From assembly GCF_900114835.1 (NCBI RefSeq), contig NZ_FOUJ01000002.1, positions 328,374 to 392,373 on the forward strand: a DNA stretch of 64,000 bases. Reading direction: 5' to 3'. The notes under the pieces are model-generated. The model made no database searches and had not been told where the DNA came from. It saw nothing but the letters and a program-made list of their open reading frames with translations. Shown in pieces: positions 1 to 64,000 of the stretch; within the stretch, counting starts at the first letter, position 1; the number at the start of each line of letters is the position of its first letter. Made by a program: the position numbers and the translations under genes. The DNA is from Methanolobus profundi. Lineage in GTDB: Archaea > Halobacteriota > Methanosarcinia > Methanosarcinales > Methanosarcinaceae.

Positions 1-125
1 GTAACACTATGTTCGACGGAAACACCGGAACCCTTTGCCTCAAAGACAATATCAATTGCGACGATCAGGACTAACAGGACTGCAAGTACGATAAGAAGCA
101 GTATCCCTGCTAAGACAGATAGCAT
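1..125 (-). CDS. DUF2953 (YtfI-like) protein, N-terminal fragment
   Basis: Reading frame that starts at the ATG at 125 and runs off the left edge of the window. Only about 41 residues are visible. They form one long hydrophobic segment (residues 5-25, Leu/Ile/Val rich), then IDIVFEAKG, then a polar stretch. A GGAG ribosome site lies just before the ATG. The next gene downstream in the same direction context is a GerW/YtfJ protein, and in bacteria and methanogens DUF2953 (YtfI) commonly sits beside GerW. The family name is therefore inferred mostly from that neighbour and from the N-terminal membrane anchor. Function unknown. Confidence 0.55.
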   Translation of the reverse strand, partial: MLSVLAGILLLIVLAVLLVLIVAIDIVFEAKGSGVSVEHSV

Positions 126-163
126 AGCTGCTCCATGCAGGACCGAAAATAAAAATGAAAGGA

Positions 164-577
164 TCAGTCTTCAGATGGTACATCTTCCCCTTCACAGGGT
201 TCTGAAACTTCTTCGCAGCTTTCATTCTTCTTTGACTTCTTCATTGACTTGACCTTTTCGATCAGTCCGGGTACGGATTCGAGTATTTTCCCGAAATCGG
301 TCTGGCCGGATAAGGTCATCAGTTTAGTGCCATCTGGTGAGATCACGATGAATGCCACAGGTTCTATCTTTGCACCTGCTCCACCGCCACCACCGAAGCC
401 TTCTTCTTCGCCTTTCTTCTTGCCCTCTCCACCGCCGGTACCAAAGCCGAATGATACCTTGGTGACAGGGATGATGGTGGTCTCCCCTACGACCATAGCC
501 TCCCCGACAACGGTCTTTGTGCTCACTAATCTTTCAAGTTCTGCAGATACTTCTTTCATCAGGTCTTCAAGTGCCAT
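164..577 (-). CDS. GerW/YtfJ family protein
   Basis: A 137-residue cytoplasmic protein. The N-terminal region has the family pattern: an amphipathic helix, then TVVGEAMVVGETTIIPVTKVSFGFG. A Gly-rich loop follows (residues about 47-67, GGGEGKKKG and GFGGGGGAGA), then a beta segment AFIVISPDGTKLM. The C-terminus is charged (Lys then Glu/Asp rich) and probably disordered. GerW (YtfJ) was named from Bacillus sporulation, which cannot be its role in an archaeon, so the true function is unknown. It is probably co-transcribed with the DUF2953 fragment next to it. Family call is secure; function is not. Confidence 0.8.
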   Translation of the reverse strand: MALEDLMKEVSAELERLVSTKTVVGEAMVVGETTIIPVTKVSFGFGTGGGEGKKKGEEEGFGGGGGAGAKIEPVAFIVISPDGTKLMTLSGQTDFGKILESVPGLIEKVKSMKKSKKNESCEEVSEPCEGEDVPSED

Positions 578-714
578 TACTAAAACCCCTTAAGAATAGA
601 TTTACCTTCATTGGTAATATTCTTTCCTAAAAAGAGAGAGTCATCAAAATATAAAGAAGTAGCCCCTATAAAAATTGGAAAGTATGGATGCTTATAGAGT
701 TGAATATAGCATGA

Positions 715-2895
715 TCATTCTGCATTATCCTGGAAGAAGTTCATCAAGGAATACTTCACCTTTTCAGGCTCCACATCGATGAATTCATCTCTCTCATCCT
801 CAGGGAACATCTCAAATACAGAGAATTTTCCAAACTTCCTGGGAGCCTCAGTGGTGAAACGTCCGTCAAGAAGGATCCTGACACCGTAATCAACAGGTGA
901 GCGTACGACCCTGCCCATTGCCTGTCGGATCTTGCGGATAGTTGGTACCTGAACAGCGAATTCCCATCCTGCACCATAACCAAAAGTATGATCATAGGCA
1001 GACTCCACCGCATTCATCCTGTCATTAAGGGCCGGATAACCAACGCCTACTATGATGACGGTCCTGCCTCTTCCGTCACGATAATCGATGCCTTCACTAA
1101 GAGTTCCCCATAGATATGAGACCAGCACAGCTTTTCCGCCTGCTTCGCCTACCCTGAAGAAATCCTCCCTGACCTCCTGGGATGAGACACCCACCTCGTC
1201 AAGGAAAACAGGTGCATCTACTCTGGAATCGAGCTTACTGTAATAACGTCTGGCTTCAAAGGAACTCTGGAAGAAGATGATGACATTCCCCTGTGACTGT
1301 TCCACAGCATCGAACAGGACCTCTTCAATAGCCTGCAGGGTCTGCGGATCATCCCTTGTCTTTGCAAAGAGCGGAGGTACTGAGACCGAAAGTGTCAACC
1401 TTCTGTCCTCCGGGAAAGATGTCGCATAGGAAAGCTCGCAGGTGGTCCTTGATATCCCCAGCGTGGACTTGACCATATCGAACGGACGCAGCGTTGCTGA
1501 CATTAACACGGCAGAAAAGACCGAATCGAAGAGAGGTTCTGTCACATTCTTAGGAATACATGTGAAAAGCTCTATTCGGCCATAGATCTCGTCGTTCATA
1601 TCGCGCCTTACATTAAGGACCGGATAATAGTTCAGATTGTTAGATAATACCAGATATGATGAAAGGAAATCTGCTGCATACTTTATATGTGAACGCTTGA
1701 GGACACCGGTGAGACCTTTCTTGTACTGCTCACGATAGTTCTCATCGAGCATTGCACCAAATGCACTTGCTTCTGAAAGGACTTTCTGGATCTCCGGCTC
1801 GTCACCGAAACCTGCGTCCTTTGCCAGTTTAAGGAATTTTCCTCCCACCATGTCGTTGCGCTCATAGGGATCACTGATACGCATATCATACCAGTGCCTT
1901 CCAACCCGTTCGCGCTCGCCGAACTTGAAACGTGAATTATAGATATCTTTCATCACATTGTTGAGCATTTTCAATAGATTATGGATACCGCCATCAGGCA
2001 TCTGATCGAGATTCGCCTCGATCTCTGCAATTGCCTTCTCCAATGTATGCTCTGTGATAGTAATAGATGAATGTGACCTTGCGGCGGATTCTATATTATG
2101 TGCTTCGTCAAAGATGACTATTACATCCTGTGGCTCTTTTTCCAGCCAGTTGAGCACGGTCATGAATATATCAGAATTAAGTACATGATGGAAATTGCAG
2201 ATCACCAGTTCAGCATTCTTGAGCTCACGTTTCAACAGCTCATACCCGCACATCCCTTTCTGGACCGCATACTCGTTCACTTCCTCAGGACTGCGTACAT
2301 CCTCGAACAGCCACTGCCTGAAAGCCTCGCCATCATAACGCAGCACCTCATAGAGATAATCACATGAGCGCTTACGAAGCTCTTTCGACTTTTCCTCAGC
2401 AACATCGAGTTCCTTTGAAAGGGCATCCCTCAGAGCTATAAGTGCCGTGTCCTTTGACTTCTTGTAGTTCTCAAAAGCGGACTTCATCTCCTGTTTCTTG
2501 AGAATGAGCTCCCTTTCGGTCTCCATGAGCTCGAAAGTGTTCTCCCTCTTGAGCCTGCATTCCTCATAGTCGGTCTCACTGGGACACATTGTGGCCTTGC
2601 CTTTGAGAACCACTGCCTTGAGCTCGTTGGTCTGCTTTATCTCCCGGGCCTCATTGATGAACTGTACCATCTGCTGATGGACATTCGTGGCTATGATAAC
2701 TGTCTTCTGGAGTTGTTTTGCCACATTAAGAGAAGGTGCCAGAGCACTCAGGGTCTTACCTGTGCCACATGCCCCTTCAAAAAGTATGATCTCCTTGTTT
2801 ATGAGAGAAGCATGGATCTTATCCATCGCATCCTGCTGATTCGGGTAGCAGGTATCCTTTGGGAAATATCTCATGTATCCGGTCTTGCCGCTCAT
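715..2895 (-). CDS. XPD/DinG-like superfamily 2 DNA helicase (Fe-S)
   Basis: ATP-dependent helicase of the Rad3/XPD/DinG group, which unwinds DNA 5' to 3' in repair. At 726 residues it is of family size. Walker A GACGTGKT is at residues 41-48 and the DEAH box at 263-266. C-terminal motifs include SATL and the VGYPALNDR/QAMGRVVRSP arginine-finger region. Cys104, Cys113, Cys178 and Cys216 are placed as expected for the four ligands of the Fe-S domain, but a charged, coiled-coil-like stretch (about 120-175) widens the spacing between the second and third. Single gene, with no obvious partner. It could equally be annotated DinG-like; no exonuclease domain is present. Confidence 0.9.
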   Translation of the reverse strand: MSGKTGYMRYFPKDTCYPNQQDAMDKIHASLINKEIILFEGACGTGKTLSALAPSLNVAKQLQKTVIIATNVHQQMVQFINEAREIKQTNELKAVVLKGKATMCPSETDYEECRLKRENTFELMETERELILKKQEMKSAFENYKKSKDTALIALRDALSKELDVAEEKSKELRKRSCDYLYEVLRYDGEAFRQWLFEDVRSPEEVNEYAVQKGMCGYELLKRELKNAELVICNFHHVLNSDIFMTVLNWLEKEPQDVIVIFDEAHNIESAARSHSSITITEHTLEKAIAEIEANLDQMPDGGIHNLLKMLNNVMKDIYNSRFKFGERERVGRHWYDMRISDPYERNDMVGGKFLKLAKDAGFGDEPEIQKVLSEASAFGAMLDENYREQYKKGLTGVLKRSHIKYAADFLSSYLVLSNNLNYYPVLNVRRDMNDEIYGRIELFTCIPKNVTEPLFDSVFSAVLMSATLRPFDMVKSTLGISRTTCELSYATSFPEDRRLTLSVSVPPLFAKTRDDPQTLQAIEEVLFDAVEQSQGNVIIFFQSSFEARRYYSKLDSRVDAPVFLDEVGVSSQEVREDFFRVGEAGGKAVLVSYLWGTLSEGIDYRDGRGRTVIIVGVGYPALNDRMNAVESAYDHTFGYGAGWEFAVQVPTIRKIRQAMGRVVRSPVDYGVRILLDGRFTTEAPRKFGKFSVFEMFPEDERDEFIDVEPEKVKYSLMNFFQDNAE

Positions 2896-2946
2896 TGCAG
2901 TACCTATGACCTCACATTACTTAAACGGTTTTGATACTCTCCATCC

Positions 2947-3594
2947 TCACTTTACCAGAGATACATAGCATTCAGACTCGGAGATAATACGCTGAGTATC
3001 CTTATCGAATATCTTCACAGTTATCCAGGTGTCCTCTTCCAGACCATAGTTATTGGATGTTTCAGTAATTCCATTGATACTGACATATACAGAAGACGCA
3101 GAAGTACCATTGATACTGTCGTCGCCATTGAGTACAAGAGATTCACCTGTTGACCAAACACCATCTGAAAGACAGGGATTCCTTGAAGCATATTTAGGTA
3201 TCTTCCCTTCGAACATCAGGTCATCGTAAGTAATTATCAGATCACCGTATAGTGTCGTACCAGATCCAAATACACCTGAATAACTACTGCCATCTCCTGA
3301 TATAATGAGACGTATGGAATCTGCTGGTAAAGGATCACCACCCATATGATCGAGATACAGGAAATTCTTTTTATATCCTACATAGGTTGGATATTTGGGG
3401 AGACCGCCGTCCACATGTTCCACTTCAATTGAAGCCATCGGAGCTTCCTTCAAAGAAGATACCATATCATCTCCATACACCGCTGACACAGTTATCCCTG
3501 CCAATAGAACAGTAAGCAGGAGCATCAGGATCACTCCAATTATCGGCGATATTGCTTCTCTGTTGACCCATACATCCAAGATCTGTTTTTCCAC
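2947..3594 (-). CDS. Archaeal type IV pilin-like protein (DUF1628 type)
   Basis: The N-terminus carries the class III signal typical of archaeal pilins: a short polar leader, then AISPIIGVILMLLLTVLLAGI, which is cut to 20 or fewer residues by a PibD-like peptidase before the hydrophobic helix. The remaining 180 residues are an extracellular beta-rich domain with Ser/Gly-rich loops and several NxS/T sites. The start shown is GTG. A TATA box at 3615-3624 sits about 25 bases upstream with no ribosome site between, so a leaderless transcript is likely. Such proteins form adhesion pili or are minor pilins; no pilus assembly gene is in the window. Confidence 0.85.
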   Translation of the reverse strand: MEKQILDVWVNREAISPIIGVILMLLLTVLLAGITVSAVYGDDMVSSLKEAPMASIEVEHVDGGLPKYPTYVGYKKNFLYLDHMGGDPLPADSIRLIISGDGSSYSGVFGSGTTLYGDLIITYDDLMFEGKIPKYASRNPCLSDGVWSTGESLVLNGDDSINGTSASSVYVSINGITETSNNYGLEEDTWITVKIFDKDTQRIISESECYVSLVK

Positions 3595-3614
3595 AGCCTG
3601 AATTTTGATAGCAA

Positions 3615-3624
3615 CTATATAAAT
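3615..3624 (-). promoter_or_regulatory. TATA box of the pilin-like gene
   Basis: TTTATATAG read on the minus strand, centred about 25 bases upstream of the GTG at 3594. Typical archaeal TATA spacing would put the transcript start at or next to the start codon. Confidence 0.55.
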
Positions 3625-3881
3625 TGATCTTAATTACTCTAATATATTCATTGTCAGTATAATATCATGAATAATTATGCGTTATCCAGGCCATATATTA
3701 GCCCGGATATGAAATTGAAGATCGTTCAGCAATAGAGTGCAGGCTCCTTTGTTTCAAACAGATAACGATACCTTTTTATCCCACTTCTGTTATGATAGGG
3801 TGTAGAGTTCTACTGAAATATTGTAGATAAACATACAAAATAAACAGCGCATTGTTATGCAATGTAAGGAGCGTAAAACAA

Positions 3882-4058
3882 ATGGTAGCAATTATTACTG
3901 TCGATGAATGTGTCGGTTGTGGAACATGTATAGATGAGTGCCCAGCAGAGGCAATTACACTTAACGGAGACAACATTGCGATCGTAGAAGCAAGCGAATG
4001 CCTTGACTGCGGTGCATGTGTCGACGTCTGCCCAACAGACGCAATTGCAATGGAATAA
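3882..4058 (+). CDS. 2[4Fe-4S] ferredoxin
   Basis: A 58-residue clostridial-type ferredoxin with two cluster motifs, [12 protein letters not shown] and [12 protein letters not shown], and the pseudo-twofold repeat usual for this family. It carries electrons in the cytoplasm; in methanogens such ferredoxins couple to CO dehydrogenase, formylmethanofuran dehydrogenase or Rnf/Ech. I chose the ATG at 3882 because AAGGAGCG lies about 10 bases upstream and because residues from MVAIITVDE onward match known ferredoxin N-termini. An upstream ATG at 3852 would add ten residues that the family lacks. Monocistronic. Confidence 0.95.
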
Positions 4059-4204
4059 GATCAATTCTTTATTCCATATTCTTTACTTTTCTATTCTTTT
4101 TTTACTTATTTAAAAATTAACACTTGAGTTACATCTGGTGCAAAGCATATATAATAATATCACTTATATATTATGATTTGGAAAAAATAGTTAAAGGTGA
4201 TCAT

Positions 4205-4942
4205 GTGTTAAACAGCAGTATGATAAGAACAATTTTCATGGCATTCCTGTTACTAAGTTGTACTGCCACGAGCGCGTATGCATCGATATTCGAACTTGAG
4301 ATAGTACCCATCTCGAAAATAAAAGATGATCCAACTGTTTATGATAGTACCATGGCATACCGCAGGATAAGTGTCACAGGGAATTTTTCAGATATTACAA
4401 AACAATCTGCAACCCTTACTGATGGCCCGGACTCATTGAACATCGAAACATCTAAAATAGAACTATTCGATGGGTTCAATATCAGTGAACAGGCACTTGT
4501 TACAGGTGAATTCATCTATGAGCCTATAGGAGAAAGCAGGCTTGTACCCATCTATGTCCTTCGCTATCCTATCGTGGATATGGGGATCGTGAATATAAGT
4601 GATGTCGTTGCTGACCCGGCGAACCACAATGGTAAATACATGACAGTAAAAGGAAATATGTCTGCTATTGACCAGACCATGGGCAGATATACGATAACCG
4701 TCACAGATGATGAGAACAGTGCCCTGAGAGTATTCTTCTATGGTTCAACAGAACTTCAACCCGGTGATGCAGTAAAGATATACGGACTTTACAATGGTAA
4801 TGTACTTCACAGTGAGAGTATGGGAATAAACAGGTCCCCACTGTCAATATCAACATTCGTACCCGGTTTTTCATCGATAATGGGTGTAATTGCAATATTG
4901 TCCCTAGCGTTACTTTTAAAATCAAAACAGCGTAACGACTAG
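4205..4942 (+). CDS. Exported OB-fold-like protein with PGF-CTERM-like tail
   Basis: Secreted or surface-anchored protein of unknown function. The signal peptide runs MIRTIFMAFLLLSC to SAYA. Two similar beta domains follow, each with a 'YDSTMAYRRISVTGNFS' or 'HNGKYMTVKGNMS' pattern reminiscent of OB-fold domains found in archaeal exported proteins. The C-terminus has FVPGFSSIMG, a hydrophobic helix and a basic end (KSKQRND), which looks like a PGF-CTERM archaeosortase sorting signal. I prefer GTG at 4205 because AAAGGTGAT precedes it by a normal distance; ATG at 4220 is the alternative. It ends 8 bases before pyrH, so the two are probably co-transcribed. Confidence 0.75.
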   Translation: MLNSSMIRTIFMAFLLLSCTATSAYASIFELEIVPISKIKDDPTVYDSTMAYRRISVTGNFSDITKQSATLTDGPDSLNIETSKIELFDGFNISEQALVTGEFIYEPIGESRLVPIYVLRYPIVDMGIVNISDVVADPANHNGKYMTVKGNMSAIDQTMGRYTITVTDDENSALRVFFYGSTELQPGDAVKIYGLYNGNVLHSESMGINRSPLSISTFVPGFSSIMGVIAILSLALLLKSKQRND

Positions 4943-4950
4943 AGGTTATC

Positions 4951-5655
4951 ATGTTAATTATATTATCAGTCGGTGGATCGATACTGGCAAAAGAACTTAA
5001 ACCGGATAGTTTTCTGGGATATGCCGAGGCGCTCAAAGAGCTTGCCAAAGAGCATGAGATAGTAGTAGTGACCGGTGGCGGTGCTGCTGCAAGGGATTAC
5101 ATCAGTGTGGCCCGTAGTACCGGAGCAAATGAGGTGGAGTGCGATTATATAGGTATTGATATAACACGCCTGAATGCTAAATTGCTTATATCAGCACTTG
5201 GTGATGCTGCATACCCGGAACCTCCAAAGGACTACAAAGAGGCACAGGATGTACTTTCATCAGGAAAGATAATTGTCATGGGCGGAGTTATCCCCGGACA
5301 GACAACGGATGCTGTGGCAGCAATACTCACAGAATACCTCAGGGCAGACCTCCTGGTCATATCAACTGCAGTTGACGGAGTGTATTCCGCAGACCCACGC
5401 AAGGACCCTGATGCTGTCAAGTATGAGACAATGACCGCAAAGGAACTTGTTAACACCGTCATGGCAACTGAGATGAAGGCCGGATCTAAATCACCTGTTG
5501 ATCCACTCGCTGCAAAGATCATCGAGCGCTGCAATATCGAAACGATCGTAATGGAAGGTAGCGAACCTGGAAATGTTCTCAGAGTAATTATGGAAGAGAA
5601 CGGAAAGAAAGGGGACAAAAAAGGCGTAGAGCTTGGAACCCGTATCGTGAATTAA
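4951..5655 (+). CDS. pyrH: Uridylate kinase (UMP kinase)
   Basis: Phosphorylates UMP to UDP with ATP in pyrimidine nucleotide synthesis; amino-acid kinase fold. At 234 residues it has archaeal PyrH length. Visible motifs are the N-terminal LSVGGSILA, VVTGGGAAARDY (nucleotide-binding glycine loop), DYIGIDITRLNA, VMGGVIPGQTTDA and the STAVDGVYSADPRKDPDA segment that closes over ATP. The start at 4951 follows a GAGGTTATC ribosome site in the tail of the preceding gene. A shared hairpin terminator with the opposing gene lies at 5671-5695. Confidence 0.95.
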   Translation: MLIILSVGGSILAKELKPDSFLGYAEALKELAKEHEIVVVTGGGAAARDYISVARSTGANEVECDYIGIDITRLNAKLLISALGDAAYPEPPKDYKEAQDVLSSGKIIVMGGVIPGQTTDAVAAILTEYLRADLLVISTAVDGVYSADPRKDPDAVKYETMTAKELVNTVMATEMKAGSKSPVDPLAAKIIERCNIETIVMEGSEPGNVLRVIMEENGKKGDKKGVELGTRIVN

Positions 5656-5670
5656 AATTAAAAGGGTTTT

Positions 5671-5695
5671 TTGTGGCTTCAATTATAAGCCACAA
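5671..5695. terminator. Bidirectional terminator hairpin between pyrH and the coiled-coil gene
   Basis: Perfect 9-bp inverted repeat TTGTGGCTT/AAGCCACAA with a 7-base loop, preceded on the plus strand by a T run. It lies between two convergent genes, and the stop codon of the minus-strand gene is inside it. Confidence 0.65.
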
Positions 5696-5975
5696 GATAT
5701 TCAGGTTCTTCCTTGCAGGAAGTGACCATCTTTAGTTTTTCATTGGATCTTTTGAGCGTCTCTATGGTCTGCTCGAACTTTTCCATCTTCTCTTTTGCCT
5801 GGCGGACCTTTTCGTTCTCGTTCTCGAGCTTTTCCATGAGAGTCTTACGCTGTTCTTCTGGAATGTCCGCATTGTCGATCTGTTTTTGATAATTAGAAGA
5901 AAGTTTGACGTACTTACGGAACATCTCATTCATGAGACTCAGATCACTTTCCAGTTCTTCAATTGTTTTTGTCAT
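5679..5975 (-). CDS. Small coiled-coil protein of unknown function
   Basis: A 98-residue soluble protein, nearly all charged helix: heptad-like Leu/Ile/Met spacing with many Lys and Glu from residue 5 to 85, suggesting a two-helix or parallel coiled coil. No membrane segment or signal peptide. One Cys is near the C-terminus (TSCKEEPEYLVAYN). Not recognised as a named family; prefoldin-like architecture is possible but the central beta hairpin of prefoldin is not evident. Single gene, convergent with pyrH. Strong ribosome site AGGAG upstream of the ATG at 5975 supports translation. Confidence 0.7.
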   Translation of the reverse strand: MTKTIEELESDLSLMNEMFRKYVKLSSNYQKQIDNADIPEEQRKTLMEKLENENEKVRQAKEKMEKFEQTIETLKRSNEKLKMVTSCKEEPEYLVAYN

Positions 5976-6175
5976 AACAGAATTACACTCCTTTTAATGA
6001 AAGGCCATTAGCCGCCCATTCTGTGTTACAGGCTTATTTTGCCATCATTTACAGATATAGGGAGAATATTCTATTATATAAAAATATCTATTTTAAACTA
6101 TATAATCACCATTATGATGATGATATATTATAAGGACACATTGAACAAAAAAGAGAAAAAGAAAATATGAAAAAG

Positions 6176-6712
6176 CTAACAGATGACCTTTTCACTCATA
6201 TCGCACAACTGAAAGGTGGTCACCTTTGGATTTGCTGCCAGTTTAGCTTTGATCTCATCTTTACATGAGCTTGGAAGATCTTCAAATCCCCGGTCATGTT
6301 CTATAAAATCAACAATATGAACACTATCCGGGATCTCTACAACATCATATCCGTTTATCTTGAACATTGTTTCAAGGATATCGATCTTCTCATCCCTCTG
6401 GCTTTCATTTACAAGCTCTATGACCATGTTATCATTCTCTTTCCTGCCCTTGCCAGCACTATCAAGGACAGACATCCCTGCCTTCATAGCACCATATGCT
6501 GCAAAGATATGTAGGAGACATGCATTTCCCTCTTCGAACATGTCTCCAACTGCTTTCATGCCTTCTATAAATCCCTTCTCAATAAATTCGTTTATATCCA
6601 CATCCATTTTAAGAGCTTCTTTAGCTACATTTTCTGCACCATTCTCATCATAATCGAGAATCGATCCCTTTGCCATCTCTATGAGTTGTTCTGTATCTTT
6701 TTGCTGAGACAA
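6176..6712 (-). CDS. Degenerate corrinoid (B12-binding) protein homologue
   Basis: Resembles methyltransferase corrinoid proteins (MtaC/MtbC/MtmC family). The helical cap domain is well kept: EQLIEMAKGSILDYDENGAE, GFIEGMKAVGDMFEEG, and a following FAAYGAMKAGMSVLDS. The Rossmann-like B12 domain is degraded: where the family has GDxHDIGKN, this protein reads ESQRDEKID, so the histidine that ligates cobalt is absent, and the C-terminal half is short. I prefer a TTG start at 6712, since AGAGGGAT precedes it and a TATA box lies at 6801-6809 inside the longer frame; ATG at 6745 is an alternative. It is unlikely to bind cobalamin normally. No methyltransferase partner is adjacent. Confidence 0.7.
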   Translation of the reverse strand: MSQQKDTEQLIEMAKGSILDYDENGAENVAKEALKMDVDINEFIEKGFIEGMKAVGDMFEEGNACLLHIFAAYGAMKAGMSVLDSAGKGRKENDNMVIELVNESQRDEKIDILETMFKINGYDVVEIPDSVHIVDFIEHDRGFEDLPSSCKDEIKAKLAANPKVTTFQLCDMSEKVIC

Positions 6713-6800
6713 TGTATAATCCCTCTGTATTTGGATATGGTACATCCCAAATTGCATTTGTGTGTGCAATTTGGTAACAAAAAGAAGAAAATTTGCATCC

Positions 6801-6809
6801 CATATAAAT
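6801..6809 (-). promoter_or_regulatory. TATA box of the corrinoid-like gene
   Basis: ATTTATATG on the minus strand. It falls inside the longest possible reading frame (start 6850) and predicts a transcript start near 6777, which argues for translation starting at 6745 or 6712. Confidence 0.5.
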
Positions 6810-7008
6810 CCAGCGCCTAAAATAGCGGAATTTATCACGAATATACACAAATAAATAAAATAATCAAAAATAAATTAACATACTCGATTTATGGAATAAT
6901 ATCATATGAATAGTGAATGAAATGTACAATATCTCATAGAAATTGAATAAAATAATATAATATCAAAAAAGATAAGAAATGCATCCATAAAGGATGCAAA
7001 AGATAAAT

Positions 7009-8136
7009 TTACTTTCCAAGGACTATCCTTGCGATATCGTCACCGACATCTGATGTGCCTGATGATCCACCCATATCATAGGTCTGGACCTTTGCATTAA
7101 GAATGTTGGTTTCGATCGCAGAAACAATAGAATCTGCAGCTTCCTTCTCGCCCAGCTGCTCGATGAGCATTGCGCCTGCCCAGATAGTAGCAATTGGATT
7201 GACCTTGTTCTGACCCTTGTACTTTGGTGCTGAACCGTGAATCGGTTCGAACATACTGGTACCTTCAGGATTGATGTTTCCACCAGGTGCAAGTCCGAGT
7301 CCTCCCTGGACCATTGCTCCGAGGTCTGTGATAATGTCACCGAACATGTTCGGGGTTACAACAACATCGAACCATTCCGGATTCTTGACGAACCACATTG
7401 TCATTGCATCCACGTAATTGAAGTCTGTTTTGACATCAGGATGCTTTTCTGCAATTGCATTGAATTCCTCTCTCCAGAATCCGTAGATATCGGAAAGTAC
7501 GTTTGCCTTGTCCACAGATGATACATGCTTCTTGCTGTTCTCAGCAAGATCGAATGCATAGTTGATAACTCTCTGTGTACCTTCCTTTGAGATCATACCG
7601 ATCTGATAACCGATCTCTTCGCTGTCAGTCTCGATATCAAGACCGAACTTTGCGTTGTAAAGGGTTCTTGATACTTCAAGAAGGTCCTTGCTAGTACCTT
7701 TCTTTGCACGTCCGCCTATTCCAATGTAGAAGTCCTCGGTGTTTTCCCTGACAACTGTAAAGTCAATGTCTGCAGGGGTCTTGTCCTTAATAGGGGTCCA
7801 TACACCTTCAAGCAACTTGATAGGACGGAGGTTGATGTACTGGTCAAAGTAGAACCTTGCTGCAAGCAAGATACCCTTTTCAAGAACACCTGGTGCGATC
7901 CTGTCATCACCAATGGAACCAAGATAAATAGCTTCGTAGCCTGAAAGCTCTTTTAGTGAATCCTCAGATATGAGCTCACCTGTTTCAAGGTAGTGGTCTG
8001 CACCGTGTGGGAACTCTACCCAATCAACATCAAATCCAAATTTCTCTCCTGCAGCATCGATAACCTTACGACCTTCGGCTATGATCTCAGGACCTATTCC
8101 ATCTCCTGGAATTACAGGTATTTTGTACTGTGTCAT
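7009..8136 (-). CDS. leuB: 3-isopropylmalate dehydrogenase (isocitrate dehydrogenase family)
   Basis: NAD-dependent oxidative decarboxylation of 3-isopropylmalate in leucine synthesis. At 375 residues it belongs to the beta-decarboxylating dehydrogenase family: [13 protein letters not shown] at the N-terminus, [12 protein letters not shown] around the substrate loop, [29 protein letters not shown] with the metal-binding aspartates, and the adenine-binding [12 protein letters not shown]. It lies 45 bases downstream of leuD in the same direction, which supports the leucine role. Methanogens also have an isohomocitrate dehydrogenase (AksF, coenzyme B synthesis) in this family, so that activity cannot be excluded by eye. 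Confidence 0.85.
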
Positions 8137-8181
8137 GATTACTCCTAAGATAAGATATTCAATAGATAATGTTCAGATAGC

Positions 8182-8661
8182 TCAGATGATCTGCCTTGTG
8201 TACTCGATCAGTCCACCAGCATCCATGATGCCCCTTACGAACTCTGGCAGAGGTGTTGCCTGATATTTTTCGTTCTTTGTGACATTGGTGATCTCACCTG
8301 AAGCAAAATCAACAGACAGTTCATCGCCATCTTCTATTTTGTCAGTGTCAGGACACTCAAGGAGTGCAACACCGATATTGATCGAGTTCCTGAAAAAGAT
8401 ACGTGCAAATGACTTTGCGATCACGCAGCTTATCTTTGTTCCTTTCAATGCAATAGGAGCGTGTTCTCTTGAAGAACCGCATCCAAAGTTGTTCCCGGCA
8501 ACGATGATGTCACCCTCTTTGACCTCTTTAGGGAACTCAGGTCTTACACCTTCAAAAGCATGTGCTGCAAGTTCTTCAGGAGTATTCATGATCAAATACC
8601 TTCCTGGGATCACAGCATCAGTATCAACGTCGTCTCCGAATTTCCAGACTCTTCCGTTCAT
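8182..8661 (-). CDS. leuD: 3-isopropylmalate dehydratase small subunit
   Basis: Small subunit of the aconitase-family isomerase that converts 2- to 3-isopropylmalate; 159 residues, archaeal LeuD/HacB type. Typical motifs are FGDDVDTDAVIPGRYL, VAGNNFGCGSSREHAP and the IAKSFARIFFRNSINIG segment. The specificity loop reads YLIM. The methanogen homoaconitase subunit (MJ1271) carries an arginine there (YLRT) while the isopropylmalate enzyme has a hydrophobic loop, so this is more likely LeuD than HacB. The large subunit LeuC is not in the window. Followed by leuB; upstream is a divergent Lrp/AsnC regulator. Confidence 0.88.
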   Translation of the reverse strand: MNGRVWKFGDDVDTDAVIPGRYLIMNTPEELAAHAFEGVRPEFPKEVKEGDIIVAGNNFGCGSSREHAPIALKGTKISCVIAKSFARIFFRNSINIGVALLECPDTDKIEDGDELSVDFASGEITNVTKNEKYQATPLPEFVRGIMDAGGLIEYTRQII

Positions 8662-8852
8662 ATTTCCACCTAATTTGTATTAATTAATAATTATCATTAA
8701 TGAAATTGAAACTATACCTTAGATAGCATCATACTAAATAATACTACTGGCAAACCGGAAGAAAACGAAATACCTTACAGAGTAATGCATACGTGATACA
8801 ATGATCAACTGCAACAGAGATCATTAATAGTAGCAAACCTAAGATTAAGGCA

Positions 8853-9296
8853 ATGGTCAGCAAAAAGGATGAGGTCATACTATCCATACTGCAAAATGGA
8901 GCCAGGACACCGATATCAGAAATAGCCAAAGAAGTAGGCCTCAGTGAGAACGGGGTCAGGTACAGGCTTGAAAAACTGGAAGACGAAGGATACATCAAGA
9001 ACTACACGGTATTGCTCAATCCCAGGAAATTTGGAAAAGGAACCTTTGCGATCTTTAACCTGGAAATGGAGCCAAAAAAGACAAAGGAGAGCATTCAAAA
9101 GCTGATGGAGATAGATGAGTTCATTAAGATCTACCAGACAACCGGCCAATACTCCATCAAAGCATTCGGTCTTTTCAACGATGAAGAAGAACTGACCAAC
9201 TTCATAAATAACCGTCTTCTATACGAAATCCCAATACAAAATTACAGTGTTGAGATCATCACTAAGAACATCAAGGACAGTATATATCACATCTGA
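8853..9296 (+). CDS. Lrp/AsnC family transcriptional regulator
   Basis: A 147-residue regulator. Winged helix-turn-helix at residues 5-50 (ILQNGARTPISEIAKEVGLSE, then NGVRYRLEKLEDEGYI), then the alpha/beta RAM ligand-binding domain (FAIFNLEMEP, YQTTGQYSIKAFGLF). Members bind amino acids and control amino-acid metabolism. It is divergent from leuD-leuB across a 190-base AT-rich spacer and convergent with ablB, so leucine or lysine-derived osmolyte genes are plausible targets; this is inference. Its last ten bases overlap the 3' end of ablB. An AAGGCA-like ribosome site precedes the ATG. Confidence 0.88.
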   Translation: MVSKKDEVILSILQNGARTPISEIAKEVGLSENGVRYRLEKLEDEGYIKNYTVLLNPRKFGKGTFAIFNLEMEPKKTKESIQKLMEIDEFIKIYQTTGQYSIKAFGLFNDEEELTNFINNRLLYEIPIQNYSVEIITKNIKDSIYHI

Positions 9297-10129
9297 TCAA
9301 GTCTTTTGTACCAGACATTCATACTTTCGATACCACCTGATATATTGGTATTATTGACCAGGGTCCCTGCATACACATAGGAATTCCGTGAGAATACCGT
9401 GTTGATCCCATAGGACCTTGCCCTTGCAATAGTATATGCGGTGATGATGAACATTTCACGCATCTTTTTTTCCATTCTATCCAGAAGATGATAGGAATAA
9501 CCTCTGCCCCTGAATTCAGGTAATGTTGCAAAATCGGTCATCTCGACGTTACTGTGCTCAACATCCATCTCACAGGATGATAAAGCAACAAGTTTTCCAC
9601 TTTTCCTTATACCAAAATAAATGAGGTTCTCATCCATTGTCCTGAGCAAATATGCAGGTTCATGTATAGGGAAAGGATAACTCGGGAATACCTGTGAGTA
9701 TATCTTCGCCATCTCTTCAACATCATCCTCAGCACATATAGAACACTCTTCGTCTTCCAGTAGCTCAACTTCCTTAGAACTACCAAGCTTTGAAAGAGCA
9801 GCACTGATAACCCCTTCTATCTCATCGGGATATCGCTCTTTTGAGCGTTCGGTCGAAAGGAACTTCCCCATGAAACAGGCAGTCTCTTCTCCGTCATACA
9901 GACCGGGAACATGAGCTTCCTCAACATGACCCATCTCCTGAAAATGGCCTATTGAGGAGGAAGGGATCTTTGAGAATATCTTTGAATATCCGTTCTCCTT
10001 CGCGATCGTCTCCACCTGAGCAGGCACTTCCAGATGATCACCAGATGCAAGTTTCATCAAATAAACACGGTCATTGGAAGGACCGTGCTGGATGACAGAG
10101 TTCCTTATTTTAAGGATATGATCAGTCAA
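9287..10129 (-). CDS. ablB: Beta-lysine N-acetyltransferase
   Basis: Transfers acetyl from acetyl-CoA to the epsilon amino group of beta-lysine, giving the compatible solute N-epsilon-acetyl-beta-lysine made by salt-stressed methanogens. The C-terminal GNAT domain is clear: [36 protein letters not shown] (acetyl-CoA loop with RGRG), ending in [18 protein letters not shown]. The open frame extends upstream to 10237 inside ablA, but I chose TTG at 10129, which overlaps the ablA stop by a few bases and has GGAGAGAAGGA in front, giving 280 residues, the usual AblB size. Translationally coupled to ablA. Confidence 0.9.
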
Positions 10130-11435
10130 CGTTCCTTCTCTCCATGCGTGCAGTATCTTCAGGTACAAGACTTGTGTCATCATAGAAGTCAGAAAGCAGT
10201 TTTGCAATTCCAACTGACTTGTATTCCTGCGCCTCATCCAGTTTTAGCTGCAATTTGCAACCGTCACACTTGCGGTCACAGTAAACTGCCTCATATGAAT
10301 CGGGTTCTGCGTAAGTAGTGATAACACCCTCGTAATTCCTCAGTATCACCTTATTAGTTGACCAGGATATCAGATAGTTTGGCATCACAGGGATCTTGCC
10401 TCCGCCACCAGGAGCATCGATCACGTATGAAGGAACAGCAAAACCACTTGTATGGCCTATCAGATGTTCCATGATCTCCATACCTTTGCCAACAGATGTC
10501 CTGAAATGAGTGAGACCTTCCGAAAGATCACACTGGTACAGATAATATGGTCTTACCCTGTTCTCCACCATCTTGTGGAAGAGTTTCTTTAATATTCTAT
10601 AGCAATCGTTAACACCTGCAAGAAGAACCGTCTGGTTCCCAAGAGGGATACCTGCATCAGCAAGTTTCCTCAGTGCCTCCTTTGAGGAGGAGGTAATTTC
10701 ACGTGGGTGATTGAAATGAGTATTTACCCATATAGGATGGTGTTTTTTTAATACGTTCACTAAATTATCAGTTATACGATATGGAAGGACCACAGGCATT
10801 CTGCTACCTATCCTGATCACTTCTACATGCGGGATCTTCCTTATTTCAGTAAGGATCCAGTCCAGATACTCATCTGAAAGCATGAACGGATCACCACCTG
10901 ATAGTAGTACATCCCTGACCTCAGGAGTGTTTGCTATATACTCTATCCCTTTGAGCACCTCATCCTTATTGGGTATGGAATCCACATCACCTACTTTCCT
11001 TTTCCTTGTGCAGTGTCTGCAATACATCGAGCATACATTGCTTATGTGGAAAAGTACCCTGTCAGGATATCTATGAGTGATCCCGGGCACAGGACTGTCA
11101 TGGTCCTCACTTAAAGGATCTGCCATCTCATCACATGATACTATCAATTCATTTGGTGAAGGAAAAGATTGCATGAATATCGGGTCGTTCCTGAAATCCT
11201 CGACCTCTATAAGGGAGAGATAATATGGAGTTATGGATAACGGGAAGGTATCAAGTGTCTTTTTGAGCGCTTCCCTTTCATCTGCTTCAAATCTGATGTT
11301 AAGAAGAGTTTCAAACGTATCGATATCGCTGACCGAATGTCTCAATTGCCATTTCCAGTCATTCCATTTTGCCAGGGGTTCTTCAGAGTCGATCCTATCT
11401 ACAATGCTTTGTTGCCTATTCTCGTATGATCTCAT
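10122..11435 (-). CDS. ablA: Lysine 2,3-aminomutase
   Basis: Radical SAM and PLP enzyme that converts L-lysine to beta-lysine, the first step to N-epsilon-acetyl-beta-lysine. At 437 residues it is the normal KamA/AblA length. The radical SAM cluster motif CSMYCRHC is at 135-142 (Cys135, 139, 142), with GGDPFML and [10 protein letters not shown] downstream. The C-terminal Cys-rich [11 protein letters not shown] is the zinc or structural segment of the family. First gene of the ablAB operon. The leader is about 100 bases and holds an inverted repeat (11495-11536), so salt-dependent control in the leader is possible but unproven. Confidence 0.95.
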
Positions 11436-11494
11436 CGAATCACTTATTAATTAATGTACAGAAGATAGTTGAAAAACAGAATGCCACATAACTA

Positions 11495-11569
11495 ATGCCG
11501 GTTCATCTGAAAAAGCTAATTTGTTCCAAACGGCATGGGAAGGCAGATCTTCTGTGTTTGCTTATATGT
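11495..11569 (-). promoter_or_regulatory. ablAB promoter and leader
   Basis: Minus-strand TATA-like ATATAAG near 11560-11567 predicts a start near 11537 and a leader of about 100 bases. ATGCCG (11495-11500) and CGGCAT (11531-11536) are a perfect 6-bp inverted repeat that could close a 30-base loop at the 5' end of that leader. Confidence 0.4.
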
Positions 11570-11667
11570 TCTAGTCCTCTCAAACAATTCTTTGCAGTAA
11601 TATATAATTTGTTTTAAGATAGTGCAGATATAAGGATAGATCTTTGCAGATAAAGAAGAAGGTAGAA

Positions 11668-12924
11668 TTAGAAAATAATAGAAGGGTCATCCCCACCATG
11701 CCAGCTAAGACGTGGTCTCATCCTGATAATATGAGAAGCTTCAGTATTATCATCCACAACAAATGCTGCTCCTTTCTCAGAGCCCATCTTCATGATAGAA
11801 TCACCAAAATTATCCTTCATATAAGTAGGTCTTACCGATTCAAGGACACTGATATCATCCTGTGATGTCAGCCGATGACATATTACAATATCAGATTGAG
11901 ATAGGACATCCGGATGGATAGAGGAAGGACGTTGAGTTGCAAGCACCAGTGACAGACCGGGCTGTCTGCCCTGTTTCAGCCACTCGTTCAAAAGGATGTC
12001 CGATGCAAGTGTCCTGCCCTTTGATGGCAGGAACTGCTGTGCCTCATCGATGAACAACCAGACCATAGGTATACCTTGATCTACGTCCTGATCACCCATC
12101 ATGACTCTCTCAAAAGAACGTCTTGCTTCAAGACGAAGATGATAGATACTTCTTGCGATCGAACCGACCAATGCAGACCTTACAGCCTCACTTCGTATGG
12201 TGCTCACATCTATGACAGATGTAGAGCCACCTTTGACCATCTCTTCTATACCCTGACTTCTTTCTGCAAACACACCCCAGGATGAAGCTGTCCTGAAATG
12301 GTTCTCTACAGCACTTTTCGTAACAACGTCCGAGCGTTCATCATCAATAATGGAATCGATGATATCCTCAAAAGAAAAATCACCTTCAGCCCTCAGATCC
12401 TCTATGGTCCTGATAATAAGCACACCAGGAGAGGAAACAGCATCTATACTAAAGAGCCGACACCACTCATAGCCATCTATCTGTGATATTGGAATGGAGA
12501 GCGGACGCACATCGATGTTCCTTTTCTCATAACTGCTGACACTTCCGGCAGGTACAAAAATATCAGCATCGAAACCCTTTGGTTCCAGTTCCCATTCATT
12601 TATCATCTTATTCTGGACATCATTGCTCTTTCCAAGTGTCCAGAAAATGCCCATTGTATCGATGACCACAGAAGCGACACCTTCCCTGATGCCATCCGGC
12701 AGGAGCATCAACCCTTCCATAAGTACACCCATTGTGTATGATTTTCCATACCCTCTTTTGCCTGCAATGAAAACCGCATGTGGTCTGTTTACATCAAGAG
12801 ATACATGAGAGCCTGAAGACCTGTCACGTGCAAGATACCTTCCCATGTAAAGAAGGACTTCTTCTCCATTCCCACCGAGAACATACTGATGCTTTGAAAT
12901 ACCTGCGTCTAAAGATGAGGACAT
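11668..12924 (-). CDS. HerA-like P-loop ATPase
   Basis: A 418-residue ATPase of the HerA/FtsK superfamily. Walker A is GKRGYGKS at 55-62, Walker B is VWLFIDEAQQFLP, and QGRQPGLSLVLATQRPSS is the sensor segment typical of HerA. The N-terminal beta region (VLLYMGRYLARD, then HVSLDVNRPHAVFIAG) matches the HAS-barrel to DUF87 junction seen in these proteins. HerA proteins usually pump DNA with the nuclease NurA; no NurA or Mre11-Rad50 gene is nearby, so the partner is unknown. Single gene, convergent spacing downstream from the ablA promoter region. Confidence 0.8.
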   Translation of the reverse strand: MSSSLDAGISKHQYVLGGNGEEVLLYMGRYLARDRSSGSHVSLDVNRPHAVFIAGKRGYGKSYTMGVLMEGLMLLPDGIREGVASVVIDTMGIFWTLGKSNDVQNKMINEWELEPKGFDADIFVPAGSVSSYEKRNIDVRPLSIPISQIDGYEWCRLFSIDAVSSPGVLIIRTIEDLRAEGDFSFEDIIDSIIDDERSDVVTKSAVENHFRTASSWGVFAERSQGIEEMVKGGSTSVIDVSTIRSEAVRSALVGSIARSIYHLRLEARRSFERVMMGDQDVDQGIPMVWLFIDEAQQFLPSKGRTLASDILLNEWLKQGRQPGLSLVLATQRPSSIHPDVLSQSDIVICHRLTSQDDISVLESVRPTYMKDNFGDSIMKMGSEKGAAFVVDDNTEASHIIRMRPRLSWHGGDDPSIIF

Positions 12925-13061
12925 AATGAAATTTGAAACCTCTACACTCCATATAATATTTTGTATTTAGTTCTAAGTTTTACACAGTGAGCTTCAAAAT
13001 ATCAAAAGGAGGAGCTGCAGACTTTCTAAAATAAAATATATCAGGCGTGTAAATTAACAAA

Positions 13062-13071
13062 ATATATATAC
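13062..13071 (+). promoter_or_regulatory. TATA box of a candidate small RNA
   Basis: ATATATATA on the plus strand, centred about 25 bases before the first paired base of the candidate RNA at 13091. No plus-strand protein gene lies downstream, so the box is otherwise unexplained. Confidence 0.4.
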
Positions 13072-13090
13072 GTCCATTCATATTAGAAGT

Positions 13091-13196
13091 CGAGGAATCT
13101 CCGTCATCACATCATTCCCCTCTGATGCATTGATTCTATTGATAAATGCGTCATACCCCAAACTTCACCCAAACCATCATTATGCGAGGTTCCTCT
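13091..13196 (+). ncRNA. Candidate structured small RNA
   Basis: About 105 bases between a TATA box and the 3' end of the convergent FAD dehydrogenase gene. GAGGAA (13092-13097) can pair with TTCCTC (13190-13195) to close the molecule. Inside, TGATGCATT (13123-13131) pairs along all nine bases, one of them G-U, with AATGCGTCA (13145-13153) around a 13-base loop. The segment between the hairpin and the closing stem is C-rich and probably single stranded. No reading frame of note. Not recognised as SRP, RNase P or a box C/D guide. The hairpin could instead be a terminator for the opposing gene. Confidence 0.4.
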
Positions 13197-14600
13197 TTAC
13201 TTCTTGTTCACATGAAATGCTATACCTCTGGCAGCGAGCACACCGGTTGCTGATGAGTTGATCAGGTCACGTGAAAGGCCCGCACCATCCCCTGCAACGA
13301 ATAGCGAAGGTATATTTGTCTGCATTGTGTGATCAACATCTATTTTCAGAGAGTAGAACTTAACCTCTGGTGCATACAGAAGAGTACAATCCGAATCCAC
13401 ACCTGGAATGATCATACTCAGAACTTCCAGACCTTCAATGATATCCATCACCATCCTGTGAGGCAATGCCATGGAGATATCCCCTGGAGTTACATCTTTG
13501 AGCGTATTGACAACTGCATTCCTGGCAATCCGACTGCTTGTGGACCTGCGACCTCTCTTCAGATCACCGAGTCTCTGAATAACAGGCCGACCCCCACCGA
13601 TAGTGGTTGCAAGTTTTGCCACTGACCTCCCGTATTTGATCGTATTCTCCATTGGATGTGTCAGTTCCACATGTACAAGGAAAGCAAAATTAGTGTTCTC
13701 AGAAACCTTACTGTGCATGGAATGACCATTGGTCGCAACAAAACCCTCATACTCTTCCTTGACCACAAATCCATGCTCGTTCGTACAGAAGGTCCTCACA
13801 TGATCATCATACCTGCGAGTGTATATATGGAATTTAGGATCATGATTTATCTTTGTAACAGGATCCATTATAACAGAAGGAACTTCCACACGAACTCCGA
13901 TATCCACTCCACTGTATGAGTAACGGATCGAATGTCTTGAAACAAGACAGTTCATCCATTCGTAACCCACCCTTCCCGGAGCCAGAAGTGTGTACTTCGA
14001 CCTGATAGACTTGTCTCCAAGTCGAACACCCCTGCATTTCTCATCTTCTACAATGATGTCCGTTACCTTTGATCCCAGAAGAAATGAAATACCTTTTGAA
14101 ACAAGGTCATCTTTCATGCTGGCTATAAGAATGGTCGAATTATCCGAACCAATATGGCGCTGATCGATATCTATGAACCTTGCTCCTGCAGAAGCCGCCC
14201 TGCGTTTCAACATCTCAGCATCTTTTCCTGTGGCGGAATATACTTTCTGAGGAGCCCCATACTTCAGATAGATACTATCCACGTAGTCAACAAGTTCCCA
14301 TGCACTTTCATCATCACCTGTGAACTCGGAAAGATCCCCACCGATATCAGGCCTTAGATTCAGCGTCCCGTCAGAATAAGCACCTGCACCCCCAACACCA
14401 CAAAGAATGGAACATGGAGTACAGTGATCGCATGAGGATACAGAGGACATGGGACAATATCTTTTATCGATGTCCTTACCAGAGTCAATAACAAGCACCT
14501 TCAGGCACAGCTCTGCCAGCTCATAGGCAGCAAAGAGCCCTGCGGGTCCTGCACCTACTATAATAACATCAAAGTCGATGACAGCATTGCCACTTGTCAG
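13197..14600 (-). CDS. FAD-dependent dehydrogenase (COG2509-like), unusual start
   Basis: Flavoprotein oxidoreductase of unknown substrate. The Rossmann motif DFDVIIVGAGPAGLFAA lies at 14528-14575, followed by KVLVID, a Cys-rich SSCDHCTPCSILCG, the GGAGAYSDGTLNLRP family signature, a substrate domain, and the C-terminal FVAGDGAGLSRDLINSSATG that binds FAD. The frame is open up to a stop at 14658-14660 but has no ATG, GTG or TTG before the Rossmann motif; the first GTG (14498) would cut it off. CTG at 14600 would give the N-terminus MTSGNAVIDFDV. An ATG at 14623 is one base out of frame, so a one-base deletion is the alternative. Coordinates assume the CTG. Confidence 0.75.
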   Translation of the reverse strand: MTSGNAVIDFDVIIVGAGPAGLFAAYELAELCLKVLVIDSGKDIDKRYCPMSSVSSCDHCTPCSILCGVGGAGAYSDGTLNLRPDIGGDLSEFTGDDESAWELVDYVDSIYLKYGAPQKVYSATGKDAEMLKRRAASAGARFIDIDQRHIGSDNSTILIASMKDDLVSKGISFLLGSKVTDIIVEDEKCRGVRLGDKSIRSKYTLLAPGRVGYEWMNCLVSRHSIRYSYSGVDIGVRVEVPSVIMDPVTKINHDPKFHIYTRRYDDHVRTFCTNEHGFVVKEEYEGFVATNGHSMHSKVSENTNFAFLVHVELTHPMENTIKYGRSVAKLATTIGGGRPVIQRLGDLKRGRRSTSSRIARNAVVNTLKDVTPGDISMALPHRMVMDIIEGLEVLSMIIPGVDSDCTLLYAPEVKFYSLKIDVDHTMQTNIPSLFVAGDGAGLSRDLINSSATGVLAARGIAFHVNKK

Positions 14601-14657
14601 ATCAGAAATAATAACACACCCATGATCCTTAAAGGACCATAGGTAATATTGTAAGTA

Positions 14658-15725
14658 TTAAGATAAGATCTTATCCAGTTGACCTGTGGTACTGGCGAGT
14701 CTGATCTCCTGTGCGATCCTCTTTCCTGTGGAAAGGTCCGGTTCGACAAGATCGGAATAAGGAGAACCTGCAAGATAGATGTTGGTACCTGCAACAATAC
14801 GTGCGGATATCTCAAAGACCTTGATCTCAAGTTTGTCAGTAACTACTGTCTCAAGACAGAAAGGACCGATCATACCGTCGAATAGTTCAAGTGACTGCTC
14901 AACTACCTTTTCTCCGAGAGAGAATATCTTTGGGAGAAGAGATTCCCTTGCAACCAGAGGGACATTTCCTGTAACCACATATGATGGGATGATACCTGCT
15001 TCCTCGAGTTCCTTCGGGGAACCGAGCCTGAATATCTCATCGGCGTTGGACTCTACCCTGCGGTCCATACTGAGCATCTCAAGGATACCTGTACTGAGCT
15101 TGTAACCTTCTTCCCTTAGCGGGGAATAGAAGAAATGAAGATAATACCTTGTTCCTACCATGAATTCCTGGATGGTGACCTTCTCGTTAGGATCGACATG
15201 CTCCTTGTACTCCTCGTAGTTCTTGGCAATAAAGAAACCACGTCCACCTTTTGCACCATGGTACTTGACCATGACAGGACCGTTTATCTCTTCAGGTTTG
15301 ACGAGCTTTGGCATCTCAAGACCAGCGCTCTCCAGCCACTGACGTTCCATCTCTCTGTCGGATTCCCATTCAAGTACTGCTCTGTTACCGAATGTAGGAA
15401 TAGCCATTTCTGCAAATGTCTCAGCACCCATATATTCAACAAATGAGCCGTGAGGAATGACTATAGAGTTCTTTGCCTTAAGTTCATCAAGGATATTCGG
15501 TATTTCCTTATAGCTGTCAACAACGATAAATTCGTCCGGTTTTGCAAGCGGAAAAGCATCATAGAATCTTGGAGGTTCTTTTACACAGATACCTATAGTT
15601 CTGAAGCCTTCTTTCCTTGCGCCGTAGAATATCTGAAGGCTTGAATGAGAACAAACAGTGGCAATGCTCAGATCATCAAGGTCGTAGTTCTCAACAATTT
15701 CCATTATTCGTTCTTTAGTTATCAT
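14658..15725 (-). CDS. purP: FAICAR synthetase PurP (5-formaminoimidazole-4-carboxamide ribonucleotide synthetase)
   Basis: ATP-grasp enzyme that uses formate and ATP to make FAICAR in the archaeal purine pathway, in place of PurH formyltransferase. Length 355 residues from ATG at 15725. Motifs: DLDDLSIATVCSHSSLQIF and GARKEGFRTIGI at the N-terminus, IPHGSFVEY, ATP-grasp core GPVMVKYHGAKGGRGFF, YYLHFFYSPL, then EISARIVAGTNIYL with the metal ligands. GTG at 15752 could extend it by nine residues, but MITKERIMEIVENYDL fits family N-termini better. Upstream gene on the other strand is a winged-helix protein. Very secure. Confidence 0.95.
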   Translation of the reverse strand: MITKERIMEIVENYDLDDLSIATVCSHSSLQIFYGARKEGFRTIGICVKEPPRFYDAFPLAKPDEFIVVDSYKEIPNILDELKAKNSIVIPHGSFVEYMGAETFAEMAIPTFGNRAVLEWESDREMERQWLESAGLEMPKLVKPEEINGPVMVKYHGAKGGRGFFIAKNYEEYKEHVDPNEKVTIQEFMVGTRYYLHFFYSPLREEGYKLSTGILEMLSMDRRVESNADEIFRLGSPKELEEAGIIPSYVVTGNVPLVARESLLPKIFSLGEKVVEQSLELFDGMIGPFCLETVVTDKLEIKVFEISARIVAGTNIYLAGSPYSDLVEPDLSTGKRIAQEIRLASTTGQLDKILS

Positions 15726-15865
15726 GATGTAATAGCCCCTAGAATTTACCACATATTATTCTGTCCATACTTTAACTTTACGAGTTGTTCACCCGATAAA
15801 GAAGACTTCGAACAGAATTGAACCTAAAGGAAACAATATAAATCAATGTTTATATACTACGACCT

Positions 15866-16876
15866 ATGGGAGATAACGAAGAAACTACCAATTCTGACAA
15901 AGTCCTCATTCTTCCGCTCAGTGAGGACTCGAAGAAGATCACCCAGATACTTTCAAATGAAAAAGCAATGAAAATGCTTGATATCCTTGCAGATGATCCA
16001 ATGTCTGCCAGCGATGTCGCTGAAAAGCTCGACCTTCCACTTACAACTGTCAAATACAACCTTGATGGACTCGTCGAAGCTAATCTCATCAAAGTTAAAG
16101 AGACAAAATGGAGCAAAAAGGGCAGGCAGATAAAGATATACGAACCGGTCCAGAAGTTTATTGTCGTTGCTCCGGGAAGTACCAAAGATGACAGATCATC
16201 GATAATCAGCATGCTGAAGAAATACCTTGGACTTGTTGCAGGAGCAGTGTTTGCCGCAACCGGGCTGGAAGCCATCACACGGAATTTGGGCATGGGAGCC
16301 ACAAGCACCATGTCACAGGATGCTGCAACTGCTCCGGTCCCCGAAGAGGAGCCAATGGCATTCATGGCAAAGGACGTTGCTGAAGATGATGTAATGGCAG
16401 AGGGGGGCATGGAAAGTGAAGAAGTATTAGAAGAAAATGCCATGGAGATGGACACCGATGGTCTTGGAGATGTTGAAGTGGCAGATGAAGCGGCCATGGA
16501 TGTTGATGTCCAGCAGGAGATGCCCGTTGAAGAAACAATGGAATACGATGTACCTACAGAGGACATGGCATCAGACGGTCTTACAGGTGTCGATGATGTA
16601 AGTCCTGAGATGCTTGCATCCTCTGCTTCAAATGGAAGTGAAGCAGGAACAGACCTGATGAGAGAAGGGGTCATGAATGCTACAGGGAACCAGACCGAAA
16701 TGTTTCCAATGACACAGACATTCACCGACAACATGACAACGGTTGCTGAACCTGCAAGCGGTATATTCAGGGACGGGATCCTTTCACATGTAAGCGTATG
16801 GTTCTTTTTCGGATGTCTCTTCGTTATTGCTTTGCTATTTGTAAGAGAAATGTATTATAGAAAAAAGAACATATGA
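15866..16876 (+). CDS. Membrane-anchored winged-helix (ArsR-like) protein with long acidic extracytoplasmic segment
   Basis: Residues 20-95 form an ArsR-type winged helix: KAMKMLDILADDPMSASDVA, then LDLPLTTVKYNLDGLVEANLIKV. A hydrophobic helix follows (KYLGLVAGAVFAATGLEAI, about 117-137). Next come some 160 residues rich in Glu, Asp, Met and Ala with the sequon cluster NATGNQT, then a second membrane helix (VWFFFGCLFVIALLFV) and a short basic tail. Topology: DNA-binding domain and tail inside, acidic loop outside. This suggests a one-component membrane sensor-regulator. It is followed 16 bases later by truA, probably as one transcript. Target genes unknown. Confidence 0.75.
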   Translation: MGDNEETTNSDKVLILPLSEDSKKITQILSNEKAMKMLDILADDPMSASDVAEKLDLPLTTVKYNLDGLVEANLIKVKETKWSKKGRQIKIYEPVQKFIVVAPGSTKDDRSSIISMLKKYLGLVAGAVFAATGLEAITRNLGMGATSTMSQDAATAPVPEEEPMAFMAKDVAEDDVMAEGGMESEEVLEENAMEMDTDGLGDVEVADEAAMDVDVQQEMPVEETMEYDVPTEDMASDGLTGVDDVSPEMLASSASNGSEAGTDLMREGVMNATGNQTEMFPMTQTFTDNMTTVAEPASGIFRDGILSHVSVWFFFGCLFVIALLFVREMYYRKKNI

Positions 16877-16892
16877 AGCCTGAGTGAATGGT

Positions 16893-17708
16893 ATGAGAGT
16901 TGCTCTGAAAGTAGCATACGTAGGCACAGGTTATCATGGATCACAGGTCCAGCCTGATGTTGCAACGATAGAAGGCGAATTGTTCAATGCACTCACAGAC
17001 CTTGAGATCATAGATGATCCAAAGTCTGCACGTTTTTCAAGTTCAGGACGAACCGACGCAGGTGTACATGCAAGAGAACAGGTAGTTGCATTCAATACTG
17101 ACAAACCCAATCTTGCAATACCAAGGGTCATCAATTCAAAGCTCCCAAACTCCATCTGGGCATGGGCACATGCAGAAGTACCAGATGATTTTGATCCACG
17201 AAGATGGGCTGTCAGCCGCAAGTACAGATATATTATGAGCGGGGAGCAATATGATATTTCTAAAATAAGAGCTGCTTCCAAGATCCTTGTGGGAGAACAT
17301 GATTTTGCTAATTTCTGCAGTAAGGATGAAGATAAGAGCACTGTAAGGAATGTAGAAAGGATAGATGTCCGCGTCAGCGGTACACTCACCAAGATAGACA
17401 TCCAGGCAAATAGTTTTCTCTGGAATATGGTAAGGAAGATCGTCACTGCCCTTACAATGGTTGGAAGCGGAGTAAGGGATGAGGAATGGCTTACCCAGAT
17501 GCTTGATCCGGAATCATATGAGGAAGGGCTGGAGCCAGCTTCAGCATACGGACTCACACTCATGGAAGTGAAATACCCTGACCCCATAGACTGGTGTGAG
17601 GACGGTTATGCAATACGCAGAGCCGATGAGAACGTCCATGATTATATGGTCCGTCACCGAGTCATGGCAGAAGTTATGGAAAGTCTTGTTCCAAGAGAAG
17701 AAAGGTAA
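16893..17708 (+). CDS. truA: tRNA pseudouridine(38-40) synthase
   Basis: Isomerises uridine to pseudouridine at positions 38-40 of the tRNA anticodon stem. The catalytic motif SSSGRTDAGVHA contains the nucleophilic Asp. The RNA-binding segment DFDPRRWAVSRKYRYI and the C-terminal ANSFLWNMVRKIV are typical. The ATG at 16893 with GAGTGA before it gives 271 residues; the GTG at 16884 would add three. A hairpin with T run (17701-17717) overlaps the stop codon. Follows the membrane winged-helix gene closely. Confidence 0.95.
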   Translation: MRVALKVAYVGTGYHGSQVQPDVATIEGELFNALTDLEIIDDPKSARFSSSGRTDAGVHAREQVVAFNTDKPNLAIPRVINSKLPNSIWAWAHAEVPDDFDPRRWAVSRKYRYIMSGEQYDISKIRAASKILVGEHDFANFCSKDEDKSTVRNVERIDVRVSGTLTKIDIQANSFLWNMVRKIVTALTMVGSGVRDEEWLTQMLDPESYEEGLEPASAYGLTLMEVKYPDPIDWCEDGYAIRRADENVHDYMVRHRVMAEVMESLVPREER

Positions 17709-17717
17709 GATACCTTT
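17701..17717 (+). terminator. Hairpin at the end of truA
   Basis: Perfect 7-bp repeat AAAGGTA/TACCTTT with a 3-base loop, followed by CACTTTTTTC. It includes the truA stop codon and lies only 20 bases before the next gene, so it may be a partial terminator. Confidence 0.5.
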
Positions 17718-17737
17718 CACTTTTTTCAATACGACAA

Positions 17738-18313
17738 ATGCAGCTTCAGGCAACGATAAAGGACATGGTCATTGACTATGAGCTTATCCACAGGGATGTG
17801 AAGAACCCAAGACTTGAGTTCAAAGAAGGAAAACTATACCTGATAGTCCCACATGCACACAAAGACCATGAAATGATAATCCATCGGCATCGCAGATGGA
17901 TCTACAACCGATATTCCCGGATGCAGAAGCTAAAGGATATCACCAGGGATGTAGAGCTTGTAGCTGAACGGTCTGTTCAGGAACTAAAGGAAATTGTACA
18001 TTCTTTTATTGAAAAGACCGGACAGGAGCTTGCGGTCGAACCAAAAAGGACCGGCTTTCGCAGAATGAGAACAAAATGGGGAAGCTGTAGTTCAAAAGGA
18101 AACCTGAACTTCAACAGCTATATGAGACATCTGCCCGATAATATGATAGAATACATCGTATTTCACGAGATGGTCCATCTTATAGAACTAAATCACAGCC
18201 AGCGATTCTGGAACCACATACAGAAGCGATTCCCGGATTACAAAGAATACGAGAACATGCTTGCTGCCTACTGGTCACTGATCCATGATCGATATGTGGC
18301 TCAGTCCTTATAA
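17738..18313 (+). CDS. YgjP-like M48-type metallopeptidase
   Basis: A 191-residue zinc protease-like protein. The zinc motif is HEMVHLIELNHSQRFW (HExxH with the third ligand His nine residues on), preceded by TKWGSCSSKGNLNFN, a signature of the YgjP/WLM (DUF45) family. The N-terminal half is beta rich with basic HRHRRWIYNRYSR. Physiological substrate unknown; eukaryotic relatives (Wss1/SPRTN group) act on DNA-protein crosslinks but that cannot be assumed. No obvious ribosome site before the ATG. Its last 13 bases overlap the 3' end of the convergent tRNA methyltransferase gene. Confidence 0.88.
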   Translation: MQLQATIKDMVIDYELIHRDVKNPRLEFKEGKLYLIVPHAHKDHEMIIHRHRRWIYNRYSRMQKLKDITRDVELVAERSVQELKEIVHSFIEKTGQELAVEPKRTGFRRMRTKWGSCSSKGNLNFNSYMRHLPDNMIEYIVFHEMVHLIELNHSQRFWNHIQKRFPDYKEYENMLAAYWSLIHDRYVAQSL

Positions 18314-19332
18314 AGTACCGTGAACGTACGTGTCAGGCTCTTGTGTACCTTTTGTGTAAATACATCAGCTATCGTGAACCCTGCATTCTCTGCGAATTCC
18401 TCCACCTTGATCTCTGAGACAACAACTGCAAGTTTTCCCTGTTTAAGAACACGATACATCTCTACGAAGGAATCAGTGTAAAGATGATGTAGTGACTCTG
18501 CTCTGATAGCTGCTGAGCGACCGTAAGGTGGATCAGTAACAATAGCATCAACTGATGAGTCCTTGAGTGGCACACGACATGCATCACCTACCAGAAGTGA
18601 ATGGTCTGCATCATATTCATCAAGGTTCATCTTTGCACCATGTGAGATCATGTGACGAACTTCGATACCGATAACATGAGCACCTATAAGTCCACCTTCC
18701 ACAAGGATACCTGCTGTACCACTGAACGGATCAAAAAGTGTCTCTCCATCTCTTACCTGTGAGATGTTCACCAATGCTCTTGCAACCCTTGGCATGAGAA
18801 CTCCCGGATAGAAGAATGGTTTCTTATGTGGGGCCCTGTGTTCATAAGCACCCCTGTCAATAGAGGCTACAACCGAACCAAGTACTGCCATATCGGTCAT
18901 GATGAAACGGAACGTTACATCAGGGTCCTTCAGGTTCGCCCTGAAACCCTTGCGATAGATACTGCCTCCAAGTCTTCCCTCTATGAATTCCCTTTTGACA
19001 TCCCCGTGGTGATGCACCCTTTTTGCACGGACAACATATGTCTGGCCTTCTGACAGATGAGCGGAAAGGTCCGACCTGTCGCACATATCAATAATAGGAT
19101 CTGCCTCAACCTCACAGATACCCACCACTTTTAGTATATGGTGGGACATTGCAAGCCTCCCGGCTATGAAAGTGAGCTTCTCATCGATGTCCTCACCTTC
19201 TATATCAAGCACGAGACAATTGTCATAGGAGGCATGCTCCCTGTACTCAAGACCTTCCATTGAAAGACATGCAAAAACCTCTTTACACGGCAGGACAGCG
19301 TGCTCCCCGGATAACTCAAAAGCATACAGCAT
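18301..19332 (-). CDS. tRNA (guanine(10)-N2)-dimethyltransferase, THUMP domain
   Basis: Methylates G10 of tRNA using AdoMet (archaeal Trm-G10/Trm11 family). Residues 1-150 hold the N-terminal ferredoxin-like and THUMP regions (YVVRAKRVH, GGSIYRKGFRANLKDPDVTFRFIM). The Rossmann methyltransferase follows, with LFDPFSGTAGILVEGG for AdoMet and the catalytic DPPYGR that marks N2-guanine enzymes. The C-terminal FTQKVHKSLTRTF is conserved. Length 343 residues, as expected. Tail to tail with the YgjP-like gene, with a 13-base overlap. Confidence 0.93.
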   Translation of the reverse strand: MLYAFELSGEHAVLPCKEVFACLSMEGLEYREHASYDNCLVLDIEGEDIDEKLTFIAGRLAMSHHILKVVGICEVEADPIIDMCDRSDLSAHLSEGQTYVVRAKRVHHHGDVKREFIEGRLGGSIYRKGFRANLKDPDVTFRFIMTDMAVLGSVVASIDRGAYEHRAPHKKPFFYPGVLMPRVARALVNISQVRDGETLFDPFSGTAGILVEGGLIGAHVIGIEVRHMISHGAKMNLDEYDADHSLLVGDACRVPLKDSSVDAIVTDPPYGRSAAIRAESLHHLYTDSFVEMYRVLKQGKLAVVVSEIKVEEFAENAGFTIADVFTQKVHKSLTRTFTVLYKD

Positions 19333-19415
19333 AATAACGCAATAGAGAATAGAAGTAGTATTTAAAGCGTTTCAATGAAGATATCTGCTAAAAGAAAAAT
19401 TAAAAGGGATCTTTA

Positions 19416-19703
19416 TCAGAACATCAGTTCCAGTGCTTCCTTCCCGGTCATACCTACCTTGATACCAAGATCTATAGCCTCAGGAGTGGCACCTACGACC
19501 TGTGCCTTGAGCACGTCATCAAATGTATTTACACCTTTAACCTTGACCGCAACATCCCCAAGGACACCGGCAGTATCAAGATCAAGATAACCACACATGA
19601 CAAAACCTTTGTCAGCCCTGATAACAAGCAGAGGAGCTTTCTGCATCTGGAAGCTCAGGCCCATGGCCGAACCATTCTCAAGTTCTATCTTCTCGATCTG
19701 CAT
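19416..19703 (-). CDS. DUF1805 (YunC-like) protein
   Basis: A 95-residue soluble protein. Family features are the N-terminal IELENGSAMGLSFQMQKAPLLVI, KGFVMCGYLDLDTAG and the C-terminal GATPEAIDLGIKVGMTGKEALELM. YunC is a small homo-oligomeric protein of unknown biochemical role, common in methanogens. A GGTGATAAGC ribosome site precedes the ATG. It lies 27 bases from the exported protein gene that follows upstream on the same strand, so they may share a transcript. Confidence 0.85.
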   Translation of the reverse strand: MQIEKIELENGSAMGLSFQMQKAPLLVIRADKGFVMCGYLDLDTAGVLGDVAVKVKGVNTFDDVLKAQVVGATPEAIDLGIKVGMTGKEALELMF

Positions 19704-19729
19704 AGCTTATCACCACTTTTTCAGTCATA

Positions 19730-20518
19730 TTAAAAGCTCTTAAATGTATCGGACCTCAATTTATCAAGCAGGTCATCAGTGATCCCCGGAAATATCCTTT
19801 CAAGGAAAGATGTAGTATCATCTTCAGCATCTGAAGTGGAAACGGAAGTGTTTACATCAGTTTCCATTACAGGGATCTCTGGTTCCTCTACTGAGAAATA
19901 CACTGTCACCTCACCAGTGAAACCAAACTCTCCAGAGATATGGGTCCCGTCTTCATCCTCTTTTATAGACTCATTATCTATACCATCCACAGATATGAAC
20001 TTCAGTTCTGAAGGGAGAGAAATTGTCACATCGGTATCCGGTTCTCCCTGGAACCACATATTAGAACCGTCTTCTGTCAGTGGTGTTCTGAACTCATAGA
20101 GGACCTGGTAATTGTTGACTATATCCTTCCTTTCATTGGTCGGACCCAGCAGTTCATTGGACATGGTGGTTTCAACACCCAGAAGAGTGACATTCTTTGA
20201 GGAATTATCTATCTTCACATCCATTTTTTTCTCAATGGATTCCTGGAACGATCTGCTGGTCTTTACATCCGCCTTCAATAGTTCCCATGCACTGACGAAA
20301 TTATCATTGTCACCGAACTCCACATCAATGAAAGATTTGAATATGACAGATCTATCATCGGAATACTTCTCAGTGTATTCCCATACCATATCATCTGTTC
20401 CTACCGTTATCTCATTGCTCCACTCATATGCAGCACTTGCCGGAAGAATAAGCATCGAGAATAACATTATGAACATTAAAAGTGATCTGAGCTTCAACTG
20501 ACCGCATCCCTTTGTCAT
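19730..20518 (-). CDS. Exported protein of unknown function
   Basis: A 262-residue protein with a clear signal peptide (basic KLRSLLMFIMLFSMLILPASA, cut before AYEW). The mature part is acidic and beta rich. The first half resembles nothing I recognise; the region from about 150 to 215 (DTDVTISLPSELKF, then GFTGEVTVYFSVEEPE) looks like an immunoglobulin-type sandwich. It has no C-terminal membrane anchor, only an acidic then basic tail, so it is probably released or bound to the surface by another partner. It starts ten bases after map ends, and is probably part of the M24 peptidase transcript. Confidence 0.6.
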   Translation of the reverse strand: MTKGCGQLKLRSLLMFIMLFSMLILPASAAYEWSNEITVGTDDMVWEYTEKYSDDRSVIFKSFIDVEFGDNDNFVSAWELLKADVKTSRSFQESIEKKMDVKIDNSSKNVTLLGVETTMSNELLGPTNERKDIVNNYQVLYEFRTPLTEDGSNMWFQGEPDTDVTISLPSELKFISVDGIDNESIKEDEDGTHISGEFGFTGEVTVYFSVEEPEIPVMETDVNTSVSTSDAEDDTTSFLERIFPGITDDLLDKLRSDTFKSF

Positions 20519-20527
20519 TTTAACAGA

Positions 20528-21424
20528 TTATCTTGTAGTTACCTCACATCCGTCATCTGTGACGATGACCGTGTGCTCGGTCTGAGAGACCATTCCGCCA
20601 CCCACTTCTTTGAGCACCGGATAGGAATGAATGATACCAGACCTTTCAAGCTGCATTAGAGCAAAATCCAGTTGAGGGCTCTTAAGCCATCTCTTTGCGA
20701 ACGGAAGTGTCTTGTACTGCTCAAGCTCCTTCAGAAGTTTTCTTGCTGCAGGTAAACGAACAGGTTTTTTGCCTACGAGCTGGAAGATCTCTGTGAGAGA
20801 ACCGTCAACTACCTTGCCAACACCATCCGTAGCGAAAGGCTCGATAGCAATGAAGTCACCGGTCTTTAGCTCGACACCCATTCCCATTCTCCTGTTAGGG
20901 ATACTTGGAGGTGCATGTGGTATGTACCTTGCAAGGCCGTGTCCTGTGAGATTGCCGACTGGTTTGAAACCGTGGGAGATTATCGCATCCTCTATGGCAG
21001 CACCAACATCTGCGGTGTTCACACCATTCTTCACTGTGTCGATAGCTGCTTCAAGTCCGGCCTCAGAAGCCTTTACAAGGTCCGTGTAATCACCTGAGAG
21101 GTCGATCGTTATAGCAGAATCTGCAATGTATCCATCCACGTGAACACCAAGATCGAGTTTGATCACGTCCTCACCAAAGACAGTGGTATCGCCTGCAAGC
21201 GGAGTTGCATGTGCAGCTTCATCGTTACGGGATATATTACAGGGGAACGCAGAACCATCTGCTCCAAGCTCTATTGCCCTGTTCTCTACGAACTCGGCGA
21301 TCTCAAGCAGACTAACGCCCACCTTTATCCTGTCTTTTGCCTCACTCCTTACCTGTGAGAGTATCTTTCCTGCTGTGACATATTTGTCAATGATCTCTTC
21401 GATCTCCTGGACTTTATCAGCCAT
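20528..21424 (-). CDS. map: Methionine aminopeptidase, type II
   Basis: Removes the initiator methionine from new proteins; two metal ions. A 298-residue archaeal type II enzyme. Metal ligands are visible as LDLGVHVDGYIADSAITI (two Asp), LTGHGLARY (His), FIAIEPFA (Glu) and TEHTVIVTDDG (Glu). The about 60-residue helical insert (ARKLLKELEQYKTLPFAKRWL) marks type II. It lies 31 bases downstream of a second M24 peptidase gene; tandem placement suggests joint expression. Very secure. Confidence 0.95.
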   Translation of the reverse strand: MADKVQEIEEIIDKYVTAGKILSQVRSEAKDRIKVGVSLLEIAEFVENRAIELGADGSAFPCNISRNDEAAHATPLAGDTTVFGEDVIKLDLGVHVDGYIADSAITIDLSGDYTDLVKASEAGLEAAIDTVKNGVNTADVGAAIEDAIISHGFKPVGNLTGHGLARYIPHAPPSIPNRRMGMGVELKTGDFIAIEPFATDGVGKVVDGSLTEIFQLVGKKPVRLPAARKLLKELEQYKTLPFAKRWLKSPQLDFALMQLERSGIIHSYPVLKEVGGGMVSQTEHTVIVTDDGCEVTTR

Positions 21425-21455
21425 TTAAAATCTCCTGTAAACTCGTGTACCGGGA

Positions 21456-22631
21456 CTAATATACAAATCTCTTTTCCATTTCCGTCAGGTTCTCATGACC
21501 ATCTGATGTCACAAGGATGAGGTCCTCAAGGCGAATACCGCCTACATCAGGATAGTACAATCCCGGTTCTATTGTGATGATGTTGCCTTCTTCAAGTTCA
21601 ACATCGCTGTTACCTACAAAGGGAAGCTCATGGATCTCAAGACCCACACCATGTCCTGTGGAGTGGATGAAACCTACATTTGAACCTTCCCTGATAGTGT
21701 CATAACCTCTCTCTTTGAACACGTCACATACCTTGTTATGGATATCGCTGCATTTGACACCTGGTTTGACCATAGCTATACCTGCTTCCTGTGCGGCAAG
21801 AACAGCTTCGTACATGTCTGCCAATTTCTCGGAAGGTTCACCTTTTAGAACGGTCCTGGTCATATCAGCAAAATATCTTTCCTTCTTGCTGCGTGGGAAA
21901 ATATCGATAACTATTGGTTCGTTGGCCTTGAGCGGACCTTCACCTTCCCAGTGAGGATTCGAAGAACCTGTGCCTCCGGCAACGATGGTGCTGTCAGATT
22001 CACATCCATGCTCAAGGAGGGTCATATCGATCTCTTTGCGAACCATTTCAGATGTCAGGGCAAATCCATGATAAGTGAGTACTCCCTCAACAACCTCTGA
22101 CTTCCTTACCATCTCAGCAGCAGCTTTCATTGAACTGTTACAGGCATCCTGCACCTTTTTCACAATATCTGACTCTGAAGAAGCCTTCTTTGAACGCAAC
22201 TGCGCGAACGGGCTTTTCATGGCCTCGATCGAGAAACCTTCTTCTTTGAGGGTCTGGGCAATATAATATGGAAAATCCCTTGGAACTGCCACCCTTTTTG
22301 CACCGCCTTTCTGCAGTACCTCTGCAATGCAGTCACAATACGCGAGTGAAGGGTCCTTTCTTTCTTTCACCTTTGCCCTGTAATCAAGGTCCTGTAATGT
22401 GCGGATGTCAGATACCCTTGATTCGATCTCTGCCCTGCCACGCTCCATATCCGAGATCAGAAGTGTCTCTTTACCATCCTTTGTCTGGAAATATGCAAAC
22501 TGGTCTGAAGCAAAGAAATGCGTAGCATAGAAGATGTCTGCATTGTTCGAATTCCCTACCATCAGATATACATCTGACCTGTGGCTTTCCAGTTCAGCGG
22601 AAATATCAATGGGAACTGTTGATGAGGTCAT
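21456..22631 (-). CDS. M24 family aminopeptidase (Xaa-Pro dipeptidase-like)
   Basis: A 391-residue 'pita-bread' metallopeptidase with a creatinase N-terminal domain (residues 1-150) and an M24 catalytic domain. Metal ligands: VIDIFPRSKKERYFADMTRT (Asp, Asp), HSTGHGVGLEIHE (His), TIEPGLY (Glu) and GGIRLEDLILVT (Glu). It most likely cleaves Xaa-Pro dipeptides or N-terminal Xaa-Pro. The first position of the usual DxG motif keeps Asp. It is upstream of map in the same direction. A 14-bp palindrome lies just before its start (22640-22653). Confidence 0.9.
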   Translation of the reverse strand: MTSSTVPIDISAELESHRSDVYLMVGNSNNADIFYATHFFASDQFAYFQTKDGKETLLISDMERGRAEIESRVSDIRTLQDLDYRAKVKERKDPSLAYCDCIAEVLQKGGAKRVAVPRDFPYYIAQTLKEEGFSIEAMKSPFAQLRSKKASSESDIVKKVQDACNSSMKAAAEMVRKSEVVEGVLTYHGFALTSEMVRKEIDMTLLEHGCESDSTIVAGGTGSSNPHWEGEGPLKANEPIVIDIFPRSKKERYFADMTRTVLKGEPSEKLADMYEAVLAAQEAGIAMVKPGVKCSDIHNKVCDVFKERGYDTIREGSNVGFIHSTGHGVGLEIHELPFVGNSDVELEEGNIITIEPGLYYPDVGGIRLEDLILVTSDGHENLTEMEKRFVY

Positions 22632-22639
22632 AGTATTAT

Positions 22640-22653
22640 CTAGTAGTTACTAG
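22640..22653. promoter_or_regulatory. 14-bp palindrome upstream of the M24 peptidase gene
   Basis: CTAGTA-GT-TACTAG, perfect arms, nine bases before the ATG at 22631. Position suits an operator or a structure at the start of the message; no regulator is assigned. Confidence 0.35.
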
Positions 22654-22846
22654 TACAAAATTGTTATCAAATGTATGACCTGAAATAAGAAGCAGGAAAT
22701 AACAATCCCTTTTTTTTGGCAATATTGATCAAAAGTGCTATGTCCATAGAATTGGAGATATTGGTACATTCAACTACATATTATGTACATGAACATAGGA
22801 TCCATTCACATCCCTGTTATATACAGCTCCATGAAAACCAACTATT

Positions 22847-23236
22847 ATGCACAACGCAAACCTGTACTATTCACAGTTCGAAAATGTATCTGATTTCCTG
22901 AGGGATGTCAAATATATAATTGTGTTCTATGTACTGGGAGATTTCCTGACGACGGCCCATGCCTTGAATTACGGATTCGAGGAAAATGATTTTCTGGCTG
23001 TTATTATGCAGAACTATGGTGTTGGCTCCCTTCTTATATTGAAGATCCTGTTCCTTGCGATCGTATATTGGAATTACAGAATGCTCAAGGAATCTGGCTC
23101 CAGATGGATGGATCTTCTGTGGGTCATGTCAAGGAAATGCATTGCGCTTGTAGGATTGTTCCTGGTGGTGAACAACCTGATGGTCATTTTCATGGAATGC
23201 AGCTTGCTGCAGGTGATCCAGACCATGGCAATATGA
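22847..23236 (+). CDS. DUF5658-like integral membrane protein
   Basis: A 129-residue protein with three predicted membrane helices: VKYIIVFYVLGDFLTTAHALNYG split around 20-40, GVGSLLILKILFLAIVYWN (about 58-76), and CIALVGLFLVVNNLMVIF (about 98-116). The DxxTT motif in the first helix and ENDF after it match DUF5658, a small archaeal and bacterial membrane family without known function. No good ribosome site precedes the ATG, so the start is uncertain. Immediately downstream lies a tandem A-rich repeat (23239-23334). Confidence 0.6.
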   Translation: MHNANLYYSQFENVSDFLRDVKYIIVFYVLGDFLTTAHALNYGFEENDFLAVIMQNYGVGSLLILKILFLAIVYWNYRMLKESGSRWMDLLWVMSRKCIALVGLFLVVNNLMVIFMECSLLQVIQTMAI

Positions 23237-23238
23237 TC

Positions 23239-23334
23239 AAAAACGAAAGCAAACAAAAACGTGATCAAAAAACGGTTGAAAAACGTGATTAAAAAACGAC
23301 TAAAAACGGGATCGAAAAACGAAGGCAAAAACGG
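23239..23334. repeat. Tandem ~24-bp repeat with regularly spaced A-tracts
   Basis: Eight runs of five or six A, each followed by CG, at 23239, 23255, 23267, 23279, 23291, 23302, 23315 and 23327. They group into three imperfect copies of a unit AAAAACGTGATCAAAAAACG plus four bases (23255-23278, 23279-23301, 23302-23326) with partial copies at each end. Spacing between A-runs averages about 12 bp, close to a helical turn, so the DNA may be bent. It starts three bases after the stop of the DUF5658-like gene. Confidence 0.8.
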
Positions 23335-23391
23335 AAACTACAAATTCCACCATTATTTTTTCAATTGCCAGTCGCCAATTGTTCTTTTCTG

Positions 23392-23412
23392 ATATCATGA
23401 GAAACATGATAT
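23392..23412. terminator. Perfect hairpin after the repeat array
   Basis: ATATCATG/CATGATAT, 8-bp arms with a 5-base loop. It lies in the gene-poor segment downstream of the DUF5658-like gene. It may be a terminator or a protein site; a CAATTG inverted pair lies just before it. Confidence 0.35.
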
Positions 23413-23592
23413 ATTCCCACTATTCACCTTTATCTCATTTTCATAGGGAACAGCTGATATATCAGCATTTAATCCTACCGGATTATGGATCCTTGTTAGA
23501 AACATAGATGTGACCTTTTGAAAACATGCCAGAAATAGCAGAAAAAAAATTAGATCGATCCTTTAAAGAACGAAAGGTCCTATTTGAAAAGT

Positions 23593-23700
23593 TCATCTGA
23601 CAATAGCTGAGAACAGACTCAGAGACAACATCAGTAAAATATATACTGAAACAAGAAGCAGAAGTTTTGCAGCTGTTGATTTTCCTGACCTGTCGAACAT
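23593..23700 (-). CDS. 35-residue single-helix membrane protein, paralogue A
   Basis: Too short for ordinary gene calling. ATG at 23700, TGA at 23593-23595. The N-terminus is polar (MFDRSGKSTAAK), then residues 13-34 are almost all Leu, Val, Ile, Ser and Met with a Tyr at 20, ending in Arg. It aligns with two other 35-residue frames nearby (24154-24261 and 25176-25283): Asp3, a G-[KN]-S motif, a Lys eight residues before a Tyr, then a hydrophobic helix. A TATA box at 23724-23733 puts the transcript start at or beside the ATG, and there is no ribosome site, so it is probably leaderless. Function unknown. Confidence 0.6.
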   Translation of the reverse strand: MFDRSGKSTAAKLLLLVSVYILLMLSLSLFSAIVR

Positions 23701-23723
23701 AACAGTCTGCAAAAACAATTAAA

Positions 23724-23733
23724 TGATATAAAT
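23724..23733 (-). promoter_or_regulatory. TATA box of 35-aa paralogue A
   Basis: TTTATATCA on the minus strand, about 28 bases upstream of the ATG at 23700, the distance expected for a leaderless archaeal transcript. Confidence 0.5.
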
Positions 23734-23764
23734 AGATTTCTTTTTGCTTGAGACTAGTCCACAT

Positions 23765-24153
23765 TTATTAGGATGAACAAATTAAAAAAGTATCAGACCT
23801 GAACAATATGCCCCATGGACCTTTTGTCAGAAATGACAGATCGGATGGCCGGAGAAGATTCAACTTTAGAGGGGTTTCGTTTTTCGAAGTAGCTTTAGGA
23901 GAACGCTAGAATAATCATAGGCTCTTACCGATCTGTCTAGGCCATAGTAAAGACAGGATCATATTTCAATGTTACGAATGACTATTTTTGTAATATTTTG
24001 TATGCACCTTCAATATATTCTCATAGTAGAGTGCAAGCAATGATACATATCCAGAAGGACCTATATCACAAATATACATAGGTACTGAGTATTACACGAT
24101 GTAAGGGGATAAAAAAAGAAAGATGGAATAGATATGACAGTGAATATTGATGA
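23765..24153. other. Intergenic stretch without a confident gene
   Basis: About 390 bases between paralogues A and B. It contains a 33-codon plus-strand frame (23808-23909) with a protein-like but unrecognised sequence and no clear promoter. I see no tRNA or strong hairpin. Base composition is AT rich with a more GC-rich patch at 23815-23875. Confidence 0.4.
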
Positions 24154-24261
24154 TCAAATATTCACAAAACCAACGAACAGAACGACTCCTAACAAAAGCA
24201 ACATATATAGAACTCCAACGAACATGACCTTAACTATATTTGAATTACCAGAATCATTCAT
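24154..24261 (-). CDS. 35-residue single-helix membrane protein, paralogue B
   Basis: ATG at 24261, TGA at 24154-24156, exactly 35 residues. It begins MNDSGNSNIVK and continues with a 20-residue hydrophobic helix rich in Val, Leu, Met and Gly, with Tyr at 19, ending FVNI. The start MND-x-GNS and the Lys11/Tyr19 spacing are shared with paralogue C. A TATA-like TTTATG lies about 33 bases upstream. No ribosome site. Conservation of length and pattern across three copies is the main reason to believe it is translated. Function unknown. Confidence 0.6.
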   Translation of the reverse strand: MNDSGNSNIVKVMFVGVLYMLLLLGVVLFVGFVNI

Positions 24262-24684
24262 ATAATACCACGGAATAGTAAAAACAGACATAGCATAAAT
24301 TATTTTCTATTTTTATATTTTAATTAAATAATAGTGGTCTGCACACATACGAACAGGACAGGCACTCACCTCCAAAATGTGAGCTCACATGGATGTTCTA
24401 TACAGAGGCCAGTTACAACTATTTCACAGGGCACCATAAGGCTGCATCGATAAAATTGAAGATCATGAGCAACTATGTAATGGGAATGTCATCAAAATAA
24501 AAGAGAGAACTTTCCATTAGCTTCTTTTTAAGCAAATTTCAGATGACATCGTATCGATCATACGCTATATAGACTATAGGTCAATATTGCGGGATAAGAT
24601 AGACAGACAAGATATGAGGGCACAAAATATAAACCAAAAATACTACAATATCTGAAAAATATTTGTCAGTTTTTGGTGGTACAA
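24262..24684. other. Intergenic stretch with a palindrome and possible gene remnant
   Basis: About 420 bases, very AT rich at 24290-24330. It holds a perfect 14-bp palindrome (24377-24390) and a plus-strand frame (open from about 24333 to the TAA near 24500) that looks protein-like (FYTEASYNYFTGHHKAAS) but has no start signal. It may be a relic of a lost gene. The promoter of the PH-domain gene lies at its right end. Confidence 0.35.
24377..24390. promoter_or_regulatory. Perfect 14-bp palindrome
   Basis: ATGTGAGCTCACAT, without spacer. Such a site could bind a dimeric regulator; it lies 308 bases upstream of the PH-domain gene and 116 bases upstream of paralogue B. Confidence 0.3.
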
Positions 24685-25128
24685 ATGAGATACATCAAGG
24701 ATAATTTAAAACCAGGCGAATGGGTTGTTTTCGAAACTGAAATGCACTGGGCAGTTATCATTTATGCGATAATATTAGGGATCCCACTTTATTATGTGCA
24801 TTGGGCACTATATTTTGTACCTTCGTTATATTTGCTCCCCCTCTACGGAAGTACAGAAGTTTCAGTAACTAATCAACGCATAGTTATGAAACATGGTTTT
24901 CTTACAACGAATATTGATGAGATCTTTCTGGATAAAATAAATAACATTACTCTTAAGCAGGGATTGCCCGGGATAATGCTTGGATATGGCAGTGTCCATG
25001 TCCATACAGCTTCAATGTTTGGAAAAAAGTATTTTCTTTTTATGAAGGATCCAGCAAAACTAAAGGATGTAGTATCAGAGCAAGCTGCTAACTGCAGACA
25101 AAAGGAAACAAGCAAATGGCAGATATAA
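24685..25128 (+). CDS. PH-domain (bPH2/DUF304) membrane protein
   Basis: A 147-residue protein. Two membrane helices near the N-terminus (WAVIIYAIILGIPLYYVHWALYFVPSLYLLPLY, split at about 23-40 and 42-58) are followed by a bacterial pleckstrin-homology domain: STEVSVTNQRIVMKHGFLTT, IDEIFLDKINNITLKQGLPG and GYGSVHVHTAS. Such proteins are small membrane-linked domains of unknown role. ATG at 24685 has GGTGGT in front; an in-frame TTG at 24673 is less likely. It sits amid three 35-residue membrane proteins transcribed the other way. Confidence 0.8.
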   Translation: MRYIKDNLKPGEWVVFETEMHWAVIIYAIILGIPLYYVHWALYFVPSLYLLPLYGSTEVSVTNQRIVMKHGFLTTNIDEIFLDKINNITLKQGLPGIMLGYGSVHVHTASMFGKKYFLFMKDPAKLKDVVSEQAANCRQKETSKWQI

Positions 25129-25175
25129 GTGAGGCAGACAGATCAGAACGGTCACCTAACGTACCTACTAACCTG

Positions 25176-25283
25176 TCATATACCTGCAAGTCCTGAAACC
25201 AGTACTATGGCAAATAACATTATGATATACATGAAAGTGAACATCACAACTTTCAGAACACCAGAGTTACCATGATCATTCAT
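25176..25283 (-). CDS. 35-residue single-helix membrane protein, paralogue C
   Basis: ATG at 25283, TGA at 25176-25178, exactly 35 residues. It begins MNDHGNSGVLK, then a hydrophobic helix (VVMFTFMYIIMLFAIVLV) ending SGLAGI. Shares MND-x-GNS, Lys11 and Tyr19 with paralogue B and the same length as both others. A TATA-like TTTATAGG lies near 25315-25322. A weak GGTG precedes the ATG by three to six bases. Divergent in nucleotide sequence from B, so protein-level constraint is likely. Function unknown. Confidence 0.6.
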   Translation of the reverse strand: MNDHGNSGVLKVVMFTFMYIIMLFAIVLVSGLAGI

Positions 25284-25420
25284 ACGCACCATATTAAGAG
25301 GTAAGGCAACTCCCTATAAATAATCAGTTAAAATGTAATAATTATTAAAATACTAGCTATGAAACGAGTGAAAACAAAATACAATTCAGTCATTGATAAT
25401 AAACAAAAAGAGAAAAAGAC

Positions 25421-25435
25421 CCCGGTAAAACCGGG
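25421..25435 (-). terminator. Terminator after tRNA-Asp
   Basis: CCCGGT/ACCGGG with a 3-base loop, followed on the minus strand by a T-rich tract (GTCTTTTTCTCTTTTTG). It begins 14 bases past the tRNA 3' end. Confidence 0.65.
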
Positions 25436-25448
25436 ACTTGAGGTTTAG

Positions 25449-25521
25449 CGCCCGAACCGGGATTCGAACCCGGGTCGGAGCCTCGACAGGGCTCCATGAT
25501 AGGCCTCTACACTATTCGGAC
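25449..25521 (-). tRNA. tRNA-Asp (GTC)
   Basis: A 73-base tRNA gene. The acceptor stem GTCCGAA pairs with TTCGGGC (one G-T pair), discriminator G. Anticodon stem GAGCC/GGCTC encloses CTGTCGA, anticodon GTC. T arm CCGGG-TTCGAAT-CCCGG. No CCA is encoded. No intron. A TATA-like TTTATATAC at about 25568-25577 suggests its own promoter, separate from the upstream tRNA-Tyr. Confidence 0.95.
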
Positions 25522-25606
25522 ACTGCGGATGATTTCGCTTGTGAGCACCCCTAAAAGGGCGTTCTTGTATATAAAGCTTTTTGTGCACCATTCATGATTT
25601 TGAAAG

Positions 25607-25715
25607 TCCCGCCTCCCAGACTCGAACCGGGGACATCGCGGTGCCTGCGCGTAATGTGATCATGTCACATGAATCAAACTACAGCCGCGCACTCTACCAA
25701 CTGAGTTAAAGCGGG
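25607..25715 (-). tRNA. tRNA-Tyr (GTA) with intron
   Basis: The acceptor stem CCCGCTT pairs with AGGCGGG (C1-G72, as in archaeal tRNA-Tyr), discriminator A. D arm ACTC-AGTTGGTA-GAGT. Anticodon stem CGCGG/CCGCG with loop CTGTAG-intron-A, anticodon GTA. The 36-base intron (25643-25678) is inserted after position 37, the canonical archaeal site, and contains an internal ATGTGA/TCACAT hairpin suited to a bulge-helix-bulge for the splicing endonuclease. T arm CCCGG-TTCGAGT-CTGGG. No encoded CCA. Confidence 0.93.
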
Positions 25716-25918
25716 TCTTACAAATCATGCCTCTGCACGACATTGCCGTGCGATGCAACCCTCCAATACGCACAATAATACTTATCTCTTTCGCCGGAGA
25801 AGGCATCAAAGAGACATAGCATATAAAGAAAAGAACAGAAATTAACAGAATACGAAGACAAAATAATAGAATCTGCACTGAAACAGATAATATTCAGGAA
25901 GAATAATGAAAAAATAAC

Positions 25919-25946
25919 AGGCGCAACCCCACAGTCGGGGCTGCCT
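25919..25946 (-). terminator. Terminator of the AdoMet synthetase gene
   Basis: GGC..CCCC paired with GGGG..GCC around a 6-base loop with a small internal bulge, followed on the minus strand by TTATTTTTTC. It lies ten bases past the stop codon. Confidence 0.65.
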
Positions 25947-25956
25947 TAAAGGTATA

Positions 25957-27153
25957 TCAGAATGTATCGAGTTCGCCGCTGATCACCATCTGAGTGATCT
26001 TGGTAATGTCAGCAAGCCAGTCATCTATGACGACCTCGGTCTCAGCCCTTATGGAAGCAAAGTTCGCGCCATCTGCCGGAATGATCTGAGCACTTGCCAC
26101 AAGTGGCTGGTCTATTGGCTGACCGATCTGTGAAAGGAGCTTGATATAGACATCCTCTACTTCAGGGACAGCCTTCACAATATCTTTTGCCATCTGGGTA
26201 GAGAGCAGGTTGTAGATCTTACCGATGTGGTTGATCGGGTTCTTACCACTGGTAGCTTCCATGCTCATTGGCCTGTTAGGAGTGATAAGACCGTTACAGC
26301 GGTTACCTCTTCCTACAGAACCATCATCACCCATCTCAGCAGAAGTACCGGTAACTGTCAGGAAGACAGAGTCACATTTCTCATTGTCAGCTGCATTGAT
26401 GAAAGTATTGACTTTACGGTCTGTGCGCTTAAGTGCAAGATCGGTAACGTAATCTGCCATCTCTTCCTTGATATTGATATAGTGGTCCATGTCATCCACA
26501 TGTCTGCCGACCATACCACAGCATATTGTCAGATTGATATCATCATTGTCCCTGAGACCCATGACCTTGATATCAGTTCCAATTCCAGGGATCTTCTTCT
26601 TCAGGTCTGTGATAAGCATCCTCTCTGACTCATAGACTATCTGCTCAAGTTCTGAGAAAGGAGCATGACCCACACCAAAAGAGGTGTCATTTGCTACAGG
26701 GACCCTGTCCCTGTTGAAAACATCTCTCAGATCTGATGAGCCTGTACCAAGCTTACAGTCTACTATGATATCACTTTCAAGATCAATATCCACAATTGTG
26801 TTTCTGATATAGTCCCTTGCTGCCCTGAGAGCAACGGACTCAGCAGGAATCTCTACACCTTCGAACTCCTTTGTTGCCCTTCCCACGAGCAATGTGTATA
26901 TAGGCTGAGTGACCTCTCCGCCTCCAAACTGCGGATTCGAGCGTCCTGCCACGATCTGTGTCTCATCAGTATTGTGGTGAAGTACCACGCCACATTTTTC
27001 AATATATTCCTTACACAACGCACGGCTTACAGCCTCAGCAAGACCATCGGAGATACTGTCAGGGTGACCTACACCCTTTCTCTCAACAAGCTCGATCTGC
27101 TGTTTTTCCACCGGTGTTTCAATCAGGTGTTCGACTTTGATGTTTCGAATCAT
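25957..27153 (-). CDS. mat: S-adenosylmethionine synthetase, archaeal type
   Basis: Makes AdoMet from methionine and ATP. The archaeal enzyme (398 residues) differs from bacterial MetK but keeps short motifs: [18 protein letters not shown] (substrate and metal), [34 protein letters not shown], and [17 protein letters not shown] in the active site. Ends in VISGELDTF. It supplies AdoMet for the radical SAM enzymes and methyltransferases found elsewhere in the window. Divergent from the his operon across a 264-base spacer with TATA-like elements on both strands; a leader of about 80 bases is likely. Confidence 0.95.
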
Positions 27154-27417
27154 ATTAATCCTCTTAAGTCTCTAAAAATCATTAAGTGACAAATGAAAGG
27201 TAAGAATAGATAATTAAGGTTTATTATGTATCCTTCGCTATACAGACTACTCATAATCTATATAATATTTTCCGTCTAAAATATAACTCATGGTAATTAA
27301 ACGGGCACTCACAAATAAATATAGAAGAAGACAGGGCCAGCGTGAAACCTATATGCTATAAAAGTCTTTGAAAGAACGTTCAATTGACACTTATACTAAT
27401 TTCACAGATGGATCCAC

Positions 27418-28272
27418 ATGATACGTATTGCAATACCCAATAAAGGGCGTCTCCACGACCCCACTGTAACCCTTCTCAAAGAGGCGGGGCTCCCTGTACT
27501 TGAAGGAGGAACAAGGAAACTTTTTGCTAAGACCACTGACCCTGAAATAACATATCTTTTTGCAAGGGCAGCAGATATCCCCGAGTATATCCAGGACGGT
27601 GCCGCAGATGTAGGTATCACAGGTCTTGACCTTATAGATGAGACAGGATCTGATGTAGAGATATTACTTGACCTCAAGTTCGGCGGAGCAAAACTTGTTC
27701 TGGCCGTACCTGAAGATTCGAGCATAAGCTCTGCAAAACAACTTGAAGGAATGCGCGTCGCCACTGAGTTCCCAAATATCACAGCTAAGTACTTCAAGAA
27801 CCTCGGAGTGAACATTGAAGTAATAAAGGTAAGTGGTGCCTGTGAAATGACACCTCATGTTGGTATCGCTGATGCGATCGTCGATATCTCCAGTTCAGGA
27901 ACAACACTTGTAACCAACCATCTGAAGATGATAGAAGAGGTATTCACATCATCGGTATACCTCATTGCCAATAAGAAGACACTGGAGAACAACGGCAAGA
28001 TAGAGCAGATCCAGACGGCTGTTGAAAGTGTGCTCAGGGCGAAAGGAAAACGCTACCTAATGATGAACGTTCCTGCAGATTCACTTGAAGTTGTCAAGAA
28101 GGTCCTGCCCGGAATGGGAGGTCCAACTGTCATGAAAGTAGAATCCGATGATTCCACTCTTGCAGTACATGCAGTGGTCGATGCAGGAAGCATCTTTGCC
28201 ACGGTCGGCGAGCTCAAGAAGGCAGGTGCTAAGGACATACTTGTAGTGCCTATCGAGAGAATGATGCCCTGA
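27418..28272 (+). CDS. hisG: ATP phosphoribosyltransferase, long form
   Basis: First enzyme of histidine synthesis: joins ATP and PRPP. At 284 residues it is the long form with a C-terminal ACT-like regulatory domain (from about 205: LMMNVPADSLEVVKKVLPGMGGPTVMKVE) that usually mediates feedback inhibition by histidine, and it needs no HisZ. Catalytic features: IAIPNKGRLHDP, DVGITGLDLI and the PRPP loop VDISSSGTTL. First gene of hisG-hisA-hisB, with a TATA-like GCTATAAAAG near 27353-27362. HisI is encoded 30 kb away; hisD, hisC, hisE, hisF and hisH are not in the window. Confidence 0.95.
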   Translation: MIRIAIPNKGRLHDPTVTLLKEAGLPVLEGGTRKLFAKTTDPEITYLFARAADIPEYIQDGAADVGITGLDLIDETGSDVEILLDLKFGGAKLVLAVPEDSSISSAKQLEGMRVATEFPNITAKYFKNLGVNIEVIKVSGACEMTPHVGIADAIVDISSSGTTLVTNHLKMIEEVFTSSVYLIANKKTLENNGKIEQIQTAVESVLRAKGKRYLMMNVPADSLEVVKKVLPGMGGPTVMKVESDDSTLAVHAVVDAGSIFATVGELKKAGAKDILVVPIERMMP

Positions 28273-28278
28273 GGTAGT

Positions 28279-29019
28279 ATGAGCTTTGAAGTAATTCCTG
28301 CCGTGGATATGAGAAACGGCAAGTGCGTCCAGCTTGTCCAGGGAGTACCAGGGAGTGAGATGATATCACTTGATGACCCGGTAGCTGTGGCAAAGGACTG
28401 GGTATCACAGGGTGCAAAGACCCTGCACCTCATCGACCTTGACGGTGCCATCGATGGGAAGCGTAAGAATGCACCCATAATTGAGAGGATCGTCAAAGAA
28501 TGTAAGCCACTTGGTATGGAGATACAGGTTGGCGGAGGAATTCGCTCCTTTGAAAATGCAGCTGAATTGTTAGACCTTGGTGTGGACAGGGTCATATTGA
28601 GTACGGCTGCAATAAACAACCCCCAGCTAGTAAAGGAACTTGCCGATGCTTTTGGCAGCGAGCACATAAATGTTGCACTGGACTCAAAAGATGGAAAGAT
28701 CTCTATAGAAGGATGGAAGAAACAGTCCGAGTTCACAGCTGTTGAGATGGGGATAAAATTTGAAGAACTGGGAGCAGGCAGTATCCTTTTCACTAATATC
28801 GATAATGAAGGTCTTCTTCAGGGAGTTAACACAATACCTACTGAAGAACTTGTGAGCTCAGTGACCATTCCTGTGATAGCATCCGGAGGAGTTACAAAAC
28901 TCGAGGACCTCATCGCACTGAAGAGAACAGGAGCCAGTGCAGTAGTAGTTGGAAGTGCATTATACACAGGAAAATTCACACTTCCAGAAGCAATAAATAT
29001 TATCAGTTCTGACGTATAA
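28279..29019 (+). CDS. hisA: ProFAR isomerase
   Basis: Opens the ring of ProFAR to PRFAR (Amadori rearrangement); TIM barrel of 246 residues. Catalytic Asp in [18 protein letters not shown] and a second in the repeated half-barrel ([11 protein letters not shown]). The phosphate-binding loops are [11 protein letters not shown] and [12 protein letters not shown]. Starts six bases after hisG ends with a GAGGTAGT ribosome site overlapping the hisG stop, so the two are coupled. Could only be confused with HisF, but EVIPAVDMR favours HisA. Confidence 0.95.
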
Positions 29020-29051
29020 AAGGACGGAAATATCATGAATCAGGTGCACCC

Positions 29052-29627
29052 ATGAGAAAAGCAAACATATCACGCAAAACCAGCGAGACAGACATCAGTA
29101 TCGAGCTGGACCTTGATGGAAAGGGAATTGCAGAGATCAGCACAGGAATTGGTTTTTTTGACCATATGCTCACTGCATTCACAAAACATGGGAACTTCGA
29201 CCTTACAGTAAAAGCCACAGGTGACCTCATCGTTGACGATCATCACCTTATAGAGGATACCGGAATAGTTCTTGGACAGGTGATCGCAGAAGCACTTGGA
29301 ACTAAAGCTGGGATCGCAAGGTTCGGAGAGGCACGCATACCTATGGATGAAGCACTTGCAACTGTAGCACTTGATCTTGGAGGACGTAGCTACCTTGTAA
29401 TAGATGCAGAGTTCAAGGCTCCCAAAGTAGGAGAGTTCAGCACCCAGATGGTGGACCACTTCTTTGAGGCCATTGCCCAGAATGCAAAAATAAACATGCA
29501 TGCTCATGTCTATGGAGATAATGACCACCACAAGATAGAGGCTCTTTTCAAGGCTTTTGCCTATGCACTCAGAAGGGCTGTGGCAATAGAAGGAGAAGGA
29601 ATTAAAAGCACAAAAGGTGTGCTTTAA
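29052..29627 (+). CDS. hisB: Imidazoleglycerol-phosphate dehydratase
   Basis: Dehydrates imidazole glycerol phosphate in histidine synthesis; manganese enzyme, 191 residues, monofunctional as in archaea. Metal motifs [15 protein letters not shown] and [15 protein letters not shown], plus [14 protein letters not shown] and the C-terminal [10 protein letters not shown]. Third gene of the his cluster, 32 bases after hisA. A hairpin with T run at its stop codon ends the transcript. Confidence 0.96.
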
Positions 29628-29635
29628 CCTTTTTT
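29612..29635 (+). terminator. Terminator of hisGAB
   Basis: AAAAGGT/ACCTTTT with an 8-base loop running into a T tract; overlaps the hisB stop codon. Confidence 0.55.
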
Positions 29636-29647
29636 AATATCACTTTT

Positions 29648-31759
29648 TCAGAACTTGCTCCTTAATTTATCATAGAAGGCCTGTTCTTTTCCTTTTGTTT
29701 TCTTGGAGAGTCTTTCCACTATCAATTCAGGAGTGCTCTTTGCAACATAATTATAGCGAGGACTCCTGTCAACAATAAGGTTCAGGTCAGAGTCTAGTCC
29801 ACTTGCCTCGATTCCATCAACCCTTATGTCACAGGTGGTGTTCTCCATGATCTGCTCTGAAAGATGGGAAACGAATATTGACATAGTATCATCATTCTCG
29901 CTAAGCACCTCCAGGATACCTGCCATGATCTTAGCAGATGCACCTGGCTCTGTTATTGATTCAAGCTCATCTGCCAGTACGAATTTTGAAGACTCATCAG
30001 CAACGACAGAGAATTCTGTGAGCGTTGTCTCGAAAGCACCTGCATCAAGTGTCCCTTTAGACTTGGCAAAGTAGTACATCGATTCCGTGAGAGAGATCTC
30101 CATAGCTTCTGCAGGAACAGGGAAACCCATATGCGCAAGGATAATACTTTGTGCCAGAAGTTCCAGAAGTGAGGTCTTACCTCCTGAATTTACACCACTT
30201 AACAATACGACCTTACTCATCTCATCTTCCGGAGAGAAGCTGTTCTCACCTACTGAGTAGTCTATAGGTATAACATCGCCATGTCTGGAAAGCAGGAAAA
30301 GGTTCCTTCCGTTCTTAAAACCAATTCCAGTGCTTGTAGAGATAGCAGGCATAACAAGACCATATGTACATGCAAAAGAACCTATGGCAAAACCCACATC
30401 GAAATCAAGGACCTCTCGGGCAAGTTCCCGGGACAGCTCCCTGTAGGAAGACAGGATACGTGAAACCTCACGCTTATGGTTGAACTTTCTCTTCTGGGAA
30501 CTTTTTATGAGATATTGCTTCAAAGCACCAAGGCTATCAACATCCGCTTCCACCGGATGCATGATATCTTCCGGGAAAAGTGAATCCACCATCAACCGTT
30601 CTTTCTTCTCAAGCTGAAGGTCATTGCATATCTTTTCGATCCCTTGTTTGATTATCGAGTGATAACTCTTGTGAAGCGTCTTACCAAGCATATCCTTAAG
30701 CTCAATAGAGCCGTTCATGACCTTCAGCATATCCTGACCACTTAATGTCATTTGACTCTTCTCAAGACACGAGTTGAGTTCATCATTAACGAAGGTCACA
30801 GACTCCGATACGCAAGACGGAAGTCTTTCAATTGCACTGGTGATCCTGTCAAGTTCTTCATCGGTACCATGGACAATATCACCATCCTCATCGATCAGAG
30901 ATAATGTTGAAGCCAGAAGTTCAAGAGTATCATCGTCCATCCGGTCAAAGAAGCGGATCCCTTTGGAACGCAACAATCTTACGGCCTTTATAGAAGATTC
31001 CAGTGACTTTAAGTTCCTGGAAAATGCAAATATTTCCTTCTCGGGTACAACCTTAAAATCCTCAAGGTCCTGCAGGTCAGTAATGAACTCAGGTTCTACA
31101 TCCTCCGGAAAGTCGAAAGCCAGATAATCATCACCTACAGCGATCACCTGTGAAAATCCTCTGGAAACATCGATGAACTCCGAAAGCGAACGGGTAAAAT
31201 GAACATCAATGAGACCTGCAAAACGCTTCCTTGCATACTCATAGCTATCCTGATCAGATGTTATGATGACCCTGTCCCTTACCTTTGGATATTGATGCTT
31301 GAAATTAAGCTGGGAGACTTTAGGAAGCAATTCTGCTATTGCCCCATCCCCTTCAAGGACAGTTGCTGTTTCCATATAGTAAGAAACTGACCTGCGTATC
31401 TGCATGATCTTTTCAGCCTTACTGCCAGGATATGGGAAGAACACATGTAGTTTATCTCTTGAATAACGTGTGTGTGCGAATTCCTTGATGATATCCAGAA
31501 GTTTCTCATAGACATCCATTGATTCCCTGGTCCTCAGGAAATCGGTCACATTAACGCCTTCCACCCTGGAAGCTACATCCTGTATGAGAGAAATAGCATA
31601 ACGCTGCCCAATACCCTCTACCTCGGATATGCTGGCAATATCACCAGCAAGGATGGCATCAAGTGCCTGATCCTCACTGCCAAAATGTTCAACAAAGCGT
31701 TTTGACATCTTATCCCCTATCCGGGGAATGTCCTGTAGTGACCTGACCTCAGCTATCAT
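29648..31759 (-). CDS. MutS-like ATPase with N-terminal helix-hairpin-helix
   Basis: A 703-residue relative of the MutS/MutS2 ATPases. It starts with tandem helix-hairpin-helix motifs (SLQDIPRIGDKMSKRFV and SEVEGIGQRYAISLI), followed by a long helical core. The C-terminal MutS ATPase has Walker A SGVNSGGKTSLL, a signature ESMYYFAKSKGTLDAGAFE and Walker B KFVLADELESITEPG. No mismatch-recognition domain (Phe-x-Glu) and no Smr nuclease. The ATG overlaps the stop of the DUF4130 gene by one base (TAATG), so it is translated with the radical SAM-DUF4130 pair. Probably a DNA repair or recombination ATPase. Confidence 0.8.
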   Translation of the reverse strand: MIAEVRSLQDIPRIGDKMSKRFVEHFGSEDQALDAILAGDIASISEVEGIGQRYAISLIQDVASRVEGVNVTDFLRTRESMDVYEKLLDIIKEFAHTRYSRDKLHVFFPYPGSKAEKIMQIRRSVSYYMETATVLEGDGAIAELLPKVSQLNFKHQYPKVRDRVIITSDQDSYEYARKRFAGLIDVHFTRSLSEFIDVSRGFSQVIAVGDDYLAFDFPEDVEPEFITDLQDLEDFKVVPEKEIFAFSRNLKSLESSIKAVRLLRSKGIRFFDRMDDDTLELLASTLSLIDEDGDIVHGTDEELDRITSAIERLPSCVSESVTFVNDELNSCLEKSQMTLSGQDMLKVMNGSIELKDMLGKTLHKSYHSIIKQGIEKICNDLQLEKKERLMVDSLFPEDIMHPVEADVDSLGALKQYLIKSSQKRKFNHKREVSRILSSYRELSRELAREVLDFDVGFAIGSFACTYGLVMPAISTSTGIGFKNGRNLFLLSRHGDVIPIDYSVGENSFSPEDEMSKVVLLSGVNSGGKTSLLELLAQSIILAHMGFPVPAEAMEISLTESMYYFAKSKGTLDAGAFETTLTEFSVVADESSKFVLADELESITEPGASAKIMAGILEVLSENDDTMSIFVSHLSEQIMENTTCDIRVDGIEASGLDSDLNLIVDRSPRYNYVAKSTPELIVERLSKKTKGKEQAFYDKLRSKF

Positions 31760-32604
31760 TATACCTCCGACCGAGAAGCAAAACTATCCAGAGTACAGTT
31801 TGCAATTCCCCTTTCAACCTTGTAACTATCCCTTTCTGACATCTTGCTCATAGATGCCGATGCTTTGGGTTGTAAGCCCCTTGCATGACCTTTGTTCCTT
31901 CTCTTTGGAATGAACTGTGAATCATAATACATATCCCACAGGTCGTCTACCTCATCATGCATATCTGCAAACTCCAGACTTCCTGCAAGAGATGCAGGAA
32001 CCTGTGTGTAAGTCTCCAGTCCTACATGGCCACCATTACCGATCCATGCAATATCCCCTTCTATCACTGAAACAGGAAGATCGGGATTCTTCCTTGCAAG
32101 CCAGCGACAGAACATGTCACCTATCTGATGAGGAGAATCCACCTTCACAGTAAGTACTCCATTGACAGAACATGGACGGGCGAACATACACAAGCGATGA
32201 TATGAGCGGCTTACATCACGCATATAATTGTAATATTTCTTACCTGTAACACTCTTCCCGGAATAAAGTAGTTCAGCATTGCCTTCGCACGAACATAGAA
32301 AATGTACAAGCTCGATCGCTCTTGAACTTCTGTGCCTTAGAACCAGAGAGATGTAGCCTTCGACATCAGGATCACGCTGGAACATCCTTAGACGCTGCTT
32401 TCCAAAAAGAGCATTCACGAGTTTAGTAGTATCCTTAGTACCCCTGAACCCAAGAGCCTTGACATTTTCAATACCTGAAAAGTCCATCTTTTGCTGCAGA
32501 TCTTCCCTGTCCTTTGCAGATATGAGTTCACAGCCGAGATCATCCATCAGTTCCATACAGGCAAGAAGGATACCTTCAACAGATTCCCTGAAAGCCACTA
32601 TCAT
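31759..32604 (-). CDS. DUF4130 (TIGR03915-type) protein, uracil-DNA-glycosylase-like
   Basis: A 281-residue soluble protein of the DUF4130 family, whose C-terminal part is considered related to uracil-DNA glycosylase folds. Conserved features are the DVEGYISLVLRHRSSRAIELV segment split around residue 100, GKKYYNYMRDVSRSYHRL and DSPHQIGDMFCRWLARKNP, then FVP-like RRNKGHA near the C-terminus. Members are almost always next to the radical SAM gene found directly upstream here, with a 4-base overlap (ATGA), and the pair is thought to modify or repair nucleic acid. The substrate is unknown. Confidence 0.85.
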   Translation of the reverse strand: MIVAFRESVEGILLACMELMDDLGCELISAKDREDLQQKMDFSGIENVKALGFRGTKDTTKLVNALFGKQRLRMFQRDPDVEGYISLVLRHRSSRAIELVHFLCSCEGNAELLYSGKSVTGKKYYNYMRDVSRSYHRLCMFARPCSVNGVLTVKVDSPHQIGDMFCRWLARKNPDLPVSVIEGDIAWIGNGGHVGLETYTQVPASLAGSLEFADMHDEVDDLWDMYYDSQFIPKRRNKGHARGLQPKASASMSKMSERDSYKVERGIANCTLDSFASRSEV

Positions 32605-33710
32605 GCGCCTACCCCTGCAAAAGAGAAAAGGTTGGTTTGCCTTTTTCCATTGATCTCAATGAACGGACGTGCACGGGTAAGTACAACACCCATACGTGCA
32701 AGTTCCTTCTCCGAACTTATTGGCCTTGACCGCAGGATCCTGTTAGCTCCTACAGGACCGATCCCGGGTACCCTGAGAAGGTCCTCCCTGCTTGCAGTGT
32801 TGATGTTAACAGGGAACATATCAGGACTGCATGAAGCAAGCAGCATCTTGGGATCAACATCAAGAAGGAATCCATTATCATCAAGAACACCATCAAGGTC
32901 ACGTGCTGTCAGGCCATAGTCCTTCAAAAGATACGAGGTCTGATATAGCCTTGTTTCCCTCCAAAGAGGTGAAGCCTCATTGTTCTCAAGAGGTGTAGAT
33001 GGAACCGGATCAAAGCTCATGAAATAAGGCCTCCTTAGTTCATATTTGTCCATGAACCTCTCAACGGTCCCGATGATCTCTCTGTCTGGCTCCTGTAATG
33101 CACCCACTACGAACTGAGTGTCATTGGCACCTATGATCCTGCCTCTGAAACCCTCCTCACGTCTTTTCTTGTTAATGAGGTCACGGGTCCATTGTAAGCG
33201 CTGGAGAACATCGTTCTTATAATCGAAGTTCGGACATATTTCAGAATAGTTCATTGAACTTGTTGTCTCTGCATTCACACCGAACTTATTTGCAGTATCA
33301 GCGATCTCCTCAAGAAGATACTTCGGGGTCCCGGGCATCACACGGATGTGAACGTAACCTGTGAAGCCCTGTTTACGCAGAAGACTTGCAACCTCAAGTT
33401 GTTTTTCTGCGGTCCTCTCAGCATCACCTATTACGCCAGAGGATAGAAAGAGTCCCTCTATAGCATTCCTTCGATAGAATGACCATGTGATCTTCACGAT
33501 CTCCTCGGGAGTTAATGATGCACGCACAGAATCCCTGCCACACCTGTTAGGACAATACGTACACTCCCCAGAGCACGCATTGGTCATCAGGGTCTTATAG
33601 AGCTGTATACAGCGGCCATCCGGTCCAAAGGCATGACAGACAGCGCTCTGATTGCAACTGTCGTATTTCGTGCCTTCGGACAATACTCTCATCCTTTCCA
33701 TAAGCGTCAT
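32601..33710 (-). CDS. Putative DNA modification/repair radical SAM protein (TIGR03916-type)
   Basis: Radical SAM protein; the cluster motif ACSGECTYCPNRC has C-x3-C-x2-C. The N-terminal LSEGTKYDSCN and CHAFGPDGRCIQLYKTLMTN are family signatures with extra cysteines. The C-terminus carries a helix-hairpin-helix (NINTASREDLLRVPGIGPVGA), which points to DNA binding. I use ATG at 33710, giving about 12 residues before EGTKYD as in relatives; ATG at 33743 is possible and would be leaderless with the TATA box at 33767-33774. The longest frame (33785) would contain that TATA box. First gene of a coupled three-gene operon. Confidence 0.88.
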   Translation of the reverse strand: MTLMERMRVLSEGTKYDSCNQSAVCHAFGPDGRCIQLYKTLMTNACSGECTYCPNRCGRDSVRASLTPEEIVKITWSFYRRNAIEGLFLSSGVIGDAERTAEKQLEVASLLRKQGFTGYVHIRVMPGTPKYLLEEIADTANKFGVNAETTSSMNYSEICPNFDYKNDVLQRLQWTRDLINKKRREEGFRGRIIGANDTQFVVGALQEPDREIIGTVERFMDKYELRRPYFMSFDPVPSTPLENNEASPLWRETRLYQTSYLLKDYGLTARDLDGVLDDNGFLLDVDPKMLLASCSPDMFPVNINTASREDLLRVPGIGPVGANRILRSRPISSEKELARMGVVLTRARPFIEINGKRQTNLFSFAGVGA

Positions 33711-33766
33711 ATGGTGCTCATTAACAGGACTTCTGTGGGTCATCAATGAAGCAATATGCAGGGTAT

Positions 33767-33774
33767 GGATATAA
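33767..33774 (-). promoter_or_regulatory. TATA box of the radical SAM-DUF4130-MutS operon
   Basis: TTATATCC on the minus strand; predicts a transcript start near 33743-33746. Confidence 0.45.
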
Positions 33775-33926
33775 GTAACTGGCAAGCGGGGTGAAAGTAT
33801 TACCTCGAAGGATTTTGAAAAATAAAGCCACCGGAAGCCATAAACAAAATATAAGAACAGAATTAGAAAGAGGAAAGAATGTATATTGATATCACGAAGA
33901 TATCGAACATGTAGACATAAAGAGGA

Positions 33927-34481
33927 TCATTCCTCTTTAATCTTAACCTTCACTTTCAATATACTTATAGGCTCCAGTTTCTTCCACATTACAGTAGAAT
34001 TACTGTCAAATTTGAATTCATTAACGTTCTTATCGGAGAATACACCATCTACTTCATAGATGAAAAAGCCCTCTTCGCCATTTGTAGAGACAATATTATC
34101 CTGACCGTGTACATTCTTGACCTCCACGACTGCAGCCTTTTTGAGAGCTTCCAGAAGTGTAGCTCCTTTGTCAACTTCAACTGTTCTTGAAGGTGCAAAT
34201 ATATCCAGTGCATTGAAGATGTTCTTGTTGTTCAATTGCAGGACGTGCGTCTTACCGTAGACCTTACGCAGAATAAGATCAGCATCTTCCAGGATATTTG
34301 CATGCTTTGCAGCAACAGGAACAGATATGCTAAGTTCCCTGGCAAGTTCGGAGATATGCATCTCACCCTCAGTAAGCTTTTGCAGCATCCTGAGTCTTGT
34401 CTCACTACCAAGAGCACTGAAAAGTTTCAAGCGATCAGTGTTCTCCGGGTTCTCGGAATCATTGTTATCGAGAGTGCTCAT
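33927..34481 (-). CDS. ArsR-type regulator fused to a transcobalamin-like (DUF4430) domain
   Basis: Residues 15-95 are an ArsR winged helix (LKLFSALGSETRLRMLQKL, HISELARELSISVPVAAKHANIL). The C-terminal 85 residues resemble DUF4430, the beta-grasp domain also seen at the end of transcobalamin: DKGATLLEALKKAAVV, EEGFFIYEVDGVFSD, then SNSTVMWKKLEP. This looks like a one-component sensor. The ATG at 34481 has a TATA box (34505-34513) 28 bases upstream and no ribosome site, so it is probably leaderless. It lies downstream of cbiZ in the same direction, which makes a corrinoid ligand an attractive guess. Confidence 0.7.
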   Translation of the reverse strand: MSTLDNNDSENPENTDRLKLFSALGSETRLRMLQKLTEGEMHISELARELSISVPVAAKHANILEDADLILRKVYGKTHVLQLNNKNIFNALDIFAPSRTVEVDKGATLLEALKKAAVVEVKNVHGQDNIVSTNGEEGFFIYEVDGVFSDKNVNEFKFDSNSTVMWKKLEPISILKVKVKIKEE

Positions 34482-34504
34482 AAATAGAAGTAATTGATGA
34501 GTCA

Positions 34505-34513
34505 CATATATAG
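34505..34513 (-). promoter_or_regulatory. TATA box of the ArsR-DUF4430 gene
   Basis: CTATATATG on the minus strand, centred 28 bases before the ATG at 34481. Confidence 0.5.
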
Positions 34514-34610
34514 TTTTCTATGTAAACCATGCAGAAAACGGGTCAAAAATGAAATAAATATAAAAAAAATACTAAAAATAAAAAAATAAAATATGTCCAC
34601 AGTCAGATTA

Positions 34611-35591
34611 TCATGAGTGCAATGCACGCCTCTGCATAGCTATCTTCTCATCCAGAGAATGAATATCATTTGAAACGAACTCATGTGTCAGAAAATCAGG
34701 GGATACAAGATCAACGATCTCAGAACATCTTTCACTTGTAAATGGCATATGGTGATCCATTTGTTCAAGGACACCCATTACAGAGATAAGACGTTCATGA
34801 AATGACATCTCATCAAAACCCGATGGCACTTCCAGCTCCAACGACCTGCGCATATACTCTCCTGAAAGACTGCAATGGAAATGCATGCCTTCGATCCTTT
34901 CTATGAACTCCGCCGAATGAGCTGAAAGGACATCAAGGACCGTGTCAATTGCACAATTCTCATCATCGCAGCTCAAAGTTGCATTCATCAGGTGTCCCGT
35001 ATCAAGCACAAAGGCCCAGTTATCAAAATCCAGCATCTCAGCAAAATGTTCTACGTTCATGGGTTCAAGGAATGTAAGACCCGGCCACCACAGATTCTCG
35101 AAAAAGAGCCTGACCGGCGGTTCCCCTCCGGGATACATGGACACAGCTTTATTTAAGAACTCAGCCGTGGTCGCCAGCACATCATGGTCCGTGCAATCAA
35201 AACAACGCGTGAACACCTGTTCCATTTCAGCATAGGAAACATGGAACACACCATACGAAGCATCAAGTTTTGCTGCATTATCAATGGAAGCCCGGAAATT
35301 ATCAATGACCTCATCACGGCTCCCTCCTCCAAAAACATAAACCTTTTCGAACTCTTCCATTTCCTGGGAGAAAGCGGAAGGGTCAGCCCATGCCCTGTGC
35401 CTCCCCATCCAGTACGGCAGATGAACACCTTCTATCAGGTCAACTGGCACTTCCGGAAGTGGAGATGAATCCACAAAGAGCTCCAGGCCATCAAGATCAT
35501 GCCTGACTAGAAAATTCCGGATCAGGTCCCAATCACTATCGAACATCTTCATATCGGTCTCGTAAAGGGACAGGTTCATCAGTTCTTTCAT
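34611..35591 (-). CDS. TIM-barrel protein (xylose isomerase/AP endonuclease-like)
   Basis: A 326-residue cytoplasmic protein of the sugar-phosphate isomerase/epimerase superfamily. Visible barrel features: DGLELFVDSSPLPE, GVHLPYWMGRHRAWAD, GVFHVSYAEME, RLFFENLWWPG (catalytic Glu region), WAFVLDTGHLMNA (Asp, His) and GMHFHCSLSGEY, together offering the usual metal ligands. Substrate not recognised. ATG at 35591 has GGTG five bases before it. It begins 21 bases after cbiZ ends, so it is likely in one operon with corrinoid salvage and may act on a related substrate; that is inference from context only. Confidence 0.7.
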   Translation of the reverse strand: MKELMNLSLYETDMKMFDSDWDLIRNFLVRHDLDGLELFVDSSPLPEVPVDLIEGVHLPYWMGRHRAWADPSAFSQEMEEFEKVYVFGGGSRDEVIDNFRASIDNAAKLDASYGVFHVSYAEMEQVFTRCFDCTDHDVLATTAEFLNKAVSMYPGGEPPVRLFFENLWWPGLTFLEPMNVEHFAEMLDFDNWAFVLDTGHLMNATLSCDDENCAIDTVLDVLSAHSAEFIERIEGMHFHCSLSGEYMRRSLELEVPSGFDEMSFHERLISVMGVLEQMDHHMPFTSERCSEIVDLVSPDFLTHEFVSNDIHSLDEKIAMQRRALHS

Positions 35592-35612
35592 TTTCACACC
35601 AATATTATGGAG

Positions 35613-36812
35613 TTATTTTTCAAATGCAGTGTTACAGAGACCATCTGTATCACAGTTCTTTGCAAGCCATGCAGTAACACGTATCCAGTTCTCAATGATA
35701 GTATCCTTCTCATCAGTAAGGATATCGAAAGGAATGGAAGCTTCGATCCCAAGCATCACGGGCAGACCCTTCATAATTGAAACCGCCACCTTCCTGCCAG
35801 CGGTCTCAGGTACAAGACCCCAAGAGATCTCATCCACTATATGAAGTATAGACCCTGTGGCACTTACAAGTGCAGGACTTTTCGATAACTCCCGTAGTAT
35901 CTTGAAAAAGGCTGCCTTACGATTATCCCCTTCCATATGGGAAGCTACCTTCCAGTAGTGACCCTCATCGATACCGAACCTCTCAAGTCTCACAAGCATA
36001 TCCCTCTGTGAAAGGACCGTCAGATCAGACTGCATCTCAAGTGCCTTGTGGGTACATTCGATCACAGCCTTCCCTATAAGCTCACCAAGTTTGGAATGAT
36101 GTCCTGCATCCGTTAACAACAAAGAGCTTGTGCCATCTGCCACCACAGCTATCATATCGGTCCCCGATCCCGTGGCAATTCCATTAGAATAACGACTGGG
36201 TGCCATGAGTTGCTGCAAAGCTGCAGTCTTTGCTTCGGTTGCAGTGATAACCGCCCTTGCCATTGCATAATCAGGAAGGTCTGCACCGATGACAAGAATA
36301 GTATTTATGGTCCCCTGAATGAACTGATGAGAACCGTCTTCCTGATAATATGATGCAGGATCTCCGGCACGGCCACCATTGACCTCTATGCCAGCAGTTA
36401 TTATAGCAGTAACTTCCACACCACGGAACGATCTTGTGACTATTGAAACGTTGTCCATATTAGCAGCTGTCAAAAGCCCGGTGGATGTGTCAGGGTCCTC
36501 TCCCAGCCTTTTTGCAATAATAGAAAGATAAGCAGGTATGCTGCCGCCATCCAGTTCCTTAGGAGCATGTTTGCCCTTTGGGACCCTGTGATTGAAAATG
36601 GTCCTGATATCCTCCCTGTAACCACCGTTGAGCCAGGATGTTGTCAGCGTCTTCCTTCCTTCCGGCAGACTGAGAACAATAGAATCCTTTTGTCTGTATA
36701 CTTTTTCCTTTCCCGTGGTCTCAAAAAGAAGAATGTTCTTCTTCTCTGAACTTCCTTCCTGAGACTCAGGGATGGTATCCTGATCATCTGCTTTTTGGGA
36801 CCTTTCTGACAT
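35613..36812 (-). CDS. cbiZ: Adenosylcobinamide amidohydrolase
   Basis: Hydrolyses the aminopropanol side chain of (pseudo)cobamides or adenosylcobinamide to adenosylcobyric acid, allowing salvage and remodelling of corrinoids for methyltransferases. At 399 residues it has an N-terminal disordered extension, the CbiZ core and a longer C-terminal region. Core motifs are SWLNGGYREDIRTIFNHRVP, AANMDNVSIVTRSFRGVEV and ITAGIEVNGGRAGDPASY, then NTILVIGADLPDYAMARAVI. GAGGTTCCC precedes the ATG. The following TIM-barrel gene is 21 bases downstream. Confidence 0.92.
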   Translation of the reverse strand: MSERSQKADDQDTIPESQEGSSEKKNILLFETTGKEKVYRQKDSIVLSLPEGRKTLTTSWLNGGYREDIRTIFNHRVPKGKHAPKELDGGSIPAYLSIIAKRLGEDPDTSTGLLTAANMDNVSIVTRSFRGVEVTAIITAGIEVNGGRAGDPASYYQEDGSHQFIQGTINTILVIGADLPDYAMARAVITATEAKTAALQQLMAPSRYSNGIATGSGTDMIAVVADGTSSLLLTDAGHHSKLGELIGKAVIECTHKALEMQSDLTVLSQRDMLVRLERFGIDEGHYWKVASHMEGDNRKAAFFKILRELSKSPALVSATGSILHIVDEISWGLVPETAGRKVAVSIMKGLPVMLGIEASIPFDILTDEKDTIIENWIRVTAWLAKNCDTDGLCNTAFEK

Positions 36813-36965
36813 GGGAACCTCAACGCCATTATTCTGTTCTTATGTTAATTTCCTGATACGATACCCTAAATGGAAAATACAGGAAAATAAAACTCATTAA
36901 AGAGTATATCCCGGTGTGCATTAAATATCTTTTGAATTTGAACAGAGGAAGGGATCAGGCAGACA

Positions 36966-38423
36966 TCATACCCTTAGTTCCTCATGCTCGGGCAATTTAT
37001 GTGGTACATCAATTGCTATTCCAGACCTCAGTAACTTTGTGACATAAGCCCTTGCCCACAAGAAGATGAACATGGACCCCATGGCATTACCTATGACCAT
37101 TCCCCACCAGATACCGATCAATCCCATATCAAGACTGAAAGCAAAGAACACTGCAAAGATGGGGACAAATATCAAAGCACGCAGAATTGTTGCGAGGAGA
37201 GCATTCAGACCTTTCCCAACTCCCTGGAAAAGAGCCGATGAGAGCATTCCAAGTGATACCATCGGGTAAAATATACAGATGATCCTGAGGAAAACTATGA
37301 GATCATCAGTGATGTGAGCAGCACTATCCGAAAGGGTGAATACTGTAGCTATCTGCGGGGCAAAGACGAAGGTAAGAATAGCAATACCGGTCTCTACAAG
37401 AAGACCGACCTTCATGGAATATATGTGTGAGAAGGATACCTTATCGTATGAACCCTCACCATACGCAAAACCTGACAATGTCACAACAGCTGTTGAAACA
37501 CCTATAAGAGGTGCGATCGCAATGGTGACAACACGCCATCCAACAGTGTAGACAGCCACACCATCAGTGTCACTGACAGCTATAATAATAACATTCATCA
37601 CAAGCATCATCAATGCCATTGATGTTTGCTGAACTGCAGCAGGAATACCGACCTTGAAGATATCCCTGAGAATATCCGTTCCAAACCTGAAATCCTTGAA
37701 ATCAAAGGACAGGTAAGTATCTTTCTTAAAGAACAACCAGCTAGCCATCATAACCGAGGTTACGCCCATTGACAGTACAGTAGCCCATGCTGCACCTGAA
37801 ACACCCATACCGAGCTTATAGATGAATATAGGATCAAGGATTATATTCAGGACCGAACCGAATATCAGGGCATTCATAGCTCTCTTGGTATCACCTTCAC
37901 TACGAAGGATGGCATTTGCAACATTTGTAAAGAACAAAAGGATACTGCCACCAAAGATGATGCGACCATATTCACTGGCCATACCAGCCGTCTTTCCAGC
38001 ACCTATGAGTACGAATATAGGTTCGGCAAATATGTAAAGTGGAATCGTGAAAGCTGCTGAAAGCAGCACCATAAGGATCATAGTATGGACAGCAACATTA
38101 TCTGCACCAACCTTATCCTTAGAACCAAGTCTGCGGGATATTGCTGATCCGGCACCTACTCCAAGCCCGTTAGATAATGCGATGATAACAAAGAAGAACG
38201 GGAAGACAAAACCCACGGCTGCAAGGGCATCCGCACCAAGACCCGATACCCAGAAGGTATCTACAAGATTATACAGGGTCTGTATCGACATACCAAGCAT
38301 CATTGGCAGTGCCAGCTTGATCATAGCCTTTTTGGGATCACCCAGCAAAGCCTTCATTCCTGATGTTGATCTCACATATCCGGGTTTCACACCAGCTTCA
38401 TTTCCGTTGTTTTTATCAGCCAT
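36966..38423 (-). CDS. MATE family multidrug efflux transporter
   Basis: A 485-residue inner-membrane antiporter with twelve predicted helices in two homologous halves. Typical features: LALPMMLGMSIQTLYNLVDTFWVSGLGADALAAVGF in the first helices, GVGAGSAISRRLGSKDK, and the second-half equivalent VAVYTVGWRVVTIAIAPLIGVSTAV. Exports cationic or aromatic compounds by Na+ or H+ exchange. Its start overlaps the end of the marR gene by eight bases, so the regulator and pump are made together; this arrangement usually means the pump is induced by its substrates. Confidence 0.92.
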   Translation of the reverse strand: MADKNNGNEAGVKPGYVRSTSGMKALLGDPKKAMIKLALPMMLGMSIQTLYNLVDTFWVSGLGADALAAVGFVFPFFFVIIALSNGLGVGAGSAISRRLGSKDKVGADNVAVHTMILMVLLSAAFTIPLYIFAEPIFVLIGAGKTAGMASEYGRIIFGGSILLFFTNVANAILRSEGDTKRAMNALIFGSVLNIILDPIFIYKLGMGVSGAAWATVLSMGVTSVMMASWLFFKKDTYLSFDFKDFRFGTDILRDIFKVGIPAAVQQTSMALMMLVMNVIIIAVSDTDGVAVYTVGWRVVTIAIAPLIGVSTAVVTLSGFAYGEGSYDKVSFSHIYSMKVGLLVETGIAILTFVFAPQIATVFTLSDSAAHITDDLIVFLRIICIFYPMVSLGMLSSALFQGVGKGLNALLATILRALIFVPIFAVFFAFSLDMGLIGIWWGMVIGNAMGSMFIFLWARAYVTKLLRSGIAIDVPHKLPEHEELRV

Positions 38424-38901
38424 TCAAAGTCTTCCTGGTCTCGTTCTCTTCTGCGATGTTCATGGCTGCTTTTCCAATAAGGGCGATGAACATAGCCTTT
38501 TCTTCATCATTGAAACCCTTAAGAAGAACATCATTGAGCTTTGCGCTTATGTCGAACAATACAGATTCCATCTCATGCCCCTTATCGGTAAGATAGATAC
38601 AATAAGCACGCTTGTCATTGGGATCCCTTTTCCTTGAAACAAAACCCAGATCTTCAAGCTTGTTCACTGAGCGGGTGATGGTTGCCCGGTCATACCTCAA
38701 CATGCTTGCAAGTGATTCCTGACTGACACCCTCATGATGTAGCAGACGCATTAAAAAGGGAAACTGGCCGCTTCCAATTCCGTAGGGTTCAAGTTCCTTT
38801 GAAAGATAGATATTTATCGATCTGAAAAGATGCGAAATGTCCCTTCCAATCGATTCATGCTTTTTTATGCAGCAAATTGATCCATGGCCGCTCTCATTCA
38901 T
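38416..38901 (-). CDS. MarR family transcriptional regulator
   Basis: A 161-residue winged-helix dimer. The DNA-binding part is GVSQESLASMLRYDRATITRSVNKL followed by GFVSRKRDPNDKRAYCIYLTDKG, which includes the DxR motif of the MarR wing. N- and C-terminal helices form the dimer. GGTGAT precedes the ATG. Overlaps the MATE gene, its likely target. A perfect palindrome (38950-38961) upstream of the promoter is a candidate autoregulatory operator. Confidence 0.93.
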   Translation of the reverse strand: MNESGHGSICCIKKHESIGRDISHLFRSINIYLSKELEPYGIGSGQFPFLMRLLHHEGVSQESLASMLRYDRATITRSVNKLEDLGFVSRKRDPNDKRAYCIYLTDKGHEMESVLFDISAKLNDVLLKGFNDEEKAMFIALIGKAAMNIAEENETRKTLNG

Positions 38902-38949
38902 CGGGATATCACCAAAATAATATTAAACATATTGTTGCTTACGCAATTA

Positions 38950-38961
38950 TTGCATATGCAA
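38950..38961. promoter_or_regulatory. Candidate MarR operator
   Basis: TTGCATATGCAA, a perfect 12-bp palindrome flanked by a wider GTTGC...GCAAC pair, 49 bases upstream of marR and just beyond its probable TATA region. MarR proteins bind such palindromes. Confidence 0.5.
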
Positions 38962-39020
38962 CTAATTAATAAAAAGATATCCATCTAAGAAAAATACAAA
39001 AACCAGTGATAAAAAGAGGA

Positions 39021-39935
39021 TCAGTCAACGAAAAGCTCGACACCCATCAGTTCAAGGAAGATCTCCTCAAGTGATGGAACGATCGTACGCATCTCGACAA
39101 TATCTCCGCCTTCCGATGCAACCCATTTTGTTGTCTGGTTCACCACATTGATATCATTGGTAATGACCACATAGGTCCCATCCATATCCTTGAAATCGGC
39201 AATAATATATCCATCGATATTATCCACCTTGAACTCAAGACGATACTGGATCTTACCATATTCCTTACGGATCTCCTCGGCAGTACCAAGTGTCACAAGC
39301 TTCCCATTCTTAAGGATCAGGATCCTGTCACAGAGACTCTCGACCTGATACAGGTTATGGGCAGTGAATATAATGGTCTTTCCTGAGCTTTTCAGTGAGC
39401 GGACATAATCTGTGATATATCTGGAGGTCATTGGGTCCAGACCCGATGCAGGCTCATCATATATCAGGATATCAGGATCATTGATAAGTGAACGTGCTAT
39501 GGCAACCTTACGTTTCATACCTTTTGAGAGGTCACCTATCTTCTTGCCATCGGCATTGAGAGCAAGATCAAAAAGAAGTTCACGTATCCTTTTCTTTGCG
39601 CGGTCTTTGGGAACACTGTACAATTCAGCAAAGAACATCAGGTAATCTTCCACACCCATGCTCTCATAGAGAGGGGACTCTTCAGGAAGGAAACCAAGGA
39701 AAGATTTGATCTCAACAGAATCATTTGAAACATCAAGACCTTTCATGTAGATATTACCGGAAGTAGGTCTGATCAGACTGCTGAGCATCTTCAAAGTAGT
39801 GGTCTTACCTGCCCCGTTAGGGCCCACTATACCGAAGATCTGCCCTTTTGAAACTGAAAAAGAAAGGTTATCAACAGCAACAAAATCGCCATATTCTTTT
39901 CTGAGTCCGTTAACTTCGATTATCCCAGGTTCCAC
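39021..39935 (-). CDS. ABC transporter ATP-binding protein (NatA-like)
   Basis: A 304-residue ATPase of the ABC-2 exporter group. Walker A VGPNGAGKTTTLK, Q-loop LPEESPLYESM, signature LSKGMKRKVAIA (LSxGxxxR), Walker B ILIYDEPASGLDP and the H-loop FTAHN are all intact. The C-terminal 80 residues form the extra domain usual in NatA-type subunits. It lies 1 kb from two ABC-2 permease genes on the other strand and is probably their motor, although MscS lies between and the genes diverge. Exported substrate unknown. Confidence 0.92.
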   Translation of the reverse strand: MEPGIIEVNGLRKEYGDFVAVDNLSFSVSKGQIFGIVGPNGAGKTTTLKMLSSLIRPTSGNIYMKGLDVSNDSVEIKSFLGFLPEESPLYESMGVEDYLMFFAELYSVPKDRAKKRIRELLFDLALNADGKKIGDLSKGMKRKVAIARSLINDPDILIYDEPASGLDPMTSRYITDYVRSLKSSGKTIIFTAHNLYQVESLCDRILILKNGKLVTLGTAEEIRKEYGKIQYRLEFKVDNIDGYIIADFKDMDGTYVVITNDINVVNQTTKWVASEGGDIVEMRTIVPSLEEIFLELMGVELFVD

Positions 39936-40017
39936 AATATGACTATATTCGTTACTATATATAAACGATGTTATAAAATAATAGAAAGCATAGTTGGGAA
40001 CAACTATGCATTAAGCC

Positions 40018-40827
40018 TCAAAGCCTGGACATATGCACATCCAGCTGAGGGAACGGGATCTCAATATCTTCCTTACCGTATGCTGCATGTATTGCTATTG
40101 TAAGGTCGTTCTTAACAGCCCAGAAATCACCTGTGTTGACCCAGGCACGCAATTGCAGGTTCACGGAGGAATCCGCAAGTTCAGTTGTTACAACTGCCGG
40201 AGCAGGGTCAGCAAGCACACGGGAATCCTGTTTGATCACATCCATAGCGACCTGTACTGCTCTTGGGATATCCGTTGCATAAGCTACGCCAACATCCACA
40301 CCAACTCTGCGTGTTGGCATACGAGTAGCGTTAACAATTGGACTGCCCCATACGATCTTATTTGGTACTGTGATGAACTGATTATCAGGCGTCAGAAGCT
40401 CTGTTGCCATGATACCAACTGCATGGACCTTTCCTGAAAGACCATTTACGGTTACAAATTCATCTTTATCGAGAGGTCTCAGGGATGCTATCCACACACC
40501 TGCTGCCATATTGTTCAATGAATCCTGCATACCGAATCCAAGGACCAGACCTATGACCGCTGAAAGACCTACGACCACAGAGCTTACATCGACCTTCAGT
40601 GCACTCACAACTGCCAGCAACACTGCAACATAGAGCAATGCACGCAGGAAGCGCACAAGGAATTCAACAACAAGCTCAGGAAGCTTCGTCTTTTTCAGGC
40701 TGTTCCTGAACATTCCGGTGAGGATACCGGCCAACAAAAGACCGGCTACCAGGACCACCAGAGCAAACACAATATCAGCAACCGTTATGGCTGTATAAGG
40801 TATAGTTAAAGCTAATATATCTGCCAT
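40018..40827 (-). CDS. MscS-type mechanosensitive channel
   Basis: A 269-residue small-conductance channel that releases solutes on osmotic downshock, fitting a salt-adapted cell that stores N-acetyl-beta-lysine. Three membrane helices (about 17-40, 55-78, 80-105); the pore helix reads VVVGLSAVIGLVLGFGMQDSLNNMAAGVWI, here split at residue 95, followed by the beta domain DEFVTVNGLSGKVHAVGIMATELLT and the alpha-beta C-terminal domain. ATG at 40827 has TAGGAGTGGT before it; the frame extends far upstream but without relatedness. Divergent from the ABC permease operon. Confidence 0.92.
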   Translation of the reverse strand: MADILALTIPYTAITVADIVFALVVLVAGLLLAGILTGMFRNSLKKTKLPELVVEFLVRFLRALLYVAVLLAVVSALKVDVSSVVVGLSAVIGLVLGFGMQDSLNNMAAGVWIASLRPLDKDEFVTVNGLSGKVHAVGIMATELLTPDNQFITVPNKIVWGSPIVNATRMPTRRVGVDVGVAYATDIPRAVQVAMDVIKQDSRVLADPAPAVVTTELADSSVNLQLRAWVNTGDFWAVKNDLTIAIHAAYGKEDIEIPFPQLDVHMSRL

Positions 40828-40948
40828 TTTACCACTCCTATCTGCTATAATATACGAATAATAATGGTGAACTGACTGCATATAACCCTTTTTAATTATA
40901 TTGCGATCTGTGAAATAGCTATTAATATAATAAGTTACTAATAAAATA

Positions 40949-42766
40949 ATGATGGCAGGCTGGTTAACTATAGCTAAGTGGGAGCTATTACGATCAAAAC
41001 TTAAATTCGATGTCAAATCAGTGATCATGCTAACATTGTCCCTGATACTGGTGATCATTGCAGCCTATGCTGCGGCCCAGACAGGGATGAGCATGAACCA
41101 GAAAATATACCTGGCCGCCGTATCCCAGGCTGATGTACAACCCATCATCGATACCGACCAGAGATTCGATTACGTTGTAGTTGACCGTTTTGCCGCAAGC
41201 ACCTATTATGAATATGGTGCTGACATGGGCATCATCGGAAGGAACGTCTACCTTGGAGATACACGCAAGGCGGCATCTGCCGGAGATGCACTGGAAAACA
41301 CTTTCAAGACATACAGAGAACTGACACTGACAGCTTACAATGATGTGAACAACAGTCACCCTGTGTGGGTCACTGTCCATGATCTGGAAAGACCTCAGAA
41401 CTTCCAGCTTGCAGGAGCAGAAGAGACAGCAGATAGTTTCAGCCGCGGGTTCAATGCAACAACTGGCCTTCCAGAGGGTGTTGATAGCACCGGCGCGGAA
41501 GGAGGGTCCAGCGCATCCATCAGAACAGGATCCTCAACTGTATCTCCTGAAGAGATAGCAGCTCTTGATGAAATGGAAGGAAAGACATTCTTTGAGAAAC
41601 AGACACTGTCCACACCTACAAATTTCTCGCCACCTGTACCATTCACAGCTATCCTTTACGCTTTCCTGTTCATATTTCCGATCTACTTTGTCTCACAGTT
41701 CTATTCCACCAGCCTGATGGACGAGCGCACTAACAAGAAAGGAGAACTGGTACTTGCAGCACCCCTCAGAGGAAGGGACGTGATCATCGGTAAGACAGTA
41801 CCATACCTTCTTATCACTATGGCCATCCAGACAGGTATCACATTTTACATAATCGGCATCCCTTCAACCCTTGCCGGACTTGAACGGGTCGTCCTTGTAC
41901 TTGCAGCCATACTACCTGTGGTCCTGCTGTTCTTTGCACTCTCATTCTACAGTGCGATCCTTTCGAGGAGCTTCAAAGAACTGACATTTGCAAGCGTGTT
42001 CCTTTCAGTGGTCATATCAGGATACCTGTTCTTCCCTGCAATGTTCGCCAATATACATGCCATCAGCTCCATATCACCTATAACTCTCATAGTCAGGCTT
42101 ATCGAAGGAGAAGAAGTATTGATGAACACGTATCTTTTCTCCACACTTCCATTCTATTTCGTAGCACTCTCAACATATGCGTTTGGAACATTCATCTTCA
42201 GAGAAGAGGACCTTTTCACACAGAAGTCCATAAGTTCAAAGATAGTAGACTGTTTTGAGATGTTCCTTTCATACCCATATGGATCTGTTTTCCTGCTGAG
42301 CATTATATTCATTCCTTTTGTCTACATGGCACAACTGATGCTCATTGTCATGCTATTCAACCTGCCTGTGCCCTATTCGATAATTGCCATGATAATCCTC
42401 TCGGCCATGGCTGAAGAGATCGTGAAGTCAATTGGTATATACACACTGTTCAAGAGAAAGATAGCCAAATTATCACTGAGGAATGCGGTGAAGTATTCAG
42501 TGCTCTCAGGTGCAGGATTCTTTGTGGGTGAAAAGGCGGTTGCAGTTCTTACACTGGCACCTATAGCAAGTTCAGCTTTTGGATCTGTGATGACTATGGG
42601 TGCACTGCTCCTGATACCTCTGGTACTCCATACAACCACGGTCCTTGTCAGCTCACTTGTCATGTACAAGAAAGGAACACGTTATTATCTGGCATCAGTG
42701 GTCCTAGCAACACTTGTACACAGTATTTACAATATAGTGATCCTCAGGGGGTTGTTCTTTGACTAG
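40949..42766 (+). CDS. ABC-2 permease fused to a PrsW-like intramembrane protease
   Basis: A 605-residue membrane protein. Residues 1-430 are an ABC-2/NatB permease: one N-terminal helix, a 190-residue external loop, then helices with LYAFLFIFPIYFVSQFYSTSLMDER split around 235-260 and the conserved NKKGELVLAAPLRGRDVIIGK. Residues about 440-605 resemble PrsW/CAAX-type metalloproteases: MAEEIVKSIG (EExxK), GAGFFVGEK, a His in VLHTTTV and LVHSIYNIV. The fusion suggests a transporter coupled to processing of its cargo or a regulator. First gene of a five-gene operon; ABC ATPase diverges upstream. A TATA-like AATATAATAAG lies about 25 bases before the ATG. Confidence 0.75.
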   Translation: MMAGWLTIAKWELLRSKLKFDVKSVIMLTLSLILVIIAAYAAAQTGMSMNQKIYLAAVSQADVQPIIDTDQRFDYVVVDRFAASTYYEYGADMGIIGRNVYLGDTRKAASAGDALENTFKTYRELTLTAYNDVNNSHPVWVTVHDLERPQNFQLAGAEETADSFSRGFNATTGLPEGVDSTGAEGGSSASIRTGSSTVSPEEIAALDEMEGKTFFEKQTLSTPTNFSPPVPFTAILYAFLFIFPIYFVSQFYSTSLMDERTNKKGELVLAAPLRGRDVIIGKTVPYLLITMAIQTGITFYIIGIPSTLAGLERVVLVLAAILPVVLLFFALSFYSAILSRSFKELTFASVFLSVVISGYLFFPAMFANIHAISSISPITLIVRLIEGEEVLMNTYLFSTLPFYFVALSTYAFGTFIFREEDLFTQKSISSKIVDCFEMFLSYPYGSVFLLSIIFIPFVYMAQLMLIVMLFNLPVPYSIIAMIILSAMAEEIVKSIGIYTLFKRKIAKLSLRNAVKYSVLSGAGFFVGEKAVAVLTLAPIASSAFGSVMTMGALLLIPLVLHTTTVLVSSLVMYKKGTRYYLASVVLATLVHSIYNIVILRGLFFD

Positions 42767-43862
42767 ACACAGAGTATCTGCGAAAAAGATACAGACCATA
42801 GCAAAGAAAGAGTTTAAAGAGCTCATGAGGGAGAAGACCTTCATACTTGCTATCATAATTCAGCTTTTCATAGCATCATTCTCAACATTCCTTGTTATCG
42901 GGCTCACATCGTTCTATGACCCGAGTATGTTGAACAATATTGAGATGGAAGATACCAACATTGCAGTCGTTGGACTGGAGAGTGATGAATTCTACCAGAT
43001 ACTATTGCAGGAAAGAAATATCAGGCCGTACCTTTACAATGACTTCCAGCTTGCGTACACTGATTTCTATGAACGTAATGTTGATGCTATCATCGTTACT
43101 CCGGCAGGAACAGCTGACGGTACGGGACTGTTGAACGTGGATATCTACCTGCCCAAATCGGAGATAAAAGCAACTGTGGTCTCCCTGCAATTGAAGGAAC
43201 CACTGGAAAGATACGAGCAGAGTGTAAGAGATGTAAGGACACAGAGACTTCCCGGATATACACCGATCGAGTTCAACATAATAAAGAGAGGAATAAAAGC
43301 AACCTCTACATACTTCGAATTCATATATGTGGCATTGCTCCCACTGCTTGTATTTACTCCTGCATTCATATCAGGAGGACTTATTGTTGATTTCATAACA
43401 GAGGAGTATGAACGCAAGACAATGGATATGCTCCTTGTGACACCTGCCTCTATGCTGGAGATAGTCAGCGGAAAGGCGATGCTTGCAACATTGATCGTTC
43501 CGCTCCAGTCTTTTGTATGGATGTTGCTACTTTCAATGAATAGAGTTGAAATAAATAACTCATTTCAGATACTGCTTACAGTGACCATAGTAGCTTTCAT
43601 ACTTGTGATGGCAAGCACGATCATATCGGTCCTTTTCAAGGACAGAGGAGTCGCACAATTGATCTACTCACTTGTCCTGATATTCCTCTTCATGTCATCC
43701 TACCTGTTCACCAACTCCCCACTAAACCTTGTAACACGTCTTTCCATAGAAAGTATAGGTGCACTGGAATCATGGACATGGATCGGCATATACATGTCCG
43801 TTGGAATTGTTCTTTACACTGCAATGATAATGGCTGTCAGGCATGACCCACATAACATTTAA
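42759..43862 (+). CDS. ABC-2 type permease (NatB-like)
   Basis: A 367-residue permease with one N-terminal helix (FILAIIIQLFIASFSTFLVIGL), a large external domain and five or six C-terminal helices. The hallmark FISGGLIVDFITEEYERKTMDMLLVTPASMLEIVSGK (two conserved pieces around residue 210) is the NatB/ABC-2 signature. It overlaps the fused permease by eight bases, so the two are likely one heterodimeric channel. The N-terminus KKIQTIAKKEFKELMREKT is the typical cytoplasmic amphipathic segment. Confidence 0.88.
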   Translation: MTRHRVSAKKIQTIAKKEFKELMREKTFILAIIIQLFIASFSTFLVIGLTSFYDPSMLNNIEMEDTNIAVVGLESDEFYQILLQERNIRPYLYNDFQLAYTDFYERNVDAIIVTPAGTADGTGLLNVDIYLPKSEIKATVVSLQLKEPLERYEQSVRDVRTQRLPGYTPIEFNIIKRGIKATSTYFEFIYVALLPLLVFTPAFISGGLIVDFITEEYERKTMDMLLVTPASMLEIVSGKAMLATLIVPLQSFVWMLLLSMNRVEINNSFQILLTVTIVAFILVMASTIISVLFKDRGVAQLIYSLVLIFLFMSSYLFTNSPLNLVTRLSIESIGALESWTWIGIYMSVGIVLYTAMIMAVRHDPHNI

Positions 43863-43889
43863 AACATAAAAATATATAGATGATAATTG

Positions 43890-45710
43890 ATGCCAATTAA
43901 AAAACTGTTCTTTTTAATAGCCATTCTTCTGATACTCACAGCCAACGCTAACGCTCTGGGCATCAGGGAAGAGGATATATGGATATTCCAGGGTGCTTAT
44001 GAGCTTGGAATAGGGGACAGGGCATATCTTGAAGGTTTCACCCTTAAAGTTTACGAGATAGACAGCACCAATGAAGCATCTACCACCCTTCTTATCTACA
44101 GGAATGCTGCGTTCAAAGAAGCCTTTGAGGCAGATACCGGATTGAACAATGAGTATATATACAACAGTGAGCTCAAGATCGATGTCATAGATATTGATAA
44201 TGACGTGGTATCCCTTGAGATATACAAGAAGAAGACAGAACTTGTATGGATCAACGATATACCGAAGACATCATTCAAGACCGGGGACACACTTTCAGGA
44301 GATAATTACCGAATAACCCTTGCAGGCATCAATGAAGAAGGAGCCCTTATAGAAGTTGAATATGAAGGTGAGCAGTTTGAAGGGACCTACGTGTCAGGAG
44401 AACACCAGAAGTTCTCTGATGAGTTCATGATCAACATAATATACCTGAAAAAAGACACAAAAGAGGTCTTTATCGAAACACTCAAACCCGGTGCACCGCA
44501 GATAATGATCGAGAATGCCGATCTTAAGGATAGTTACGAACCCAACGAGTATGTGGAATACGAGCTTATAGTCACAAACAATGGGACAATACCCCTGCAT
44601 GGGATCATGCTCACTACTGAATCTGATGACGGTAATGTTGAAGTTGTCAGCCAGCAGCATTCCATACTGGAACAGGGAAAATCAAAGGTCTTCCAGATAA
44701 AGGTCGACCCGGATATCGAACCAATGGGAAATGACATCAATATCATCTCGAAGGTCCAGGGTTATGATTACAGAGGGAATGAGTACAATACTGAAGCCAC
44801 TACAGTAGCACATGTCAAACCATATATCGCTATTGAAAAAGAAGTGATATCAAAGGACAAGCCATCAGAAGATCCGGAGTTTGGAACTGAACAGTATTTC
44901 CAGATATTGATAACTCTTGAGAACAAGGCGAATTTCCAGACAGCGGTAACAGTCACTGATGAACTGCCAGAATCATTCATCCCTGATGATCTCGAGGACA
45001 CGGAATGGGTACTATCCCTTGATGCAGGAGAAACAAAGACAATAGAATACTTTGCATCACCTACAGAACCTGGAGATTTCACATTCACACCTGCCACGGT
45101 AGTATGGAAAGATGGTGGAGAAACATACACACTTACATCTGAAGAGATCGACCAGACATTCCATGTGAGCGGCTCGAAGGTTGTCCTGACAAAGAGGATA
45201 AGTTCCAGCTATATGCTAATTGGAGAAGAGATAACTGTTCAGATCATAGCCAGCAATGATGGTGACAGAACTATTGATGCTTCCTTCCAGGAGACAATTC
45301 CTGAAGAACTTGCCTTTGTAAAAGGTGATGATAACTGGCAGGGCACCCTGGAAGCAGGGGAGAGCAGAGAATTCAGCTACACTTTGAGAGCACAAAGCGC
45401 TGGAGAGATATACATACCCGGAACCGAACTTAGCTACACTAATGAGAACGACAGGAAAGATAAAGCGACAACTGATGAGATATTCCTTTATATCGACGAG
45501 CCTCTCCCGGGTGATGATGAAGTGTACTTTGAGGAGAGCTATGCTGAAGAGAACATTGACTATACTCCGGTTTCCCATACCACTGAACCAGTTGAGATGA
45601 CAGGAGTTGGAGCAGCTGGTTTCCTTGCATCATCATTTATCGGTCTTTTTGTGATAATAGCACTTGTACCTGCCTTTGCATATTTATATATAATCAGAAT
45701 ATATAAGTAA
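43890..45710 (+). CDS. Exported DUF11-like repeat protein with C-terminal membrane anchor
   Basis: A 606-residue protein. Signal peptide KKLFFLIAILLILTANANA. The first 200 residues are an unrecognised beta domain; from about 205 come three immunoglobulin-like or DUF11-type repeats, each with phrases like YELIVTNNGTIPLHGIMLT, NKANFQTAVTVTDELPESF and IIASNDGDRTIDASFQETIPEEL. A C-terminal helix (FLASSFIGLFVIIALVPAFAYLYII, split) anchors it with a short basic tail. It may be the surface component or partner of the exporter encoded upstream. ATG at 43890; TATA-like AAATATATAG is close upstream but the gene follows the permeases by only 27 bases. Confidence 0.7.
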   Translation: MPIKKLFFLIAILLILTANANALGIREEDIWIFQGAYELGIGDRAYLEGFTLKVYEIDSTNEASTTLLIYRNAAFKEAFEADTGLNNEYIYNSELKIDVIDIDNDVVSLEIYKKKTELVWINDIPKTSFKTGDTLSGDNYRITLAGINEEGALIEVEYEGEQFEGTYVSGEHQKFSDEFMINIIYLKKDTKEVFIETLKPGAPQIMIENADLKDSYEPNEYVEYELIVTNNGTIPLHGIMLTTESDDGNVEVVSQQHSILEQGKSKVFQIKVDPDIEPMGNDINIISKVQGYDYRGNEYNTEATTVAHVKPYIAIEKEVISKDKPSEDPEFGTEQYFQILITLENKANFQTAVTVTDELPESFIPDDLEDTEWVLSLDAGETKTIEYFASPTEPGDFTFTPATVVWKDGGETYTLTSEEIDQTFHVSGSKVVLTKRISSSYMLIGEEITVQIIASNDGDRTIDASFQETIPEELAFVKGDDNWQGTLEAGESREFSYTLRAQSAGEIYIPGTELSYTNENDRKDKATTDEIFLYIDEPLPGDDEVYFEESYAEENIDYTPVSHTTEPVEMTGVGAAGFLASSFIGLFVIIALVPAFAYLYIIRIYK

Positions 45711-45739
45711 GAGAAGTTGTTCAACGGGAGATAAGTAGC

Positions 45740-46162
45740 ATGGAAATAATGGCATTCATAGGATCTGCAATGCTTTTTGCAACATTTGCCGCACTCGTGC
45801 TCTTTGTCCTGATAAACATGTCATCAAGACTTGCGCTTCTGATCCTTTTCGTGACACCGGTATTAATTGTTCTTTTGATCCCGGAGATATCCATTGCCTT
45901 CCTTTCCTATCAACAGATGCTGCTTGCAGAAGGACTTGTACCTATCAACAATTTCCACATATTACTGATGCTCTGGTCAACTCTTATAGGAATTGTCCTG
46001 TACACTGAATTCCTGACATGGTACCTCAGCAAAGGAAGAGGAATGAGAAAGGTGAGAACAGGTACTGGTACAGGTCAGAAGTCAAACCCATTTGCAACTT
46101 TCAAGGAAAATCTGGCATTTGCTATCGAGAAAGCAAAAGAAGATATGCAGAACCGTAAGTAA
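45740..46162 (+). CDS. Small membrane protein of the exporter operon
   Basis: A 140-residue protein with three predicted membrane helices (about 5-27, 29-50 and 70-93) and a basic, Gly/Thr-rich cytoplasmic tail (GRGMRKVRTGTGTGQKSN then KENLAFAIEKAKEDMQNRK). Not recognised as a family. It lies 29 bases after the DUF11-like gene with a GGGAGATAAG ribosome site, so it belongs to the exporter operon. Possible role in assembly of the complex; this is a guess from position. Confidence 0.65.
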   Translation: MEIMAFIGSAMLFATFAALVLFVLINMSSRLALLILFVTPVLIVLLIPEISIAFLSYQQMLLAEGLVPINNFHILLMLWSTLIGIVLYTEFLTWYLSKGRGMRKVRTGTGTGQKSNPFATFKENLAFAIEKAKEDMQNRK

Positions 46163-46237
46163 TCCCCATATTTTTCCAGTTCATTTTCCATTAAGGTTTA
46201 TTAGGAATAGGGAGTTTATCCTTATGGGGGAAACATC

Positions 46238-46519
46238 CTGACAGATGAGAACGAGATAGTTGTAGGTGAGAGTGCAGAAGAAGAAGAAACTGTACTGGAA
46301 CCATGGAGGTCCGCTTTCTATTCTCTTGTATTTCCCGGACTCGGCCAGATGCACAATGGCGAACAAGGAAGAGGTTCCTACTATTTTGTAATTACTTTCA
46401 TACTGATAATATCATCATATCTTGTGGTGACGATGCTCATATTGGTGGTCTTCTGGATATACAATGTATACCAGGCCTACACCTATGCCAGAAGATACGA
46501 AGCTGCAAAAAAAGCCTAG
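46238..46519 (+). CDS. TM2-like small membrane protein, start codon irregular
   Basis: A 93-residue frame not callable with standard starts. It reads an acidic N-terminus (TDENEIVVGESAEEEE), then WRSAFYSLVFPGLGQMHNG, GRGSYYFVITFILIISSYL and a third hydrophobic stretch ending IYNVYQAYTYA-RRYEAAKKA. The PGLGQ-x-x-NG-x-x-x-RG motif is that of TM2/DUF5683-type proteins. The frame is bounded by a TAG at 46208-46210, and between the two only CTG (46238) could start it; an ATG at 46224 is one base out of frame behind a run of five G. Last gene of the exporter operon; a terminator follows. Confidence 0.65.
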   Translation: MTDENEIVVGESAEEEETVLEPWRSAFYSLVFPGLGQMHNGEQGRGSYYFVITFILIISSYLVVTMLILVVFWIYNVYQAYTYARRYEAAKKA

Positions 46520-46534
46520 ATCAAAAAAGAAGTA

Positions 46535-46554
46535 AAAGGAGCATCAACTCCTTT
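46535..46554. terminator. Bidirectional terminator between the exporter operon and the AIM24 gene
   Basis: AAAGGAG/CTCCTTT, 7-bp perfect arms, 6-base loop, between convergent genes with A/T tracts at both sides. Confidence 0.6.
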
Positions 46555-47407
46555 ATGCAGGATTGTTCCTGTTGTAAGGTGCAGCTGCAAGAGAAGCGAC
46601 GTTACCTCCAGCGATATAATTGTAGACCGGCTGTGTAGGTGCAACCCAAACTGCTCCTGTTCCTTCGAATGTCTGAAGAAGACCTTCACCTGATGTCAGT
46701 TTTCCTGCAATTCCGCTTCCTGCCCTTACTACACTGAAATTGATAGAATCAGATCTTAGAAGAGCGAAGTTACCATCGACCTGGAGTTTCTCATTATCCA
46801 GATTATATTTCAAGATCTCAGACATCGGAACAGGGCTCTCAAGGATGCATATACCAGTTCCGCTGATCTTTGTCTGGAACCAGCCTTCTCCTCCAAGCAA
46901 GCCTGCACTTATGTTCTTCTGGCTTGCAACACCAACTTCCAGAGTTGATTCTGAGCAGTAGAAGATACCTTTATCGACAATAATAGAACCGCCTTCAAGT
47001 TTCACAATGATGAAATGACTGAAACTTGGTTCAAGGAAAACCTCACCTGTCCCCTTATAGAGAGGGTTGAAAGCTGACTCGTTCGTGAGCTTGTTCTTGA
47101 GCATCTTCTTTGCAAGGCCACCAACTCCACCTATGTTGGCATCGCATGCAATGTTACCTTTAAGGAACTGAAGTGCCCCCGGCTCGATTATAACACCACT
47201 GTTATCGAGTGTGATCTTCACCTGTTTCAGGGACATACCTGCCTTATCAGCATAATAGAGATTCTTTGCAAGAGCAGGGTTCTTACTGCCGGTCAAAGAT
47301 CGGTACTCAAGTATCTCTGCTTTGAAGTTGCTTTTATCGGCACTGTCAAGAACATTAATGTTGTCATAGAATTTTTCACTTATGATACCACATCCAAGAA
47401 AAACCAC
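46553..47407 (-). CDS. AIM24 family protein
   Basis: A 284-residue protein of the AIM24/TIGR00266 family, a double-stranded beta-helix fold with internal pseudo-repeats. Typical segments are VIIEPGALQFLKGNI, GTGEVFLEPSFSHFIIVKL, STLEVGVASQKN, GEGWFQTKISGTGICILESP and GEGLLQTFEGTGAVWVAPTQ. The yeast namesake is mitochondrial; the role in archaea is unknown, possibly membrane association. Starts with GTG at 47407. An unusual 25-bp AT-only inverted repeat lies in its promoter region. Confidence 0.9.
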   Translation of the reverse strand: MVFLGCGIISEKFYDNINVLDSADKSNFKAEILEYRSLTGSKNPALAKNLYYADKAGMSLKQVKITLDNSGVIIEPGALQFLKGNIACDANIGGVGGLAKKMLKNKLTNESAFNPLYKGTGEVFLEPSFSHFIIVKLEGGSIIVDKGIFYCSESTLEVGVASQKNISAGLLGGEGWFQTKISGTGICILESPVPMSEILKYNLDNEKLQVDGNFALLRSDSINFSVVRAGSGIAGKLTSGEGLLQTFEGTGAVWVAPTQPVYNYIAGGNVASLAAAPYNRNNPA

Positions 47408-47439
47408 ATCAATAGCCTTACCCTATTGTTGCAGAGTAA

Positions 47440-47464
47440 ATATATTATTATATAAATAATATAT
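47440..47464. promoter_or_regulatory. AT-only perfect inverted repeat in a divergent promoter
   Basis: ATATATTATT/AATAATATAT, 10-bp arms, 5-base ATATA spacer. It lies between the divergent AIM24 and hydrolase genes and overlaps the probable TATA region of AIM24. Confidence 0.5.
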
Positions 47465-47543
47465 AAGCATATCTATATGGATTTTTAACCTTTCAGCCCA
47501 CATAAGAAGTATAGATATAAATCTGTCACGGAATCGATCCACA

Positions 47544-48335
47544 GTGCTACCAAATCCCAGAAAATATGGAACAGAACCTTACAGAATCGCAGTCATTCAT
47601 GGAGGACCGGGAGCTCCGGGAACTGTAGCAGAGCTTGCTGCGGGACTGGCTGGCAGATCAGGAAAAGGAGTTTTGGAACCTCTTCAGACATCCATGAGCA
47701 TCGAAGGCCAGATCAGTGAACTAAAGAGAATGCTTAGAAGACACGGAAAACTGCCATTGACCCTTGTGGGACATTCATGGGGTGCATGGCTTGCTTTTTT
47801 ATTTGCTGCACGCTACCCATCCTATGTAAAAAAGCTGATACTCATTGCAAGCGGACCATTTGAAGAAAAGTATGCCACAACAATAATGCAGACAAGACTT
47901 GACCGCATGAGCAAGGAAGGCATAGAAGAGTACCTGCATCTCAGTTCAAAGATGAGCGACCCTTCTGTCAGGAATAAGAACCATTTCTTCACCAGATTCG
48001 GAAAGCTCATGTCATCTGCCGATTCATTCGACCTTGTACCCTTTGAAGAAACACATCTTGGTTTTCACCATGATGTGAACAAGAGCGTATGGAGCGAGGC
48101 AAGCTACCTCAGGAAAAGTGGAAAACTCCTGAGGACAGGTTTCCAGATCAAATGTCCGGTGGTTGCGATACATGGATGTTATGATCCGCACCCGTTCGAA
48201 GGTGTGGAAGAACCATTATCAAGAGTTATCATTGATCTTAGATTCATACTGCTGGAAAAATGCGGGCACTATCCGTGGCTGGAAAGACATGCTTCTGAGG
48301 AATTCTACCAGTTGATGGAAAAAGAGGTCATCTAA
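47544..48335 (+). CDS. Alpha/beta hydrolase
   Basis: A 263-residue serine hydrolase. Oxyanion loop IHGGPGAPG, nucleophile elbow VGHSWGAW (Ser), acid at HGCYDPHP (Asp) and base at CGHYPWLER (His). HGGPG near the start is typical of proline iminopeptidase-like and related hydrolases. Substrate unknown. Starts with GTG at 47544; a TATA-like AGATATAAAT about 27 bases upstream and lack of a ribosome site suggest a leaderless transcript. Confidence 0.85.
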   Translation: MLPNPRKYGTEPYRIAVIHGGPGAPGTVAELAAGLAGRSGKGVLEPLQTSMSIEGQISELKRMLRRHGKLPLTLVGHSWGAWLAFLFAARYPSYVKKLILIASGPFEEKYATTIMQTRLDRMSKEGIEEYLHLSSKMSDPSVRNKNHFFTRFGKLMSSADSFDLVPFEETHLGFHHDVNKSVWSEASYLRKSGKLLRTGFQIKCPVVAIHGCYDPHPFEGVEEPLSRVIIDLRFILLEKCGHYPWLERHASEEFYQLMEKEVI

Positions 48336-48368
48336 AAAAAGAAATTATAAATAAAAAGAGAAGAAGGA

Positions 48369-50141
48369 TCACTCATCACCAACATCGTGATAGTAATACT
48401 CTCCCTTTGCTTTCTGTTCTCTGTCAAGTCTTGAGTCTGGCTTGTTGACCCTTGGTCTTGATGTATCCTCATCACGCCTGAATGTGATATCCAGATTTGC
48501 CAGGAACTTGTTCATACCATCCTGCATACTGGAAGGTTTGTGTGCCTTACCGTAGACTGCAGGTTCACCCTCGAACACTATAAGACGTTCACTGAGCATA
48601 TCGATCATGTAGATATCGTGGTCTACTACCATTGCGGTCTTACGGTTGTTCTCTGCAAACCTCTTGATGACCTTGGTCGCCATGGAACGCTGCTCTACAT
48701 CAAGATGGGCACTTGGCTCGTCGAGAATGTACATATCAGCATCCTGCATGAGACATGCTGCAATGGCAACTCTCTGGAGTTCACCACCACTGAGATCTGT
48801 GACAAGACGTTCGTAGAACTTCTCGATGTTCAATGGTTTAGCGATCTCTGACTGGAAATAACTGCTATCGAACTTGTTGGAGATACCACGCAGGAAATAC
48901 TGCACAGGGATCGGAGTGTCAGCTTTAATGTACTGAGGTTTGTACGCGATCTTGATATCAATGTCCAGTTTACCCTCATCAGGTTCTATCTCCCCTGCAA
49001 GGATCTTAACGAACGTGGATTTTCCGATACCGTTAGGACCCACTATACCGAGCACCTCACCTTCTTTCAGCGAGCCGTCATCAGTGGACAGAGAGAAACC
49101 TTCCCCATATTTCTTGGAGAATGCGTCATAATCAACAAGAGTGTTGATATCGGTCTCGACCCTTGGGGGATGCACTTCGAACTTGATGGCATCGGTGCGT
49201 ATACGCACATTCTCTTCAGGCAGGTAGCCTTTGAGATACTGGTTGATAGCAACACGCACACCTTTTGGATGTGTGACCACACCGTAGGCTCCCGGTTCAC
49301 CGTATGCAACGTGAACGACATCAGCAAGCATGTCAAGTATCGCAAGGTCGTGCTCAACAACGAGCACAGCCTTATCCTTAGCGATCTCCTGGATGAGCTG
49401 TGCGGAGTTGATACGCTGGTGGATATCAAGATAAGGACTTATCTCATCGAAGAAGTAGAAATCAGCATCCTTAGCAGCACATGCTGCAATGGCAACTCTC
49501 TGGAGTTCTCCACCACTGAGCTCTGTTATCTTGCGATCAAGTACATGTGAGAGGTTGAGACGTTCCACAAGTTCCGGGAGTGCACCCTTTTCATCTGTCT
49601 TGTCCAGAAGTTCACTGGTCTTGCCCTTGAATGCCTTTGGAATAAGGTCAACATACTGTGGTTTCTGGGAGACTGTGATGTTACCGTCCACAACATCACT
49701 GAAATAATCATATAGAGCAGTACCTGCGTAGTGCTCAAGCACCTTTTCCCAGTTACCGGTATCTTGTGAGAAGTTAGGTACAAGTGTACCGGAGAGGATC
49801 TGAACTGCGGTACTTTTACCGATACCGTTAGGACCGAGGATACCTGTGACCCTTCCTACCTGTGGGACAGGCAGACCGTAGAGTGCGAAACCGTTGGGTC
49901 CGTACCTGTGGGTCGGTTCTTTAAGGGCTTCAGGAAGCCCGATGATCATAATAGCATCAAAAGGACATTTATGAATACATATTCCACACCCGACACACAT
50001 TTCCTCAGATATGTACGGCTTTCCGTCCTCTCCGAAGACAATGGTCTCATCCCCGGTCCTTACACGGGGACAGTATTTCTCACATTCATGACTGCAGCGT
50101 CTTGGCTGACATCTGTCTTTATTCAATATGGCAATTCGCAT
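48369..50141 (-). CDS. ABCE1/Rli1 ribosome-recycling ATPase
   Basis: Splits ribosomes after termination together with aRF1 or Pelota. At 590 residues it has full length. N-terminal Fe-S domain: the cysteine sets DRCQPRRCSHECEKYCPR and MCVGCGICIHKCPFDAI bind two [4Fe-4S] clusters. Two ABC domains follow: Walker A GPNGIGKST twice, signature LSGGELQRVAIAA twice, with the hinge. Ends with a short acidic tail. Universal in archaea. Secure. Confidence 0.96.
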   Translation of the reverse strand: MRIAILNKDRCQPRRCSHECEKYCPRVRTGDETIVFGEDGKPYISEEMCVGCGICIHKCPFDAIMIIGLPEALKEPTHRYGPNGFALYGLPVPQVGRVTGILGPNGIGKSTAVQILSGTLVPNFSQDTGNWEKVLEHYAGTALYDYFSDVVDGNITVSQKPQYVDLIPKAFKGKTSELLDKTDEKGALPELVERLNLSHVLDRKITELSGGELQRVAIAACAAKDADFYFFDEISPYLDIHQRINSAQLIQEIAKDKAVLVVEHDLAILDMLADVVHVAYGEPGAYGVVTHPKGVRVAINQYLKGYLPEENVRIRTDAIKFEVHPPRVETDINTLVDYDAFSKKYGEGFSLSTDDGSLKEGEVLGIVGPNGIGKSTFVKILAGEIEPDEGKLDIDIKIAYKPQYIKADTPIPVQYFLRGISNKFDSSYFQSEIAKPLNIEKFYERLVTDLSGGELQRVAIAACLMQDADMYILDEPSAHLDVEQRSMATKVIKRFAENNRKTAMVVDHDIYMIDMLSERLIVFEGEPAVYGKAHKPSSMQDGMNKFLANLDITFRRDEDTSRPRVNKPDSRLDREQKAKGEYYYHDVGDE

Positions 50142-50193
50142 GTAGGATCCCTGTCAATAGAATGAAATAAATGATAAAATGAAAAAGAGAAGA

Positions 50194-50610
50194 TCAATTA
50201 AGGAGCAGTGTCCATGTCACCAGACAGAAGTCTATAACGATGAACTCAACATAGAACCAGTCCTTGAAGCCAAATTCTTTGGCCTTTATCTTAAAGATAG
50301 GGAATGAGAATTTCATTACATAGAAGGAGAGACCTACTATGAACATCATGATCACATACCACTTAATGGTGGGGTCATCGGCGACACCAAGTTGTAGATT
50401 GGCAATTATACCTGCTATTATTCCGATAATAGCTGCAACTGCCGTTTTGATGATACCCTCCTTGTGAGCTAATCTCCTTTCCTCAGGAGTTTTAGCCTTG
50501 TATCCCGGTCTCCTGCCGGAACCTGATGAAGTAGGAGCTGGTTGTGTATTATCAGCAGACTCTTTAGTTGATACTTCTGCTGATTGTTTCTTCTTGGATG
50601 ATTTTGACAA
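50194..50610 (-). CDS. EMC6-like membrane protein
   Basis: A 138-residue protein. The N-terminal 45 residues are polar and disordered (Ser, Lys, Thr, Pro), then three membrane helices: IIKTAVAAIIGIIAGIIANL, WYVIMMFIVGLSFYVMKF and FYVEFIVIDFCLVTWTLLL. The three-helix layout and the TAVAAIIGIIAG start of the first helix resemble archaeal EMC6 homologues, thought to aid membrane protein insertion. The match is by pattern only. Between ABCE1 and an MBL-fold gene, all on the minus strand, but spacing does not force one operon. Confidence 0.6.
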   Translation of the reverse strand: MSKSSKKKQSAEVSTKESADNTQPAPTSSGSGRRPGYKAKTPEERRLAHKEGIIKTAVAAIIGIIAGIIANLQLGVADDPTIKWYVIMMFIVGLSFYVMKFSFPIFKIKAKEFGFKDWFYVEFIVIDFCLVTWTLLLN

Positions 50611-50696
50611 TTGATCTGATCTCCTGGTACAACTTGGATAGTGTGGTACTATAAACCCAGATAGTTATATAAATGTTTATCCTGCACATGGCAACA

Positions 50697-51710
50697 TTAT
50701 ACAAATTCATTGCTCAGGACATTATCGATCTCATCAATAGAAAGTGCATTAAAACCGATAGAACCGAGATGTTTTGCGAATCTTCCCGGTCTGTGACCAT
50801 TGGGATGATAGACCACAGTACATTCGGGATCTATATCTTCTACCATGCTCACAAGACCCCTGGCATCCAGATGATCACTTATCTGGATCGCAGGATAACG
50901 ATAATCGCTACGCCCGGTCATGACAAATTTTGATATATGGGATGGCAACGTGCCAAGGTCCCACGGAGGGACAATGCTTATGCAATCACTACAGGACTCA
51001 CCGATATAGGACAGTTCACCTGCATCATCAAGAAGAGTACGTGTCAGGGCCAGGGATTGTTCATCCATCTCAATGACCCCATCATAACCAAGTTCCCTGA
51101 GCAGCTCCACTGCCCTCTGTGCCTTACCGAATGCATAGGCTCCAAAAGCTATGGATGGATTATCCTTGAAAGCACACTCAAAACCTGAGATATCATCCTC
51201 GAAATAGCAGGAGGTGTCCCCTGGATCGCCATAGTTGGCCTCGGTTATCAGGACATCACAGTCAGGAAGCATGGAAGCATCCTTTACATCACCTGTCACA
51301 AGTATCCTTGTACCAAGTTCGTTCTCCCAAAGGAATGAGGTTGAACCAACTGTGTGGAAGTTGTGGAATGTCCTGACCTTAACGCCCTTTATCTCTACGG
51401 TGTCTCCTACCTTGAACGTTCTTCCTGCATACTTGCGCTGGTGACGTATCTCAAGTGCAATAGCAGTTTTTTCAGAACAGACCGCACGGTCGGAGAGCAT
51501 TGCAGATTTGCCATGGTGATCAGAATGTGCGTGAGTAATAAGATAAGCATCGGGTTGTTTGTATTTTGCAGGAGTACGACTGGTGTCCACGGAAAATGTT
51601 ACAAGGTCACCTTCAACGGACCTGAACTTAATAGAAAGATGTGGCTTGAAAGAGCCGCGGGAGTTCTTCTCCCTGAATACCATCACACCAAGGTCGACCA
51701 GTTCCTTCAA
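50697..51710 (-). CDS. MBL-fold metallo-hydrolase (mRNA 3'-end processing factor-like)
   Basis: A 337-residue metallo-beta-lactamase-fold protein. Zinc motifs are LITHAHSDHHGK (HxHxDH), TFHNFHTVGSTS (His), VTGDVKD (Asp) and TVVYHPNGH near the C-terminus. Beta-CASP-like features between are FGAYAFGKAQRAVELL and VMTGRSDYRYP. It resembles small archaeal exonuclease or RNA-processing enzymes of the CPSF/Ysh1 group, but lacks their KH domains. Whether it cuts DNA or RNA is unknown. Confidence 0.82.
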   Translation of the reverse strand: MKELVDLGVMVFREKNSRGSFKPHLSIKFRSVEGDLVTFSVDTSRTPAKYKQPDAYLITHAHSDHHGKSAMLSDRAVCSEKTAIALEIRHQRKYAGRTFKVGDTVEIKGVKVRTFHNFHTVGSTSFLWENELGTRILVTGDVKDASMLPDCDVLITEANYGDPGDTSCYFEDDISGFECAFKDNPSIAFGAYAFGKAQRAVELLRELGYDGVIEMDEQSLALTRTLLDDAGELSYIGESCSDCISIVPPWDLGTLPSHISKFVMTGRSDYRYPAIQISDHLDARGLVSMVEDIDPECTVVYHPNGHRPGRFAKHLGSIGFNALSIDEIDNVLSNEFV

Positions 51711-51815
51711 TTTGCTAAACCCTCGAAGCTAGATCGATCTTAAGTTATTTACGTTTTTGGAAAATACGAAGGAAAATTATTACAAAAGAATAAGAGAGAA
51801 ATAAAGAAAAGATGC

Positions 51816-52085
51816 TTAAAGCACCTTGTTCAGTTCCTCAATAAGGATACCGGCAGTTGTGAGGCCAGTAAAGCGCTTTGCAACGTCACCATCTTTGAGA
51901 ATGATGAGTGTTGGCACTGCCTGAATACCATACTGTGCAGCAAGAGCCTGGTTCTGGTCAACATCTACTACCTTTACCTCGATCTTGTCACCGAGTTCTG
52001 CTTCTACCTTTTCAAGATGTGGTTTCTGCATCTTGCATGGTCCGCACCAGGTTGCACTGAAATCTAAAAGTTCCACTTTGCTCAT
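51816..52085 (-). CDS. Thioredoxin
   Basis: An 89-residue thioredoxin. Active site WCGPCK (Cys14 and Cys17), cis-proline in QAVPTLIIL, and the buried Asp9 region LLDFSATW. Slightly shorter than bacterial thioredoxin, like other methanogen forms. Reduces disulfides in cytoplasmic proteins with a thioredoxin reductase not in this window. GGTGTTTAC precedes the ATG. Single gene. Confidence 0.94.
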   Translation of the reverse strand: MSKVELLDFSATWCGPCKMQKPHLEKVEAELGDKIEVKVVDVDQNQALAAQYGIQAVPTLIILKDGDVAKRFTGLTTAGILIEELNKVL

Positions 52086-52277
52086 ATGTAAACACCTCTG
52101 TATGTATAGTAATGAATTGATTATTTTTAGTTATCGATGCACGCAATATATGACCTGACCGAAAGACCTGCTATTGTATGATCCCCAGAATTCAGCAGTC
52201 CCTTAAAATCGGTAATGCATATTGCATACACAACCATAGCGATATAAGCATAAATAGTTTTCGCTTACTTTATATAC

Positions 52278-53069
52278 TCACATGCGTCTGATCTTCGATG
52301 TAAGATCGAGCGGTTTTGCATAATACGGTGCTGTAGTGACGATGATATCCACATACTTTGCATACTGAGATATCATACCCAGGTCGATCCCACCCACTGC
52401 GATCTCAATTTTTGGATTCAGGGCACGCAGTTCCGGTACGAATGTCTCTAGCTCTTCGGGACTGTAGTGATCAAGGAGCAATATATCTGCCACCGGAGCA
52501 GAGTCCAGAGCCTCTTGCCTTGTACGTGGCTCGATCTCGATCTTCCTCATTGCTTTGAGCTTTACCTGTTTCTCCATGACATCAAGATGGTTCTGTGTTA
52601 CAAGAATGGAATCGCTCAAAGAATTACGATGATGATCCCCTCCACCGATCTTCACAGCCTTTAGCTCATATTTACGGAAACCCGGATGTGTTTTTCGACT
52701 TGTAGCTATCATTATGTCAGGGTTCGATTTCCTTGCAAGCTCAACGGCAAATCGGGTCTTTGACGCGATAGAGCAGACCATTGAAAGGAAGGTCTGGGAT
52801 ATACGCCAGAGTTTGAAAAGTGTCGGGAGATCCCCCTGAGCCTCAAAGATAACATCATTTGGATTGAACTCCGCACCGTTGTCAACCATGCTCACAACCT
52901 CAAGACCATTCTTCCTGTAGAACGCTGCAAGATCATCCATACACGCTGCCACCCCGTGTTCCCTTGATTTGATACGAAGCCTTCCACTACCTTCTATACC
53001 AAGGAACTCTGTGGTCTCGTCGCCGTAAGGACAATCCTCCGAAAGATAAAGGTCAAAAAAATCGATCAT
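52278..53069 (-). CDS. Quinolinate phosphoribosyltransferase-family protein (ModD-like)
   Basis: A 263-residue type II phosphoribosyltransferase relative. The N-terminus FFDLYLSEDCPYGDETTEFLGI matches the ModD subgroup (LxxEDxPYGDxTT), followed by LWRISQTFLSMVCSIASKTRF, ATSRKTHPGFRKYELKAVKIGGGDHHRNSL with PRPP-binding residues (split at residue 140) and VADILLLDHYSPEEL. True NadC is close in sequence, so the substrate is not certain; ModD genes usually sit near molybdate transport genes, which are absent here. ATG at 53069 has AGGTGAGCACC before it. Confidence 0.75.
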   Translation of the reverse strand: MIDFFDLYLSEDCPYGDETTEFLGIEGSGRLRIKSREHGVAACMDDLAAFYRKNGLEVVSMVDNGAEFNPNDVIFEAQGDLPTLFKLWRISQTFLSMVCSIASKTRFAVELARKSNPDIMIATSRKTHPGFRKYELKAVKIGGGDHHRNSLSDSILVTQNHLDVMEKQVKLKAMRKIEIEPRTRQEALDSAPVADILLLDHYSPEELETFVPELRALNPKIEIAVGGIDLGMISQYAKYVDIIVTTAPYYAKPLDLTSKIRRM

Positions 53070-53418
53070 GGTGCTCACCTGTTCATATAATAGGTAGAGT
53101 ATAGTTCATAACTGTTGCTATTTTTGTGGCTCCGTAGAGACTCACACTCAAATGGCTCATGCACATCTAACATACCTGCAAAAACCATCAACAAACAAGA
53201 AACAACACGACCACCCGCCGCAGGCGGCACATTCCGTCACCGCCATTCCACAAACGATCGAAATCACGCAGTTATTGAAAATTGCTGAGTTCAAAACAAC
53301 TTTCGACATAAATATATAGACTTCGTGATATTTTGCACTTATAAAAATAATCTATTTAAACTAAATGAATAAGCCGATCATGCTGGCTGAAACCAGAAAA
53401 CAGAAGGATATGTATGCG

Positions 53419-54180
53419 ATGTTTAGAAAAAAGATAGTATCAGCCATTGTATTTTTACTGATGATCGGGTCATGCACCCTGATCGCAAGTGCAGACCAGA
53501 CGAACGACTCCGACAAGTACACTTTCACGAATTACGGTGGAGAGGTCTACACACCGGAACCGATGGAGTTTGGAGCGAACCTGAAGGACAATATTACTCT
53601 GGAGAATGGAACCGAAAGGAAACATCTTTTACTCCAATTCTATGACAACTCCACTGATGACCAACTTTTGTTGTTAGAAGAATATGGAGTTCAAATTTTA
53701 GATGTTGCCGCTGATGATACTTATATCGTTTCAATGCCCACAGAATATACTGCTGCCGATTTGCCGGACAATGCAGGGCTGCGATGGATGGGCAAGATCC
53801 CAGTTGAGAATAAGTACGACCATATTCATGGTTTAAACGTTCCTGAATGGGCATATACAGAGGATGGACAGGTAGAATTATGGTTGATCTTCTACGAGGA
53901 TGTTACGTATGAAGAAGCACAGGAAATTGCTAGGAAATACTCAGTAGCATCTCCTCAATTCAACGAATACCCATATTCGCTTGATTGTCTTATCACAACA
54001 AACGAAAGCAATATCACAATAATAGTGACTGAAGACTCCATAGAAAGCGTAGGTTATCCTGAGGGAGCAGCGTTCGATGAAACTTCAACAGAAACTCCAG
54101 GCTTCACAACAACCATCGGGATCCTGACACTTACACTAATAGCTGTTCTCAAAGGAAACACAAGACAAAAAAGAAAATGA
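53419..54180 (+). CDS. Exported protein resembling a subtilase prodomain, PGF-CTERM-like tail
   Basis: A 253-residue surface protein. Signal peptide RKKIVSAIVFLLMIGSCTLI then ASA. The region KHLLLQFYDNSTDDQLLLLEEYGVQILD-VAADDTYIVSMP looks like the inhibitory prodomain that precedes S8 (subtilisin) proteases, but no catalytic domain follows; a second similar unit (LWLIFYEDVTYEEAQEIARKYSV) takes its place. The C-terminus ETPGFTTTIGILTLTLIAVLKG plus basic end is a PGF-CTERM-like sorting signal. I chose ATG at 53419, with GAAGGAT upstream; ATGs at 53410 and 53365 are alternatives. Could be a protease inhibitor. Confidence 0.65.
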   Translation: MFRKKIVSAIVFLLMIGSCTLIASADQTNDSDKYTFTNYGGEVYTPEPMEFGANLKDNITLENGTERKHLLLQFYDNSTDDQLLLLEEYGVQILDVAADDTYIVSMPTEYTAADLPDNAGLRWMGKIPVENKYDHIHGLNVPEWAYTEDGQVELWLIFYEDVTYEEAQEIARKYSVASPQFNEYPYSLDCLITTNESNITIIVTEDSIESVGYPEGAAFDETSTETPGFTTTIGILTLTLIAVLKGNTRQKRK

Positions 54181-54182
54181 AA

Positions 54183-54200
54183 GGAGGAGATCAGTCCTCC
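54183..54200. terminator. Bidirectional terminator between the exported protein gene and acs
   Basis: GGAGGA/TCCTCC with a 6-base loop (GATCAG) between two convergent genes; the acs stop codon lies in the loop. Confidence 0.55.
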
Positions 54201-56080
54201 AGTGTTGAAACGTCTCCGGGGTCCTGGCCGAGTTCCTGTGCCTTGAGCAGGCGGCGCATGATCTTGCCGCTTCGGGTCTTTGGCAGTGATTCCACGAACT
54301 CGATCTCCGATGGCATGGCTATTGGACCGAGGTTCATCCTGACATGGTAGACGAGATCGGTCTTGAGTTTGGCACTGGCCTCGAAGCCCATACGCAGGAT
54401 GATGAACGCCTTGATGGAATCTCCCTTGAGCGGGTCTGGTTTGCCGATGACAGCAGCCTCTGCAACCGCCTCATGTGAGACAAGGGCACTCTCTACCTCC
54501 GCACTGCCGATGTTGTGACCTGCAACGATCAGGACATCATCGGAGCGTCCGAGGATCATGATGTAACCGTCCTCATCCTTAACAGCAAGGTCGCCGGCTG
54601 CATAGTAATTGCCGATAGTGTTCCAGTACTGGCAATATCTCTCATCGTTGTTGTAGACAGTCCTCATCATGGAAGGCCACGGTTCCTTAATGACAAGGAA
54701 ACCACCTGTTCCAGCAGGTACAGATTCACCGTTCTCATCAACAACATCCGCAATGATACCAGGGACAGGTCTGCCTGCAAATCCTGGCTTCATGGGTTCT
54801 CCAACTGCTGTTGTCAGCATATGCATACCGGTCTCGGTCTGCCACCATGTATCAAGGATCGGACATTTCTCCTTACCTATGACACGGAAGTACCACTCGA
54901 AAGCCTCCGGGTTGAGAGGTTCACCGACAGACCCCAGTATACGCAGGGAACTGAGGTTGTACTTTTCAGGCCATTCCTCACCCATCCTCATGAACATACG
55001 GATAGCTGTAGGTGCAGTGTAGAGGATCGTGACATCGAACTCTTCCACCATGCTCCACCAGACACCAGGGTCAGGATAATCCGGCGTTGTCTCGGATATC
55101 ATGATCGTAGCACCCATTGAAAGCGGACCGTAGACAATGTAACTGTGACCTGTGATCCATCCGGGATCTGCAGTACACCACATGACATCATTGTCCTTCA
55201 GGTCGAACATGTTCTTCGTGGTGTAGTAGGTCCCTACCATGTAACCACCACATGTGTGGACAATTCCCTTTGCCGGTCCGGTGGTACCACTGGTATAGAG
55301 AATGAACAGGGGGTCCTCTGAATCCATTACCTCAGGTTCGCACTCCTTTTCGACATCCTCCATGATCTCGTAGAAATCGACCTCGATCTCAGAGAAAAGC
55401 TCAAGCTGTGGGGTCATTCTCCTCAGAACAACGATCTTCTCAACGGATGATGAATTGACAACAGCCTCATCTACAAGTGTCTTAAGGTCGATACGCTTTC
55501 CACGTCTGAGGGTCGCATCTGCCGTAATGACGATCTTTGCCTGTGCATCCTTTATCCTTGAATGCAGTGCATTGGCACCAAAACCACCAAAGACAACACT
55601 GTGTACAGCTCCAATACGTGCACATGCAAGCATTGCAATGATCTGCTCAGGAACAAGAGGCATGTAGATACAGACCCTGTCACCTTTCTCAACACCAAGT
55701 GACTTCAGGCCGTTAGCGAATCTCATGACCTCACGGTAAAGCTGGCGATATGTAAGGATCTGTTCCTCTCCGTCATCCCCTACCCATATAAGAGCGACCT
55801 TGTTCCTCTTTCCATTAAGTACATGCCTGTCAAGACAGTTATGTGTGATATTGAGCTTGGCATCTGTGAACCATTTTGCATATGGATGGTCCCACTCTCT
55901 CACTTTGTCCCACTTCTGGAACCATTCAAGTTCTTCAGCAACGTTCTCCCAGTGTTTTTCGGGATCTTTGAGGAACTCATTATAAGCAGTTTCGTAATCC
56001 TGCATCCAGGAACCTTCCTTTACAGAAGGATCAGGAAGGTAGCTTTTACTATCCAGTTTTACATCAAAATTCTCAGACAT
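54191..56080 (-). CDS. acs: Acetyl-CoA synthetase (AMP-forming)
   Basis: Activates acetate to acetyl-CoA via acetyl-AMP. At 629 residues it has full length. ANL-superfamily motifs: LFILYTSGTTGPAKGIVHT (P-loop-like), YTAPTAIRMFMRMGEEW, LGSVGEPLNPEAFEWYF, TWWQTETG, GDLAVKDEDGYIMILGRSDD, and KTRSGKIMRRLLK with the catalytic C-terminal Lys. ATG at 56080 is preceded by GGTGAT; the open frame reaches 56122. In a methylotrophic methanogen it most likely serves acetate assimilation. A TATA-like element near 56300 would imply a leader near 190 bases. Confidence 0.95.
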   Translation of the reverse strand: MSENFDVKLDSKSYLPDPSVKEGSWMQDYETAYNEFLKDPEKHWENVAEELEWFQKWDKVREWDHPYAKWFTDAKLNITHNCLDRHVLNGKRNKVALIWVGDDGEEQILTYRQLYREVMRFANGLKSLGVEKGDRVCIYMPLVPEQIIAMLACARIGAVHSVVFGGFGANALHSRIKDAQAKIVITADATLRRGKRIDLKTLVDEAVVNSSSVEKIVVLRRMTPQLELFSEIEVDFYEIMEDVEKECEPEVMDSEDPLFILYTSGTTGPAKGIVHTCGGYMVGTYYTTKNMFDLKDNDVMWCTADPGWITGHSYIVYGPLSMGATIMISETTPDYPDPGVWWSMVEEFDVTILYTAPTAIRMFMRMGEEWPEKYNLSSLRILGSVGEPLNPEAFEWYFRVIGKEKCPILDTWWQTETGMHMLTTAVGEPMKPGFAGRPVPGIIADVVDENGESVPAGTGGFLVIKEPWPSMMRTVYNNDERYCQYWNTIGNYYAAGDLAVKDEDGYIMILGRSDDVLIVAGHNIGSAEVESALVSHEAVAEAAVIGKPDPLKGDSIKAFIILRMGFEASAKLKTDLVYHVRMNLGPIAMPSEIEFVESLPKTRSGKIMRRLLKAQELGQDPGDVSTLED

Positions 56081-56425
56081 GCTATCACCATTTATAATCA
56101 TTAAATATGATACATACTCCACGACCTCGAACTATCTCAAGGACGATCGAACCAACTTGTTTTGGCAACCGCATCATGTCATTTTGAAAAACAAACAAAG
56201 GTTCGGAGTGAACCCCGGGACATGAAAGGAACCGTTCAAGATCATCCTGCAAATTAACAGGAAGAACTCAACTATCATGTATAATCATGATATTCATATA
56301 TACCTATTTTGGTCTATAGAAAGAGAGAGCACAAAGAACAGAACCTGAACAAGAGCAAAGCTAAGCAGTAAATGCAATAGCAGGACAGAAAGAAATTATC
56401 ACAAGAATTTGATCAAAAAAAAGAA
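56081..56425 (-). promoter_or_regulatory. acs upstream region with possible long structured leader
   Basis: About 345 bases without a gene. TATATATG at 56295-56304 (minus strand) predicts a start near 56274 and a leader of about 190 bases. Inside it a GC-richer patch (56195-56240) contains GGTTC/GAACC (56200-56214) around a 5-base loop. A nearer weak TATA-like element (about 56103-56112) would give almost no leader. The rest is AT rich, and 56305-56425 shows nothing I can name. Confidence 0.35.
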
Positions 56426-56776
56426 TTATGATGAGAGGGCCAGGATAGCCTCTGCAAGGTCACCGTTAGCATCTTTCAATGCATCACGTGCCTGATCCTC
56501 AGAGACACCTGTCTGCTCAGCAACGAGCCTCACATCATCATCGGGTATTTGTAGTTCCCTGGCGACTTCTTCCGGAGTACCGACTATCTGATAGGTATCC
56601 GTTCCCTGAGCATTCATTATGGACACATTGGCATCGTTGAAAACGATATCCCTGTCAACTGTCCGTATAATGACCTGCTCAACATCATTTATCTCAGTGA
56701 TGTTGATACCCATCTGCTTCATCATCTGTTTGACCTTTGCAGGGTTCATGCCCCTGCCACCTATTCCCGGAAACAT
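56426..56776 (-). CDS. nac: Nascent polypeptide-associated complex protein (archaeal NAC)
   Basis: A 116-residue ribosome-associated chaperone that shields new chains. The N-terminus FPGIGGRGMNPAKVKQMMKQMG is typical; the NAC beta domain (VEQVIIRTVDRDIVFNDANVSIM, split near residue 40, then TYQIVGTP) is followed by the C-terminal UBA domain (DVRLVAEQTGVSEDQARDAL, GDLAEAILALS). Archaeal NAC is a homodimer. GGTGATAA precedes the ATG. It lies 55 bases downstream of an A-type Fe-S carrier gene on the same strand. Confidence 0.95.
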   Translation of the reverse strand: MFPGIGGRGMNPAKVKQMMKQMGINITEINDVEQVIIRTVDRDIVFNDANVSIMNAQGTDTYQIVGTPEEVARELQIPDDDVRLVAEQTGVSEDQARDALKDANGDLAEAILALSS

Positions 56777-56831
56777 ATTATCACCTTTGATATCTTAAAT
56801 TACCCAGTTATGTTGTTAAGTGAATTGTTGT

Positions 56832-57161
56832 TTAACAGCAGCCGCCACCACATGATGAAGTGTTGCAGCCACCACCGTTCTGGTTGTCGATGACAAAGCC
56901 CTTTCCGGATGGACCATCTACGTAGTCGATCTTTGCGTCCTTAAGACCATCTGCATCGTCCTTGTTCATTACGATCTTAAGACCTTTCTCTTCAAGTACA
57001 AGGTCGTGCTCTTCGCTGATCTCATCTTCAAGTGACATTCCATACTGCACACCGCAGCAGCTCATGCCTGCAACAAATACTCTGAGAGCTACATCCTTCT
57101 TATCCTGTTCTTCAAGCAGTGATTTTAATTCAGCTGCTGCATTGTCAGTTACTTCTACCAT
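56832..57161 (-). CDS. A-type Fe-S carrier (HesB/IscA family) with Cys-rich tail
   Basis: A 109-residue protein of the iron-sulfur assembly family. Core: TDNAAAELKSLLEEQ, ALRVFVAGMSCCGVQYGMSLED, and the loop GPSGKGFVIDNQNGGG. The first conserved Cys is in MSCCG. Instead of the usual final CGCG motif, the tail is Gly/Cys rich (CNTSSCGGGCC, four cysteines). It probably binds a cluster or persulfide, but the changed spacing makes its ligand set uncertain. Likely partner genes (SufBC) are not in the window. Confidence 0.85.
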   Translation of the reverse strand: MVEVTDNAAAELKSLLEEQDKKDVALRVFVAGMSCCGVQYGMSLEDEISEEHDLVLEEKGLKIVMNKDDADGLKDAKIDYVDGPSGKGFVIDNQNGGGCNTSSCGGGCC

Positions 57162-57289
57162 TATTGATTCCTCATTATTTATTTGAAATTAGTTAAGGTG
57201 ACTACCGGGTAATCCCTTATATGTGTTTTTGGTATATAAATTATTCGTATGGTTACGAACTGTTTTTTGGTTCCAATACTGAGATCGAA

Positions 57290-58522
57290 TTATACAAATT
57301 CAACATCATCATCCACTGGATTTTGCAAGACCTCACCACTGTAAGCATTTATCTCTACAGAATTACGCTGGCCTTTTATCTCCCATATCGGGACATAAAC
57401 AAGCTCGACATTCAGATTAATATCTGACGCTGCTGGCTTAAACCGTTTGTGCTCTGAGATAATGGCATCCCCTTTGGTAGCATCAAAACGCAGGTCACGT
57501 GTGTATTCATCAACGACCATATCAAGAAGTTGCTTGTTAGCTTCCTCTTCAGTGGTCACGGGCATCTTAACATCGTACTCCACATTTGGAACAGAAACGG
57601 TCTTCTGAATATCATCCAGATGCATTGTCTCTACATTCCCGTTAAGTGCATTAAGACAACCCGACCCATCGCCCGAGATATCGATTATCTTGGACCTGTA
57701 ACGATGTTCCACACTCAGGGAATAGTTGTACTTCCAGAAAGGTACGAATTTCAGAATAGCTGCATTGGCCCCACGAACATGTGGAGCAGCTATGGAAAAT
57801 GCACGTTCCTGTGAGATATTCACCGGTGAGGAATGCAGGCTCATGACAATGGAATCATCCGGCACTCTGGATTGCGGAACAGGAGGAGCTACATTCACCG
57901 GCTCTTCCCTATATTCCTGTACTACAGGCTCAGGAATGCTTGCCTCGTACTGGACTTCCGGCTCCACAGGTGGCCGAGCTGAGGACATTGCCCCCGGACG
58001 ATAGAATTTAACCTCGGCTACACGCTCTACCGGATGAGAAGGCGGCTTTTCTGCAAGTGACACCTGAGGCTCCTCTAAAGCCTTCTGCTCTACAAGAGTG
58101 GATGAACCCGTACCAAATATCGCATTGATCGCTTCCTGTGCAACCTCATCAACTTTGCTGACAGGCTTTTTAACAACACCAGCGAACAGATCAAGCTCTG
58201 AGGTCGTCCCTTCCATATCTGCAAGAACGGCACGTCCGATCATCAGAGCAATGTCATCGCGTCCCCAGATGCTTATACCTGAAGAGCTTGCCTGAGCGAT
58301 AATACTATTATTGATATCCCCAGCAACCACATAGAGACCGTTCCCATCTGTGATCTGACCTGCAAAGTCAATTAGCTCAGCAGTGTCAGGATCGTATGTA
58401 AGCTTGATAAAGGTCTTTGAACCATTCTTTTCCGCAACAAGGTCATACCTGAAAGAATCGGTAACGTCATAACCCGATGAAGTGAAAATGTCCCTCAAAA
58501 TTCGCACTAAGTCCTGTTTCAT
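57290..58522 (-). CDS. Multidomain protein: nuclease-like N-terminus, proline-rich linker, PepSY-like C-terminus
   Basis: A 410-residue cytoplasmic protein not recognised as a whole. Residues 1-105 look like a restriction-endonuclease (Mrr) fold: VRILRDIFTSSGYDVTDSFRYDLVAE, TFIKLTYDP, ADxExK-like positions incomplete, then SGISIWGRDDIALMIG. Residues 110-225 form a linker rich in Pro, Glu and Val. The last 180 residues contain VKFVPFWKYNYSLSVEHRYRSK-like beta structure and end LVYVPIWEIKGQRNSVEINAYSGEVL, as in peptidase-propeptide domains. Catalytic residues appear absent, so it may be a binding protein. ATG at 58522 chosen; 58531 is the longer alternative. Confidence 0.6.
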   Translation of the reverse strand: MKQDLVRILRDIFTSSGYDVTDSFRYDLVAEKNGSKTFIKLTYDPDTAELIDFAGQITDGNGLYVVAGDINNSIIAQASSSGISIWGRDDIALMIGRAVLADMEGTTSELDLFAGVVKKPVSKVDEVAQEAINAIFGTGSSTLVEQKALEEPQVSLAEKPPSHPVERVAEVKFYRPGAMSSARPPVEPEVQYEASIPEPVVQEYREEPVNVAPPVPQSRVPDDSIVMSLHSSPVNISQERAFSIAAPHVRGANAAILKFVPFWKYNYSLSVEHRYRSKIIDISGDGSGCLNALNGNVETMHLDDIQKTVSVPNVEYDVKMPVTTEEEANKQLLDMVVDEYTRDLRFDATKGDAIISEHKRFKPAASDINLNVELVYVPIWEIKGQRNSVEINAYSGEVLQNPVDDDVEFV

Positions 58523-58624
58523 TATGATCATTATCCATTTTGCCGGTTAAGTAAAATAGTTTTCTGTAAATAAGACGTAAAAGGTTAGTAGATCATGCTC
58601 CCTGAAGCAGGAACATGATAATGA

Positions 58625-59389
58625 TCAGAGAACACGTGTTGTGGTCTCAAGCTCAATACCCTTCTGGGTCACCATGTAGGATATCGTGCGGTTCGGAACG
58701 ATCATTCCACGCATCTTGCGTATCATGATATTGCGCTCGATCTCGCTTCCTCGTTCCCTTATCCTGAACTCGATAACACCATCACATATGTGGCGTAGTG
58801 TGTTCTCGGTCACTGAATCGTGCATTCCACTTGTCATAAGCACCAGATGAATGGCTCCTGTCGCCTTACCTATCGAAGAGATCATCTCTATGACCTCAAC
58901 AACAGTATTGAGATTATAGGCTCGCAGGAAGTATGATATCGAATCGATGACACCTCTGTACTTTCCTTCTCTCTTCTGCACTGCTGTGGTTTTGAGAAGA
59001 CCCATGGAATCAGTACCCTTCTTAAGGAAATCCTTAGCAGAAAGATTACTTGTGAACTCCTTTGGAAGAACATTGTAGAATCTGGGAAGATACGCATCGA
59101 TGAACTCAAGGGTTCCATCCTCCACGTATTTCTCCACATCCCAGCTCATATCCTCCATCTCATGGACGATCTCCTGGGCTGGATGTTCCGAAGTGAAATA
59201 GAAAACTTCCTCGTTGTTCAAAAGCCCTCCATAGACAAACTGCTGGGCAAACATATCCGAATTGGCTCCTGGCTCTGCAAGAATAAGGATCGTTGCTCCG
59301 GGAGGTACTCCTCCGCCAAGTTGCACATCAAGTCCGCCTATACCTGTAGGAATTCTGTATCCACCTGTACCATCAAAACTGTAATCCAT
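58625..59389 (-). CDS. KaiC/RadA-like (RAD55-type) protein with degenerate P-loop
   Basis: A 254-residue RecA-superfamily protein. The N-terminus GYRIPTGIGGLDVQLGGGVPPG is the KaiC-type entry. Where active ATPases have GxxGxGK(S/T), this one has AEPGANSD at residues 38-45, without the Lys. The rest of the fold is intact: VFYFTSEHPAQEIVHEME, YRGVIDSISYFLRAYN (Walker B region) and the C-terminal IEFRIRERGSEIERNIMIRKMRG. Probably a regulatory or structural member; archaea have many such RAD55-family proteins linked to signal transduction. Divergent from hisI. Confidence 0.8.
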   Translation of the reverse strand: MDYSFDGTGGYRIPTGIGGLDVQLGGGVPPGATILILAEPGANSDMFAQQFVYGGLLNNEEVFYFTSEHPAQEIVHEMEDMSWDVEKYVEDGTLEFIDAYLPRFYNVLPKEFTSNLSAKDFLKKGTDSMGLLKTTAVQKREGKYRGVIDSISYFLRAYNLNTVVEVIEMISSIGKATGAIHLVLMTSGMHDSVTENTLRHICDGVIEFRIRERGSEIERNIMIRKMRGMIVPNRTISYMVTQKGIELETTTRVL

Positions 59390-59483
59390 AATTGTACCCC
59401 TGATAAAGCTATTATTTTGTTACCAATTATATTAATAATGAAAGATAATAGTATTTTATAGTATATAGCAATTAGTGGTTCAC

Positions 59484-59846
59484 ATGATTAAACCTGATGA
59501 TCTGAAGTATGATAACGGCCTCATACAGGCAATTGCACAGGACAATGAAACAAAAGAGGTCCTTATGTGCGCCTTCATGAACAGGGAAGCTGTAGAGAAG
59601 ACCATCGAGACCGGAATAGTCCATTACTGGAGTCGTAGCAGACAAAGCCTGTGGAAAAAAGGGGAAAGCTCAGGCCACATGCAGAAGGTCATAGAGATCA
59701 GAGTGGACTGCGACATGGATGCACTTCTGTTGCTTGTGGAACAGGCAGGCGGAGCATGTCATACAGGGTACAGATCATGCTTCTACAGGACAATAGAGGA
59801 CAAACTGGTCGGAGAGAAAGTATTCGACCCCGAAGATGTCTATTGA
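59484..59846 (+). CDS. hisI: Phosphoribosyl-AMP cyclohydrolase
   Basis: Opens the adenine ring of PR-AMP to ProFAR, the third step of histidine synthesis. A 120-residue monofunctional HisI (no HisE domain). Zinc and catalytic residues: [18 protein letters not shown], the [20 protein letters not shown] segment (split at 95) with CDxD and a second Cys/His pair, and SCFYR. ATG at 59484; the GTG at 59475 would add three residues. TATA-like ATTTTATAG is close upstream. It complements hisG, hisA and hisB 30 kb away. Confidence 0.94.
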
Positions 59847-59956
59847 AAGTGACATATCAGTCTAACTTTTTTAGGCCATACCCGGTCATCTGACATTCCT
59901 TTTTTATTGAAATTAGATAGTATGGCGACTTAATTATATAGTCAGGCAGCCTATTC

Positions 59957-61828
59957 ATGCTTATGGAAGAATGCGCAGAGAAAAGGCAGATAGTTGTCCC
60001 TGACACAAGTGCTGTCATCGATGGTATCCTCTCAGGAAGGATACGTGACGGTGAACTTGGGGACGTTGATGTTCATATACCTGAGGCTGTGGTGGCTGAA
60101 CTGGAAGCCCAGGCCAACAGAGGACTTGAGATCGGGTACAAAGGACTGGAGGAAATACAGGAACTCCAGCGTTACTCTGGGAAAGGCAATATAGGATTAT
60201 TCTTCACTGGTCCCAGACCAAATCTGGACCAGGTGAAACTGGCAAAGGGCGGCGAGATCGATGCGCTCATCAGAGAGACTGCAGTGGAACTTAAAGCAAA
60301 GTTCGTAACCGGGGACAGGGTCCAGTCACTTGTTGCAAAGGCAAAAGGACTTGATGTTGACTTCGTGAAGCCTCCTATGGAAGAGTTCGGACCACTGCTC
60401 GTAGATGAGTTCTTCACACCAGATACCATGTCGGTACATCTGAAACATAAGGTAGTTCCTATGGCCAAGAGAGGCTCCATAGGAAATGTGAAGTATGTGA
60501 AGATAAGGAATGAACCATGCACATACGGCGAGCTCAGGATGATCTCAAGGGAACTCCTGGACAGAGCACGCTCTGATATGGAATCGTTCACAGAGATGTC
60601 ATTCAGCGGTGCATCGGTGCTCCAGATCAGAAATATGAGGATAGCCATATCCAATCCACCTTTTTCAGATGATATTGAGATCACGATAGTCAGACCAATA
60701 GCATCCGTTTCACTTGATCAGTACGGCCTTAGCGATCTGCTAAAAGAAAGGATACGCACCCAGAGAGGGATACTGATAGCAGGTCCTCCCGGAGCAGGAA
60801 AGTCCACATTTGCAGCCGGTGTCGCTACATACCTCAACGACAGAGGATTTGTTGTCAAGACCATGGAATCACCACGTGACCTGCAGGTCCCACAGGAGAT
60901 CACTCAGTATGCACCTCTTGATGGCAGCCTTGAGAACACGGCAGATGTACTTCTACTTGTACGTCCGGATTATACCATCTATGATGAGGTCCGAAAGACA
61001 AAGGATTTCGAGATATTCGCAGATATGAGACTGGCCGGTGTGGGTATGATGGGAGTCGTACATGCCAACCGTGCAGTGGATGCCATCCAGAGACTTATCG
61101 GCAGAGTGGAGCTCGGTGTGATACCTCAGGTCGTGGATACTGTGATCTTCATCGACAAAGGAGAAATTGCAAAGGTACAGCTCCTTGAGTTCACTGTAAA
61201 GGTTCCGGCAGGCATGATGGAAGCTGACCTTGCAAGACCTGTCATTCTCATCTCAGACCTTGAAACAGGCAAGAACGAGTTCGAGATCTACACCTACGGA
61301 GAACAGGTTGTTGTCATGCCCCTTGGAGGAGAGCAGAAGAGGAACCCATCCTGGAAGTTTGCAGAAGAAGAGGTGAAAGAGGTCATCGGTAACTATGCAA
61401 GCGGACCAATTGAGGTGGAAATGATCTCAGATACCCGGGCCATGGTGCGTGTCAGGGACAAGGATATGCCCAAAGTGATAGGTAAGAGCGGTAAAACGAT
61501 CGATGATATAGAGAGGAGGATCGGGATCCATATCGATGTACGTAAGTTCGAACCTGGAGAAGAGCGCAGATCACGTGAGAAAGATGATGAAAAACCACGG
61601 GAAGATAAGGAACATCACCCTATAATCGAGCGTACAAGAAAGCATGTTATACTCAATGTCCCTGAGGTAGCAAGCCGTGATGTAGAGGTCTACGCAGGTG
61701 AAGGCTTCCTGTTCTCAGCAACCGTCAGCAGGCATGGCGATATCAAGGTCAGGGCTAATTCTGATGTGGCTTTTGATATTTTTGAGGCTATGCAAGAGGG
61801 CGAGGTCATATGGGTGAAGGAGATCTGA
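59957..61828 (+). CDS. PINA: PIN domain, PilT-like ATPase and KH domain protein
   Basis: A 623-residue archaeal protein. PIN domain at 10-140 (VVPDTSAVIDGIL, ALIRETA, FVTGDR acidic residues). The ATPase of the VirB11/PilT group follows: Walker A AGPPGAGKSTFA at about 275, YTIYDEVRKTKDFEIFADMR, and HANRAVDAIQRLIGRVELG. A KH domain lies at about 490-530 (DMPKVIGKSGKTIDDIERRIG), then a charged linker and a TRAM-like end. PINA proteins form hexamers, and in Sulfolobus PINA is reported to act on Holliday junctions. Followed by a strong hairpin terminator. Confidence 0.92.
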   Translation: MLMEECAEKRQIVVPDTSAVIDGILSGRIRDGELGDVDVHIPEAVVAELEAQANRGLEIGYKGLEEIQELQRYSGKGNIGLFFTGPRPNLDQVKLAKGGEIDALIRETAVELKAKFVTGDRVQSLVAKAKGLDVDFVKPPMEEFGPLLVDEFFTPDTMSVHLKHKVVPMAKRGSIGNVKYVKIRNEPCTYGELRMISRELLDRARSDMESFTEMSFSGASVLQIRNMRIAISNPPFSDDIEITIVRPIASVSLDQYGLSDLLKERIRTQRGILIAGPPGAGKSTFAAGVATYLNDRGFVVKTMESPRDLQVPQEITQYAPLDGSLENTADVLLLVRPDYTIYDEVRKTKDFEIFADMRLAGVGMMGVVHANRAVDAIQRLIGRVELGVIPQVVDTVIFIDKGEIAKVQLLEFTVKVPAGMMEADLARPVILISDLETGKNEFEIYTYGEQVVVMPLGGEQKRNPSWKFAEEEVKEVIGNYASGPIEVEMISDTRAMVRVRDKDMPKVIGKSGKTIDDIERRIGIHIDVRKFEPGEERRSREKDDEKPREDKEHHPIIERTRKHVILNVPEVASRDVEVYAGEGFLFSATVSRHGDIKVRANSDVAFDIFEAMQEGEVIWVKEI

Positions 61829-61842
61829 TCAGCACTAAAAAC

Positions 61843-61874
61843 AAGGTATCTTAAAGGATACCTTTTCTTTTTTT
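61843..61874 (+). terminator. Terminator after the PINA gene
   Basis: AAGGTATC/GATACCTT, perfect 8-bp arms, 6-base loop, followed by TTCTTTTTTT. Confidence 0.8.
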
Positions 61875-61978
61875 ATTACAGTACCATAAACCAGGATATT
61901 GATTTCCAGATCTCTGGTTATTTTCATCCAGCTCTTCAAAATCTATTTATATTTATAAATAATTAATTTTAGTCTGCG

Positions 61979-62974
61979 ATGGAAATAGATATAAAGCGTG
62001 GTTATGAGGTCCTTCCAAACAACAATGTCGTTTTTGGTATTAGGATCACAAACAATACAGAACTTGTGATATCTGATGTTCAGGTGATCCTTGATCATAA
62101 TGAGTCACTTTTCAAGTTGCAGGGAGAAACAGTCCAGAAGCTTGACAGTATTCCCCCAAAGGTACCAAGGACTGCCAGATTTGTCCTCAAGCCTCTTGGA
62201 TGTGTCCACAAGGAGAATATCGAGGCAACTATCACATATCGAAACCACAAATGGGAAAAGCGCATCGTTACTATGCAACCAAAGCATGTACATTGCGTCT
62301 GCCCATTCCTGCGTCCGAAAGCAATGGAAAAGAACGAATTCCTCCATCTTTCCGAGAACGGGGATTCCATCGAATCAGGAATCAACTTTCAGGGAGTAAG
62401 TTCAGAAGATGTGACCTCTTTCCTGATGCAGACATGTGCCACACGTCTTTACGTAGTAGAGAGCTATTCCATCGGACAGGATCAGATACTTTATTTTTCA
62501 GGAGAATCCGTCGGTGAGAAGAACTACTACCTTCTGACAGCCCTGATCAAAGAGAACAATGGGACCATTCGGGTAATGCTCAGAGCAACTTCCAACAAGA
62601 AGCATGGCATCAATGGATTTATCAATGAGATAATTGCAGAGCTCAGGCACCTTGTAGATACAGTGAATTCTTCCAGAGAGATAGGGATCATCAAACACGA
62701 ACAGGTGATCAACATCATAGATTCGGTCGTGCAGAGGAGTCACATCTCAACAGGAAATGAAGGTGCTTCGATAAATGTGAAGGATAGTGTTGTTCAAAGA
62801 AGGAGTCATAATGCCCCGATACATGAACCTTTGAATAACAATGCCATACCTGCCCGGAAAATAGATAATTCCAATGAGAATGAAAATAGCCAGGAAGCCG
62901 AGATATCCAATATGTACAACGCATATCTGGAAGAAGTAGAAGCAAAACGTAGGTCTAATACAAACAAAAAATGA
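61979..62974 (+). CDS. Methanosarcinales-type protein with repeated DSVVQRS motif
   Basis: A 331-residue soluble protein. Residues 1-110 form a beta-sandwich-like domain (GYEVLPNNNVVFGIRITNNT, ending HVHCVCPFLRPK with conserved Cys75, 106 and 108). Residues 115-235 form a second domain (RLYVVESYSIGQDQILYFSGE, HGINGFINEIIAELRHLVD). Then a linker carries the same short motif twice: NIIDSVVQRSH (246-255) and VKDSVVQRRSH (267-277). The C-terminus is charged and helical. No known function. Its stop codon overlaps an out-of-frame ATG before the next gene, which probably forms an operon with it. Confidence 0.65.
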   Translation: MEIDIKRGYEVLPNNNVVFGIRITNNTELVISDVQVILDHNESLFKLQGETVQKLDSIPPKVPRTARFVLKPLGCVHKENIEATITYRNHKWEKRIVTMQPKHVHCVCPFLRPKAMEKNEFLHLSENGDSIESGINFQGVSSEDVTSFLMQTCATRLYVVESYSIGQDQILYFSGESVGEKNYYLLTALIKENNGTIRVMLRATSNKKHGINGFINEIIAELRHLVDTVNSSREIGIIKHEQVINIIDSVVQRSHISTGNEGASINVKDSVVQRRSHNAPIHEPLNNNAIPARKIDNSNENENSQEAEISNMYNAYLEEVEAKRRSNTNKK

Positions 62975-63050
62975 AGACGATAATTCAATAATAACTCCTT
63001 CCAGAGCAAAACAGCAAGCATATTCCGAACGTGGATCTCTCTATTCTGCA

Positions 63051-64000
63051 TTGAGAATTGATGAGACAGAAGTTAAAAAGCGAAGAATTGACAGAAGAAT
63101 TATCATTGGAATTGCTCTAATTGCCATTGTCATTTCAATGTATCATTTTGCTGCACCACTTTTGGAAAATAACTCATTCGATATCAAAATGGCATTATCC
63201 ACCGATTCTTATATTGTAGGATCCAAGATAACTAATTTTTTAGATGCTGTCAATGAAGGAGACACTGCAACTGCATATAAGATATATGGAGGCAGTGATC
63301 TTCTGGCACCATCAGCTATCGCACTGACATTCAGTAATAATGGAATTGACCCAGGTTGCATCATAGATGTGAACACAACTTCTAAGGAGATCTACAAGGA
63401 ACAGGCTGTTGTAGCAACTGAATGTAATGTTTCTATCAGGGACCCTTATGGACAGGTAAGTGGAAGTACACCTATCCACGTATATTTCAAACTTTATGAT
63501 ACAGACAAGGGATGGATGATCACAACCATTTCATTTGATAGACCTCTAACTATCGATTACAACAGCACTGACACAGAGAGTCTGTCTGATGACGGAACAG
63601 CTGGCAGACTGGCTGTAAAGACGACTTCTTCAAGCTTGATGGTCAAGAACATCGAAGGAATAAGGGCAGAAAGTGTGAAAGGTGAGATGGCTGATACGAT
63701 CGACCTGCTAAAACTAACTGTTGGCCTTAATGTGGGTAGTGATGCCGTTGATATGAAAGATGTGGTCATTTCAGTAAATCATGACAAAAATGCAAATATC
63801 CTGATATATGCAGGGAATAATGAGAACGAGCATATGATGAAAGGATTCAGCACAAATTCCGCATCTCAGAACCTCAGACAACTGCTTATCGAGGAAGGAA
63901 ATTCACAAAAGTACTTTGTTGTTGAAAAAATAAGAGATGAAGATGCATCATTCTCATTGAAGGACCCTGTGATAAACAGTGGTGACCTAATTACAGTGTA
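63051..64000 (+). CDS. Membrane protein with archaellin-like domain, truncated by window end
   Basis: An open frame with no stop before the window end (about 316 residues visible). TTG at 63051 is the only normal start; it gives RIDETEVKKRRIDRR, then a membrane helix (IIIGIALIAIVIS). Residues about 40-165 resemble an NTF2-like domain (DAVNEGDTATAYKIYGGS, GWMITTISFD). From about 185 comes a domain like archaellins: LAVKTTSSSLMVKNIEGI, GSDAVDMKDVVISVN. The frame continues protein-like upstream of the TTG (NSIITPSRAKQQAYSERGS) to the ATG at 62971, which is one base out of frame. Confidence 0.6.
   Translation, partial: MRIDETEVKKRRIDRRIIIGIALIAIVISMYHFAAPLLENNSFDIKMALSTDSYIVGSKITNFLDAVNEGDTATAYKIYGGSDLLAPSAIALTFSNNGIDPGCIIDVNTTSKEIYKEQAVVATECNVSIRDPYGQVSGSTPIHVYFKLYDTDKGWMITTISFDRPLTIDYNSTDTESLSDDGTAGRLAVKTTSSSLMVKNIEGIRAESVKGEMADTIDLLKLTVGLNVGSDAVDMKDVVISVNHDKNANILIYAGNNENEHMMKGFSTNSASQNLRQLLIEEGNSQKYFVVEKIRDEDASFSLKDPVINSGDLITV

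Follow-up and report, generated by a model that had tools for sequence, protein, structure and literature searches.

The window, a stretch of 64,000 nucleotides of Methanolobus profundi DNA, was found to carry on its minus strand three short open reading frames (P0001, P0002 and P0003) which lie as an array between a DUF5658-like gene and a metK-like gene. The features of the locus, in positions of the window, are as follows.

22847 to 23236, plus strand: DUF5658-like membrane protein of 129 amino acids, convergent with the array and a conserved marker of the locus
23593 to 23700, minus strand: P0001, a 35-amino-acid single-helix protein of group B, MFDRSGKSTAAKLLLLVSVYILLMLSLSLFSAIVR, with orthologues in 13 other genomes
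23726 to 23734, minus strand: TATA box of P0001, TATTTATAT; both this box and the leader GCAGACTGTT are conserved in group B
24154 to 24261, minus strand: P0002, a 35-amino-acid single-helix protein, MNDSGNSNIVKVMFVGVLYMLLLLGVVLFVGFVNI, whose orthologue in M. psychrotolerans is L097
24294 to 24301, minus strand: TATA-like box of P0002, AATTTATG, the weakest of the three
25176 to 25283, minus strand: P0003, a 35-amino-acid single-helix protein in the group A position, MNDHGNSGVLKVVMFTFMYIIMLFAIVLVSGLAGI, or 38 amino acids if the start is the ATG at 25292
25315 to 25323, minus strand: TATA box of P0003, TTATTTATA
25326 to 25351, minus strand: AT-rich upstream element, ATTTTAATAATTATTACATTTTAACT, common to P0003 and the group A promoters of at least seven other species
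25957 to 27153, minus strand: metK-like gene, which bounds the array on the opposite side in 16 loci

The three frames had been described in a sequence-only reading of the window; their coordinates and translations were all confirmed, as were the features said to be common to them (D3, a G-[KN]-S motif, a Lys with a Tyr eight residues on and a helix running to the end), with P0001 carrying one extra N-terminal residue relative to P0002 and P0003. DNA identity among the three frames was 47-54%, and the similarity of their proteins (ungapped BLOSUM62) was above that of at least 99.99% of 20,000 shuffles in which head and helix composition was preserved. The description of all three as exactly 35 residues long holds for the frames as given, but it is the choice of start that decides the length (the alternative ATG of P0003 lies in frame, three codons upstream); an ATG, GTG or TTG is found at the same upstream place in several other groups, and lengths across the family range from 30 to 38 amino acids. 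P0001, P0002 and P0003 are best explained as real genes, each with its own transcription, that encode single-pass membrane microproteins. All three are unannotated; automatic annotation overlooks genes this short.

Read from the metK-like gene (which we take to encode S-adenosylmethionine synthetase), the order in the window is P0003, P0002, P0001, and the typical array consists of three genes, belonging to groups A, B and C. Peptide genes adjoin the DUF5658-like gene in 19 loci, 17 of Methanolobus type and 2 of Methanomethylovorans, and in these the metK-like gene forms the opposite border wherever the contig extends to it. When loci were instead collected by a search anchored on DUF5658, and so not chosen for peptides, 11 of 19 had a peptide gene (two of the 11 weakly), including 7 of the 8 labelled Methanolobus and none of the 3 labelled Methanohalophilus. 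A role as leader peptide (attenuator) of a co-oriented gene was rejected, as the DUF5658-like gene beyond the array is convergent in 19 of 19 metK-locus cases. The other paralogues are lone genes away from the metK locus: group D has AIM24, cytochrome c, rubrerythrin-like and thioredoxin-reductase-like genes as neighbours, group E CbbQ-like and VWA genes, and group F channel-like and sensor-kinase-like genes, part of these names being tentative assignments. No neighbour common to all groups was found in the neighbourhoods of the family loci. An Rfam match of 46.7 bits at 25607-25715 of the window (minus strand) marks a tRNA gene that was missed by ARAGORN; it has an apparent intron after a GTA anticodon and, given that anticodon, is probably a tRNA-Tyr. 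Rfam placed no family over the peptide genes, its matches in the window being limited to two tRNAs and a sub-threshold sRNA over the tRNA-Asp region.

Related short frames had been expected in sister genomes, and they were found. The profile of alignment A3, with a family cut-off of E ≤ 1.4e-4, matched 86 members in 26 genomes of two genera: 78 in Methanolobus (20 of 27 genomes, 1-7 per genome) and 8 in Methanomethylovorans (6 of 6 genomes). The 3.1 Mb genome of M. profundi has six, namely the three in the window and one on each of the contigs C7, C11 and C14; genome G005 has three, at 504,204, 1,510,344 and 1,914,627. All 86 frames are unbroken, with no internal stop in any member, and a single-peptide query alone sufficed to find relatives in most of the 27 Methanolobus genomes. 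In the rest of the order's genomes the profile gave no match below E = 0.002, and in a sample of 393 genomes of the phylum it gave only two further matches, at about 1e-4, both within frames of more than 350 residues; as the searched genomes are also rich in membrane helices, these searches are a fair control of specificity. A profile made without any P0001-type seed recovered P0001 (E = 5.4e-6) together with its relatives (E from 2.4e-7 to 5e-3), the best clear non-member standing at about 0.1, and a profile made without P0001-type or Methanomethylovorans sequences recovered both. The profile recovery and the shuffle test together uphold the proposal of a true paralogous family of single-helix membrane proteins. 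The least certain members are L141, L142, L120/L121 and L122. The frames at 7348-7443 of L141 and 6677-6772 of L142 are family-like short frames within a conserved pilin-like operon, and their membership is uncertain. The orthologous members at 2749-2901 of L048 and 10589-10741 of L049 overrun the usual end by a tail of about 20 residues, possibly a lineage-specific extension or a frameshift.

The motif, taken over 81 members, is [KR]11-x7-Y19-x2-[ML]22-x2-[ASG]25-x4-[AS]30-[GA]31. A basic residue falls within the first 13 positions in 81 of 81, positions 13-30 are without charge in 74, and a K or R is present within the last five residues in 22 (mostly in groups B and E) and lacking in 59. 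A single-sequence structure model consists of one helix, from 4 to 34, with a mean pLDDT of 88.6. From the basic N-terminal part and the positive-inside rule the N-terminus is predicted to be cytoplasmic, giving an N-in/C-out topology. The near-invariance of K/R11, Y19, [ML]22, [AS]30 and [GA]31 in otherwise variable helices suggests specific protein contacts, beyond hydrophobicity. A one-faced helix interface was looked for, and a single conserved face was rejected (conservation moment not significant, P = 0.37).

Substitutions within orthologous groups were mostly at codon position 3, and median dN/dS was 0.12 in group A, 0.30 in B, 0.13 in C, 0.11 in D, 0.20 in E and 0.07 in G, so that the selection on protein features proposed earlier was found, by the Ka/Ks check, to be purifying across the orthologous groups. 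P0002 and its M. psychrotolerans orthologue are alike at 25 of 34 residues (dS 1.36, dN 0.18); P0001 and its closest pair, L118, are less one-sided (dN 0.18, dS 0.26). Identity was 66-83% over the last 50 upstream bases, 71-92% at codon positions 1-2, 43-79% at position 3 and 35-57% past the stop codon, the downstream flank being equal to shuffled sequence in groups A and G; in the other groups it was modestly higher. High identity upstream and at codon positions 1-2, together with low identity past the stop, indicates that the constrained unit is the promoter, a short leader and the protein. On these sequence comparisons the family members were shown to be coding and under purifying selection.

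The TATA-like element that had been reported ahead of each gene was recovered, centred about 29 (P0001), 36 (P0002) and 34 (P0003) nt before the start codon, and family-wide the centres lie mostly 28-38 nt upstream of it. For 81.6% of the primary transcripts of M. psychrophilus a promoter is predicted about 19-22 nt from the start site, and leaderless transcripts make up about 16% (PMC5378194); when this promoter spacing is set against the TATA spacing of the family, leaders of about 2-12 nt are predicted. No ribosome site was seen in group B and a GAGGT-like one in group D, and TGGTA stands just ahead of the start in groups A, E and others. In group A and P0003 the upstream element, 5' of the TATA box, has the form TTTTAATAA...ATTTTAAC, which is consistent with a candidate site for a regulator. 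Bacterial-type promoter and terminator scans gave results at chance level, the bacterial models not being relevant to an archaeon.

Searches of Pfam, NCBIfam and PHROGs gave no match over the cut-off (scattered sub-threshold matches involved one or two members), the family profile had no match in the PDB, P0002 had no match among plasmids, and no description of the family was found in the open-access literature. The earlier remark that no such archaeal family was known agrees with its absence from Pfam, NCBIfam, PHROGs and the PDB. Single-helix microproteins are a known kind; the present family of them, with its many paralogues in one archaeal lineage, is unlisted.

To the reading that the family consists of separately expressed single-helix microproteins which bind and tune a larger membrane protein we assign a probability of roughly 0.5. 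The N-terminus would be kept in the cytoplasm with the C-terminus outward, and the helix would use Tyr19 and [ML]22, together with the small [AS]30-[GA]31 pair, to dock either onto itself or onto an integral membrane protein of larger size; docking would then change the activity or stability of the bound membrane protein. The paralogues may have a common binding surface and different promoters, such that different conditions would supply different versions of the peptide to the same or similar targets. The parallel proposed is with accessory membrane peptides, among them those of the sarcolipin type. Supporting this reading are the 86 intact members in two genera and a conservation limited to promoter, leader and coding sequence, and the occurrence of lone genes in many settings is in step with a trans-acting role. 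A precedent is provided by MtrI and MtrR, stand-alone small proteins of the same order that act on a membrane complex (PMC12774963, PMC13370731). Against this reading, the PH-domain protein, the cbb3-type oxidase and the P-type ATPase all mismatch as partners by distribution, the groups have no common neighbour, and the conserved positions do not lie on one helix face.

The first of these candidates, a membrane protein with a bacterial PH domain encoded at 24673-25128 on the plus strand of the window (PF03703, E 2.5e-11), had been put forward earlier as a possible partner, which was not borne out: M. profundi alone has its gene, which none of the 26 further Methanolobus genomes contains, while the peptides persist. 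Its presence in one of the 27 genomes indicates that it probably joined the array recently. A role as regulator of the P-type ATPase in the manner of sarcolipin was rejected likewise, an orthologue of the ATPase being present in 9 of 27 genomes and missing from M. profundi, which has group E. A fused cbb3-type oxidase (COX1, FixO and cytochrome c domains) of about 950-985 amino acids was observed in four of the 27 genomes of Methanolobus, an anaerobic methanogen (L134:2633-5509, L123:6605-9562, L124:8171-11020 and G012:C35:5619-6875); in its vicinity are a P-type ATPase and genes of the CbbQ-like and VWA kinds.

That oxidase bears on another explanation, in which the peptides are constitutive small structural or assembly subunits, one complex per paralogue, as CcoM or CydX are for oxidases. 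The groups do lie near differing membrane or redox genes, and group E adjoins the fused oxidase in three genomes; however, a CcoM/CcoQ-like subunit of this oxidase was rejected, since the oxidase is confined to 4 of 27 genomes, four of the seven group E genomes are without it and in genome G012 it occurs although group E does not. M. profundi, as described above, has group E but not the P-type ATPase that lies near it elsewhere, and no operon with a constant neighbour was seen. We consider the subunit explanation improbable. The sequence-only reading had compared the peptides with type I toxins or with small regulatory membrane proteins. In the toxin explanation, the chief functional rival, they would be stress-induced membrane-damaging peptides which would depolarise the membrane and slow growth and would be checked by antisense RNA. 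Their size, their one helix and their arrays, of about three copies as in Ldr, fit such peptides, and groups B and E often have a basic final residue. In most type I toxins the C-terminus is basic, and it mostly faces the cytosol (PMC8309996), whereas 59 of 81 members have no K or R in their last five residues; furthermore, the predicted leaders of about 2-12 nt have no space for a structured leader, the 3' flank, where the promoter of a cis antisense RNA would be expected, has an identity equal to that of shuffled sequence or modestly higher, and orthologues stay at fixed places across species. A toxin is therefore unlikely, though an antisense RNA that acts in trans or is itself unconserved may exist.

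Lipid-facing peptides, adjusting packing, curvature or heat and cold fluidity under stress with no protein partner, would account for hydrophobic helices under many independent promoters, and in M. psychrophilus intergenic transcripts induced by cold are a common occurrence (PMC5378194). Near-invariant K/R11, Y19 and [GA]31 at fixed spacing nevertheless exceed what a lipid role needs, and we consider this explanation quite improbable. It is hardly credible that the frames are not coding and mark either conserved RNAs or open frames that AT-rich intergenic DNA contains by chance: the setting is indeed AT-rich and intergenic and short hydrophobic frames are commonplace, but dN/dS far below 1 with variation at codon position 3, 86 intact frames that have nothing near-equal in the order's other genomes or in the phylum sample, and the lack of an Rfam family over the peptide genes all speak against it.

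Within the preferred reading of peptides that bind and tune a larger membrane protein, a more specific form may be tentatively suggested, in which the family would be the archaeal equivalent, reached by convergence, of sarcolipin/phospholamban: a set of one-helix peptides, each with its own promoter, all acting on a single membrane machine that methylotrophic methanogens conserve, which would be retuned as conditions change. If the target of the family were an energy-conserving complex, the peptides would form a new control layer over methane production. Methanogen genomes may hold whole uncounted families of membrane regulators, and a family that has a clear motif as well as orthologous groups and promoters makes the binding partners of lineage-specific archaeal microproteins testable.

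Among known systems, Ldr has 35 residues, one helix and several chromosomal copies (PMC8309996), and the family is like Ldr/Fst in size, in its one helix and in its multiple copies. It differs from them in that the C-terminus of most members is not basic, the predicted leaders are very short, conservation of an antisense region was not seen, and the copies are divergent orthologous groups, not near-identical repeats. Ribo-seq of Methanosarcina mazei has yielded unannotated small ORFs (PMC11456600), which are likewise short intergenic genes overlooked by annotation, although the profile search found no family member in the order's other genera. MtrI and MtrR of M. mazei are also encoded by small stand-alone genes in the same methanogen order, and theirs is an action on the Mtr membrane complex; MtrI (68 amino acids) has four helices and a zinc ribbon, and MtrR (49 amino acids) is hydrophilic and without a membrane helix (PMC12774963, PMC13370731). 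The present family, with its one helix, is set apart from both by these descriptions of the proteins. Accessory single-helix peptides such as sarcolipin/phospholamban, KdpF, AcrZ, MgtS and yeast PMP1 have about 30-50 residues and act by binding a larger membrane protein, and some of them are paralogue families with a helix motif. No sequence relation to the sarcolipin-type peptides was found in the profile search of the PDB, and the present family is archaeal and limited to two genera; the likeness to sarcolipin/phospholamban, KdpF, AcrZ, MgtS and PMP1 lies in the same size class, in the one membrane helix and in paralogues that share a helix motif.

Follow-up and report, generated by a model that had tools for sequence, protein, structure and literature searches.

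Three minus-strand genes in the window (the whole stretch of 64,000 nucleotides that was analysed) encode, in order, a radical SAM protein with a helix-hairpin-helix (HhH) motif, a DUF4130 protein and a protein combining HhH with a MutS-type ATPase. The best explanation of this arrangement, and one that we regard as reasonably probable, is a DNA-repair operon controlled within a DNA replication/repair regulon. DNA repair is the best reading because of the co-regulation evidence, that is, the occurrence of the operon's promoter element in front of repair genes. The initial annotation had already placed the three genes in a DNA-repair context; this is supported, and the common promoter element makes the support much stronger. 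The features are as follows.

33786 to 33801, minus strand: upstream element AATACTTTCACCCCGC, common to the promoters of radA, uvrA, hef, recQ and others (0 mismatches in the window).
33769 to 33775, minus strand: TATA-like box CTTATAT of putative function, lying 10 bases after the element and 25 bases before the ATG at 33743 (aligned in 11 of 11 sequences).
32601 to 33743, minus strand: radical SAM protein with C-terminal HhH, close to TIGR03916 (Pfam, NCBIfam; stop codon 32601-32603).
33552 to 33575, minus strand: CxxxCxxC cluster motif, C57, C61 and C64 numbered from ATG 33743 (invariant in 19 of 19 alignment rows).
32697 to 32810, minus strand: HhH of the radical SAM protein, residues 326-363 counted from TTG 33785 (Pfam).
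31759 to 32604, minus strand: DUF4130 protein, 281 aa (Pfam DUF4130).
29648 to 31759, minus strand: HhH and MutS-type ATPase, archaeal MutS5-like, 703 aa (Pfam HHH_5 and MutS_V; fold).
31580 to 31744, minus strand: N-terminal HhH domain of the MutS-like protein, residues 6-60 (Pfam).
29849 to 30205, minus strand: MutS ATPase domain, residues 519-637, with Walker A SGVNSGGKT and Walker B VLADE (Pfam).

The radical SAM and DUF4130 genes overlap by 4 bases (ATGA, the DUF4130 start being ATG), and the DUF4130 and MutS-like genes have 1 base in common (TAATG, with ATG as the MutS-like start), exactly as annotated initially. These overlapping genes, together with a tight order kept across the Methanosarcinaceae, support the claim of an operon. 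Of the extent first given, 29648-33774, the lower end holds; position 33774 does not, as it is no codon boundary of the reading frame and lies inside the TATA-like box. Most likely the radical SAM protein starts at ATG 33743, giving 380 aa, and not at 33774, because the former fits the conserved promoter, while the mechanically called start at 33785 and position 33774 fall between or inside the promoter elements. An ArsR-type gene adjoins the operon at 33927-34505. A scan of the sequence for sigma-70 promoters and terminators gave counts inside the shuffle range, as expected for an archaeon.

The 16-base element AATACTTTCACCYYGC precedes the TATA box of the operon; in the window it matches 16/16 bases, and 0 of 500 shuffles were as good. 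Ahead of the radical SAM start codon, 11/11 aligned sequences have AATACTTTCAC unchanged, and 10-12 of the 12 bases of AATACTTTCACC are found at the operon in 41/41 family loci (counted without a shuffle control). The genome of the window contains 7 exact copies of AATACTTTCACCYYGC and 4 that differ from it at one base; when up to 2 mismatches are allowed, 19 sites are found against 4 for the reversed control. By these sites stand the genes for Hef, RecQ, RadA, UvrA (1 mismatch) and RPA (2 mismatches), all of which score above their NCBIfam cut-offs, and the operon itself. Further sites lie by a topoisomerase I-like gene (1 mismatch, score below the cut-off), Xer-like genes and an SbmC-like gene. 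A DinB-like protein was recognised by Pfam behind the element in a Methanosarcina-type genome (an inferred label for genera g6/g7).

Across 60 family genomes AATACTTTCACNNYGC gave 211 matches, spread over 57 genomes, against 5 for the reversed control. We examined 73 distinct sites, namely those of G000, one each from 30 genomes and 40 chosen from 11 genomes; the operon is under-counted among them, its own site having been left out in several of those 11. It can be seen that 38 of the 73 directly precede genes for RadA (9), UvrA (6), RPA (6), Hef (5), the radical SAM protein (5), RecQ (4) and DinB (3). The rest precede a small conserved ORF (11), another small ORF (5), a MutS-like gene (1), two unknown proteins (3) and, at 15 sites classed as other, nothing recognised. 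One site of this last class (L215) is a twelfth case of the small conserved ORF that the pattern missed.

Outside the family, 33 non-haloarchaeal rows include RadA (3), RPA (4), UvrA (1), RecQ (1), MutS-like (2) and a weak Hef-like match (1). Pfam identified Cdc6, MCM, DEAD_2 and RNase_H_2 proteins in the same rows, two more were judged by eye to be homologues of the Cdc6 and DEAD_2 proteins, and the remainder are without assignment. No match to TACTTTCACGCCGC was found in 9/9 f3 (Methanothrix-type) genomes. Haloarchaeal copies of TACTTTCACGCCGC were rejected as regulatory, since 8 of the 9 fetched sites have the common context TCCGTACTTTCACGCCGC and look like coding sequence, with a possible resemblance to the PolD large subunit.

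The Cdc6, MCM and RPA sites of the f11 (Methanocella-type) genomes raise the alternative that the element is a part of the promoter which links transcription to replication, through the cell cycle or growth, and no damage switch, the operon being expressed along with replication genes. Given the Cdc6 and MCM sites, the element may indeed reflect replication control rather than a damage mark. We consider this alternative possible, if on the doubtful side, as the recognised Methanosarcinaceae genes are mostly repair genes (RadA, UvrA, Hef, RecQ, DinB), in a comparison whose queries did not include Cdc6 or MCM. The arrangement resembles the SOS/LexA regulon: in both, one short upstream motif stands before recombinase, excision-repair, helicase and lesion-bypass genes, and such a common upstream element before repair genes is what was found here. 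The present element differs in belonging to an archaeal promoter with a TATA-like box. It points to a putative, undescribed archaeal repair regulon. The literature searched, with most subscription journals and all bioRxiv preprints outside its range, yielded no description of such a regulon, unrelated titles only for TACTTTCAC with archaea, a single paper mentioning DUF4130, and nothing on TIGR03916 or on UdgX with radical SAM.

The adjoining ArsR-type gene was considered as the element's regulator and judged unlikely, for it has no match (E 1e-12) in G009 (f11) or in two f2 genomes despite the presence of the element there; the list of 70 genomes with a match contains neither the remaining f11 genomes nor G148, G197 and G222, which are of Methanomicrobia type.

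The conservation of the three genes was surveyed in 246 genomes of the phylum, with thresholds of E 1e-10 for the ATPase, 1e-20 for the radical SAM protein and 1e-5 for DUF4130, which gave matches in 140, 87 and 28 genomes, respectively. Of the 28 genomes with DUF4130, 24 belong to the family of the window (f1, Methanosarcinaceae), and the three genes lie side by side in 24/24; the other 4 are f11 genomes, in which the radical SAM and DUF4130 genes are still paired and the ATPase gene lies at another locus. Gaps between matches at the first junction are -1 to +14 bases in 23/24 family genomes (G216, with a partial DUF4130 match, has +187) and at the second junction +2 to +68 bases in the 24. 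Among 31 further family genomes, the radical SAM gene was matched in 18 and the ATPase in 29, and they are adjacent in 16/18, the contig ending in G262 and G274. Both sets together give 42 family genomes that carry the radical SAM gene; the MutS-like gene comes directly after the pair in 40 of them, and contig ends interrupt the other 2. The arrangement is not due to chance, nor is the MutS-like neighbour confined to one species.

A named scan, in which the best 80 of 228 relatives were kept, comprised 43 family loci (Methanolobus, Methanococcoides, Methanohalophilus, Methanosalsum, Methanomethylovorans, an ANME3-labelled MAG and others) and 37 other loci (Methanocella, Methanothrix, Thermoplasmata, Altiarchaeales, Micrarchaeota, Bacillota and others). 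The trio is present in 37 of the family loci, and the remaining 6 are broken by contig ends. Among the non-family loci of these best 80, DUF4130 is found in 35 and an adjacent ATPase in 0/37, with at least 3.5 kb of downstream sequence for 25. Among these loci the MutS-like third gene is a regular neighbour in the Methanosarcinaceae and not outside them.

The ATPase, in turn, is widespread without the pair. It is present with the pair absent in 9 of the 33 family genomes of the phylum survey, including Methanosarcina-type genomes and G022. In the latter the ArsR-type gene, the ATPase and the his genes follow in the usual order, and the pair is cleanly missing between them. A tree of 27 ATPases places a pairless Methanosarcina-type clade and G022 inside the family (moderate support for G022, 83/88; several forks are open); it would fit a history in which the genes came together in the ancestor of the family and the pair was later lost at least twice, without proving it. 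Because the pair stands alone outside the family and the ATPase is common without it, the pair appears to form the core, to which this family in particular has added a separable ATPase. The three-part system first proposed is therefore weakened: adjacency throughout the family speaks for it, retention of the ATPase without the pair and of the pair without an adjacent ATPase speaks against it.

These observations lend weight to another explanation, that the pair is the real repair unit and the MutS-like ATPase works elsewhere, in recombination or on Holliday junctions, sharing only the promoter; PMC11276520 cites Pyrococcus MutS5 as a Holliday-junction binder. We find such separate roles quite possible. 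Against them, adjacency is kept family-wide although DUF4130 diverges to 36-40% identity, and the pair and the ATPase each carry the element in the f11 genomes G009 and G039, where the genes are unlinked. In f11 the ATPase has its own element in 4/4 genomes (14, 14, 15 and 16 of 16 bases; 0/500 shuffles as good in each), and the pair has one in 2/4, at 14/16 (0/500 shuffles) and 13/16 (2/500 shuffles). No convincing element was found before the pair in the other two, G019 (10/16, 296/500 shuffles as good) and G029 (10/16, 281/500). Nor does one precede the ATPase gene in G022, in three genomes of Methanosarcina type, in one f2 genome or in three f3 genomes. The ATPase is therefore not always in the regulon, since some MutS-like genes (Methanosarcina-type, G022, f2) lack the element. 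The idea, suggested by these counts, that the MutS-like gene belongs to the regulon only alongside the pair was not adopted, as the element also precedes the MutS-like gene of G255, a genome 65% complete in which the pair had no match. The ATPase may be read as an independent MutS5-like protein recruited to the promoter of the pair.

The domain content of the MutS-like protein was examined with Pfam, which found HHH_5 (28.5 bits, cut-off 27) and MutS_V (34.7 bits, cut-off 30.2) and, at E up to 1, no mismatch-recognition domain. The Walker A sequence is invariant in 27/27 rows of its alignment. A structure model (pLDDT 86.7) matches MutS2 (Z 28) and MutS (Z 27.5) over about 300-460 residues, with an rmsd that is mostly large (3.8-11). 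The MutS_V domain and the fold place the protein in the MutS superfamily, while its NCBIfam scores stay below the cut-offs for MutS1 (31.9 vs 641.7 bits), MutS2 (57.9 vs 400) and KamC (81.8 vs 300). A canonical MutS is also encoded in the window's genome (TIGR01070, 1023.5 bits, cut-off 641.7), and therefore the operon ATPase is an extra paralogue. Archaeal MutS5 (Haloferax MutS5a/b, Pyrococcus MutS5) is likewise a MutS-type ATPase beside canonical MutS, and many haloarchaea have two matches per genome to the operon protein; on such likeness the operon protein is a putative MutS5. Unlike archaeal MutS5, the operon ATPase is located in a radical SAM operon.

The best of these NCBIfam scores, that of KamC, exceeds mutS2 and might suggest that the ATPase remodels or reactivates the radical enzyme, in the manner of KamC (named for lysine 5,6-aminomutase), and does not act on DNA. 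However, the canonical MutS of the genome scores even higher against KamC (179.2 bits), so that the resemblance is one which MutS cores have in general; its N-terminal HhH, and its presence in genomes that lack the radical enzyme, also argue for DNA. It thus seems highly improbable that the protein is a KamC-like reactivase.

The first protein scores 32.3 bits against Pfam Radical_SAM (PF04055; cut-off 29.5), which with CxxxCxxC places it in the radical SAM superfamily. Its HHH_3 match (29.9 bits, cut-off 27), with HHH_5 in the third protein, bears out the HhH motifs ascribed at the outset to the first and last proteins. Against TIGR03916 (rSAM_link_UDG) it scores 294.4 bits over residues 40-384, under the curated cut-off of 343.5, and on this score we term it TIGR03916-like, not a member. 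For the DUF4130 protein, Pfam DUF4130 (PF13566) gives 30.6 bits (cut-off 27), which makes it a member, and TIGR03915 gives 25.1 bits, below its cut-off of 112.25. The operon thus resembles the TIGR03916/TIGR03915 pair in having adjacent genes for a radical SAM protein with HhH and for DUF4130, and differs from it in these scores and in the added third gene.

A glycosylase-like role had been suggested for DUF4130. A Pfam search at E up to 1 matched DUF4130 alone and no glycosylase family, and no glycosylase is among the structure rows shown. The structure model (pLDDT 80.3, built with 24 sequences) gave weak matches with Foldseek (best E 1.9e-3, TM about 0.3). With VIA-align, DHH proteins came out on top: PAP phosphatase (Z 11.2), RecJ (10.9) and human Cdc45 (9.4), the best match extending over 204 residues at rmsd 4.4. 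The 33 best rows (Z 7.3-11.2, identity 5-12%) are, judged by their titles, DHH-type proteins or replication complexes containing Cdc45/RecJ-like proteins. From the predicted model and this one aligner, residues 1-216 are predicted to adopt a degenerate DHH/DHHA1 (RecJ/Cdc45-like) fold, as in RecJ, Cdc45, NrnA and PAP phosphatase. The catalytic Asp/His metal-binding motifs of the DHH/DHHA1 phosphoesterases are missing: in the DUF4130 alignment no His is fully or almost fully conserved, and neither is any Asp ahead of D175. The residues that are conserved (R143, W223, Y227, S229, Q230, R235, R236, N237) differ from the DHH Asp/His set, and many archaeal forms of about 200 aa are without the N-terminal part. 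DUF4130 may be a degenerate DHH-type binder of nucleic acid or nucleotide. The glycosylase suggestion is not supported by Pfam or by this fold, and the only link found is a genomic association of DUF4130 with glycosylases in bacteria, described in PMC3765255.

Fold likeness or HhH alone is no proof of DNA chemistry. In the mechanism that we propose for the repair operon, a regulator would act on the element to set operon expression, and the radical SAM enzyme, with its 4Fe-4S cluster and its HhH on DNA, would act by radical chemistry on a base or sugar that is damaged or modified. DUF4130, with its degenerate RecJ/Cdc45-like fold, would hold DNA or a nucleotide as a regular partner without cutting, and the HhH-MutS ATPase would bind an abnormal or branched structure and help to load or clear the pair. 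The pair would supply the core activity; it is the conserved unit, probably doing lesion chemistry on DNA. The ATPase would be a repair ATPase that is separable from the pair and occurs more widely, and which the Methanosarcinaceae placed under the same promoter. A bolder proposal, which we offer tentatively and rate slightly short of probable, is that the element marks a LexA-independent, SOS-like DNA-damage regulon of methanogens (radA, uvrA, RPA, hef, recQ, dinB and small proteins), with the operon as its inducible lesion-repair module and DUF4130 as a catalytically dead RecJ/Cdc45-like DNA clamp serving the radical enzyme.

A UV study of two Sulfolobus species (PMC2246294) reports no rise in repair-gene expression, in contrast to the coordinated methanogen repair regulon that the element suggests. 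The radical SAM/DUF4130 pair is widespread and uncharacterised, and the promoter element that it has in common with radA, uvrA, hef and recQ in this family sets it in a definite context open to testing. With it, the regulation of DNA repair in such archaea becomes an experimentally approachable question.

In Methanothrix and several other archaea (loci L114, L116 and L173-L208), the DUF4130 protein takes a form that is about 200 aa long and lacks the DHH-like part at the N-terminus. In genome G002 (L082/L102), the DUF4130 gene carries an in-frame TAG, a codon that can encode pyrrolysine in Methanosarcinaceae, and this TAG may be read through. The MutS-like gene of the Methanocella-type genome G009 is broken across two frames (L101, 8162-10326), which is a frameshift or a sequencing error. 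Judged by eye, genes near the Methanocella-type MutS-like gene (L099, L101) resemble the MrfA/MrfB mitomycin-repair pair. Upstream of the operon itself, at 34611-36812 of the window, the neighbours resemble the cobamide-remodelling proteins CbiR and CbiS, with scores below the NCBIfam cut-offs.

Other open reading frames follow the 16-base element that precedes the operon. Two larger ones were seen in one Methanosarcina-type genome:

L259, 1265-1648: protein of 128 aa behind the element
L263, 251-1039: protein of 263 aa behind the element

Neither protein had a match in Pfam, and both are possible new repair genes. A second small ORF, starting with MNTRLT, was also noted downstream of the element in several genomes (L212, L272, L277, L283 and L296).

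Immediately downstream of the element, a short ORF, conserved and roughly 26 aa long, with a pattern like MDEYFENLVNRATYFEQFEEF, was found in L215, L244-L246, L248, L256, L274, L275, L285 and L289, and a longer version of it in L238/L239. In genus g100, the small conserved ORF behind the element is 70-76 aa long. The ORF of about 26 aa is put forward as a candidate small protein of the proposed replication and repair regulon.
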